A stretch of DNA of 40,286 nt, taken from positions 1 through 40,286 of the forward strand of contig JAUSIC010000023.1 of the NCBI GenBank assembly GCA_030648285.1, read 5' to 3'. Position 1 is the first letter of the stretch. Each line of letters begins with the position of its first letter. The position numbers and the translations under genes were made by a program. The notes beneath the pieces were generated by a model. The model had not been told where the DNA came from, did no database searches, and was given only the letters and a program-made list of their open reading frames with translations. The stretch is from Nanobdellota archaeon (GTDB taxonomy: Archaea; Nanobdellota; Nanobdellia; Pacearchaeales; GW2011-AR1). This document shows, piece after piece, positions 1 to 40,286 of this stretch.

Positions 1-707
1 GAAAGTTCAGCCAAGTCTTTCTTCAATGCATCAATTGCCTTCTTGAAAATTTCTTTTGGTTCAAGTTGTCCGAAGGATTCTATTGTGATTAGCAATTCAT
101 TTGTTGAATTAACCTCTGCTTTTTTTCCTGCTCTTTCTGCAATTCCTTCACAAGCATCAGTAACTTCTCTTCTTTTGTCATCAATTATTACTGCTTTGTC
201 TCCTTTTTCTTTAACTTCAATTTCTGGAAAAACTTTTTTTATCTTATCTACTAAATGTTTGTCTACTTTTATTTCAAAAATATTTCTGTAAAACATCAAT
301 CCTGGAGAGAACTTAGCATGTTCTGTTCCTTTTCCAAGCTTTGTTGTTGCAAATAATTCTAATTCTTGTCCTTTGTTCAAAGAAGTTATTGGAATTTTGT
401 CATAAACAACATCTGCATTTCCCTTGAATTCTCCAGAATAAACAAGTCCTTCTTTTGCAGAACTTAATGTAAGCTTGATATCTGACTTGTCGCTGACTCC
501 TTTTTCCATTCTTAGGGGAATTAATCCAATTCTGTGCGCAATTGTTTCATCATATAGAGGGGAATCATTTTTTACTATTTCTACCTCATCTACAGCTAGG
601 ACTGGAATTTGCAAGACATATCTTCTTATTGCATTTGCTAAGCTTTCATCTATTTCTGCTTTGAATGCAATCAGGTTATCGTTTTTTTCTACTAGTTCTA
701 TATTCAT
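1..707 (-). CDS. rpoD: DNA-directed RNA polymerase subunit D (partial, 3' end cut by window edge)
   Basis: Archaeal Rpb3/Rpb11-type assembly subunit of RNA polymerase; it pairs with subunit L and nucleates the enzyme core with N and P. Reading from ATG at 707, about 235 residues are visible. The N-terminus MNIELVEKNDNLIAFKAEID leads into the conserved segment ANAIRRYVLQIPVLAVDEVEI and then HRIGLIPLR, both typical of the alpha/Rpb3 dimerisation domain; the inserted domain 2 follows. The C-terminus runs off the left edge. It lies 97 bases downstream of the S11 stop, the normal rps11-rpoD order in archaea. The gap holds an imperfect hairpin (757-803). Identification is firm. Confidence 0.95.
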   Translation of the reverse strand, partial: MNIELVEKNDNLIAFKAEIDESLANAIRRYVLQIPVLAVDEVEIVKNDSPLYDETIAHRIGLIPLRMEKGVSDKSDIKLTLSSAKEGLVYSGEFKGNADVVYDKIPITSLNKGQELELFATTKLGKGTEHAKFSPGLMFYRNIFEIKVDKHLVDKIKKVFPEIEVKEKGDKAVIIDDKRREVTDACEGIAERAGKKAEVNSTNELLITIESFGQLEPKEIFKKAIDALKKDLAEL

Positions 708-756
708 ATTATCTTATCTAAATTTTGATTTTTAAATCTAACTAAGTTTACTTAAG

Positions 757-803
757 GACGTCTTCCTCTAATCAGCTTGCCTGATTTGGAAGGTTAGGGC
801 GTC
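757..803 (-). repeat. Imperfect inverted repeat between rps11 and rpoD
   Basis: Outer arms GACG/CGTC, a middle part around CTTCC/GGAAG and inner arms ATCAG (771-775)/CTGAT (781-785) enclose the 5-base loop CTTGC. The element starts directly after the rps11 stop codon and ends 49 bases before the rpoD ATG, so in the mRNA it would form an intercistronic stem-loop. There is no T-run typical of an archaeal terminator next to it. It may be a processing, attenuation or stability element; the function is inferred only from position. Confidence 0.5.
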
Positions 804-1322
804 TTACGGTCTCCTTCCTCTACGTCCACCCTTCTTTTTCGGTCCTCCTCTTGGGAACCTAGTTGTATCTAAAATATTGATTATCTTGAATCCCTCTCTT
901 GACAAGCTTTTGATAATTGCGTTTGCTCCTGGTCCTGGCGCAGGATTTCTTGTTTTTGCTCTTATCTTCACATATAATTCAGTAATTCCTAAATCTTTCA
1001 TTGTCTCAGAAATTCTTTTTGAAATAAACATAGCAACAGTTGGATTTGCTTTTAATCTTCCTTGTTTTGTAACTTGTCCTCCTGTAACTTTTGCTAATGT
1101 TCTGCCAGACATGTCTGTTACATGCACTAAAGTATTATTGAAAGAAGTGTAAATGTTGATTACTGCTTCAATATCTTTTCCTTTTTTAATTTTCTCTGCT
1201 GATTTAATCTCTACTTTCTCTTCTTTAACCTCTTCTTTCTTCTCTTGTTCAACTTTGTTGGACAAATGGCTAACTTCTTGTTTGCCATCTTCTTCAACTT
1301 TTGTTTCTTCTTCTTTATTCAT
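804..1322 (-). CDS. rps11: Small ribosomal subunit protein uS11
   Basis: Component of the 30S platform that contacts 16S rRNA near the E site. The S11 core begins near residue 50 (AVINIYTSFNNTLVHVTDMSG) and ends with the basic tail GGPKKKGGRRGRRP. The first ~48 residues are a Lys/Glu-rich low-complexity extension, making the protein (172 residues) longer than the usual archaeal S11 of ~130. ATG at 1322 overlaps the rps4 stop by 8 bases (ATGAATAA), which supports this start and translational coupling. It is part of the S13-S4-S11-RpoD operon. Confidence 0.96.
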   Translation of the reverse strand: MNKEEETKVEEDGKQEVSHLSNKVEQEKKEEVKEEKVEIKSAEKIKKGKDIEAVINIYTSFNNTLVHVTDMSGRTLAKVTGGQVTKQGRLKANPTVAMFISKRISETMKDLGITELYVKIRAKTRNPAPGPGANAIIKSLSREGFKIINILDTTRFPRGGPKKKGGRRGRRP

Positions 1323-1809
1323 TCGCTATTTCCTCCATTTTTACTTTTTCTTTAACAGGTTTTGTTTTTATTTTCAGTGAAATACTTTTTTCTAATTCAA
1401 CAGGAACAATGTAAGAAGGAATACTAACAATATTTCCATCAACAAGAACTTTTTTGTGAACAATTAATTGTCTTGCTGCTTTTGGCGTTGTAGCCATGTG
1501 TTTTTCTACAAGAACTGTTTGCAATCTTCTTCTCAAGTAATCTTTTTTATCTAAAGATAAAATGTCAGATATTGAGTTTACTTTGAATCCCGATTTTCTA
1601 AGATTTTCAAATAATTTTTCTTGTAATTCAGGACTTGCAGAAATTAAGTTTTTTGCTTTTTCTCTCATTTTTTTTACTTTTGCTTCTGCTTTCCAGATTT
1701 CTCTTTTCTTTTTCAAGCCGAATTCTTCTTTTATTTCAACTTCTTCTTCTATTCTTGGCTTGTCAAAAGACTTTTTTGGTTTTGAATATTTTTTATGTTT
1801 TCTTTTCAT
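1315..1809 (-). CDS. rps4: Small ribosomal subunit protein uS4
   Basis: Primary 16S rRNA-binding protein of the 30S body. The C-terminal half carries the S4 RNA-binding fold (RRLQTVLVEKHMATTPKAAR through KVLVDGNIVSIPSYIVP, about residues 95-140). The N-terminal ~60 residues are very rich in Lys and Glu. At 164 residues it is somewhat shorter than many archaeal S4 proteins, and no N-terminal zinc-binding Cys motif is visible. It starts 2 bases after the stop of the 83-residue gene upstream and overlaps rps11 by 8 bases. Confidence 0.95.
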   Translation of the reverse strand: MKRKHKKYSKPKKSFDKPRIEEEVEIKEEFGLKKKREIWKAEAKVKKMREKAKNLISASPELQEKLFENLRKSGFKVNSISDILSLDKKDYLRRRLQTVLVEKHMATTPKAARQLIVHKKVLVDGNIVSIPSYIVPVELEKSISLKIKTKPVKEKVKMEEIANE

Positions 1810-1811
1810 TT

Positions 1812-2063
1812 TTATTTAATTTCACGGAATTCGTTTAAGTATTCTAAAGGTACATCTGCTAAGAATCCTCTTTCTCCTTCTCCAAATGGTCCAGTAACAA
1901 ATAAAGTGCCCCTTTCAGGGATAACTTTTAAGATATAATCTTCAGTATGAGATAAAGTAGGATGTAAATTTCCAACGTATATAAATTTTTTTTGACTTAA
2001 AGATTCATTTATTAAATCAATAGCTACCTTTCCTAATTCACTTGTTGTATGTTTATTGCTCAT
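1812..2063 (-). CDS. Unknown 83-residue protein inside the S13-S4 gene pair
   Basis: I do not recognise this protein. It is 83 residues, has no Cys, no membrane segment and no signal peptide, and is probably a small alpha/beta cytosolic protein (central segment KKFIYVGNLHPTLSHTEDYI, then a Gly-rich FVTGPFGEGERGFLADVPLE). Its ATG overlaps the rps13 stop (ATGA), and rps4 starts two bases after its end, so it is locked into the ribosomal operon. In most archaea rps13 is followed directly by rps4, so this is an insertion. A ribosome- or translation-linked role is inferred from position only. Confidence 0.8.
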   Translation of the reverse strand: MSNKHTTSELGKVAIDLINESLSQKKFIYVGNLHPTLSHTEDYILKVIPERGTLFVTGPFGEGERGFLADVPLEYLNEFREIK

Positions 2064-2575
2064 TTTTTACCCTTTCCTGTATATTGTGGTGGTGCTTCTC
2101 TCTTCACAACTTTCTTTTTAATTCCAGAACCCTTCTTCTTGTTCTTTCTGAAATGGCTTCTTGTTCTTTGTCCTCTCACAGGCAATCCAGCAACATGTCT
2201 TATTCCTTTGTAACTCTTTATTTTCTTTAATCTCTTTATATCTAAATCTTTTTGCAATTCTAAATCTGTTCCAACCAAATGCCTGTCATCTCCTGTTTCA
2301 AAATCTTTTCTTCTGTTAAAAATAAAGATTGGTAAAGTTGGTTTTTTCAAGAATTCAGATACTCTTTTGATTTCTTCTTCTGTCAAAGAACCAATTTTTC
2401 TGTTCTTGTCAATATTAAGTTTTTTGCAAGCTGCATTTGAAATTCCCCATGAAACTCCTTTTATTTTTGCCAATCCAGGATAAACTTTCATTTTTCCTTC
2501 TATGTCTTTTGATAAAATTCTTACTATTCTTTCTTCATGTCCTTCTTTCATCTTTGTTATGTTCTTTTGTTCCAT
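2060..2575 (-). CDS. rps13: Small ribosomal subunit protein uS13
   Basis: 30S head protein contacting the large subunit and P-site tRNA. The reading frame is open upstream to 2707, but the start is set at ATG 2575 (MEQKNITKMKEGHEERIVRI) because the S13 fold begins there and a clear Shine-Dalgarno AAGGAG lies just upstream. Family signs are KIKGVSWGISNAACKKL, the helical middle and RHVAGLPVRGQRTRSHFRKN near residue 145; the tail is Lys-rich. The protein is 171 residues. The start codon is fused to the stop of a leader ORF (TAATG), one of five similar cassettes in the window. Confidence 0.95.
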   Translation of the reverse strand: MEQKNITKMKEGHEERIVRILSKDIEGKMKVYPGLAKIKGVSWGISNAACKKLNIDKNRKIGSLTEEEIKRVSEFLKKPTLPIFIFNRRKDFETGDDRHLVGTDLELQKDLDIKRLKKIKSYKGIRHVAGLPVRGQRTRSHFRKNKKKGSGIKKKVVKREAPPQYTGKGKK

Positions 2576-2667
2576 TAATATCTCCTTATCGATTTTGTAT
2601 TTTCCATTATGCAAAATACTTCCATGTCGATTTTGTATATGTGCTGAAAATTTCTTATTTCTGTCAT
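2575..2667 (-). promoter_or_regulatory. Leader cassette of rps13: 30-codon upstream ORF ending in TAATG, with duplicated core
   Basis: ATG at 2667 opens a 30-codon ORF (MTEIRNFQHIYKIDMEVF...) whose TAA (2577-2575) shares its last A with the rps13 ATG. It starts 9 bases after the upstream DUF655 stop. The core motif (ATACAAAATCGA, a purine-rich SD, TATT, then TAATGG) occurs twice in tandem, at 2605-2638 with the weak SD GGAAG and at 2573-2600 with the strong SD AAGGAG. The first copy also gives an in-frame internal ATG (2607). The same cassette precedes the CARDB protein, SecF, SecD and a methyltransferase. Confidence 0.75.
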
Positions 2668-2675
2668 TTTTAAAT

Positions 2676-3212
2676 TTAATGTACAAACAGGTTGTACCTC
2701 TCAACATTTGTCAGTTCTTCAATTATCCTTTTTTCAACTGCTTTTTCAGGATCAGGAAGATTTTGTATTCTTTCTTTCATTTCTTCAAAGTTCTCAAAGG
2801 GCTTTACTTCCCTTTGCTTCAAGATATCATTCATATGCTTTTTTCCAAATCCAGGAAGAAGTTCTATCTGGTGAACTCTCTTGTTTATTGCTTCTGCTTT
2901 GTTGAAAAATTCGATGAATTCTTTTTCTCTTTCTTTGACTGTTTTCTTGATGAATTCTTGTAATTGATTCTTTGCAGACTCTGTAAGTTTTTCTCTCTTT
3001 AATCTTCCAAGAATGTAATATACCTTATCTCTTTTCCCTTCTCCGATGTAAACATCTTCTCCTATCGTTAAAGCTACTCCACGTCTTGGAACTAATTCTA
3101 AAAGAGTTAAATTTGTCTTACCAATTGCCTGTGCTATAGGCATCATTTTTCCTTCTAGAGGATATCCATTTGGTAAATATTCTAGGACTATTGCATATTC
3201 TTCTTTTTCCAT
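2676..3212 (-). CDS. DUF655 family protein (HhH-containing, predicted nucleic acid-binding)
   Basis: Conserved archaeal protein of 178 residues that commonly sits next to rpl21e and rpoF. The N-terminal ~75 residues form an OB-like beta region (YAIVLEYLPNGYP ... GEDVYIGEGKRDKVYYILGR). The C-terminal part holds a helix-hairpin-helix segment, IELLPGFGKKHMNDILKQRE (about residues 116-135), that points to RNA or DNA binding. Biochemical function is not established; a role in translation or RNA handling is inferred from its fixed neighbourhood. It follows rpoF by 5 bases. Confidence 0.88.
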   Translation of the reverse strand: MEKEEYAIVLEYLPNGYPLEGKMMPIAQAIGKTNLTLLELVPRRGVALTIGEDVYIGEGKRDKVYYILGRLKREKLTESAKNQLQEFIKKTVKEREKEFIEFFNKAEAINKRVHQIELLPGFGKKHMNDILKQREVKPFENFEEMKERIQNLPDPEKAVEKRIIEELTNVERYNLFVH

Positions 3213-3217
3213 TTTTT

Positions 3218-3514
3218 TTATCTGAATTCTTTAATTGTGTCAAGTATTTTGTTTGATTCATCTTCATCAAGACTAACATCAATAAAAATTTTATTTAAGT
3301 CAGAGACTGTCTCAGGAATTAAATCAATTATCTTTGAAATGTGTTCTTCTCTTATTTTCATCAATCCAAGGTTAGAGATTTTTTCTCTTATCTTAGCAGC
3401 TTCTTTCACGTTCAATTTGTTGAATTTTTTTATGAAGCCAGCTATCTCTGAATCTTCTTTCTGGATGTATTTCAAGGCTTCAACCATGCTTAATGGTTCT
3501 GTGTTTCTTATCAT
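3218..3514 (-). CDS. rpoF: DNA-directed RNA polymerase subunit F (Rpb4-like)
   Basis: Forms the RNA polymerase stalk with subunit E (Rpb7), helping open-complex formation, elongation and termination. At 98 residues the length is normal for archaeal RpoF. It is all-helical, with the typical start IRNTEPLSMVEALKYIQ and the C-terminal HRDC-like bundle (LGLMKIREEHISKIIDLIPE ... ILDTIKEF). It sits between rpl21e and DUF655, the standard archaeal order, 7 bases after L21e. Confidence 0.92.
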   Translation of the reverse strand: MIRNTEPLSMVEALKYIQKEDSEIAGFIKKFNKLNVKEAAKIREKISNLGLMKIREEHISKIIDLIPETVSDLNKIFIDVSLDEDESNKILDTIKEFR

Positions 3515-3521
3515 TTTAGTA

Positions 3522-3776
3522 TTATGCAGTTTTCAATTTTTTTAAGTGTATTGGTTCTATGAGATATCTTTTTTCTTTGTTCAAATCATTTAATCTTATA
3601 ATGTAAGCCTTTCCTCTTTTGGATTCAACAATTCCTGTTCTTCCTTGAAGTCTTTCTGGAAAATTTGAAGCTACAGATAGTTCTTTTATAACAGCTACAC
3701 TGTCTCCTTCTTTTAATTCTTTGAAGTATTCACTAAAAGAGAGTTTACCTTTTGTTCTAATATTTTTCTTTTTCAT
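3522..3776 (-). CDS. rpl21e: Large ribosomal subunit protein eL21
   Basis: Archaeal/eukaryotic 50S protein of 84 residues. It is basic, with the SH3-like barrel segment FPERLQGRTGIVESKRGKAY and the end LIEPIHLKKL characteristic of L21e. It appears to head the operon: a TATA-like TTTAAATA (3797-3804) lies about 25 bases before the ATG, so the transcript is probably leaderless. Confidence 0.93.
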   Translation of the reverse strand: MKKKNIRTKGKLSFSEYFKELKEGDSVAVIKELSVASNFPERLQGRTGIVESKRGKAYIIRLNDLNKEKRYLIEPIHLKKLKTA

Positions 3777-3796
3777 CTAATTCATTCAGAAAAATT

Positions 3797-3804
3797 CTAT
3801 TTAA
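3797..3804 (-). promoter_or_regulatory. TATA box of the rpl21e-rps-rpo operon
   Basis: TTTAAATA is centred about 25 bases upstream of the rpl21e ATG at 3776. This is the archaeal TATA-to-start distance, so transcription should begin at or very near the start codon. Confidence 0.6.
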
Positions 3805-3838
3805 AAAACTATGGTTTTACGAGATAAAGTCCTTAATT

Positions 3839-4003
3839 TTACTCTTTATAGAGACTAAGATTTCCACTTTCTCTAGCTTTTTCCATTTTAGCCAGCATCG
3901 AGTTGAACCATTTTTCTCCCCATGTTCTTATCCCGCAATTATTGCAGACAGTTAAAGGACGGTCATCGTGAATTTCTGCGTGGCAATACATACATTTTTG
4001 CAT
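3839..4003 (-). CDS. Small zinc-ribbon protein, 54 residues
   Basis: ATG at 4003 opens a 54-residue protein starting MQKCMYCHAEIHDDRPLTVC. Cys4, Cys7, Cys20 and Cys23 form a CxxC-x12-CxxC zinc ribbon, followed by GIRTWGEKWFNSML and a helical charged tail. Similar short zinc-ribbon proteins with an IHDDRPLxVCxxCG-type core are widespread in archaea without a known function. It lies between the ABC exporter (ends 4077) and the rpl21e promoter. The tidy four-Cys motif, the stop at 3839 and archaeal-style codon use make it a real gene. Confidence 0.8.
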   Translation of the reverse strand: MQKCMYCHAEIHDDRPLTVCNNCGIRTWGEKWFNSMLAKMEKARESGNLSLYKE

Positions 4004-4076
4004 TTTAATTCTTTAAGAAGATGTTAAATTCCTCTTTTATTTTATGTTGATGAGAAATTAGTTTTTAAAGATTTCT

Positions 4077-5291
4077 CTACTCGTAACGTAGTGCATCAAC
4101 AGGTTTTAGTTTTGATGCTTGCATTGCAGGAAGGACTCCTGAAAGAGTTCCGATTAAAAAAGAGAATGTTAATGCCCCAAAGATTAATGGAAAACTTATG
4201 CTTGCTCTCAATAAATTTGTTCCTAATGCAGTTGCTGCTATGAATTCCACGCTTTTTCCTAACCCAATTCCCAATGCAACACCAATTGTTCCTCCTACTA
4301 ATCCTAAAAGTCCAGACTCAAATAGAAATATTTGAAGTATGTCAGAATTTTTTGCACCAACAGCTTTCATTGTTCCAATTTCTTTTGTTCTTTCTAGAAC
4401 AGAAGTATACATTGTATTCATGATTCCAATTCCTCCGACAACAAGAGATATAGCTGCAATTCCGACCAATACTGCTTGGACAATTCCAAAAATATTTGTA
4501 AATGTTGTTAAAAGTTGTTCAGAAGTCTGCACATTGAATGTCTCTTGGTCTTTTTTTTCATCTCTTTCTTGCCTTAATTTTCTGATTATTGCATCTGCGA
4601 CATCACTAGGATTAAATCCACTTTGGGTTTTAGCAATTATTTCACTTTCTTCATCATTGACGTTCAATACTTCTCTCAATGTTTCTTTTGGAACATATAT
4701 TCCTGCATCGTTGTAAGGATCTCCTGTTTTTCCCAAGATTCCAACGACCTTGAATTCGACTCCTTCAATTTCAATTGTGCTTCCGACTTCAACTGCCTTT
4801 TTCCATATCTTTTCATCTACAGCATTATTGTATCCGACAATTGCTTTAAAGCCATCTCCTTTTTTTAAATTTCTTCCATCTATAACCTTGAAATTTTGCA
4901 TCTCAGAGAAAATGGAAATATCTTCAGGGTTTATTCCAATAGCGAATGTTATCTTGGATTCATCTTTGAATTTTAAAAAAGATGTTTTCATTAGCATTCC
5001 AACAACACTTTCAACACCCCTGACATTCTTTATTGCCTCTAAATCTTTTGTTGTTAAAATCAATTTTTCAGAAGTAGCACTTCCAGGAGGTCCTATTGTT
5101 TTGCTTTGAATTATAATCTTGTCTTTGCCTAATTGTTCAAATTGCTCGTTAATTGCTCCTTGTAATCCTTGTCCAAGGCTTATCAAACCAACAACAGCAG
5201 CTATTCCTATAAAAATTCCAATCATAGTAAGCCAGCTTCTTAATCCTCTTCTTCTTAAATTAGAAAAAGCAAGAAAGAAATGATCTTTCAT
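4077..5291 (-). CDS. ABC transporter permease, MacB/FtsX type
   Basis: Membrane subunit of a type VII (mechanotransmission) ABC system. The 404-residue length and layout fit MacB: TM1 near residues 17-40 (LRSWLTMIGIFIGIAAVVGL), a large extracytoplasmic MacB-PCD domain (about 45-265), then three TM helices after residue 270 (IFGIVQAVLVGIAAISLVVG; LLGLVGGTIGVALGIGLG; LIFGALTFSFLIGTLSGVLP), ending PVDALRYE. It begins 2 bases after the CARDB-like protein and is the last gene of a three-gene exporter operon with the ATPase at 6216. The substrate is unknown; MacB relatives export lipids, peptides or antibiotics. Confidence 0.92.
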   Translation of the reverse strand: MKDHFFLAFSNLRRRGLRSWLTMIGIFIGIAAVVGLISLGQGLQGAINEQFEQLGKDKIIIQSKTIGPPGSATSEKLILTTKDLEAIKNVRGVESVVGMLMKTSFLKFKDESKITFAIGINPEDISIFSEMQNFKVIDGRNLKKGDGFKAIVGYNNAVDEKIWKKAVEVGSTIEIEGVEFKVVGILGKTGDPYNDAGIYVPKETLREVLNVNDEESEIIAKTQSGFNPSDVADAIIRKLRQERDEKKDQETFNVQTSEQLLTTFTNIFGIVQAVLVGIAAISLVVGGIGIMNTMYTSVLERTKEIGTMKAVGAKNSDILQIFLFESGLLGLVGGTIGVALGIGLGKSVEFIAATALGTNLLRASISFPLIFGALTFSFLIGTLSGVLPAMQASKLKPVDALRYE

Positions 5292-5293
5292 AA

Positions 5294-6163
5294 TTACTGT
5301 CCGTTCCGTTTATTTCTGTTCTTCTTTCTAATTCTTCTGTAAACTAAGAATATAATTATAACTCCGACAATAGAAATAATTATTAAAAAAGTATTATTTT
5401 TGTTTATCAATCCTAAACCAATTGCTTCTTTCTGAGTGTAAGTTTTTATCAAGATATTTTCTTCTTTTGTTATTTGATTATTTCTAGAATCTGAATAAGT
5501 TAGTTGAATTGGCAGGCTTATAGAAGATGGAGAATCCGCCTTTACAAAAACACTGAAATCAGCACTATCAAAATCATTGCTGTCTATATTTCCAATATAA
5601 ATTTTATTTGAACCTGTTGCCTGTATTCCATTAATAGCACTTAAGCCAACGCTCAAAAATTTAGCATCTCCCAATCCAGAATTAACAATTTTTACTGTGA
5701 CTTTTCCGCTTGTCCCTTTAACTAAAACACTTCCTTCATAAGAAACTTCAATATTTGGTTTTGCGTTTATTATAACACCCACAACTTTTTCTTCTGGTGT
5801 AGCATGTGTTCCATTAGCATGATCATAATTAATTGTAACAGGGATTGTGTAAGTTCCAGAAATAGCATCAGAAGAAGCAATCAAATCAAAATTTGCTTTT
5901 TCATTGTCATCTCCGTTGATATTGTCTATTCTGACTTCATTTGAAGATTGATAAGGTGCAAAAAAAGTTTCGCTTAAATCTAAGCTTATAACAACATCTT
6001 TTACTTCTTCATTTAAGTTATTCTCTATTTTCAGATTAAGACTAAATTTTTCTCCTGGTTGAACCTCTTGAGGATTGCTAATCACAGAATCAATTGTCAG
6101 AGCAGAAGTCAAGCATATTTGTAAGAGAAACAATGCCGCCAAAATTATTAAAATTTTTTTCAT
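5294..6163 (-). CDS. Secreted, membrane-anchored CARDB/NEW3-like accessory protein of the ABC exporter
   Basis: The 289-residue protein has an N-terminal signal peptide (MKKILIILAALFLLQICLTS, cut near residue 21) and two beta-sandwich repeats. The first is about 25-130 (NPQEVQPGEKFSLNLKIENN); the second is about 140-235 (GTSGKVTVKIVNSGLGDAKF). A C-terminal TM (about 257-277) and a basic tail follow. The topology places both repeats outside the cell. CARDB/NEW3-type domains often accompany archaeal MacB permeases, where they may replace the bacterial MacA adaptor; that role is inferred. Its start is fused to a leader-ORF stop (TAATG), with a strong GGGAGG upstream. Confidence 0.82.
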   Translation of the reverse strand: MKKILIILAALFLLQICLTSALTIDSVISNPQEVQPGEKFSLNLKIENNLNEEVKDVVISLDLSETFFAPYQSSNEVRIDNINGDDNEKANFDLIASSDAISGTYTIPVTINYDHANGTHATPEEKVVGVIINAKPNIEVSYEGSVLVKGTSGKVTVKIVNSGLGDAKFLSVGLSAINGIQATGSNKIYIGNIDSNDFDSADFSVFVKADSPSSISLPIQLTYSDSRNNQITKEENILIKTYTQKEAIGLGLINKNNTFLIIISIVGVIIIFLVYRRIRKKNRNKRNGQ

Positions 6164-6219
6164 TATGCAAAATACCTCCCTGCCAATTTTGTATTTGTGC
6201 TGAACGTTAGTTCTGTCAT
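6163..6219 (-). promoter_or_regulatory. Leader cassette of the CARDB-like gene: 18-codon upstream ORF ending in TAATG
   Basis: ATG at 6219 overlaps the stop of the ABC ATPase gene (ATGA) and opens the leader peptide MTELTFSTNTKLAGRYFA. Its TAA overlaps the next ATG (TAATG). The 3' part GGGAGGTATTTTGCATAATG carries a full anti-16S SD about 10 bases before the ATG. It matches the methyltransferase and SecD cassettes almost base for base over the last 19 positions. Confidence 0.75.
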
Positions 6220-6923
6220 TTTACTTTTTGTTGTTTTATCTTTCTGTGTTCGATTATCTTCCCGTCAGCTATTTTTAAAACTTTCTGTGCATATTTTATC
6301 AAATCGAGATTATGCGTTACAAGAATTATTGTTTTTCCTTTCTTGTTTAAGTCAACGAACAATTTTATGATTTCCATTCCTGTTTTGCTGTCTAAATTTC
6401 CAGTTGGTTCATCAGCGAGTATAACTTCGGGATCGTTTGCGAGAGCTCTGCCAATTGCAATTCTTTGTCTTTCTCCTCCAGAAAGCTGTTTTGGAAGATG
6501 TTCTCTTCTGTGCGTTAAGCTGACTTCTTTCAGTATTTTTTCTGCTCTTTCCATTCTTTCTTTTTTTCCAACTCCATGAAAAATCATCGGAAGTGCAATA
6601 TTTTCAATCGCATTTAAAGTGGGAATTAGATTGAATGTTTGAAAAACAAAACCTATTTTTTTCCCTCTTATTTGTGCTAAATCAGATTCAGGAAGATGTT
6701 CTATATTTTGTCCATCAAGGAAAATATCTCCTCTGCTCGAAATATCCAACGCCCCAACAAGGTTCATCATTGTGCTTTTTCCACTTCCAGAAGGCCCGAC
6801 AATTGCGAGGAAATCTCCTCTTTTTATCTGCAAGTTAACATCGCAAAGAGCTTTTATTTCTGTATCTCCTAACTTGTAATATTTGCATACGTTTTTTAGT
6901 TCAATTATATAATCATTTTTCAT
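6216..6923 (-). CDS. ABC transporter ATP-binding protein, MacB/LolD type
   Basis: Cytoplasmic ATPase of the exporter. It is 235 residues from ATG 6923 (MKNDYIIELKNVCKYYKLGD), with Walker A GPSGSGKS (43-50), Q-loop Gln95, signature LSGGERQ (147-153), Walker B VILADEP (167-173) and switch His204. The frame is open upstream to a GTG at 6962, but family alignment starts at 6923. A TATA-like TTTAAATAA near 6986-6994 and a short palindrome (6934-6950) precede it. It is the first gene of the ATPase-CARDB-permease operon. Confidence 0.95.
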   Translation of the reverse strand: MKNDYIIELKNVCKYYKLGDTEIKALCDVNLQIKRGDFLAIVGPSGSGKSTMMNLVGALDISSRGDIFLDGQNIEHLPESDLAQIRGKKIGFVFQTFNLIPTLNAIENIALPMIFHGVGKKERMERAEKILKEVSLTHRREHLPKQLSGGERQRIAIGRALANDPEVILADEPTGNLDSKTGMEIIKLFVDLNKKGKTIILVTHNLDLIKYAQKVLKIADGKIIEHRKIKQQKVK

Positions 6924-6933
6924 ATTTTTCTCT

Positions 6934-6950
6934 CTCAGAATTAATCTGAG
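6934..6950. promoter_or_regulatory. Short palindrome in the 5' region of the ABC exporter operon
   Basis: CTCAGA-ATTAA-TCTGAG has 6-bp perfect arms and ends 11 bases before the ATPase ATG. With the TATA box near 6990 the start of transcription should fall around 6962, so the palindrome lies within a short 5' leader. It could be a repressor site or an RNA hairpin near the ribosome entry point; the sequence alone cannot decide. Confidence 0.4.
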
Positions 6951-7022
6951 GCATGCTAACACCTCTTTAGATACCTCGATGTAATCTTATTTAAACGTTA
7001 TGGAACAGAATTTCTACAAAGC

Positions 7023-7030
7023 TTTATAAA
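7023..7030 (+). promoter_or_regulatory. TATA box of rpoN
   Basis: TTTATAAA is centred about 26 bases before the rpoN ATG at 7052, the spacing for a leaderless archaeal mRNA. No SD sequence precedes the ATG. Confidence 0.6.
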
Positions 7031-7051
7031 CCAAAAATAAGAGATAATATT

Positions 7052-7249
7052 ATGATAATCCCAGTTAGATGTTTTTCATGCGGAAAGCCAATAGGGCACT
7101 TATGGGAAGAATATAAAGAAAGAATTGCAAAAGGAGAAAATTCTAAAAAAATAATGGATGATTTCGGATTAGAAAGACCTTGTTGCAGAGCTGTTTTCAT
7201 AGGACAAACTGATTTAATCGAGTTGGTTGGAAAGTTCAAAAAATCTTAG
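7052..7249 (+). CDS. rpoN: DNA-directed RNA polymerase subunit N (Rpb10-like)
   Basis: Small zinc-binding assembly subunit of archaeal RNA polymerase. It is 65 residues, the usual length. The four zinc ligands are Cys7 and Cys10 (RCFSCGKPIG) and the Cys44-Cys45 pair (LERPCCRAVF), with the conserved W18/Y21 region between. Here it stands away from rpoD and rps9, on the opposite strand from the main ribosomal operon, and is transcribed from its own leaderless promoter. Confidence 0.96.
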   Translation: MIIPVRCFSCGKPIGHLWEEYKERIAKGENSKKIMDDFGLERPCCRAVFIGQTDLIELVGKFKKS

Positions 7250-7250
7250 A

Positions 7251-7508
7251 TTATCTAATTTTCCACCTCATCACATTTTCACACTTCTTGCATTCTACTG
7301 TTTTAATCTTGTTTTTTATGCTCTTAACTTTTAAATCAGGACTATAACATTTCTTGCAGAATTTTTTCCTTAAATCTTCTAATTTTATGCTATACTTCAT
7401 TGCAAGTTTTTTTATCTTCTTGATTTCTTTTGGAGTTTTGTTTTTTATATTTTCAAAAAAATCTTTAATTTCTTTTTTTGCTTCTGTTTTAGAAAGTTTT
7501 TCTTTCAT
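7251..7508 (-). CDS. rnp4: Ribonuclease P protein component 4 (Rpr2/Rpp21 family)
   Basis: Protein subunit of archaeal RNase P, which trims the 5' leader of pre-tRNAs. At 85 residues it has an N-terminal Lys-rich two-helix region and a C-terminal zinc ribbon with Cys51/Cys54 (CKKC) and Cys73/Cys76 (CKKC), ending NVMRWKIR as in Rpp21/Rpr2 proteins. It is convergent with rpoN, one base apart, and is flanked by the 5S and tRNA genes. Confidence 0.9.
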   Translation of the reverse strand: MKEKLSKTEAKKEIKDFFENIKNKTPKEIKKIKKLAMKYSIKLEDLRKKFCKKCYSPDLKVKSIKNKIKTVECKKCENVMRWKIR

Positions 7509-7575
7509 AGTTTAATCAAGAATTAATTCCTTATAAAAATAGTGAAGATGAGTGAAAGTAAATCAGAGATTTCCA

Positions 7576-7603
7576 TTCACTTTCTTTTTAACAAAATAAA
7601 GTG

Positions 7604-7605
<2 letters not shown>
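7576..7605 (-). terminator. Hairpin at the 3' end of 5S rRNA (terminator or processing signal)
   Basis: Perfect 8-bp arms TTCACTTT (7576-7583) and AAAGTGAA (7598-7605) start right at the end of 5S, with a T-rich loop on the RNA strand. A third copy of the AGTGAA motif near 7551 could pair with the distal arm instead, giving an alternative stem. Archaeal terminators are mostly T-runs, so a processing role is equally possible. Confidence 0.4.
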
Positions 7606-7715
<110 letters not shown>

Positions 7716-7736
7716 CAAGATTGTCTATAATTGACG

Positions 7737-7757
7737 ATTTATAAAGGTTTTTATATG
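7737..7757. promoter_or_regulatory. Divergent promoters of 5S rRNA (minus) and tRNA-Leu (plus)
   Basis: TTTATAAA (7737-7744) is centred about 26 bases before the 5S 5' end at 7715, and TTTATATG (7750-7757) about 25 bases before the tRNA-Leu 5' end at 7779. Both stable RNA genes therefore appear to be driven from one 63-bp divergent gap. Confidence 0.55.
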
Positions 7758-7778
7758 AATATTTAATGATATTCTTAT

Positions 7779-7906
7779 GCGGGGGTGCCAGAGTGGTCAA
7801 ATGGGCAACGCTAAGGCGAGAGTTTGCGGAGTAATCCATATGCAAGCAGGCCTCGGAGAAACGTTGTGGCTTAGTGCCTGCGCAGGTTCAAATCCTGTCT
7901 CCCGCA
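7779..7906 (+). tRNA. tRNA-Leu with 44-base intron in the anticodon loop, anticodon reads AAG
   Basis: Acceptor GCGGGGG pairs with CTCCCGC, discriminator A73. The D stem is CCA/TGG and the anticodon stem CAACG (7806-7810)/CGTTG (7862-7866). The long variable arm TGGC-TTAGT-GCCT marks a class II Leu tRNA, and the T arm is GCAGG-TTCAAAT-CCTGT. With the usual 37/38 intron (7817-7860) the loop is C-T-AAG-G-A. Outer stem, 3-base AAA bulge, CTAA facing GGAG, 3-base GGC bulge and GAG/CTC stem match bulge-helix-bulge geometry, but two of four central pairs are A-G. An A34 Leu tRNA is unexpected in archaea. Confidence 0.88.
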
Positions 7907-7958
7907 TTAAATACCCTATTATAATAATCTTTAAATATAGATATCTTTTGATTTTAAA

Positions 7959-8624
7959 ATGGAAAGTAAAACAGGAATACTTTGCCATGGAAGGCACGTT
8001 CTAGCAAATAATTGGGAATTGCATCAATGGGGAGATAAGGAAAAAGGATTGCTTGGACAAGTTCTGAAAACATTGTCTCTTGCCGCTAAACAATACCCTG
8101 AAGTTGTGGTATTTGGGACAGGAGCATCAGAAAAAGATGGATTAAAAGAATCAGAGTATACTATTAGATATATGTTTGAACATTTTGATGAGATAAACGA
8201 ATTTCCACAATTTAATGGAGCAGATATGCAAGGTTTGAAAAATTTTATGTCTGCACACTCTGTTCCAGAAAAAAAATCACAAAATACTCTTGAAGAATTG
8301 AAATGCGCTATGGACATTTTTTCCTCTTATTCAGTAAGTAGAATTTTTATTGTTTCAAATCCAGACCATATCTCAAGATGCATGCAATTGGCTCATCAGG
8401 TTTATCATGATTTAAAACCAAGAGGTTTAGATGAGATATTCGCTGCTCAAAGTGATGTTGGTTATAACGGAACCTTAAGTGTTACATCAAAAATTATAGA
8501 AATGCCTCATCGCGGAGATGACCCAAGTCCAGATTTATCAAAATACATAGGAAGTTATTTTAGGCTTCCATTAGAAAAGAAAATAGAGTTTGTAGAACAG
8601 GTAAGAAAATTTTTAGGACAATAA
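7959..8624 (+). CDS. YdcF/DUF218-like protein
   Basis: Protein of 221 residues with the DUF218 Rossmann-like pattern: VVVFGTGASEKDGLKESEYT (about 49-68), then a conserved acidic/helical part SQNTLEELKCAMDIF and a third strand RIFIVSNPDHISRCMQLA (about 134-151). Bacterial relatives (YdcF, SanA, ElyC) are linked to cell envelope functions or bind nucleotides. This one has no TM segment, so it is probably cytosolic. TTTAAATAT at 7930-7938 gives a leaderless start at ATG 7959. Substrate unknown. Confidence 0.75.
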   Translation: MESKTGILCHGRHVLANNWELHQWGDKEKGLLGQVLKTLSLAAKQYPEVVVFGTGASEKDGLKESEYTIRYMFEHFDEINEFPQFNGADMQGLKNFMSAHSVPEKKSQNTLEELKCAMDIFSSYSVSRIFIVSNPDHISRCMQLAHQVYHDLKPRGLDEIFAAQSDVGYNGTLSVTSKIIEMPHRGDDPSPDLSKYIGSYFRLPLEKKIEFVEQVRKFLGQ

Positions 8625-8897
8625 TTAAAAAAAACTAACAACTCCTTTCTGAAGAAGAAGTATTCCAAAAATTATGCTTATGAATATCGGCATTGCAATT
8701 AGAGAGGATAAAATCAAAACAGCTCCTGAAAGTAAATCAACCCAGCCCCCAAATTCTTTGAACATCCCTAAAAAAGATTTTGCAATTAAAATAATTCCTA
8801 AGATTAATAAAAGTGGTGAAGGAAGTTTTACTCCTGCCCCAAATAATAATATTAAACCAGATGAAATGTCAATTGCTCCAAGAATTTTAATCAGCAT
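8625..8897 (-). CDS. Small integral membrane protein, 90 residues
   Basis: Unrecognised hydrophobic protein with three to four TM segments, roughly residues 3-22 (KILGAIDISSGLILLFGAGV), 28-45, 52-70 and 70-88, and short polar loops. No catalytic motif is visible. The start at 8897 lies about 25 bases after a TATA-like element (8918-8926) that may be shared with the divergent tRNA-Arg gene. Confidence 0.7.
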   Translation of the reverse strand: MLIKILGAIDISSGLILLFGAGVKLPSPLLLILGIILIAKSFLGMFKEFGGWVDLLSGAVLILSSLIAMPIFISIIFGILLLQKGVVSFF

Positions 8898-8930
8898 ATT
8901 TTTTAAATCAAATTACTCTTTAAAAATGTG

Positions 8931-8955
8931 CCCTTGTGATACTAAAGAACAAGGG
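8931..8955 (+). repeat. Inverted repeat in front of tRNA-Arg that copies its acceptor strand
   Basis: CCCTTGT (8931-8937) and ACAAGGG (8949-8955) are perfect 7-base complements. CCCTTGT occurs again as the 5' acceptor strand of tRNA-Arg (8969-8975), so the ACAAGGG in the likely 5' leader could pair with the tRNA acceptor strand in competition with its normal partner CAAGGGC (8035 to 9041 region, exactly 9035-9041). Confidence 0.5.
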
Positions 8956-8967
8956 TGAACGAAGTAA

Positions 8968-9042
8968 GCCCTTGTAGCTCAACTTGGATAGAGCGACACC
9001 CCCCTAAGGTGTAGGTTGCAGGTTCAAATCCTGTCAAGGGCG
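8968..9042 (+). tRNA. tRNA-Arg, anticodon CCT, with C at position 33
   Basis: Acceptor GCCCTTG/CAAGGGC, discriminator G73, D stem GCTC/GAGC, anticodon stem ACACC (8996-9000)/GGTGT (9008-9012), T arm GCAGG-TTCAAAT-CCTGT. The 7-base loop is CCCCTAA, giving anticodon CCT (9003-9005) with A37. Position 33 (9002) is C instead of the near-universal T. There is no intron. Total 75 bases. Confidence 0.92.
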
Positions 9043-9121
9043 TAAAATTTGGATTTGAACTTTTTGCATATATATCTTCAATCACTAAAAAATTTAAAAA
9101 GAGAAGTTATTCTTGTCTAAT

Positions 9122-9733
9122 ATGCCAAAAGAGGACTGGAATTCATCAGGAAAGAATCCTTCTAAAGGACAAATAGATTATTCTATGAGAGAACCTTTCA
9201 TGAGAAAACTCAAGACTGTTGGACAAATGAGCGAAATAAGAGAAAAAATAAAAAAAGAGGGAAAAACCCTTGTATGGACAAATGGGTGCTTTGATCTAGG
9301 GCATTGGGGACATGTGAGATATTTCTCATGTGGGAAAGCATATGGAGATTATCTTATAGTAGCAATAAATAGTGATGATTCTGTCAGACGATTAAAAGGA
9401 CCCCATAGACCAATAATGGATTGGATGGCACGCATAGAAGCAATATCTCATATAGAATCAGTAGATTTTATATTAATCTTTGAAAGTGATTCTCCTTTAA
9501 GAGAACTAGAAATTCTAAAACCAGATGTTTGTCTAAAAGGTAATGATTATACTCTGGAAACAGTAAATCAAATGGAAAGAAAACTTATTGAAAGTTACGG
9601 GGGAAGAATAGAAATAACCCCTACATCTGTCGATTCAACCACAAAAGTTCTGGAAAGAATAACAGATTATCTTAAAACATTATACGATCCTCAAACAGGA
9701 GAATTTGACCTTAAGAAAGGCGGATATGTTTGA
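9122..9733 (+). CDS. RfaE/HldE-type sugar-phosphate nucleotidyltransferase
   Basis: Cytidylyltransferase-like enzyme of 203 residues, closest to the C-terminal domain of HldE (heptose-1-phosphate adenylyltransferase). It has the TNGCFDLGHWGHVRYF segment with the HxGH nucleotide-binding motif (HWGH, about residues 60-63), then INSDDSVRRLKGPHRPI, the arginine-containing helix RIEAISHIESVDF and LKPDVCLKGNDYT. The ~40-residue N-terminal extension is polar. ATG 9122 is chosen over TTG 9113 because TTTAAAAA (9093-9100) sits about 26 bases before it. It probably activates a sugar phosphate for surface glycans; the true substrate is not clear. Confidence 0.85.
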   Translation: MPKEDWNSSGKNPSKGQIDYSMREPFMRKLKTVGQMSEIREKIKKEGKTLVWTNGCFDLGHWGHVRYFSCGKAYGDYLIVAINSDDSVRRLKGPHRPIMDWMARIEAISHIESVDFILIFESDSPLRELEILKPDVCLKGNDYTLETVNQMERKLIESYGGRIEITPTSVDSTTKVLERITDYLKTLYDPQTGEFDLKKGGYV

Positions 9734-9766
9734 TAATTTTTTAAATAGGAAAAATAAATATAATCT

Positions 9767-9982
9767 ATGAAATTTGAAAATATTGTTCGTTATGAACATT
9801 TTATTCTTATCGGAATTATCATGAGTATTGGAACTCTGATAAAACTTCTTGGATTTTGGGATTTTTCTTCTGATTGGTTTTGGTTTCTTGCAGGAATAGG
9901 GCTAACTGTTGAAGGAGTAATTTCTTTGGTTAAACAGAAAAGATTCGATAAGAAATATAAAATTGTCGAAAGAGAAGAATGA
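9767..9982 (+). CDS. Small two-TM membrane protein, 71 residues
   Basis: Unrecognised. TM helices are about residues 11-29 (HFILIGIIMSIGTLIKLLGF) and 36-55 (WFWFLAGIGLTVEGVISLV), with a basic C-terminus (KQKRFDKKYKIVEREE). A TTTTTAAATA element just after the preceding gene suggests its own leaderless promoter. No function can be proposed. Confidence 0.65.
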   Translation: MKFENIVRYEHFILIGIIMSIGTLIKLLGFWDFSSDWFWFLAGIGLTVEGVISLVKQKRFDKKYKIVEREE

Positions 9983-9999
9983 TTTTTTCTATAGCAAAC

Positions 10000-10006
10000 T
10001 TTAAAA
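10000..10006 (+). promoter_or_regulatory. TATA box of tRNA-Gly, possibly also serving secF-secD
   Basis: TTTAAAA is centred about 27 bases before the tRNA-Gly 5' end at 10031. No convincing second TATA box is visible between the tRNA and the secF leader (gap 10165-10170), so tRNA and secFD may share a transcript. Confidence 0.5.
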
Positions 10007-10030
10007 CTCTGTTTTAGGTAATTAAATTAA

Positions 10031-10164
10031 GCGCTGATAGTTCAGTGGTAGAATGTCTGCCTTCCAACAAGAAGAACCATATGGTTCTTCCTTGGACCAT
10101 CTCCTTTCAAAGGGAATAATCCGGAAGACAGCAGACGACTCGGGTTCGAATCCCGATCGGCGCA
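10031..10164 (+). tRNA. tRNA-Gly (anticodon TCC) with a 63-base intron
   Basis: Acceptor GCGCTGA/TCGGCGC, A73, D stem GTTC/GAAT, anticodon stem TCTGC (10056-10060)/GCAGA (10131-10135), T arm TCGGG-TTCGAAT-CCCGA. The anticodon is TCC at 10063-10065. The intron (10067-10129) is at the canonical 37/38 site: CTTC pairs perfectly with GAAG (four-pair central helix), with 3-base bulges CAA and ACA. The intron itself contains a strong hairpin around GAAGAACC-ATAT-GGTTCTTC. Mature length is 71 bases. Confidence 0.93.
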
Positions 10165-10170
10165 TACAAA

Positions 10171-10221
10171 ATGAGCAAACAGGAAATTTGCCACAAACAT
10201 AAAATAGGAAATTTTACATAA
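10171..10221 (+). promoter_or_regulatory. Leader cassette of secF: 16-codon upstream ORF ending in TAATG
   Basis: ATG at 10171, six bases after the tRNA-Gly 3' end, opens MSKQEICHKHKIGNFT; its TAA (10219-10221) is fused to the secF ATG. The first 29 bases match the secD leader at all but one position. The 3' part is a weaker form of the motif (GGAAATTTTACATAATG). It is the only cassette of the five that follows a stable RNA gene rather than an ORF. Confidence 0.75.
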
Positions 10222-11135
10222 TGGAAGAAACACAAATTCATCAACCAAAACAGAAATTTTCAGAAAAATTTGGAAAATTTCATGATAAATATTACAAATT
10301 ACTATTAATTATTCCAGTAATTCTTTTCCTTATTGGTTTTATTTACATGTTCAGTTTTTATCAAAAAAACAATGACTACATATATAGAGATATTTCTTTA
10401 ACAGGAGGAACTTCTGTCACAATAAACAGAGCAATAGATATGAATGATTTATCAAATGCAATTTCTGATAAGCTTGAAAATGTAAATCTTCGCGAGATTT
10501 CTGATTTAGTGACTAAAAAGCAAATAGCAGTTATTGTAGAAACAAAAAGTGATGCCGAACTCACTCGTTCTGTTTTAGAGGAATATCTTGGTTATCAATT
10601 AGATGGAGAAAATAGCAGCTTTGAATTCACAGGTTCAACTCTGAGTGGAAGTTTCTACAGACAGCTTTTGATTGCAGTCTTAATAGCTTTTGTTTTAATG
10701 GCAATAGTTGTCTTTATTCAATTTAAATCATTTATTCCTTCTCTTGCAGTAATTACCAGTGCATTTGCAGATATCTTCATGACTCTTGTTGTTGCTAACA
10801 TGATTGGATTACAAATTTCAACAGCAGGAATAGTCGCATTCCTCATGCTGATTGGTTATAGTGTTGATACAGATATTCTCTTGACTACAAAAGTTATCAA
10901 AAGAGATGAAGGAAGTTTGAATAAGAGAATCTTTGATTCATTCAAAACAGGAATAACAATGACTTTAACTTCTTTGGTTGCGGTTATCATTGCACTGATA
11001 ATTGTCGGGAGATTTTCTTCAATTCTTTCTCAAATTTTTACAATAATGGCTATCGGTTTGGGTTTTGATATCTTTAATACATGGGTGACAAATGTTTCAA
11101 TAATTAAATGGTATGCTAAAAAACATAAAAAATGA
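10221..11135 (+). CDS. secF: Protein translocase accessory subunit SecF
   Basis: RND-superfamily partner of SecD, which supports late steps of Sec-dependent export using the ion gradient. It is 304 residues: TM1 about 31-50 (LLIIPVILFLIGFIYMFSFY), an extracytoplasmic P1 region (about 55-135) with DISLTGGTSVTI, then five TMs. GFD-type conserved spots are IGYSVDTDILLTTKVIKR (about 212-229) and the TM4 acidic residue. Archaeal SecFD resembles the bacterial pair but works without SecA. The start is fused to the leader stop; the secD leader begins in its own stop codon. Confidence 0.95.
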   Translation: MEETQIHQPKQKFSEKFGKFHDKYYKLLLIIPVILFLIGFIYMFSFYQKNNDYIYRDISLTGGTSVTINRAIDMNDLSNAISDKLENVNLREISDLVTKKQIAVIVETKSDAELTRSVLEEYLGYQLDGENSSFEFTGSTLSGSFYRQLLIAVLIAFVLMAIVVFIQFKSFIPSLAVITSAFADIFMTLVVANMIGLQISTAGIVAFLMLIGYSVDTDILLTTKVIKRDEGSLNKRIFDSFKTGITMTLTSLVAVIIALIIVGRFSSILSQIFTIMAIGLGFDIFNTWVTNVSIIKWYAKKHKK

Positions 11136-11188
11136 GCAAACAAGAAATTTGCCACAAATACAAAATTGATTGGGGGTATTTTGCATAA
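11132..11188 (+). promoter_or_regulatory. Leader cassette of secD: 18-codon upstream ORF ending in TAATG
   Basis: ATG at 11132 overlaps the secF stop (ATGA) and opens MSKQEICHKYKIDWGYFA; its TAA (11186-11188) shares the A of the secD ATG. The 3' end GGGGGTATTTTGCATAATG matches the methyltransferase and CARDB cassettes. The two peptides of secF and secD are near-identical over their first 9 residues, pointing to duplication of the cassette. Confidence 0.78.
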
Positions 11189-12753
11189 TGAATCTTAAAT
11201 TGACTTGGAAAATTTGGTTGTGGCTAGCTGTTTTATTGTTTGCTATAATTTCTCTCGTTAATTTTCCATATCTTTTTCAAAAAGGAGTTTTAATAACGAG
11301 TGTAGAACAAAACTCTACTGCATTCGAGCAAGGATTAAGAACAATAGATAATGGAAAATCTATGGTTATTACGGCGATTGATGGAAAGAAAATAGAAAAT
11401 GTAAATGATTTCTCAAAAATAATCAGTGAAAAATTTCCTTCGAATGAAAATGTAAAAACAGCTTTCATTGTAAATGGGAAAGAATACATCTTATATTCAA
11501 AAAATGCTCCAGAAATAACTGTTTCAGAGATTAAGAAAACAAATTTAAGGACAGGTTTGGATTTGTCAGGAGGAGCAAGAGCATTAGTTCAGGCAAAAGA
11601 TGAAAAATTAACCCCTGAACAAGTTAGCGATTTGGTGAGTGTCATCAGCAACAGATTCAATGTTTATGGAATTTCCGATATAAATGTAAAACCTGTTACT
11701 GATTTATCGGGAAATAATTTTATTCTGATTGAAATTGCAGGAGCAACTCCTAGAGACTTACAAGGATTAATTTCAGAACAAGGAAAATTCGAAGCAAAGA
11801 TAGGAAATGAAACTGTTTTCATAGGAGGTATGGGTGGAGAAAAAGATGTTACTTCTGTTGGAAAAACAGCACAAGAAGCAAGAATAGAATCTTGTAATCC
11901 TTCTCAAGAAGATTATTTTTGTAAATTCAGTTTTTCAGTTTTTCTCAGTGAACAAGCAGCAGAGCGTTTTGCAGAGGCGACTAAAGATTTGGAAGTCAAT
12001 GCATCTTCAACAGGAAATTTTTTATCCAAAAGTATTGATTTTTATATTGATGACAACCTTGTTGATAGTTTGACAATTGCAGAAAGTCTTAAAGGCCAAG
12101 TAACAACACAAGTTTCAATTTCAGGTACAGGATTAGGAAAAACAGAAAAAGAGGCATATGACTCTGCAATAGAAAATATGAAGCACCTACAAACAATTCT
12201 TCAAACAGGAAGTCTTCCTTTCAAGCTTGAAATCGTTAAATTAGATACTATTTCTCCAACTCTTGGAGAAAAATTTAGCAGATATATTTTTATTGCAGCC
12301 TTTGCAGCTCTTTTTTCAGTTGTAGTAATTATTTTCATAAAATATAGAAAATTAAAGTTAGCAATTCCTCCATTGATTATTGCCGCATCAGAAATAATAA
12401 TTACTCTGGGAGTTGCCGCATTTATGAAGCAGGATTTAGATCTTCCCGGTATTGCAGGGATTTTGGCTGCAATTGGTACAGGAATTGATGACCAGATAGT
12501 TATGCTTGATGAAACAAAAAGAAAAGGAGAAACCTTGAGCATAAAACAAAGAATCAAGAGAGCATTTGGAATAGTATTAGGAGCATACTTCACAGCCTTT
12601 GTTTCACTATTACCCTTATTATGGGCTGGTGCAGGATTATTGAAAGGATTTGCAATCATGACCTTAATAGGAATTACTTTTGGGGTTTTAGTCACACGTC
12701 CTGCATTTGCAGACATCATAAGAAAAATAGAGGAAAAAAATGCTTCCGCATGA
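11188..12753 (+). CDS. secD: Protein translocase accessory subunit SecD
   Basis: RND-type membrane protein of 521 residues. The start is set at ATG 11188 (MNLKLTWKIWLWLAVLLFAI); a TTG at 11170 is in frame but lies inside the leader cassette. TM1 is about 8-26. A PDZ-like insert follows (about 30-110: SVEQNSTAFEQGLRTIDNGK). The SecD P1 domain starts at LRTGLDLSGGARALVQAK (about 121-138), and five TMs fill the C-terminal ~170 residues, with GIAGILAAIGTGIDDQIVML in TM4. Its 3' end overlaps the next gene by 14 bases. Confidence 0.95.
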   Translation: MNLKLTWKIWLWLAVLLFAIISLVNFPYLFQKGVLITSVEQNSTAFEQGLRTIDNGKSMVITAIDGKKIENVNDFSKIISEKFPSNENVKTAFIVNGKEYILYSKNAPEITVSEIKKTNLRTGLDLSGGARALVQAKDEKLTPEQVSDLVSVISNRFNVYGISDINVKPVTDLSGNNFILIEIAGATPRDLQGLISEQGKFEAKIGNETVFIGGMGGEKDVTSVGKTAQEARIESCNPSQEDYFCKFSFSVFLSEQAAERFAEATKDLEVNASSTGNFLSKSIDFYIDDNLVDSLTIAESLKGQVTTQVSISGTGLGKTEKEAYDSAIENMKHLQTILQTGSLPFKLEIVKLDTISPTLGEKFSRYIFIAAFAALFSVVVIIFIKYRKLKLAIPPLIIAASEIIITLGVAAFMKQDLDLPGIAGILAAIGTGIDDQIVMLDETKRKGETLSIKQRIKRAFGIVLGAYFTAFVSLLPLLWAGAGLLKGFAIMTLIGITFGVLVTRPAFADIIRKIEEKNASA

Positions 12754-13204
12754 ACATTTAATTTCAGCAATCATTTTTTCAGGAATATTTTTCCTGATTT
12801 CTCCTTCAATAGGATTTTTAGGGGTATTATTGATAATACTTTCAGCAGTTTTGGTTGATGTTGATCATTATATTTTTTATGCTGTCAAAAAAAGAGATTT
12901 GAGCTTGGTAAATGCGTATAAATGGTATCAAAGCAATAGAGTAAGAACACATCATTTGTCAAGAAAAGAAAAGAGCAAAATCTATTTTGGATTTCATTTT
13001 CTTCATGGAATTGAAATCTTTGCAATAATTTATCTCTTGTATGCTTATGTTAATCCTGTTTTCCTTTATGTTATGATGGGATATTCTTTGCATTTCTTTG
13101 GAGATTTGTTAGTTGAAGTAGTCTGGTGCGGAAAAACAGACAAGATATCTGTGATTTATAGCTTCTTTAGGATGAACAAGCTGAAGTTTGTTGATGATAT
13201 CTAA
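12740..13204 (+). CDS. Membrane-bound metal-dependent hydrolase-like protein (DUF457/YdjM type)
   Basis: Hydrophobic 154-residue protein with about four TM segments and His/Asp pairs typical of DUF457 membrane hydrolases: His4/His6 (PHEHL), the segment LSAVLVDVDHYIFY (about 33-46), FHFLHGIEI (about 91-99) and YSLHFFGDLLVE (about 119-130). These could bind a metal within the membrane. It overlaps the 3' end of secD by 14 bases, so translation is probably coupled. The substrate is unknown. Confidence 0.7.
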   Translation: MLPHEHLISAIIFSGIFFLISPSIGFLGVLLIILSAVLVDVDHYIFYAVKKRDLSLVNAYKWYQSNRVRTHHLSRKEKSKIYFGFHFLHGIEIFAIIYLLYAYVNPVFLYVMMGYSLHFFGDLLVEVVWCGKTDKISVIYSFFRMNKLKFVDDI

Positions 13205-13205
13205 C

Positions 13206-14183
13206 TTATTTTACATGAATTTCATTTTTGTTCTTAACAAGAACCCCATATATAAAACCAATTCCATACGCAAAGTGTGTAACTACAGAAGTAGTCATAA
13301 CAAAAATGCTTGTTTTCATGTTTTCATAGATGCTTGTAAAAATCATGATTAGAAAATAAAAAAATAGCAGAAGTGAAAAGAGGTTTCTTATTACTGGATA
13401 AAAAGCAGACAAAACAGCTCCTGTTAATAATCCAATTACAAATAAACTTAGTAAAGAAAAATAAAGCATATTTAAAGAAAACTCTTCTTTAGCTAACCAA
13501 GCAATGTCTCTTCCATAAATGAACATTTGTTTGATGTGTTTTTTTATGCTATCTCTTCTATGGTGGTAAACAATAACATCTTTTGCATAGAGAATTTTGT
13601 ATCCTCTCTTTTTAATGTCAAAACAAAATTTAGAATCTTCTGCGGTTAAAAGTCCTTCTTTATATTCTGGAGATATTTCTTTTCTTGAAATATAATTGCA
13701 AGAAGGTAGTTCTTTGACAAACTTATTTTTTTTCGATATCTTATATCTGACATTTGCAGGTCCGCTCACCCAAAAATTTCTAAGAACATAACCAGATATT
13801 TTCTCATCAATATTTCCTTCAACTGGAGTTAAGTTCGGCCCACCGACTATCCCTATTTTTGAATTATCAAAATACTCCATTGCATTCTTAAGCCAGTTTT
13901 TATCTGGATAAGCATCTGAATCAATGAAAGCAAAAAATTCTCCTTTGGCTTTTTCCATACCTAGATTTCTTTTAACAGCTGGTTTGACTTTTCCTGTTTT
14001 TATTATTTTTATTTTTTTATCATTAAATTCTTTTAGTTCTTTTTTGCCAAAATCATCGGGAAGAACGATAATTTCATAGTTAGGATAATCTAATTTCAAA
14101 CATTCTCTTAAGCATTTTTCAGTTAAATTATCAATCTCTTTACATGGGATAATTATTGAAATTTTTGCATCAGGCATCTTCAT
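13206..14183 (-). CDS. Glycosyltransferase family 2 with C-terminal membrane region
   Basis: Inverting GT-A transferase of 325 residues. The nucleotide-sugar-binding start is [20 protein letters not shown] (about 7-26), and a DxD-type motif at Asp88-Ser-Asp90 ([12 protein letters not shown]) binds the metal. An acceptor-side ED appears in [18 protein letters not shown]. From about residue 230 on there are two or three TM helices, so it acts at the inner face of the membrane on a lipid-linked acceptor. It overlaps the UXS gene by 14 bases, in one operon with UDP-xylose synthesis. Confidence 0.88.
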
Positions 14184-15114
14184 TTTTAATTAACCATTTA
14201 AAATAATCTATTGTTTTCTTCAGCCCTTCATTCAGTTGTATTTTGGGTTCCCATCTAAGAAATTTTTTTGCAAGAGTTATATCTGGTTTTCTTTGTGTAG
14301 GATCATCCTGAGGCAATTCTTTATATTCAATTTTGCTCTTTGAACCAGTTATTTTTACAACTTTTTTTGCAAGTTCTATAATTGTGAATTCTCTAGGATT
14401 TCCAAGATTAATCGGTCCAATACAATCTGATTCCATTAATCTATAGAGTCCTTCAATTAAATCAGAAACATAGCAAAAACTTCTTGTTTGTTTTCCTTCT
14501 CCATACATAGTAATGGGTTCATTCTTTAAGGCTTGCATGATAAAATTGCTAACAACTCTTCCGTCATTTTTATCCATGCTTGGGCCATAAGTATTAAATA
14601 TTCTTACAATTCTGATTGGTACTTTATACTTTCTATGATAGTCCATGAATAATGTTTCTGCTACTCTCTTTCCTTCATCATAACATGCTCGTGGTCCAAG
14701 AGTATTAACATTTCCCTTGTAAGTCTCTTTTTGAGGATGTTCTAATGGATCTCCATAAACTTCTGATGTAGAAGCTTGCAGAATTCTTGCTCCGTTTAAT
14801 TTTGCAAACTCTAGAATATTTATCACCCCCAAGGTATTCGCTTTGACAGTTTTAATAGGATCAAATTGGTAATGAACAGGAGAAGCAGGACAAGCCAAGT
14901 TATAGATCCTGTCAAAATGTTCTTGAATATTAATTGGATTAGTTATATCATGAGGAATTACTTTAAACTTAGCATTTTTCTTCAAATCCAGTATATTTTT
15001 ACTTTTTCCAGTAAAAAAATTATCCAAACAAACAACTTCATGTCCTTTTCCAAGAAGATATCTGCATAGATGACTTCCAATAAAACCTGCTCCACCAGTA
15101 ACTAGAATTTTCAT
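14170..15114 (-). CDS. UDP-glucuronate decarboxylase (UDP-xylose synthase)
   Basis: Extended SDR of 314 residues that converts UDP-glucuronate to UDP-xylose. The NAD site is GGAGFIGSH (7-15); the UXS-specific segment is [18 protein letters not shown] (about 72-89). The catalytic triad is Ser116/Thr-Ser in [11 protein letters not shown] and Tyr145/Lys149 ([11 protein letters not shown]). RIFNTYGP and RKPDIT follow. It starts two bases after the dehydrogenase gene that would supply UDP-glucuronate, so the two form one pathway unit. Confidence 0.92.
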
Positions 15115-15115
15115 T

Positions 15116-15976
15116 TTATAAATAATTATTTTTTGATGTTGCTCCAGTTATATTCAACCAGTCTTTATTTTTTCTGACTCTTTCATTCGTTCTCCAGATT
15201 TCCTGAAGAAGATAGGGGTCATATTCATGCTCTTGAGAAAGTCTTATCAAAGCCTTCAAATCTTTTGGAAAGCATTTTCCTCCGAATCCAAAATCTCCAT
15301 CATTCCCTGGAACATCAATATTTTTTCCGATTCTTGGGTCAAGAAGGATTGCGTTCTTCACTGTTTCATAATTGATTCCAGTAGCCTGACAAATCTGATA
15401 AATTTCATTGGCAATTGCTATTTGTGAAGCAAGCGTAATATTTGCAGCATATTTTATCATTTCTGCTTCTTTTCTTGTTACTATTATATACTGGGCATTT
15501 GGAAATATCGGTTCATAAATATTTTTTAACTGACTTGCACTTTTTTCATCATTTGCTCCGATTACTATTCTGTTTGTGTTCTCCATGTCTTCAATAGCAT
15601 GTTTTTCTCTTAAGAATTCTGGATTGAATGCAAATCTAAATGGATACTTCCAGGTTAATTTGTCAGTTGTACCAGAAACTGCAGTCGATCTTATTACAAT
15701 CAACATGTCTTGGGGGCTTCTTTCAATTTTTGCCGCTTCTTGTATAACTTGTTCTATTGAGCTATGAACAGAAGAATAGTCTATCTCACCAGTAATTTTC
15801 ATTGGTGTAGGAACACAGATAAAGATAACTTCGGAATTTAAAACTAAACTTCTTAAATTCTCTTCCGAATAGTATTCAGGCTTGAATTTATCATAAAGAT
15901 ATACTTCATGAGCTTTTTCTAAGACTTTTGCAGTAGCTCCTCCGACAATACCCACTCCAATCACACCAATCTTCAT
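15116..15976 (-). CDS. UDP-glucose 6-dehydrogenase-like protein lacking the C-terminal domain
   Basis: Would oxidise UDP-glucose to UDP-glucuronate with two NAD+. The Rossmann part (1-~150) has [10 protein letters not shown] and FICVPTP. The middle helix and catalytic region hold Lys175 ([14 protein letters not shown]) and the nucleophile Cys235 in [15 protein letters not shown]. The protein ends at 286 residues, where normal enzymes (~430) continue into a UDP-binding C-terminal domain. The next frame holds the UXS gene, so this is not a simple frameshift. TTTAAAAG (about 16000-16008) gives a leaderless start. Confidence 0.85.
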
Positions 15977-16071
15977 AAAGAAATAGATAAAGAGCGACTT
16001 TTAAACATTTATCTACAAAAAGACACAATTAATCTTAGGAATACCTTTTTATATCCAAAAATAAAGATAAA

Positions 16072-17601
16072 ATGATGTCAGATGGAAATATGGAAGTTAA
16101 TCAGGGATTAAAGTTGCTCGCAAAATCTTCTTTTGTCGTATCTATAACTTTGATTATTTCAAAAGTTCTTCTTTATTTATATAGAATTGTAATCGCCAGA
16201 AAGTTTGGCCCTGAAATATATGGGTTGTTTACCTTGTCTGTTGTAATAGTCAGTTGGTTCAGGCTTTTCTCTGGATTAGGGATTAAAGATGGAGTTATAA
16301 GATTTATCTCTCTGTTCAGAGCAAAGAATGAAAAAGAGAAAATCCAATATATCCTGAAAAAGTCCCTGATTATTTTAATATTTACAAGCATTTTAGCAGG
16401 TATTCTGTTGTTCGTGCTATCTGATTTTATTGCTATTAGATTTTTTTCTAATTCTAAATTGATTCCTTTCTTAAAGATTTTTAGTGTCACACTTCCATTT
16501 ACTGTACTAGGCGCAATTTTTCTTTCTATAATAAGGGGATTTGAAAAAATAAGCTGGTTTGCATTCATCTCTGAAGTTTTAGGCAATTTCATCCAACTAA
16601 TCATCTTGATTCTTTTAGTTTTCTTAGGTTCAAACTCTGTTCCAATCTCCTATTTAATCGGAACATTTTCGATATTTATCGTAGCTTATTTTGTATCTAG
16701 ATTATCTGTTCCAAACATTTTTGTTCCAAATAAAAATTCAGAAAAAAATAAAAAGACTTTCAAAGAAATGTTCTCTTATTCATGGCCTTTTCTTTTTTAC
16801 AGTGTGATTAATTTCATTTTTTATTGGACAGATTCTTTTATGATAGGTATCATTGAAAATGCAGAATCTGTTGGATTTTATAATGCAGCTGTTCCTATTG
16901 CAATGTTGATCTATTTGCCATTTAGTCTTTTTGCACAGCTTTTTTTTCCATTAGTAACTAAAGAATTTTCTAAAGGAAATATGGAGACAGTTAAACAATT
17001 AAGCCAACAAGTTGGAAAATGGATTTTTATGATTGTTATGCCTATCTTCGTTATATTTATGATTTTTCCAGGAGTTTTTATAAATCTACTTTTCGGAGCA
17101 GAATATCTCGTTGCCGAAAACTCTCTGAGATTCTTGTCTATTGGAGCTTTGTTTATAACGCTCTCTGCTGTTTCCCAGGAACTTCTTTCCATGAAAGGGA
17201 AATCAAAACTAATTCTATTTGATATTATTTGTGCAACGATAATAAATATAATTCTCAATGCAGTATTTATTCCCCCCTATGGGATTAATGGTGCAGCATT
17301 TGCTACAATGCTCTCCTCTATTGTTTTAAGTGCTTTATTATTTATACAATCTTATAAAATTATTTCTATAATTCCTCTTAGAAGAAAAATGCTTGGAATA
17401 ACCTTGATTGTGATAGTCTCAACAATCCTCTTATTGGTTATTAGGCAGTTAGTAGAAATCAACCTTTTAACATTAATACTCTGTAGTATTTTTTTCTTAG
17501 CTATTTATATTTTATTAATCCTTTTGACAAATTGCTTGGATAAGAATGATTGGTATATCTTAAAAACATTCCTCGGTAGATTAGGAATAAAAAAGAATTA
17601 A
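16072..17601 (+). CDS. Wzx-like polysaccharide flippase (MOP superfamily)
   Basis: Integral membrane protein of 509 residues with 12-14 TM helices, of the polysaccharide transporter type that flips lipid-linked oligosaccharides. Typical parts are the N-terminal KSSFVVSITLIISKVLLYLY and ARKFGPEIYGLFTLSVVIV, a middle WTDSFMIGIIENAESVGFYN and INGAAFATMLSSIVLSALL near the C-terminal third. ATG 16075 is an alternative start; TTTTTATAT (16046-16054) fits either. It stands divergent to the UDP-sugar genes and probably serves the glycan made by the island. Confidence 0.9.
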   Translation: MMSDGNMEVNQGLKLLAKSSFVVSITLIISKVLLYLYRIVIARKFGPEIYGLFTLSVVIVSWFRLFSGLGIKDGVIRFISLFRAKNEKEKIQYILKKSLIILIFTSILAGILLFVLSDFIAIRFFSNSKLIPFLKIFSVTLPFTVLGAIFLSIIRGFEKISWFAFISEVLGNFIQLIILILLVFLGSNSVPISYLIGTFSIFIVAYFVSRLSVPNIFVPNKNSEKNKKTFKEMFSYSWPFLFYSVINFIFYWTDSFMIGIIENAESVGFYNAAVPIAMLIYLPFSLFAQLFFPLVTKEFSKGNMETVKQLSQQVGKWIFMIVMPIFVIFMIFPGVFINLLFGAEYLVAENSLRFLSIGALFITLSAVSQELLSMKGKSKLILFDIICATIINIILNAVFIPPYGINGAAFATMLSSIVLSALLFIQSYKIISIIPLRRKMLGITLIVIVSTILLLVIRQLVEINLLTLILCSIFFLAIYILLILLTNCLDKNDWYILKTFLGRLGIKKN

Positions 17602-17603
17602 AT

Positions 17604-17903
17604 TTATTTATTCTGTTGATGGTTTTTTTCGCTATTATTGCGCTTCTTGTAATATAGAAAAATAGATATATAAAAAATAGAAGTCGTTATGCCAAGACTA
17701 TATTTTATTTTAAGAGGCGTTTGCCCTATCAGGAAAGCATAAGTTAATGCAATAATATTTGCTATAAGATAAATTACAAAAAGAGTAATGCTAACCCCCT
17801 CTGTATTTTTCATTTTTACTGTTTTTATTAATTGGGGAACAAGCATTATAGAGAATAGAATTGTTGCGGTCCATCCAAAAATTTGTGAAATCTCAATAAT
17901 CAT
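17604..17903 (-). CDS. SemiSWEET/PQ-loop membrane protein
   Basis: Protein of 99 residues with three TM helices and the PQ-loop signature in TM1 (TILFSIMLVPQLIKTVKMKN, the LVPQ at about 22-25), then GVSITLFVIYLIANIIALTY and a third helix. Single-repeat SemiSWEETs dimerise to carry small sugars. It follows the PAPS-reductase-like gene by 11 bases. A sugar cargo fits the setting but is not proven. Confidence 0.85.
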   Translation of the reverse strand: MIIEISQIFGWTATILFSIMLVPQLIKTVKMKNTEGVSITLFVIYLIANIIALTYAFLIGQTPLKIKYSLGITTSIFYISIFLYYKKRNNSEKNHQQNK

Positions 17904-17914
17904 TTTTAGAACAA

Positions 17915-18709
17915 TTAAGTGTATCCCAATGCTCTTAACTTATCCATAACTATTTCTCTTACAATTCCTCTTCCTGCTCTTTCATGGGCATTTGGGTCTA
18001 AGTTTTTTTCTGTGCAGTGAGTGCATCCCAGTGAAGTATATCCTTGCTTGTAAATGGGATTGCATTCTATATTAAATCTATTAACATATTCCATTATATC
18101 TTCTCTTCTCCAAAACAAAAGAGGATGTACTCTAAAATGAGCTGGATTTTTTCTTGGAGAGAAAAAAACCTCTTTGGCTCTTTCTTCATGTTCTACTCCT
18201 CTTAAACCAACTAGAAAGGCACCAAACTTGAAATCTCCAATCGCTTTCATCATTGGAGATATTTTGTGATAATCACAACAAGTAGTTGTAAATTCAGGAG
18301 TTTTTAATCCTAAATTTTGTTTGAATTCTTCAAATTTATTTTTTTCTGCCATAACTGCAGTATATTTAGTCAATCTCCAGTCTTTTCTTATCTTTTCTAT
18401 GAACTGATATGTTTCTGGAAATTCATGCTGGGTATCAACAAAAACAATAGGAATGTCTGACTTTATCTGCAGAGTAATATGCAATAGTATAAGGCTGTCT
18501 GTGCCTCCACTGAATCCCAAGCCTATATTTGGGAATTTTTCAATCGCTTCTTTTATTATCTCTTTGGATTTTTTTATTTTTTCATCCAACGGCAAATCTA
18601 TGAGGACTCTTGCTTCAGGAATCATCAAATCTTCACATCTTTGTGTCCTTATCTTAGTAAACCTATCACCAACATTATTTATATCAATGAACTCACCCTC
18701 ATTTGTCAT
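17915..18709 (-). CDS. PAPS reductase/CysD-family PP-loop protein with four conserved cysteines and an LGY tail
   Basis: PP-loop ATPase-fold protein of 264 residues. SGGTDS (67-72) is the nucleotide loop. Cys144-Cys145 (TTCCDYHK) with Cys229 and Cys232 (GCTHC) form the CC...CxxC pattern that binds [4Fe-4S] in assimilatory APS reductases; the C-terminal ECGxH redox motif is absent. HPLLFWRREDIMEYV and GYTSLGC resemble CysD/CysH. It could act in sulfate activation, reduction or tRNA/cofactor thiolation. It ends MDKLRALGYT, a tail shared with both RHH-like proteins of the window. TATA at 18733-18739 and a 20-bp palindrome precede it. Confidence 0.85.
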   Translation of the reverse strand: MTNEGEFIDINNVGDRFTKIRTQRCEDLMIPEARVLIDLPLDEKIKKSKEIIKEAIEKFPNIGLGFSGGTDSLILLHITLQIKSDIPIVFVDTQHEFPETYQFIEKIRKDWRLTKYTAVMAEKNKFEEFKQNLGLKTPEFTTTCCDYHKISPMMKAIGDFKFGAFLVGLRGVEHEERAKEVFFSPRKNPAHFRVHPLLFWRREDIMEYVNRFNIECNPIYKQGYTSLGCTHCTEKNLDPNAHERAGRGIVREIVMDKLRALGYT

Positions 18710-18710
18710 G

Positions 18711-18730
18711 TATAATTATGCATAATTATA
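18711..18730. promoter_or_regulatory. Perfect 20-bp palindrome between TATA box and start of the PAPS-reductase-like gene
   Basis: TATAATTATGCATAATTATA reads the same on both strands. It fills the space between TTTAAAT (18733-18739) and the ATG at 18709. A dimeric repressor bound here would cover the transcription start. The RHH-like gene directly upstream (18764-18991) is the obvious candidate regulator, as RHH proteins bind palindromes; this link is inferred. Confidence 0.6.
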
Positions 18731-18763
18731 GTATTTAAACATTCTTATGCTATAACAGACATA

Positions 18764-18991
18764 TTAATATCCTAAATTCTTTAAGCGCAACCTTATTTTT
18801 TCTGTTTCTTCATTTATTTTTGAATCTTTATCTCTCGATAAAACTTCTCTTAGAATATAAGTGACATAAGCAGAAACAGAATTCATCCCTGTTTTTTTTA
18901 TTCTTTTTTTTATTCTTTTAATCAAGGGAAGAGGTAAGGAAATAGTTCCATACTTTACCTTGTTTTCATCTTCTTTTTTTGGTCTTTTCAT
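18764..18991 (-). CDS. Small ribbon-helix-helix-like protein with an LGY tail
   Basis: 75 residues from ATG 18991 (MKRPKKEDENKVKYGTISLP). The ribbon VKYGTISLPLPLIKRIKKRI is followed by the second helix NSVSAYVTYILREVLS, a fold typical of CopG/Arc-type DNA-binding proteins. The C-terminal part is a charged helix ending EKIRLRLKNLGY. It is leaderless from a TTTATAAT near 19013-19021 and lies between a sulfatase-fold gene and the PAPS-reductase-like gene on the same strand. A TTG at 19003 is in frame but less likely. Confidence 0.8.
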   Translation of the reverse strand: MKRPKKEDENKVKYGTISLPLPLIKRIKKRIKKTGMNSVSAYVTYILREVLSRDKDSKINEETEKIRLRLKNLGY

Positions 18992-19026
18992 GTTATTATA
19001 CAATTGAACAAGATTATAAATTTTTC

Positions 19027-20202
19027 TTAGATTTCTTGAGTCATGTTTCTTTTTTCTTCAGGATCTTTTTCTAAATCATATTCTTCAACACCCTGATGAT
19101 GATATCCCTTGCAGAGGTTGCAGAAATTATTTTGGGAAATAATTATCTTTTTACTTTTTGTTCTGATTGTTTTGATATCCTCACATAATCCATCGACCGA
19201 AAAAATTTCATCTCTTATAGGAATATTGTTAATTATCAGGGGCAAGAAAGACTTTCCGTCGAACTTTTCTTCTGTTTGCAGATGGAGATAATCTAAAATG
19301 CTCGGAATTATATCCACATTTTGAACAAATCCGTTTATTTCTTTTGCACTTATTCCAGGAAAATGGGTAATCATAGGAGTGTGTATTGAACCATCATATA
19401 ATCCAGAAGAACTGAAATATATCTCGTGTTCTGTTAAGTTGGTTCCGTGGTCGCCCATTACAAAAAGTATGGTGTCATCAAATAAGTTTCTCGATTTCAA
19501 AAAATCATAAATTCTACCAATTTCTTTATCAACATCTATTATAGACAAGTCATATTTTTCTTCCATTCCTTGTAAAGAATATAACTTTTTTCCAATAATT
19601 CTTTTTCTTAAGTATTCTCTCTGCTTCTCTCCTTTGATGCTTCCAAGCATGTTCTCAATATCTGTTTCATCGCCTTCTCCCGAATATTTTGTGTTTGGAA
19701 AAGGAAAATGAGTGTCCCAAAAATGAAGAAGCAAAAAAAATGGTTTTTGAGCTTGAGACATTTTTTCCATAGCCAAGTCAGTTATTTCTTTTGCAGGTCT
19801 AAAAGGTGCTAGTGGTTCCACATAATCCTCTTTTTCTTCTCCTTCCCCATAATAATCAAATCCTTTCTTGAACCACATTCCTATCCAGTCGATTGCTATT
19901 GTTTCATAACCAAGGTTTTTTAAGTACTCTGGAAACCAAAATTTAGTTACTTCATTGAATTTGTTTATCTCTTCTGGTTTTGTATATGGAAGCTGATGAA
20001 TTATTCCATGATTACGGGAATATTTTCCGGTTAACATTGAAGTTACAGCAGGAGCAGTGGAATTTGAAGAAGAAAAATTATTTCTGAATAGTATGCTTTC
20101 TTTAGAAAGTATTTTTAAATTTTTATCTGTCTCTTTGTGATACCCAAATAAGCTTAAATTCTTTGGTCTCAAAGCATCAATGATAATAAAAATTATGTTC
20201 AT
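19027..20202 (-). CDS. Sulfatase-fold (alkaline phosphatase superfamily) protein with Thr at the nucleophile position
   Basis: Protein of 391 residues. Metal ligands are Asp9 (IIIDALRPKNLS) and the Asp-His of FVMGDHGTNLTEHEIYF. The active-site segment NSTAPAVTSMLTGKYSRNHG aligns with the sulfatase C/S-x-P-x-R-x4-TG signature, but the nucleophile is Thr49, which cannot become formylglycine; Thr nucleophiles are seen in phosphotransferases of this superfamily. A FCNLCKGYHH cluster precedes the usual EYDLEKDPEE end. There is no signal peptide. ATGA overlap with rmlB; it likely edits a glycan with phosphate or phospho-groups. Confidence 0.82.
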   Translation of the reverse strand: MNIIFIIIDALRPKNLSLFGYHKETDKNLKILSKESILFRNNFSSSNSTAPAVTSMLTGKYSRNHGIIHQLPYTKPEEINKFNEVTKFWFPEYLKNLGYETIAIDWIGMWFKKGFDYYGEGEEKEDYVEPLAPFRPAKEITDLAMEKMSQAQKPFFLLLHFWDTHFPFPNTKYSGEGDETDIENMLGSIKGEKQREYLRKRIIGKKLYSLQGMEEKYDLSIIDVDKEIGRIYDFLKSRNLFDDTILFVMGDHGTNLTEHEIYFSSSGLYDGSIHTPMITHFPGISAKEINGFVQNVDIIPSILDYLHLQTEEKFDGKSFLPLIINNIPIRDEIFSVDGLCEDIKTIRTKSKKIIISQNNFCNLCKGYHHQGVEEYDLEKDPEEKRNMTQEI

Positions 20203-21185
20203 TTAAGAGGTCTCCACCAATTTTCATTATCCCTGTACCATTGAACAACTTGGGGTAATTCTTTTTCTAAATCAGAATGCAAATAACAAAAACCCAGGTT
20301 TTTTAATTTAGTTCCGTCTATAGAATATCTAAAATCATGCCCCTTTCTATGAGAAACAAGTTCTATCATTTCTTTTCCATAACCAAAACAACTTAAGATT
20401 GTTTTTGTCATCCAGATATTTGTTCTTTCATTTCCTCCAGGAATATTATAAACTTCTCCAATACTTCCTTTTTTTGCTAATAGCCAAATAGCTCTGCAAT
20501 TGTCTTCAACATGTAACCAGTCTCTAATATTTAAACCAGGATTTTCTTCGCTCCACATAAGAGGAACCTTTCTTTTATCAATAAGATTTGTTATGAAAAG
20601 AGGGAGAAGTTTTTCTGGATATTGATAGTCTCCATAATTATTTGCGCTTCTTGAAATAATAACAGGAAGTCCGTGAGTTTCAAAAGCCGCAAGAACCAAA
20701 TCCTCTGCTGCGGATTTGGTAGCAGAATAAGTGCTTCTTGGGTGTTTCGCATCTATCTCAAGACACGATTTATCTTCGTTAGATAAACTCCCATAAACTT
20801 CATCTGTAGAAATTTGAAAGAATAAACTAGTTTTATTTCTTATTGCAGCTTCTAATAAAACATGAGTTCCTAGAATATTTGTAGTAACAAAAGGAGTTCT
20901 TGTGTCAATGCTTCTGTCTACATGGCTTTCTGCAGCAAAATTAAAAACAATATCTGGTCTGAATCCAGAAAAAACATCTTGAACCAATTTTTCATCGCAG
21001 ATATCTCCATTAACAAATTCATATCTTTCACTTATTTCAATTCCCATATGCTTCAAATTTTCTCCTCTTCCTGCATAAGTTTTCTTGTCTAAATTAATCA
21101 CTTTAACATCCTCCACTTCAGATAAAATATACTTGATAAAATTGCTTCCTATGAAACCACACCCTCCTGTCACTAAAATCTTCAT
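20199..21185 (-). CDS. rmlB: dTDP-glucose 4,6-dehydratase
   Basis: Extended SDR of 328 residues making dTDP-4-keto-6-deoxyglucose, the second step of dTDP-rhamnose synthesis. It has NAD motif GGCGFIGSN (7-15), NFAAESHVDRSID, the dehydratase-specific Thr127-Asp128-Glu129 (QISTDEVYGSL) and Tyr153/Lys157 (STYSATKSAAE). LIDKRKVPLM and RDWLHVEDNCRAIWLL follow. TATTTAAAG at 21207-21215 gives a leaderless ATG at 21185. The product would feed the reductase-RmlA fusion at 24457. Confidence 0.94.
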   Translation of the reverse strand: MKILVTGGCGFIGSNFIKYILSEVEDVKVINLDKKTYAGRGENLKHMGIEISERYEFVNGDICDEKLVQDVFSGFRPDIVFNFAAESHVDRSIDTRTPFVTTNILGTHVLLEAAIRNKTSLFFQISTDEVYGSLSNEDKSCLEIDAKHPRSTYSATKSAAEDLVLAAFETHGLPVIISRSANNYGDYQYPEKLLPLFITNLIDKRKVPLMWSEENPGLNIRDWLHVEDNCRAIWLLAKKGSIGEVYNIPGGNERTNIWMTKTILSCFGYGKEMIELVSHRKGHDFRYSIDGTKLKNLGFCYLHSDLEKELPQVVQWYRDNENWWRPLK

Positions 21186-21219
21186 AAAAAAAGATAAACT
21201 AAAGTCTATTTAAAGATTA

Positions 21220-22620
21220 TCAATATTCATAAATAGATTTTGGATCTTTTCCTTCTATAAAATTCTCTGCTAATTTAAACCCCATTTCCACTGAATTATC
21301 AAGATTATTATACCGAAATATTCCTGTTCTTCCTAATAAAAATAAAGAATCAGATTCCAAGAATTTTACAATTGCATTTAATTTTTTCTTATAATCCAAG
21401 TCATATACGGGATATGCATTCTTGAGCCTAAAAACATAAGAAGAAACTTTATCTTTCTTGTCTATGTAATTTATTCTTTTTGCATCTGAAATTGTTTTCT
21501 CTGATAATTTATCATCAGACATATTCCATATCTTATCTCCTTCGTAAGTTGTTATGTCAAAACAAATAGAAGTTTTGCCTTCAGGACACATTTTAGGTGA
21601 CCAGTTACTGAATTCTACTGCTCTGTTGAATATTATATTCTTGTCTGGAAAATACAACCAACTGTCTTTCGAAACATTTTTTCTGTCTAAAAAAAGATAC
21701 ACAAAAATTATATCCATGTATCCAAGCTTTTTCAGTGATGATTCAACTTTTGGATCTTTTCTGTCTTGTAATTTGTAAAAATCATGTAATGGAATAGTTG
21801 AGATTAATTTATCATATTTAGCAGAATATTTCTTCTTATTAAGAGTATAATAAATAATTTTATCTTTAGTAGAAATCCCGGTTATTTCTGTAGAACAAAG
21901 AATTTCTGCCCTGTTTTTTATTGAAACTCTTGCAAGGGAATCAGAAAGTTCTTGAATTCCTCTCAATGGATAATAAAACATTCCTCCGTCAGGGGCGAGT
22001 TCATCGTCTTCTAGTTTGTAACTGCTAAAATCAAGAGTTATTATTTTCTTGATAATCTTTTTAATGAGTCTTCTTAGTCCCTCTTTTGGAAATCTTTGGT
22101 CAGCCCAGTCAACAGATATTTTTCCAGGGTCCATGTGCCAAATCTTAGAAGTATAAGGATAGCACATCACGTTGTAAAGTTGTTTTCCATAAAAGTATAC
22201 AAACCAGTCTTTGTAAGAGATTATTCTTGGTTTTTTGAATTTCTTTTTGATACTATTCATCAAAAATGAAGTTCCACTTAGTACGCTTTTATGAGGGGGC
22301 ATTGCAGCCAGTAAATTTTGAATTTCAAAAGGATATTTCAGATATTTGTTGAACATGTAAATCCTGCTTCTTTTGGTGTGTTTGTAAAGTTTCAAGTTTG
22401 GCAGAGAAGTAATTTCTTTTAGTAATTCTTCGTTTTTGGTGTGAAATCTATGTGCGCAAAAATCTAGATAAAAACCATTATGCTTGATTGTTCTAGAAAG
22501 CCCCCCTATTTGTTTTTCTTTTTCTAACATGAGTATGGAAGAACCTTTTTCAGATATTTTTTTGGCAAATGCTAAACCTGCTATTCCTGCTCCTAAAACC
22601 ACAAAATCATATTTTTTCAT
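21220..22620 (-). CDS. FAD-dependent oxidoreductase, UDP-galactopyranose mutase/amine-oxidase fold
   Basis: 466 residues from ATG 22620; the frame is open further upstream but the FAD site MKKYDFVVLGAGIAGLAFAK (Gly10, Gly12, Gly15) fixes the start. IGGLSRTIKHNGFYLDFCAH and RFHT recall UDP-galactopyranose mutase, and the C-terminal GRTGIFRYNNLDNSVEMGF is the second FAD contact. It may isomerise a nucleotide sugar or oxidise another sugar-linked substrate; full UGM active-site identity is not evident. TATA-like CTTTATAAG lies at about 22647-22655. Confidence 0.78.
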   Translation of the reverse strand: MKKYDFVVLGAGIAGLAFAKKISEKGSSILMLEKEKQIGGLSRTIKHNGFYLDFCAHRFHTKNEELLKEITSLPNLKLYKHTKRSRIYMFNKYLKYPFEIQNLLAAMPPHKSVLSGTSFLMNSIKKKFKKPRIISYKDWFVYFYGKQLYNVMCYPYTSKIWHMDPGKISVDWADQRFPKEGLRRLIKKIIKKIITLDFSSYKLEDDELAPDGGMFYYPLRGIQELSDSLARVSIKNRAEILCSTEITGISTKDKIIYYTLNKKKYSAKYDKLISTIPLHDFYKLQDRKDPKVESSLKKLGYMDIIFVYLFLDRKNVSKDSWLYFPDKNIIFNRAVEFSNWSPKMCPEGKTSICFDITTYEGDKIWNMSDDKLSEKTISDAKRINYIDKKDKVSSYVFRLKNAYPVYDLDYKKKLNAIVKFLESDSLFLLGRTGIFRYNNLDNSVEMGFKLAENFIEGKDPKSIYEY

Positions 22621-22660
22621 TATAATTATCTTCAAATTCTGATTTGTCTTATAAAGATTA

Positions 22661-24361
22661 TTATACAGAATTATAAGATGAAAGACTGCTATTTTGTATT
22701 TTTTTATAAATATAATAGCTCCCGATTTGTTTTTCCAATTCAAAATATTTTATGTTTTCTCCAAACTTGGATATGTCTCTGTTCCATATAATTAAATATT
22801 TAATATCTTCATTTTCAGCATATTCTTTTTTGAATAACTCTGGATTGTCTCTATAGTGAGTGAAGACAATCTCGTGATATTCTGAAAGATTAAGGTAATA
22901 ACCGATGTTTATGTGTGTTATGACTTGCCATGCAGAAATATTATTTTCTTTTAAGTATTCTAAAACCTCTTTCTTTCCAGTATCACCATATTTGAAATGA
23001 GTAGAATAATCTGCAGTCATGTGAACAACATCTATGTAAAAGTAAGCGAACATTGTTAACAGCAGTAATGAAACTAGCAATGCCGCCCTTAATTTTTTAA
23101 GCTTAACGAATAAAAATGAAAATGTAAAAACAAAGGGGATTAAGAAATATAAAGAAAAATTAATCATTACTGGATTTATTACTTCAGAGATATTGACATT
23201 GGTTCTTGTTTCATCAAATTCGGGAATTAAGGGATTCTTGACAAAAAGAATAAAGAATGTAGATAAAATTAATATTAATACCAGAAATGTTTTTATTAAT
23301 TTTTTAGATTTTAAATATTCAAAAATGTTGCTTTTGGAAAGCATAGAAATAATAAAAATAGATATTGCTGGCATTGCTATATCTTGATATTTTATGAATC
23401 CATATGAGCTATCTCCCACATAAAAATATATCAGAAGGACTACCAGAGCAAAAAGGTTCATCAAGAGGATATTCTTATTTTCTTCATTTTTTAAGAAATC
23501 TTTGTTTTTGATAGCTTTTCTATAAAATAATACTGTTAATATTAAAAAGAGCAAAATAAAAAATGGAACAGCAAAATAAACAAACAATTTTTGAGTCCAT
23601 AAACTTGTAAGAATGTTTACTAAATTAAAATTTTTTTGTGCAGCCCCAAAATTAAATTTAAAGAACATTAAAAAATCAAACTTTGCAAAAAGGGTGTATA
23701 TGAACCAAGTAATTCCTGTAATGATACCTGCTCCTAAGAACAGGAGAAAGATAGAAGGAATTTTTTTATAATTTTTGGTTATCAAGTAAAAGAGAAACAA
23801 GCTTGCAAATAGGACAATTGGCCCAATTTCTTTCGAAAAAAAGATAAACAGTAATGCAGGGAATAAAAAGAAATAATTCTTTTTTTTAACAAAGAGGTAG
23901 AGAAAGAGAGTTAAACCAAAATTTACCAATGAACCATCTGGTTCAACAATTATTGAATTTATCAAAGTTAATGGATTAAAAATGTATAAACAGACCGCAG
24001 CCAATGCCCAATAATCCTTATGGTGATTCTCTTTAAGAATTTCTTTGGTTATAAGATATATTAAAATCACAGTAAGAACATTAAACATCATCATGAAAGA
24101 TTTTATCAGATAAATATTGTCTCCAAAAACAGAGATAATTCCTGCTAGTATGTATCTATAAAGAGGGATATGATGTTCGCATTTGTAATCAGGCATTTCT
24201 GCTCCATAAGGAGTTATAGGAAAACCATTCTGTGTTATTGCTTTCGCGCAAGTAACATCTAAAACCTCATCTCCCACATAATATTGATACATTGACATTG
24301 CTGCAATAAAAATGTAGATTGCAATAATCAAGACAAGAATCAAATTTGCTTTAATCTTCAT
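22661..24361 (-). CDS. GT-C type membrane glycosyltransferase (PMT_2/ArnT-like)
   Basis: Protein of 566 residues with about 11-12 TM helices. The first outer loop has the catalytic Asp-Glu (YVGDEVLDVTCAKAITQNG, near residue 30) and HHIPLYRYILAGIISVFGDN, typical of GT-C enzymes that use a polyprenyl-phosphate sugar donor. The C-terminal ~100 residues form a soluble outer domain (ALEYLKENNISAWQVITHIN-like part). It would attach a sugar outside the membrane. TTATAAAA at about 24383-24391 gives a leaderless ATG. Confidence 0.85.
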   Translation of the reverse strand: MKIKANLILVLIIAIYIFIAAMSMYQYYVGDEVLDVTCAKAITQNGFPITPYGAEMPDYKCEHHIPLYRYILAGIISVFGDNIYLIKSFMMMFNVLTVILIYLITKEILKENHHKDYWALAAVCLYIFNPLTLINSIIVEPDGSLVNFGLTLFLYLFVKKKNYFFLFPALLFIFFSKEIGPIVLFASLFLFYLITKNYKKIPSIFLLFLGAGIITGITWFIYTLFAKFDFLMFFKFNFGAAQKNFNLVNILTSLWTQKLFVYFAVPFFILLFLILTVLFYRKAIKNKDFLKNEENKNILLMNLFALVVLLIYFYVGDSSYGFIKYQDIAMPAISIFIISMLSKSNIFEYLKSKKLIKTFLVLILILSTFFILFVKNPLIPEFDETRTNVNISEVINPVMINFSLYFLIPFVFTFSFLFVKLKKLRAALLVSLLLLTMFAYFYIDVVHMTADYSTHFKYGDTGKKEVLEYLKENNISAWQVITHINIGYYLNLSEYHEIVFTHYRDNPELFKKEYAENEDIKYLIIWNRDISKFGENIKYFELEKQIGSYYIYKKIQNSSLSSYNSV

Positions 24362-24427
24362 TTTTAGTTCAAAATATTATTTTTTATAAGTATTTCGCTG
24401 TTTTATATATAGTGTCCAATAATAATG

Positions 24428-24435
24428 TTTAAAAG
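24428..24435 (+). promoter_or_regulatory. TATA box of the leaderless GTG-start fusion gene
   Basis: TTTAAAAG is centred about 26 bases before GTG 24457. The GGGG directly before the GTG is too close to act as an SD sequence, so the mRNA most likely starts with the GTG codon. Confidence 0.5.
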
Positions 24436-24456
24436 TTAAAAACATTCTTCTAAGGG

Positions 24457-26163
24457 GTGGCAGAAAAAGGAATTATCTTCGGAAAAGGGTTTCTTGGAAA
24501 GAGACTTGCAGATGAATTGCATTATCGTATAACTTCTTTAAATCCATTAGACCTGAATGCACTAAGGGATTTTTTAGATTTTGAAAAACCAACAGTAGTT
24601 ATCAACGCAATTGGAAAAGCAGGAAGACCCAACATAGATTGGTGTGAATCACATAAAGAAGAAACTACTCTCTCAAATGTTTCTGCAGCTATAAATCTTG
24701 GAATAGAATGCACAAAGAGAGGAATTTATTTTGTTCACTTGGGAAGTGGATGTTTGTATGCTGGAGACAACAACGGAAAGGGATATACTGAAGAAGATGA
24801 TCCTAATTGTTTAGGTAATCAATTCTATCAAAGAACAAAATATGTTGCAGAGCAAATACTAAGGGAATTTCCTTGTTTGATATTAAGAATAAGGTTTCCA
24901 ATAGATGATCGCCCTCATGAAAGGAATATAATAGACAAGCTTTTAGCTTATCCTGCTGTTATTGATATTCCAAATTCAATGGGAACAGTTCCCCATATGA
25001 TAGAAGCGATAGAAAAATTAATACAGAAAAGAGCTAAAGGAATTTATCATTTGGTTAATCCCGGAATGATTTCTCCTCTAGAGATTCTTAAAATGTACCA
25101 AAGTATAGTAAATCCTTCTTTCGTTCCAAAAGAAATGACTTTGACAGAATTAGATCGTGTCACAATAGGAAAGAGAACAAATTGCATGCTGAATACAGAC
25201 AAACTAAATTTTTTAGGTATTCACCTTCCAGAGATTCACGAGGCAGTTAAAGAATGTTTATTGAGATACAAAGAGAGTCTAAGGGAAAAAAAAGTAAAAG
25301 GAATAATCCTTGCAGGTGGAAAAGCAACAAGATTATATCCTGCAACTCAAGCAGTTAGCAAGCAGTTAATTCCTGTTTATGACAAGCCCATGATTTATTA
25401 CCCTCTTTCAATTCTGATGCTCTCTGGAATAAGGGATATCTTGATTATTTCAACACCACAGGATTTGGAAAAATTTAAGAAACTTTTAGGAGATGGTTCA
25501 AGAATAGGTGTTAAATTTTCTTATGCAGAACAAGATTATCCAAGAGGGCTTCCAGATGCATTCAGAATAGGAAAAGATTTTATTGGAGAGGATAATGTCT
25601 GCCTTGTTCTTGGAGATAATATTTTTTATGGACAGGGTATTGAAGAAATACTAATTGAAGTGACAAAAAAACAAAGAGGGGCAACAATTTTTGGACATGA
25701 AGTAACTGACCCGCAAAGATATGGTGTTGTTGAATTTGATAAGAATGGAAAGGTTTTATCAATAGAAGAAAAACCACAAAATCCAAAATCAAGATACGCG
25801 GTTATTGGATTATATTTTTTTGACAACAGAGTTATCAAGATGGCAGAAAACTTGCAACCTTCTAATAGAGGAGAAACTGAAATTACTGATTTGTTTAAAG
25901 CTTATTTAGAAACAGGAGAATTAGAAGTTAAAACTTTAGGAAGAGGTTTTTCCTGGTTTGATACAGGAACTTTTGATTCAATGTCAGAGGCGAGTGAATT
26001 TGTTAAATTAATACAAAAAAGACAAGGGCAACCCATTGCCTGCATTGAAGAAATCGCTTATAAAAAAAGTTTTATTGGAAAAGAACAACTCAAGGAGATA
26101 GTTAGTTCTTTGGGAAAATCAGGATACGGAGAACATTTGTCCCGCTTGTTAGAAGAATCTTAA
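24457..26163 (+). CDS. Fusion: NRS/ER-like dTDP-4-keto-6-deoxyglucose epimerase/reductase + glucose-1-phosphate thymidylyltransferase
   Basis: 568 residues in two enzymes. Residues 1-275 form an SDR like the plant NRS/ER and RHM C-terminal domain, with GIIFGKGFLGKRLADELHYR, SGCLYAGD, TEEDDPN, Tyr124/Lys128 (FYQRTKYVAE), RIRFPID, IPNSM and NPGMISPLEILKMYQ. Residues 280-568 are RmlA, with the UTP/dTTP site GIILAGGKATRLYPATQAVS, LGDNIFYGQG, IEEKPQNPKS and FSWFDTGTFDSM. One chain would thus cover the first and last steps of dTDP-rhamnose synthesis, with RmlB between. It starts with GTG and is probably leaderless. Confidence 0.9.
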   Translation: MAEKGIIFGKGFLGKRLADELHYRITSLNPLDLNALRDFLDFEKPTVVINAIGKAGRPNIDWCESHKEETTLSNVSAAINLGIECTKRGIYFVHLGSGCLYAGDNNGKGYTEEDDPNCLGNQFYQRTKYVAEQILREFPCLILRIRFPIDDRPHERNIIDKLLAYPAVIDIPNSMGTVPHMIEAIEKLIQKRAKGIYHLVNPGMISPLEILKMYQSIVNPSFVPKEMTLTELDRVTIGKRTNCMLNTDKLNFLGIHLPEIHEAVKECLLRYKESLREKKVKGIILAGGKATRLYPATQAVSKQLIPVYDKPMIYYPLSILMLSGIRDILIISTPQDLEKFKKLLGDGSRIGVKFSYAEQDYPRGLPDAFRIGKDFIGEDNVCLVLGDNIFYGQGIEEILIEVTKKQRGATIFGHEVTDPQRYGVVEFDKNGKVLSIEEKPQNPKSRYAVIGLYFFDNRVIKMAENLQPSNRGETEITDLFKAYLETGELEVKTLGRGFSWFDTGTFDSMSEASEFVKLIQKRQGQPIACIEEIAYKKSFIGKEQLKEIVSSLGKSGYGEHLSRLLEES

Positions 26164-26198
26164 GGAATATTTAAAAATCTTTATCTTCTTTTTTATAA

Positions 26199-26588
26199 AT
26201 GAATGAAAAACTTAGGTTGTTTCTTGGTTATGTTCTTTTCGGAGGAATTGCCGCATTAGTAGATTTGGGAGGATTGTATATCCTGACTGAATTTGCAGGC
26301 ATTAATTACCTAATCTCTGCAGTCTTTTCTTATATCGGGGGGATGATAACGAATTATTCTTTGAACAAGGTATTTAATTTTAAAAATAAGAGCAAAAAAA
26401 TTGCAAAGCAATTCGGGTTATTTACTCTCGTGGCTTTGATTGGATTAGGATTAAATCAACTTATTCTTTGGATCTTGGTTGAACTTGCAGGAATTTGGTA
26501 TATATGGGCAAAGATAATCAGCATCTCTTTGATTATGGTTTGGAATTTTTTTGGGCATAAAAAATTAACCTTCGGCTTGATTAAATAA
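26199..26588 (+). CDS. GtrA family membrane protein
   Basis: 129 residues with four TM helices: LFLGYVLFGGIAALVDLGGL (about 5-24), ISAVFSYIGGMITNYSLNKV (about 38-57), FTLVALIGLGLNQLILWILV and a last helix ending VWNFFGHKKLTF, the usual GtrA end. GtrA proteins help flip polyprenyl-phosphate sugars. It would supply donors for the GT-C enzyme nearby. TTTAAAAAT at about 26168-26176 makes it leaderless. Confidence 0.9.
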   Translation: MNEKLRLFLGYVLFGGIAALVDLGGLYILTEFAGINYLISAVFSYIGGMITNYSLNKVFNFKNKSKKIAKQFGLFTLVALIGLGLNQLILWILVELAGIWYIWAKIISISLIMVWNFFGHKKLTFGLIK

Positions 26589-26630
26589 AATCTCATAAAA
26601 CTTTAAAAATAACTCAAATTTACGAGTTAA

Positions 26631-28055
26631 ATGAAGGAAAAACCTAATATAATTTTTATAACCCTTGATGGTCTTCGGCCTAAAAACCTTAGTTGCTATG
26701 GATATTCAAGAAATACTTCTCCAAATATAGATTCTTTGGCTAAACAAGGAGTTCTTTTTGAAAACTTTTTTTCATCACATAATGTTACCATGAAATCTAT
26801 CTTGTCGATTCTTGGAGGAAGGCATGTTTTAGGACAGGATTTAGGTTCACATTATACTAAAGAAGAAATAAAAACTTTCTTTGAGACAGGAGGAATCTTA
26901 TTTCCAGAAGTGCTAAAGAAAAATGGGTATAAGACTTATTGTCTGAAAAAATTATATGGTTATCAAAAAACTGGTTTCGATTATTATTTTAAACAGGATG
27001 CTCAAGAAAAATCAAAGAAATGGAATTTAATAAGATTTCTGAAAAAAATCCCCTTATTGTATACATTACCCAAGTTTTTTCTCCACAATTTCTATTTTAT
27101 TCCAAAAAAGATAGAAAATAAAATGAGATTTAATAATAGTGGGGAAATAGCAACTAAAAAAGCAATAGAAATAATAAGACAGAACAAAAAAAATAATTTC
27201 TTTATGTGGGTAGAATATTCTGATACCCATGTACCATATGTATCTTCTTATAAATTTAGTGAAAAATTTAAATCTAATAAAAAGAGCCCAAATTTTTTTG
27301 ATATACTAAAGAATAAAAAAGGGTATAACAAAACAGATATAAGTTTCTTGAAGGGCTGTTGGAAATCTAAAGATACTGTTGAGGATATAATTGCCAAGTA
27401 TGATAATGCCTTGTCTTACGATGATTTTCTTGTTGGAAAAATAATTGATACACTTCAAGAAGAAAATTTATTGAAGAATACAATTATTTTTTTGTTCGCA
27501 GATCATGGAGAAAGCTTAGGAGAACATGGATTGTATTTTACTCATGAAGGACTGTATGATGTTACATTCAACATCCCTCTTATAATTTCAGGCAATTTAA
27601 TACCAAGAAATAAAAGAGTTAAAACTCTGACCCAATTGGAAGATATAGTTCCAACTGTTCTCGATTTAGCAGGAATAAATCATGACCCTTCTTCTTTTGA
27701 TGGAGAAACTCTTTCACCACTATTAGTTGGAAAAGAGAAGAAGATGAGAGAATCCATCTTTATTGAAGAATCTAGCTGCGGATTAAAAAGAAGAGGAATA
27801 AGAACAGAAAAATACAAATATGTTGAATCTTCAGAAAAAGAATTCTCTGTTTGCACAATGTGCGGCACTTGTCACGGGGATATAATCGATTTATTTAATT
27901 TAAAAAAAGATAAAGAAGAAACAATCAGCTTAGCTAAAAAAGATAAAGAGCTCCTTATAAAAATGAAAATAGAACTAGAAAGAAAGATAAAGGATATGAA
28001 AACAATGAATGAGAAAAGAAAAATAAAAAGTTTTATAAGTAAAATAGGTAAGTAG
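26631..28055 (+). CDS. Sulfatase-fold protein 2 with Thr at the nucleophile position
   Basis: 474-residue alkaline phosphatase-superfamily protein, paralogous to the one at 19027-20202. Asp13 (FITLDGLRPKNLSCYGYSRN) and the Asp-His of FLFADHGESLGEHGLYFTHE are metal ligands. The signature segment is NVTMKSILSILGGRH, with Thr53 aligned to the formylglycine Cys of sulfatases. A CTMCGTCHG cluster precedes DLFNLKKDKEE, as in the paralog. There is no signal peptide. It is leaderless from TTTAAAAAT at about 26601 and is followed by FkbM and an RHH-like gene. Confidence 0.82.
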   Translation: MKEKPNIIFITLDGLRPKNLSCYGYSRNTSPNIDSLAKQGVLFENFFSSHNVTMKSILSILGGRHVLGQDLGSHYTKEEIKTFFETGGILFPEVLKKNGYKTYCLKKLYGYQKTGFDYYFKQDAQEKSKKWNLIRFLKKIPLLYTLPKFFLHNFYFIPKKIENKMRFNNSGEIATKKAIEIIRQNKKNNFFMWVEYSDTHVPYVSSYKFSEKFKSNKKSPNFFDILKNKKGYNKTDISFLKGCWKSKDTVEDIIAKYDNALSYDDFLVGKIIDTLQEENLLKNTIIFLFADHGESLGEHGLYFTHEGLYDVTFNIPLIISGNLIPRNKRVKTLTQLEDIVPTVLDLAGINHDPSSFDGETLSPLLVGKEKKMRESIFIEESSCGLKRRGIRTEKYKYVESSEKEFSVCTMCGTCHGDIIDLFNLKKDKEETISLAKKDKELLIKMKIELERKIKDMKTMNEKRKIKSFISKIGK

Positions 28056-28061
28056 AATAAG

Positions 28062-28787
28062 ATGATAGATAAATTAAGGCAAAAGTGGATTCAGTATAAT
28101 GATTTTACATTAAGAGAAATTATTAAGCTTTTAAATGCAAAAATATCTGGACGTATTTTGTTGCACTGTGCATACTGTATGATTGCTCAGAGAATAATAA
28201 GAGAACCAATAAAAACAGTAATTGACATCGGAGCATATGATGGAGAATATTCAAAATGTGCCAAATATGTTCTTCCTTCAGCAAAAATATATGCATTTGA
28301 ACCAACAGAAATCTGCAAGAAAATTAGTGGAAGAGACATAACTGCTTTTAATTTTGGATTATGGGATAAAACAGGCAAAGGAGTTTTTTATCAAACATTT
28401 GATTTGAATACAGGAATTCCTTGTTGTGATAGTTCTTTCTTTAAGACAAAGGATACGAAAAATAATGAAGGTTTTAAAAAAGTCATTATTGAAAGAAAAA
28501 GATTTGATGGATTGGATATTAAAATTGAAAGACCTTGTTTTGTAAAAGTAGATGCAGAAGGCGCAGAATATGAAGTCTTGAAAGGTTTTGGAAATAAATT
28601 AAAAGAAGTTGATGTGATACAGTTAGAATACCTCTTTGAAGAGAATTACAGCAGGCAAAACTTTATTAAAATAATTCAATTATTAAACAAGTACAACTTT
28701 CATGGTTTTTTCCAACCAATAACAACATGGCCAAAAGGAAAATTACCTCAGTCCAATGATTGGATATTTTTTAAATACGAAAAATGA
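28062..28787 (+). CDS. FkbM family methyltransferase
   Basis: SAM-dependent methyltransferase of 241 residues. The SAM loop is TVIDIGAYDGEYSKCAKYVL (about 52-71), with a following acidic strand AKIYAFEPTEI. The FkbM-specific CFVKVDAEGAEYEVLKGF (about 165-182) holds the conserved D-x-E-G-x-E. FkbM enzymes O-methylate sugars and polyketides, so sugar methylation is the likely role. TTTATAAG at about 28032 gives a leaderless start inside the end of the preceding gene. The RHH-like gene overlaps its stop (ATGA). Confidence 0.9.
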   Translation: MIDKLRQKWIQYNDFTLREIIKLLNAKISGRILLHCAYCMIAQRIIREPIKTVIDIGAYDGEYSKCAKYVLPSAKIYAFEPTEICKKISGRDITAFNFGLWDKTGKGVFYQTFDLNTGIPCCDSSFFKTKDTKNNEGFKKVIIERKRFDGLDIKIERPCFVKVDAEGAEYEVLKGFGNKLKEVDVIQLEYLFEENYSRQNFIKIIQLLNKYNFHGFFQPITTWPKGKLPQSNDWIFFKYEK

Positions 28788-28993
28788 CAAGTAAAATAAC
28801 TATCTCCCTACCAGATAATCTAAGGGAAAAATTAGAAGAAAAAATAAAAGAGACAGATTTTAAGTCCATAGAAGATTATATTTTATATGTGTTAAAACAA
28901 ATGGTTTCTGTTGATTCTAAGGAAAAAGTAACTTATTCTGATGAAGATGAAGCTGCTCTCAAAAAAAAGCTTAAAGAAATGGGCTATCTTTAA
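28784..28993 (+). CDS. Small ribbon-helix-helix-like protein 2 with an MGYL tail
   Basis: 69 residues. The ribbon SKITISLPDNLREKLEEKIK and helix KSIEDYILYVLKQMVSV resemble CopG/Arc folds. The tail DEAALKKKLKEMGYL parallels the RHH-like protein at 18764-18991. Its ATG overlaps the FkbM stop by four bases (ATGA), so it is coupled to the sulfatase-fold 2/FkbM operon. It runs 23 bases into the 3' end of the opposite-strand aminotransferase gene. Confidence 0.82.
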   Translation: MTSKITISLPDNLREKLEEKIKETDFKSIEDYILYVLKQMVSVDSKEKVTYSDEDEAALKKKLKEMGYL

Positions 28994-30101
28994 TAATCTC
29001 TTTTAATACACTGCAGATGTATTCAATTTCATTGTCGTTTAAGTCGCTTGAACTTGGAAGATAAAATCCCCTTTCTCCAAGCATGTCTGCCACAGGAAAA
29101 TTTCCAGAACAATCAGGAGCATTTTCAACAGTCTTGTTATAATAAGCCGGCTGTTTGTGCATTGGAATAAAAAATCCTCTTGTTTCAATCCCCCTCTCTT
29201 TTAGTCTGTCCATAACTTGTTCTTTTGTGAGTTTTATTGAATTATCCAGGACAATTCCATACATCCAGTAAACATTTTTTGCATAAGGTTTTTCAACAGG
29301 CAAGATTAACCCAGGAGTATTTTTCAGTAACTTATTATATCTCAGCCCAACAGAGCGTCTTGCTTCAATAAGCATTTGTGCATTTTCCATTTGTGCAAAT
29401 CCTATCGCTGCTTGTATATTAGTCAGCCTGTAGTTGTATCCTACTTCACTATGGACAAATCTTGGCAAATCAAACGCATGATTTCTCAATTTTCTCATTT
29501 TTTCTGCAAGTTCTTTATTGTCTGTAACGCACATTCCTCCTTCTCCTGTTGTAATTATTTTGTTTGCATAAAAACTGAAACATCCAATGTCAGATAAGCT
29601 TCCTGCCTTTTTTCCTATGTATTCTGCACCTGTTGCTTCTGCCGCGTCCTCAATAATGAATAAATTGTGTTTCTTTGCAATTTGATATATCATAGACATA
29701 TCACAAGGATGTCCATAAATATGAACAGGCATTATGGCTTTTGTTTTTGAAGTTATTTTTTCTTCTATTTTTGTAGTGTCAATATTCCATGTATCTATTT
29801 CAGAATCAACAAGAACAGGAGTGGCTCCCGTGAATATAATAGCATTTACTGATGCAGCCATGGTAAATGTTGGAACTATCACTTCATCCCCTTTTTTTAA
29901 TCCTAAAGAAACACAGGCTAAATGAAGTGCAGCCAACCCGCTTGTGCATGAAACAGCATATTTTGTTCCACAATATTTTGCAAATTCTTCCTCGAATTTA
30001 TCGAGATATTCTCCTTTGCTGCTTATCCAATTAGTTCTTATTGCATCAAGAACATATTTTTCTTCATTTCCAGGAAGCCAGGGTTTACAAACAGGAATCA
30101 T
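28971..30101 (-). CDS. DegT/DnrJ/EryC1/StrS aminotransferase, GDP-perosamine synthase-like
   Basis: PLP enzyme of 376 residues. The PLP Lys181 is in SFYANKIITTGEGGM, with Asp152 of IIEDAAEATGA facing the pyridine and TSGLAALHLA binding phosphate. The pattern MIPVCKPWLPGNEEKYVLDA, NWISSKG and IMPVHIYGHPCDM is very close to GDP-perosamine synthases (Per/RfbE), which aminate GDP-4-keto-6-deoxymannose. The Gmd gene at 32466 supplies that substrate. Exact sugar specificity cannot be proved from sequence. The promoter CTTAAAAG is at about 30128-30136. Confidence 0.88.
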   Translation of the reverse strand: MIPVCKPWLPGNEEKYVLDAIRTNWISSKGEYLDKFEEEFAKYCGTKYAVSCTSGLAALHLACVSLGLKKGDEVIVPTFTMAASVNAIIFTGATPVLVDSEIDTWNIDTTKIEEKITSKTKAIMPVHIYGHPCDMSMIYQIAKKHNLFIIEDAAEATGAEYIGKKAGSLSDIGCFSFYANKIITTGEGGMCVTDNKELAEKMRKLRNHAFDLPRFVHSEVGYNYRLTNIQAAIGFAQMENAQMLIEARRSVGLRYNKLLKNTPGLILPVEKPYAKNVYWMYGIVLDNSIKLTKEQVMDRLKERGIETRGFFIPMHKQPAYYNKTVENAPDCSGNFPVADMLGERGFYLPSSSDLNDNEIEYICSVLKEIIKDSPFL

Positions 30102-30190
30102 TTTATAATTTTAATTTAGGTATATCTTTTAAGCTTTTGTATGTTATATTTTATAATAATCTTTTTAAGCATATAAAATTCTGTTTTATT

Positions 30191-30868
30191 ATGGAAGAAA
30201 AAGATGTTTTATTTGTAGAAAATTTAGTAAAACCAGAATATGAGAAAATAAGAGACTGGTCTCATGGTTGGTTACATATTTTAGGAGTTAAAGAGTCTTC
30301 TATTAAATTAGCTACAGCAGAAAATTATGACACTAATGTGTCTGCAGTTCTTGCTTATTGCCATGATCTGGGAAGAGTTTTAGAAGAGCAAGATAGTTCT
30401 CTTGGTTCTCATTCTGTTTTATCAATAGAGCCTTCTGTACGAATTCTACAACAAATTGGAGTAAAGGGTAAACTTTTTGGTTCTATAATTGAAGCAATTG
30501 CAGTGCATTCTTATAAAGATTATCAAGGAAAAGATTTAGCAGCTAAAGTTTTAAGAGATGCTGATAAATCAGAGGCTCTTGGACCCAAAGGAGTACTGCG
30601 TGCCGCAAGATATATCTTGAGAAGAGATTTTGTAGATACAGATTTAATTTTTAGAAATTATCATAATCAAGAATTGATGGATTTATTTGCTAAAGAAACC
30701 TTAGAGAGAATAAAAAAAGATCCAGAAGCCCTTAGCAGATATTTAAAAGATTTTAGTTTCACTTTAGAATGGATTAATGAAAAAATGTTCGATACAAACT
30801 CAGCATACAGATTGTTTGAAGAAGAAATGAAATATATCAAAAAATCACATGAGTTTTTATTGTCCTAA
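30191..30868 (+). CDS. HD domain phosphohydrolase
   Basis: 225 residues from ATG 30191 (MEEKDVLFVENLVKPEYEKI); the frame is open further upstream but TTTTTAAG about 26 bases before this ATG supports the start. HD metal ligands are His29 (HGWLHILG), His58-Asp59 (LAYCHDLGR), His106 (IAVHSYKD) and Asp123/Asp125 (RDADKSEA). It would hydrolyse a phosphomonoester or nucleotide. It is convergent with the C-methyltransferase gene, overlapping by 4 bases. Its link to the sugar island is unclear. Confidence 0.85.
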   Translation: MEEKDVLFVENLVKPEYEKIRDWSHGWLHILGVKESSIKLATAENYDTNVSAVLAYCHDLGRVLEEQDSSLGSHSVLSIEPSVRILQQIGVKGKLFGSIIEAIAVHSYKDYQGKDLAAKVLRDADKSEALGPKGVLRAARYILRRDFVDTDLIFRNYHNQELMDLFAKETLERIKKDPEALSRYLKDFSFTLEWINEKMFDTNSAYRLFEEEMKYIKKSHEFLLS

Positions 30869-32487
30869 TTTATTTTAATTCTCACAACATCCTCTTCATA
30901 ACCTGTTCCTTCTCGTGATTCAGAAATAAGATCTATCATTACTGCTTTCTCTATTGCCTTGAATGTATGAATTATCTTCGGAGGAATTGTAATCAGTTCT
31001 CCTGCATTTAGGATGATTTTTTTAACATTATTTGGTTCATTTGCAGGAGCAATTAGAACTTCAAAAGTTCCTGATAAAATATAAGAGTATTGTGTAGATA
31101 ATTTGTGATAATGGTTTCCTCTTACTCCATTAATTTCTGTTGTAATCAAGCCCACATGATTTATTTTTTCATTCAGCAAGTCAGAAATAATTCCTCTCTC
31201 ATCTGAATAAACAGGATCTATCTTTTCTATTTTCAAAGGCAATGAATCTTCATTTATACTTCCAATAATAACTGGTTTTGGAATAGGGATTATGAAACTT
31301 CCTGTTTTCAGGAAATCTTTACTATTCTTTATTATCTCGCTTGCAAAATTCCAAGCAAAAATAATTCCATAATCTGCTTGTTTTTCTCCTCCCACAATAG
31401 GAATATGCATACCAGGAGTATAATGCCCTCTTTTTATCAATGATTTCTCTGTCATATAATCAATGACACTTGTATCAATCTTGCAATAATTCAGCAAGGT
31501 GTTTCCCTTTGCAGGAGCACTTATTCCAACTATTTTTTTGCCTTGTTTTTTCAAGTCTCTAATCAATTCGCTGAATATTTTCTTGTGTTCAGCAACCCTT
31601 CTAGCAAATTCATCCAATGTTTTTTTATTATAAATTCCTTTATCTTCTTCTAGTTTAATCAGGTTCTTCACATTCTCTGCTATTTGTTTTTTTCCATTCC
31701 AGCAAACAAATACTCTTATTGATTTTCCATGAATCTCCTGCCTTTCTACATCAAAAACATCCATTCCATATTTACTGAAAAAGTTTACCAATGGTTTTAC
31801 AGAAAGGTATTCCAAATGATCCAGATAAATTGTATCATATTCTAAATTTTTTATTAAATCGACAAAATAAGGAGCTTCAATTATAAAAATTCCCTCTTCA
31901 TCAAGCATTATTTGCAGACTTTCCATTAATCCTTTTTTATCGTCAATATGAGCAAACACATTTGTTGCACCAATAACTTTAGCTTTTCCTTTTTCATTCA
32001 CGACTCTTCTTGCAACATTTGGATTAATAAATTCCTGCCAGGTTTCAATTCCTCTTTCATTTGCAATTTTTGCAATTCTTGGTGCAGGGTCAATTCCAAG
32101 AATATTCATTCCATTTTTCTTGAAACCTTCTAATAAAACACCAACATTGCTTCCTATGTCTACAATTAATGAGTTTCTTTGAAGATTAAATTTCCTGCAT
32201 ACAGAATCAGCCATGTCAAAAAAATGTTTTTTTCCTGTTTCTGTTATAGAAGACTCATAAAGATATTTTTCGTTGTAAAGATATTCTGGTTTTACAGCAT
32301 ATACTAATTGAGTTAATCCGCAATCTTCGCACTGGCAGACTTTTAAAGGGAAAAAAATTTCTGGCTGATTAATTTCCTCTTCACTTAATACTCCATCAGC
32401 AGGAGGCAAAAAACCAAGATTTAGAAATTCATATAATCTGGGTGAATTGCACATTCTACAATTTGTTAATTTTCTTCCGAATTCCAT
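30865..32487 (-). CDS. Fusion: sugar C-methyltransferase (TylC3/NovU type) + cupin
   Basis: 540 residues in four parts. A zinc-binding N-terminus has Cys10/Cys13 (NCRMC) and Cys51/53/56 (CQCEDCGL). The SAM domain (about 95-275) has [16 protein letters not shown]. The C-methyltransferase C-terminal domain (about 290-410) has [21 protein letters not shown] cupin (about 425-540) has [19 protein letters not shown] and [16 protein letters not shown]. NovU-type enzymes add a methyl to C3 or C5 of keto-deoxysugars; the cupin resembles sugar isomerases/epimerases. The gene overlaps the gmd 3' end by 22 bases. Confidence 0.88.
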
Positions 32488-33647
32488 TTTTTTGTGTCTG
32501 GCAATTTAATTCCGTATTTTTCAGCAAATTCTAAGAGGATTTTTATCGAAGAAGAAATTTTCTCTCCGACCTCTTTTTCTTTTCCTTCCACATATGCTTC
32601 TTTTTGGGCTAACGCCAAATCGTGTTCAACCATTCTTTTTACTAATTGTTTAAATCTAATTCTTGGTTCCCATCCTAATTTGTTTTTAGCCTTAGTATAA
32701 TCTGCACATAGAACGTCTACTTCTGCTGGCCTCATGTATATTGAATCAATTTTAACAATAACTTTTCCATTTTCATCCAGATATTCTTCATCTTTTCCAG
32801 TTTTCCCGTTTGACTTTATTTTCATTCCTAAAATATTTGCAGCCTCTTCTAAGAATTCACGGATAGAATGCATTTCTCCTGTTCCAACAACATAATCATC
32901 TGGTTGTTCTTGTTGAAGAATTAGCCACATTGCTTCTACATAATTTTCTGCATGCCCCCAATCTCTCTTTGAATCCAAATTCCCAAGAGACAAGCAGTCT
33001 ACTAGTCCCAATTTTATCTGGCATAAAGTTCTTGTTATTTTTCTAGTAACAAAATTCTCCCCTCTTCTTTCAGATTCATGATTGAATAATATTCCGCTTG
33101 AAGCATATATTCCATATGATTCTCTGTAATTTACAGTTATATTATGAGCATAAACCTTTGCGCAACCATAAGGACTTCTTGGATGAAAAGGAGTTTTTTC
33201 AGATTGAGGAACTTCTGTTGGTTTTCCTGAGAACATTTCTGAAGATGAAGCTTGGTAGAACTTTGCTTTTGGGCATATGTCTCTTATCGCTTCTAGCATT
33301 CTTAGTGTTCCTAATGCAACCACATCAGATGTATTTTCAGGAACATCAAAACTAATTCTTACATGACTCTGTGCACCAAGATTGTATACTTCATCAGGCA
33401 TTATTTCCTTGATTAATTTTTTGACAGAAGTAGAGTCTGTTAAATCTCCATAATGAAGTATTGGTCCGCTAATATCATCAAATGATTTTTTTCTATTTGT
33501 CAAATGTTCTAATCTATCTCTATTATTGAAATTGCTTGTTCTTCTTACAATCCCGTGAACTTCATAACCTTTTTTTAACAAGAACTCTGCGAGATAACTG
33601 CCATCTTGTCCTGTTATCCCTGTGATAAGTGCCTTCCTTTTTTCCAC
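32466..33647 (-). CDS. gmd: GDP-mannose 4,6-dehydratase
   Basis: 393-residue extended SDR converting GDP-mannose to GDP-4-keto-6-deoxymannose. The NADP site is [20 protein letters not shown] (6-25) and [18 protein letters not shown]; the catalytic residues are SSSE (134-137) and Tyr160/Lys164 ([12 protein letters not shown]). [17 protein letters not shown] and [12 protein letters not shown]-type [20 protein letters not shown] are Gmd hallmarks. It starts with GTG at 33647, about 25 bases after TTTAAATA (33669-33676), hence leaderless. The product feeds the perosamine synthase-like enzyme. Confidence 0.95.
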
Positions 33648-33708
33648 AAAAAGAAAGTGAAGTTTTGATTTAAATAGTTTATGAAATAGGAATATACATT
33701 TTAATCTA

Positions 33709-34461
33709 TTATATTCTTCCCACTAAAATCATATTCCAATGCTTTTCTGTTAATTCTTCACCAAATTCATAAGAAGGGCATAAATGAATTAATTCAAATT
33801 CTTCGTCATTCATGTATTTTTCTAATTCTTTTGGAAAGAAGAATCTGACTTTGTGTATTTCTTCATATTTTTTTATCAAATTATCATTTTTAAAAATTTC
33901 AACCTCAAATTTCACATTATTTATATGATTTTTTACATCTAAATCAGGAAAGCTTCTCCTTACAATTTTTAATCCCTTAACTTCAACAATTTTCTCTCTG
34001 CTTGTTGGCAACTCATGCATTACCCCCAAACCATTCCAGCAATCAATAATTAGCAGTCCATTTGGATTTAGATGCCTTTTAACACATTTGAAGAAATTTT
34101 CAATTTGTTTGTTCTCTGTTAAATATCCTATTGCTGAAAACATGCAGATGATAGAATCAAATTTCTCATTCAATTCAAAATTGGACATGTCTCCTACAAC
34201 AAACTTAACATTCGGAGTTTTCTCTTTTGCTATTTCTATCATATCTGGCGATAAATCCAAGCCAGTCATCTCATAGATTCTATCAGAAAGCTCTTTTTCA
34301 TGAAGTCCTGTTCCGCATCCCAAATCAAGAACTTTTTTATTTTTTAAGTTAAATTTTTTAAATACTTGTTCTAAAAAATCAATCTCTTTTTTGTAATCTT
34401 TATTCTTGTTGAATAAGTCATAATATCTTGCATAACTTCCCTCAAATTTTTTATCTTCCAT
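33709..34461 (-). CDS. SAM-dependent methyltransferase, aminosugar N,N-dimethyltransferase-like
   Basis: 250 residues from ATG 34461 ([20 protein letters not shown]). SAM loop [15 protein letters not shown] (44-58), then [15 protein letters not shown] and [19 protein letters not shown]. The start and FSAIGYL pattern follow TylM1/DesVI-type N,N-dimethyltransferases of aminodeoxysugars, so a perosamine-like sugar is a possible substrate (inference). An ATG at 34479 is in frame but lies inside the leader cassette. The start is fused to the leader stop (TAATG) with a GGAGG SD. Confidence 0.82.
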
Positions 34462-34520
34462 TATGCAAAATACCTCCATGTCGATTTTGTATTTGTGGAA
34501 AATTTCTTATTTTCTGTCAT
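34461..34520 (-). promoter_or_regulatory. Leader cassette of the methyltransferase gene: 19-codon upstream ORF, TAATG at both ends
   Basis: ATG at 34520 shares its A with the stop TAA of the upstream glycosyltransferase (TAATG). The leader MTENKKFSTNTKSTWRYFA ends at TAA 34463-34461, again fused as TAATG to the methyltransferase start. The 3' end GGAGGTATTTTGCATAATG carries a perfect SD. The first 13 bases and the CACAAATACAAAATCGACATGG block match the rps13 and CARDB cassettes. Confidence 0.78.
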
Positions 34521-35686
34521 TATGTATTAATTATCTGTTTTATTCTTTTAATAAAATTTTCTCTTGAAAAAAATTCTGCCCTTTTCATGAATTTTTTAGG
34601 ATTAATCTTTTCTTTCTCTAATTTTTCCAGGATTTCTTCTAATTTTCTTCCTCCGTCTTCAACATCATCAAATCCAACCCCCCATTTTCCTTTTTCCACA
34701 ACCTCGTCCCATGTTCCACAGTCTTTAGAAGTAAGAACAATTACTCCAGAAGCCATCGCTTCAACAGAAGTCAGGGTTATGCTTTCTCCTTGCTGGGAAT
34801 CTATCAAGACCTTAGCTTGAGATAATATTTCTCTTAGTTCCTCAAAAGTCGGGTTTTTGATTATTCTTACTCTTTTGGATATTTCAAATCCCTTGATTAA
34901 TTGATTCAAATAATTAATATAATCCTCAGAATCAGGAGTACTTCCACCCATTATAATTAATTCATAATTAGAAAATTTTTTGGTTCCATTATAAAAAATC
35001 TTTATGGAATCATCCACCATCTTGTTCTTTGCAATTCTTCCAAAAACTATTATCAGATTTTTTTTAAGTTTTTTATCATAAAAAAATTTGTCTGTTTCTA
35101 CTCCGGGATACAGGTTTTCTTTTAGCCTTATCTTCCAATATTTTTCAAGCTCATTTCGTGTATAGTTATCTACAGGGTAGATGTCGTATTTATCATTTAA
35201 TCTTTCTTTTTTTAAGTTAATAACTGCCTTAATATTGTCCTTGATTTTTCTTTTATAACTTCTATGCAAATTTGGAAATTTATCCAAATCAGATCTCACA
35301 GGAGACACACGCCATACTATATATCTTGGTGGATTCTTTGGAAGATATTTATGAAGTATCCTTCCGTCCATGTCGATTATCAAGTCAACTTCTTTAGCCA
35401 TTTTTTTAAATTCTTTTTTTATTACTTTTCTTGCGAGAGTGTCTTCTTTGCAAAAAAATCTTTTGAATTTGCTGCAACTGTAGATTTTTTTTATTTTAAA
35501 TTTTCCATAAAATTTTGTAATTTTTTCTATATCTAATCCAAAAGGGCTAAGCAAATATACTTCTATTCCAAGATAATCTAACGTAAAGATTAAATCTCTC
35601 ACAACTTTTGGAAACCCTCCTCCGCCAGAAGAGATATCAGGCATACACACAATTCCAACTTTACTCACTTTTTGTAATCTTTTCAT
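34520..35686 (-). CDS. Glycosyltransferase family 4-like (GT-B)
   Basis: 388-residue retaining GT-B enzyme. The N-domain starts VGIVCMPDISSGGGGFPKVV (about 10-29) with a Gly-rich acceptor loop. The C-domain begins near residue 185 (PGVETDKFFYDKKLKKNLII) and carries VFGRIAKNKMVDDSI, the phosphate-binding region and the E-x7-E motif in SQQGESITLTSVEAMASG (about 300-317). It likely adds a sugar to the lipid-linked glycan. Its 5' end overlaps the preceding glycosyltransferase-like gene by 26 bases. Confidence 0.88.
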   Translation of the reverse strand: MKRLQKVSKVGIVCMPDISSGGGGFPKVVRDLIFTLDYLGIEVYLLSPFGLDIEKITKFYGKFKIKKIYSCSKFKRFFCKEDTLARKVIKKEFKKMAKEVDLIIDMDGRILHKYLPKNPPRYIVWRVSPVRSDLDKFPNLHRSYKRKIKDNIKAVINLKKERLNDKYDIYPVDNYTRNELEKYWKIRLKENLYPGVETDKFFYDKKLKKNLIIVFGRIAKNKMVDDSIKIFYNGTKKFSNYELIIMGGSTPDSEDYINYLNQLIKGFEISKRVRIIKNPTFEELREILSQAKVLIDSQQGESITLTSVEAMASGVIVLTSKDCGTWDEVVEKGKWGVGFDDVEDGGRKLEEILEKLEKEKINPKKFMKRAEFFSRENFIKRIKQIINT

Positions 35687-36824
35687 AAAACGCTTCCATT
35701 TCTTTTATTTTTTTGTTCAGTCTAAATTCTTCCTGAAATTTCTTGACGTTTCTTTGTAATTGAGCATAATCTTTTTTTTCAAGAATTTTTCTTAGATTTT
35801 TTAAATCATTCAAGTCAACACCAAACCCGATTTCATATTTTTCAATTATCGCTCTCATGTATTCACATTCTTTGTCAATAATTATTGGCAATCCTGCCTC
35901 GAGATAATTTAACATTTTTGCGCCAAGGAGTATTTTCTGTTCATTTAAGCTATTCTCATCCATGTCTTCGAATGGTGGAAAAATTCCATAATGATACTGG
36001 GACATTTCTCTGTTTAATTCATTAGGTTTTATCCCCTTGTGATAAGAATAATATTTGTTCTTTTTTGCTTCGTTTGCAAAAAATTCCCCGTCTTTTTTAT
36101 CAAGACACTCCCCATAAGTATGAAAATGAATCTTTTGAGAAGTGATAACTCTCATTGCATCGATGTAGCGATTTTTTCCAGGCCATATTGAATGAGGGCT
36201 TCCTCCAAATACTATATGGATATCTTTTCCATTCTTTTTTTTTGGAGCAAAAGTCCACTCATCAAGTAAGCTTGGAGATATGTACATTTTAGGAGCATTT
36301 ACCTTGTAACTCAATAATTCAAATTCTTTTGGAGACATCTTGTTTATCACGCCATCTACATCTCTCATGCAAACCTTTTCAGAGAATTTCTGAATCTCTC
36401 CTTTTATCCAGAACTCTTTTGTAAAGAAGAAATTTCTCTTGTCCATTCCCCATATATCATTTGCATAATAAATTTTCTTGCTGTTTCCCATGAATAGCAT
36501 AGTCATTAAACTGAATGCATCAGGACCTGTAACATGAAAAAGATATGGCTTCATTTTTTTTATATCTGTAAAAAATTTTCTTCCATCTTTGCTTGATATT
36601 TTATTAAAAAAATCCTTGATAGTATGGAGAAAGTTTCTGTCCATTTTGTGGCTTAATTCAAGAACCAGAATCTTGTCATAGGCACTTGAATAGAATTGCT
36701 TGTCTATCTTGGAAAAAGTAACCAGAATTACCTCATACTTGCCTGTTAATTTTAATGTTCTTGCTATCCTGTAAATTATAACTGTCGGTTTTGGTTCGAC
36801 AAACACAATTTGTTTTTTTTCCAT
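35661..36824 (-). CDS. Glycosyltransferase-like protein (GT-B)
   Basis: 387 residues with a GT-B layout. The N-terminal Rossmann part is QIVFVEPKPTVIIYRIARTL (about 4-23); HVTGPDAFSLMTMLFMG lies near 117-133. In the C-domain, HIVFGGSPHSIWPGKNRYID and GIFPPFEDMDENSLNEQKIL followed by KMLNYLEAGLPIIIDKECEY resemble the nucleotide-sugar site and E-loop of GT4-like enzymes. Family membership is less sure than for its neighbour. It is probably the head of the operon running to the methyltransferase. Confidence 0.75.
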   Translation of the reverse strand: MEKKQIVFVEPKPTVIIYRIARTLKLTGKYEVILVTFSKIDKQFYSSAYDKILVLELSHKMDRNFLHTIKDFFNKISSKDGRKFFTDIKKMKPYLFHVTGPDAFSLMTMLFMGNSKKIYYANDIWGMDKRNFFFTKEFWIKGEIQKFSEKVCMRDVDGVINKMSPKEFELLSYKVNAPKMYISPSLLDEWTFAPKKKNGKDIHIVFGGSPHSIWPGKNRYIDAMRVITSQKIHFHTYGECLDKKDGEFFANEAKKNKYYSYHKGIKPNELNREMSQYHYGIFPPFEDMDENSLNEQKILLGAKMLNYLEAGLPIIIDKECEYMRAIIEKYEIGFGVDLNDLKNLRKILEKKDYAQLQRNVKKFQEEFRLNKKIKEMEAFYEKITKSE

Positions 36825-36859
36825 TTTATATAGATTAAATTGATTATAACAAATAATTT

Positions 36860-37753
36860 TTACATAATATCTTTAATTTCCACGCTCGTATGTCCTAACT
36901 GCTGTTTGTAATCTGTCTTGGATTTTACATCACAAGGATTGCATTCTCCAAATTTATTGCAGATTCTAAATATATCTTCTACCTGAAAATCATCTCTAGT
37001 CATGTTCCCAATTTGATTTTCTTCATGATACAAGTCTCTGTGGCATCTGTAGACTTTCCCATCAGGCCCTATTATCAGTTCTGAAGTCTTGCATGAACAG
37101 TTTTTTAATTGTCTTGAATTTATCGCTTCTGGATATTTTGAATAGTTTCCATACAATTCTGAATTATATTCTCCTAGAAATTCTTTCAGTCTGAATAATA
37201 TTCCTGCTTCAGCACATTTGAATTGCATTTGATTGATTGCCTGCAGTTGTTCTGGACTTGGATATAAAACAGAATAAATTCCAATTGAAAATCCTGCGTC
37301 CTTGAGTTTTTTTGCATTGCTCACAAGTTTATCTGCATCCTGCATTTGCTCTGGATGATAACTGACTCTTATTGAAGGATATTTTGAATCTCTGCTTATT
37401 TTTTCTGGTTTGACTTCATTAATAAATCTCTGTATGCCATAATCACTCCATTGCAGGTTTGTCATTATGTCAATTTTTAATTCTGGTTTTATGTTATTTA
37501 TTATATATATGAAATCCTTGTGAAGAAAAGGCTCTCCTCCACTGAGAGTCACAGGCACATTTTCTTTTGGTTTGATTTTGTTAATAATTTTAACCCAATC
37601 TTCTCCTGAAATTTCCCTGAATCTTATCCTGTTGAACTCTTGGCTTTTGTCATATGCATTGATGCAAAAACTGCAGTTCAAATTGCATCTCATTGTTAAG
37701 AATGCTGCGATATATTTGTAACTTTCAGGAAGATTAATCTCTTTTCCATCCAT
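36860..37753 (-). CDS. Radical SAM protein with C-terminal Cys cluster
   Basis: 297 residues from ATG 37753 (MDGKEINLPESYKYIAAFLT). The [4Fe-4S]/SAM motif is Cys23-x3-Cys27-x2-Cys30 (CNLNCSFC), with VTLSGGEPFLHKDF after it. The C-terminal part has CSCKTSELIIGPDGKVYRCH, and CNKFGECNPCD, a SPASM-like set for extra clusters. Such enzymes modify peptides or other substrates; none can be named here. The frame is open upstream to 37804 but TTTTAAAG about 26 bases before 37753 supports this start. Confidence 0.85.
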   Translation of the reverse strand: MDGKEINLPESYKYIAAFLTMRCNLNCSFCINAYDKSQEFNRIRFREISGEDWVKIINKIKPKENVPVTLSGGEPFLHKDFIYIINNIKPELKIDIMTNLQWSDYGIQRFINEVKPEKISRDSKYPSIRVSYHPEQMQDADKLVSNAKKLKDAGFSIGIYSVLYPSPEQLQAINQMQFKCAEAGILFRLKEFLGEYNSELYGNYSKYPEAINSRQLKNCSCKTSELIIGPDGKVYRCHRDLYHEENQIGNMTRDDFQVEDIFRICNKFGECNPCDVKSKTDYKQQLGHTSVEIKDIM

Positions 37754-37838
37754 TAGGATAAGATAAAATAAGGCTTTAAAATGTTTATGATGCTTGCATA
37801 ACAATAATGCTTAAAAATAGTTTTTATCTCATCAAGAA

Positions 37839-38831
37839 ATGAACCTTGATAAATGGAATGATTTTTTATCTAGATGGGCAAGAGCAGTTTCTTCTTATGA
37901 AACTCCTGCTGATTTTGTTTATGGTGCAAGAGTTTTATCTCAAAAATGGGAATTTGATGGAAAACCCCTTGAAGTTAGAGTTATTGTTTCTCCTAACAAC
38001 GCATTAAGAAGAGAGTTAATGGCGAAACAAAAAACATATGTTTTTCAGAAACAACAAAGCGAATATATTTTTCGTCTTGATGAAAAATGCTTTTTATGCC
38101 AGAATGTTGTTCAAGCGATTGATTCTATTGGAAATTCTCTTGTTCCTAATAATATTATTTCAATAGAAGGAAGTTGTATGATTTTGCCAAATAGATATCC
38201 TGCATTTATAGGACATTCTCTTTTTGTTCCAACAAATCATGATGATACTTCTCATAGAATAACTCCTATGACCGTAACATTTGGAGATGATAAAAAAAGG
38301 CAAGTCTATATGCCAGAGCAAGGAAAAACAGCAGGAGATTTAATGAATTCAGATTATCTTGCTAATTTAATTGACGTTTGTAATAAATATTCTCTTGTAG
38401 CATTGAATAACCATGTCAGAGATGGAATGAGTATTCCAGGGCATAAACATTTTCATCTTTACCCTGAAGATTTAGAATTATTTAGCAGGGCGCCCACAAG
38501 GTTTTCACCTACAGAATTTGGAGCAGGAATGAATGTAGATGATACCCTTTTTTCAACTCTTGCATTTTCAATGCATAGTTATGATCAGATAGATAGAGCC
38601 GCAGAAACATTGCAAAGAATGGAACAAGCTAATGAGGTATTTACTTTAGCATATGTTAATAAAGTTCTTTTTGTAAGTCCAAGAAAAAATATTCCTGTTG
38701 GAGAGAGAATTCAAATTGGAGCAGGAGTTCCAGTTCATTTTTTTGGAAGTGAAGAAGGAATGAAAAAAACAGTTTCAAGATATGTTCCTGTAAAATCAGA
38801 TAATTACAATTGGGAGAGATTTATCAAATAA
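37839..38831 (+). CDS. HIT/GalT-superfamily phosphorylase-like protein (DUF4922-like)
   Basis: 330 residues. Cys84/Cys87 (EKCFLCQNV) suggest a bound metal. ILPNRYPAFIGHSLFVPTNH (about 114-133) and ALNNHVRDGMSIPGHKHFHL (about 188-207), with His202/His204/His206, match the HIT-type active site of GalT, Ap4A phosphorylase and VTC2-like enzymes. It may transfer nucleotides or phosphorolyse a nucleotide sugar. It is leaderless from CTTAAAAAT at 37809-37817 and is followed one base later by an HD gene. Confidence 0.72.
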   Translation: MNLDKWNDFLSRWARAVSSYETPADFVYGARVLSQKWEFDGKPLEVRVIVSPNNALRRELMAKQKTYVFQKQQSEYIFRLDEKCFLCQNVVQAIDSIGNSLVPNNIISIEGSCMILPNRYPAFIGHSLFVPTNHDDTSHRITPMTVTFGDDKKRQVYMPEQGKTAGDLMNSDYLANLIDVCNKYSLVALNNHVRDGMSIPGHKHFHLYPEDLELFSRAPTRFSPTEFGAGMNVDDTLFSTLAFSMHSYDQIDRAAETLQRMEQANEVFTLAYVNKVLFVSPRKNIPVGERIQIGAGVPVHFFGSEEGMKKTVSRYVPVKSDNYNWERFIK

Positions 38832-38832
38832 A

Positions 38833-39480
38833 ATGCCAACAATAAATTATACGCCAATAGATTATGGAGCATGGAATTTTGATGGACAAGGAATAAATAT
38901 TCTAGATAGACTTTCAACTATTGAAAGAGAAATCTGGAAAAAGGGGTTGCCTTTTCAAGACAAGAGAAATGACACAGGACACGCAGAGGTTGCGACTTAT
39001 TTTGCATTAATCCTTACAGAAAGAACAGGCAGAAATAGGTGTGTGACTGTTCCTGCGATAATAACACATGATATAGGTTATAGAGTTGATCCAGAGAAAT
39101 TTAGAGAAGCATTTATTTCTAAACCAGATAAAGAAGCACAATTAAGAATTAGATTAGAACACCAGATAAGAGGAGGTATTTTAGCTTATAATATTTTAAG
39201 AGATTCTGGGCTTTCTTCTGATTGTATAGCAGAAATTTTAAGAATAAATTTAGACCATGATACTCGTTTTTATGAAACAACTCCTGATGGAGAAATTGTC
39301 CAAGATGCAGATGTTCTGTGGCGTGCTACTAAACCTTGTATAGATGCTTATCTTTCAGGAAAACCTGTTGAAGAGGTTCGTAGACTATCTGAAGATAATA
39401 TATTCCCTCTATTGAATTTGCCATTGTCAAAAGAAATTGCAAGAATTGAATTAGAAAATTCAATGAGATTCTTCAAATAA
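38833..39480 (+). CDS. HD domain phosphohydrolase
   Basis: 215 residues. Metal ligands are His50 (DTGHAEVATYFA), His79-Asp80 (IITHDIGYRVD), His110 (LEHQIRGG), His142 (LDHDTRF) and Asp158/160 (VQDADVLWRAT). The extra His residues suggest a two-metal HD site. It starts one base after the HIT-like gene stop, so the two are co-transcribed and probably act on one substrate, as phosphorylase/nucleotidyltransferase plus phosphatase (inference). It is convergent with a radical SAM gene, overlapping by 8 bases. Confidence 0.82.
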   Translation: MPTINYTPIDYGAWNFDGQGINILDRLSTIEREIWKKGLPFQDKRNDTGHAEVATYFALILTERTGRNRCVTVPAIITHDIGYRVDPEKFREAFISKPDKEAQLRIRLEHQIRGGILAYNILRDSGLSSDCIAEILRINLDHDTRFYETTPDGEIVQDADVLWRATKPCIDAYLSGKPVEEVRRLSEDNIFPLLNLPLSKEIARIELENSMRFFK

Positions 39481-40286
39481 AATTATCATGCTCTTCTGGA
39501 TTTTTTAACCTGTATAAGTATCTATTTATTACATCCAGTCTGCATCCTTTCCTGCATGTCTCACAACCTATTTCTCTTAATTTTTTCAAAACTTCTTTCC
39601 TTTTTTCGCTATTCCAAACCTCAGAGAAATTATTTTCATACAAGTTTCCATATGTAAATTCTTTGTTTCCATAAAAAAGATTGCAGGGAACAACATTTCC
39701 TTTAGCATCTATCAGAGCAAAAAATGGCAAACCATAGCATTCAGGATAAGTTATTCCTTCCTGAATTCTTTCTATTGTTGCTTTCCTGAAAAATATCTTG
39801 AAGCCATCAGAATCAAATTCTTTTAATTGAGCCTCAACCTTGTTGTATTCCTCTGTATCTATTACTAAATCATTAACGCTGTCTGGATGTTTTGAATAAG
39901 GTTTAATCTGAAGATTGTCTGCACCTTCTTCTTTTAACACTCTTGCGAGTTTGACTGCTTCATCTTTATTCTGAGGAATCATTAGAAATTGCGCGCCAAT
40001 CACGACATTTAATCCAAGTTCTTTTTTTAATTTTGCACATTCTTTAATATTCTCAATTAACCTGCCAAAATCTTCTTTGTTTGTTCCATGTATTAATGCA
40101 TAATTTTCAGGACTTCCAGAATCAATGCTAAATCTTATCCAGGACAAATTAGGAAGAATTTCTTTTATTCTTTCTTCTGTTAGAGGAATTCCGTTAGTTG
40201 TTATAGATACATCAATTCCATTTTCTTTTGCAGTTTTCACAAACAAGCAAATGTCAGGATGCAGAACAGATTCTCCTTCTCCAGCA
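39473..40286 (-). CDS. Radical SAM/SPASM protein (partial, 5' end beyond the window)
   Basis: The open frame reaches the right edge, giving about 271 visible residues; the CxxxCxxC motif lies outside. AGEGESVLHPDI near the edge is the GGE-type SAM motif. TTNGIPLTEERIKEIL and SIDSGSPENYALIHG follow. The SPASM end is CYGLPFFALIDAKGNVVPCN, then CETCRKGCRLDVINRYL. It is a second radical SAM protein in the HIT-HD neighbourhood. Substrate unknown. Confidence 0.85.
   Translation of the reverse strand, partial: AGEGESVLHPDICLFVKTAKENGIDVSITTNGIPLTEERIKEILPNLSWIRFSIDSGSPENYALIHGTNKEDFGRLIENIKECAKLKKELGLNVVIGAQFLMIPQNKDEAVKLARVLKEEGADNLQIKPYSKHPDSVNDLVIDTEEYNKVEAQLKEFDSDGFKIFFRKATIERIQEGITYPECYGLPFFALIDAKGNVVPCNLFYGNKEFTYGNLYENNFSEVWNSEKRKEVLKKLREIGCETCRKGCRLDVINRYLYRLKNPEEHDNFI

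Follow-up and report, generated by a model that had tools for sequence, protein, structure and literature searches.

The window analysed here, a whole 40,286-nucleotide stretch of contig JAUSIC010000023.1 from a Nanobdellota archaeon, carries on its minus strand a sulfatase-family gene (19027-20202; PF00884, 1.5e-45), which lies upstream of the gene for an RHH-type regulator, P0002 (18764-18991, minus strand), and is a partner in a conserved cluster. P0002 has 75 amino acids, with the strand sequence KYGTISLP and the C-terminal tail RLKNLGY, and is the putative binder of the operator described below. The putative regulated gene (17915-18709, minus strand) encodes a PAPS-reductase-domain protein of 264 amino acids with the tail KLRALGYT. 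This enzyme matched the PAPS_reduct domain (PF01507) with an E value of 4.9e-43 and scored below the cut-offs for CysH (148 bits vs 154 for PRK02090 and 119 vs 165 for TIGR00434). Its C-terminal end, HERAGRGIVREIVMDKLRALGYT, lacks the catalytic Cys motif (ECGLH) usually present there. From its sequence we consider the protein to be CysH/CysD-like and a putative sulfur enzyme. An APS kinase was not found in the window genome, which is about 85% complete, and our search returned no viral relatives of the gene. The CC and GCxxC cysteines of the window protein are missing from the PAPS-reductase-like homologues L016 (Aenigmatarchaeota) and L018 (Micrarchaeota), so that the same Fe-S cluster is not expected in these two proteins. 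A second, divergent RHH protein of the same family (69 amino acids; 28784-28993, plus strand) is encoded near a second sulfatase gene (26631-28055), and no TAATTA pair of the kind described below was found near either of these two genes, including the region in front of the second RHH gene.

The profile match of P0002 to Pfam RHH_1 had an E value of 0.0097 and 16.3 bits, below the cut-off of 20.5, and 5 of its 28 relatives matched the same profile at E ≤ 0.01 (best, 0.0005). In a monomer model with a mean pLDDT of 77, helices span residues 21-31 and 39-53, a C-terminal helix spans residues 61-72, and the conserved strand-like segment that precedes the helices (residues 14-20) was not assigned as a strand. 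A fold search returned CdbA, NikR, Arc, and ParD2 among the best folds, with E values of about 1. Profile and fold matches, both below formal cut-offs, are suggestive of an RHH domain in P0002.

The sequence TATAATTATGCATAATTATA at 18711-18730 is a perfect 20-bp palindrome and lies, as had been predicted, between the TATA box and the start codon of the PAPS-reductase-like gene. The TATA box, TTTAAATA, occupies 18732-18739 on the minus strand, at a position conserved in same-family homologues, and the ATG occupies 18709-18707, with the palindrome stopping 2 bp short of it. The span named in the original prediction, 18711-18739, corresponds to the palindrome plus the TATA box. The centre of the TATA box is about 26 bp from the ATG, a distance that predicts a leaderless start for this gene, with transcription probably beginning at or adjacent to the ATG. 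With such a start, the palindrome would sit just upstream, between the TATA box and the start, and not over the expected transcription start as had been proposed.

The palindrome is built from two self-palindromic ATAATTAT units. Their TAATTA cores, the start-codon-proximal one at 18713-18718 and the TATA-proximal one at 18723-18728, are separated by exactly 10 bp, or one turn of the helix, a phase that is conserved in relatives. The element spanning both cores, TAATTANNNNTAATTA at 18713-18728, is the sole exact match to TAATTA-N4-TAATTA in the window genome, and the genome search that had been suggested for the palindrome found a single copy of TATAATTATGCATAATTATA in 622 kb even when up to 3 mismatches were allowed. 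With one exact site only, a genome-wide regulon in this genome was ruled out, and control exerted through the site is predicted to be local because it is the only such site present. A second perfect 20-bp palindrome of the window, GAAGAACCATATGGTTCTTC, is located between ORFs at 10071-10090.

A stronger signal than symmetry is the 10-bp-phased TAATTA pair, which appears when relatives are compared. We found the RHH family in 47 of the 371 genomes of the phylum and read 50 regions, drawn from these 47 genomes and from PAPS-reductase relatives. All 5 same-family homologues read with their PAPS-reductase-like promoter keep 2-3 phased boxes and have lost the full palindrome; in one same-family genome, in which the gene order is sulfatase, RHH, and PAPS-reductase-like, the promoter reads TTTAAATAcccTAATTGTATATAATTATATATAATG. 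The outcome that had been named beforehand as refuting the prediction, loss of the palindrome in relatives, was thus literally observed, but the TAATTA pair was kept. Perfect palindromy was therefore ruled out as the conserved unit and is incidental. The conserved unit is TAATTA-N4-TAATTA with boxes exactly 10 bp apart, directly downstream of the TATA box.

To quantify the phasing, we scored the spacing of AATT-cored, TAATTA-like boxes in 80-bp upstream regions. An exact 10-bp spacing was present in 18 of 65 regions upstream of RHH, PAPS-reductase, CysD, and sulfatase genes versus 1 of 189 controls, and the sole control gene with such a pair is divergent from an RHH gene. Shuffling predicted 0.9 such regions and never gave more than 5 across 300 shuffles. 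None of the 65 target genes had a spacing of 9, 11, or 12 bp and one had a spacing of 8 bp, while a second peak occurred at 20 bp. An unbiased scan for triple boxes in the 371 genomes resulted in 14 sites from 12 genomes, 10 of which carry the RHH family (vs 47/371 overall); with the reversed pattern as a control, the scan returned 6 sites from 4 genomes. Eleven of the 14 sites abut the start of an RHH gene or, in G127, of CysD. Of the other three, one precedes a hypothetical gene in a genome with the RHH family, one is located upstream of an antitoxin-like gene, and one falls between ribosomal protein genes. At the locus L135 (G141:C12:46849-46874), a triple TAATTA directly precedes a gene for a 179-amino-acid protein to which no function is assigned; the genome also encodes the RHH family, and this gene is a possible further target. 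Overall, the box unit recurs almost only at the promoters of RHH, CysD/PAPS-reductase-like, and sulfatase genes. Some observations count against the reading as an RHH operator that is proposed below: a recognisable box pair is missing from about 40% of the RHH upstream regions outside Micrarchaeota, and the RHH gene's own promoter in the window genome has at best a degenerate copy. Among 112 operator-bearing genes, the candidate operator is located 3' of the TATA box in 83 of the 96 sites with a detectable TATA box, mostly by 0-5 bp.

In L018, titled Micrarchaeota, the same promoter position is occupied by GTTATAAC-AT-GTTATAAC, which is unique in that genome. Within a set of 245 Micrarchaeota genomes, 114 encode the RHH family. 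Most of these proteins have the strand KYTTITIP and a different putative operator, TAATGT-N4-ACATTA, in which two 6-bp boxes are again spaced by 10 bp but are inverted relative to each other. The TVSIP/TISIP-type RHH proteins within this set go with TAATTA-N4-TAATTA. Among 112 non-redundant upstream regions, the Ser (TVSIP) type was associated with 30 TAATTA and 2 TAATGT operators and the Thr (TITIP) type with 1 and 59, respectively. Exact TAATGT-N4-ACATTA sites were found in the 245 genomes at most 150 bp upstream of an RHH gene in 55 of 75 cases among the matches listed. Across the two phylum-level sets, these counts make a sound case that the operator type follows the RHH protein clade. On the protein tree, which is poorly resolved, the change of operator type amounts to essentially one or two clade switches, and with so few independent switches we did not assign specificity to the single S/T residue. 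Exact TAATGTTATAACATTA sites without an adjacent detected RHH gene (G698:C3:5647, G619:C18:8484, and G727:C46:13852) are possible extra targets in the Micrarchaeota set. A separate RHH subfamily (L061, L063, L065, L067, L068, L076, and L087) carries an additional RHH-like segment at its N-terminus, M.NRTTIQVS..LRKELR, and in this subfamily another conserved site, ATACATAATTNTATGTAT, is found immediately ahead of the RHH start codon.

The genes around the RHH gene point to a common pathway. A PAPS_reduct gene is located within 1.5 kb of the RHH gene in 78 of 90 loci of the Micrarchaeota set and in 30 of 48 other loci, and the gene order is RHH, CysD, a TauE/SafE-family transporter (sulfite-exporter family), and CysN-like in L051 and RHH, CysD, and CysN-like in L063. 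Because PAPS_reduct, CysD, CysN, and TauE genes neighbour the RHH gene, we consider the family to be tied to sulfate activation, as judged by genomic context. The original prediction had suggested that sulfur or glycan state might switch the gene, and the sulfur part of this suggestion gains support from the relatives, which place the same RHH gene and putative operator before CysD, CysN, and a sulfite-exporter-family gene.

Regulator and enzyme also end alike. An LGY C-terminus, typically within [KR]L[RK]xLGY, is present in 147 of 152 RHH proteins and in 91 of 113 adjacent CysD/PAPS-reductase-like proteins, and in the enzyme this tail corresponds to the normal end of CysD, which in 1zun reads MEEKKRQGY. 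We searched for co-variation between each RHH tail and the tail of its own neighbour and found no clear signal (6.05 of 11 positions identical versus 5.85 in shuffled pairs, maximum 6.12). It is conceivable, if doubtful, that the RHH proteins, as regulators of sulfate activation, imitate with their own tail the C-terminus of the enzyme they target. If the two tails shared a docking site, located for instance on CysN or the RHH dimer, the repressor would read the level or occupancy of the enzyme directly, and such mimicry, if true, would amount to feedback sensing without a small-molecule domain.

We propose that the palindrome serves as operator for small RHH regulators of a family that extends across DPANN and is most likely bound by the neighbouring P0002 (18764-18991), a reading to which we give a probability of roughly 0.83. 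It is based on the 10-bp phase, the retention of the boxes in same-family homologues, their specificity for RHH-adjacent promoters, and an operator type that tracks the RHH clade, and it agrees with the original prediction both in treating the site as an operator and in naming the RHH-like neighbour as its likely partner. An operator serving a different protein, either the second RHH (28784-28993), which has the same strand type (TISLP), or an unrelated regulator, is improbable; regulators are able to act in trans, but in both phylum-level sets the candidate operator is found together with the adjacent RHH gene, and differences in operator sequence follow the RHH clade. Still less probable is that the palindrome arose by chance in AT-rich, easily melted sequence around a leaderless start and binds no protein. 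Symmetry alone is indeed weak evidence when the entire window is considered, because dinucleotide shuffles yield 0.12 palindromes of at least 20 bp per window at this base composition, at least one occurs in 11 of 100 shuffles, and the real window holds two; archaeal initiation regions are also AT-rich. Locally, however, the symmetry is rare (5 of 4000 shuffles of the surrounding 160 bp reach a 20-bp palindrome), and chance is opposed by the exact 10-bp phasing, which 188 of 189 control promoters and almost all shuffles lack, by the box pair that is retained in relatives, and by the genome-wide restriction of the boxes to RHH and CysD promoters. We ruled out that the palindrome acts at the RNA level, whether as a terminator or as a hairpin at the 5' end, since the 8-bp stem into which the 20-mer can fold (-1.9 kcal/mol) is in its context no better than shuffles (z, 0.82), a site upstream of the predicted leaderless start would not be transcribed, and the 3-4 phased boxes or non-palindromic spacers of relatives do not suit a hairpin.

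The operator proposed for P0002 resembles those of known RHH proteins. MetJ, a small RHH methionine repressor with SAM as corepressor, binds tandem short palindromic met boxes, AGACGTCT, with an 8-bp period. The locus described here shares with MetJ a small RHH-like protein, tandem short palindromic boxes, and a connection to sulfur metabolism, but its TAATTA boxes have a 10-bp and not the 8-bp period of the met boxes, the SAM corepressor belongs to MetJ, and a PDB search gave no sequence match between P0002-type RHH proteins and MetJ. RelB of the E. coli relBE system binds as RHH dimers to neighbouring palindromic sites on one face of the DNA for autoregulation, and one of its sites, TTGTAATTACAA, has a TAATTA core (PMC2812701). 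RelB differs in its adjoining 12-bp half-sites and in its toxin partner, which acts as corepressor (PMC2812701), whereas the boxes studied here have a 10-bp phase and sulfate-activation and sulfatase genes as neighbours, with no toxin seen. F55 from SSV1, a Sulfolobus virus, and further RHH repressors of archaeal viruses bind tandem repeats that overlap the start or the BRE and occlude the promoter (PMC5569661). We propose a similar occlusion at tandem repeats for the archaeal RHH described here, which is cellular and associated with TAATTA boxes and sulfur genes, while F55 is viral and its repeats read ATAGATAGAGT. CdrS is likewise a short, single-domain archaeal RHH transcription factor; it is cellular, regulates ftsZ2, and has been reported absent from DPANN (PMC7439475), in contrast to the present family, which is found in DPANN and linked to CysD and sulfatase genes. 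DNA phosphorothioation by DndC/DndE also joins a PP-loop enzyme with RHH domains (PMC10853773), and we set this system aside for our locus, where the partners are CysD, CysN, TauE, and sulfatases. Like the multi-box operators of local or autoregulatory RHH repressors, the candidate operator is made of boxes that are repeated or palindromic and that lie at the promoter of the regulator gene or of a gene beside it.

The mode of action proposed here is repression, as in known RHH repressors. Each RHH dimer would insert its two-stranded sheet into one TAATTA box, and two dimers would cooperate in binding along the same face of the DNA. So bound, they could block TFB or RNA polymerase between the TATA box and the start of the leaderless promoter. 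The sulfur gene would then be repressed, rather than activated, as long as the RHH protein stays in place and unmodified, and its expression would be tied to the state of sulfate activation.

Searches of the literature for RHH proteins with sulfatases, archaea, and operators found no description of this RHH family or its operator, and both appear to be undescribed in the literature searched. To our knowledge, few transcription factor-operator pairs are known in DPANN archaea, most of which are uncultured. In the present case, a putative regulator, its operator, two variants of DNA specificity, and the target pathway (sulfate activation, PAPS-reductase-like enzymes, and sulfatases) can be read from sequence alone, and the matching of RHH clades to sites makes the system suited to in vitro work. 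The RHH-operator pair would give a handle on the control of sulfur chemistry in DPANN archaea.
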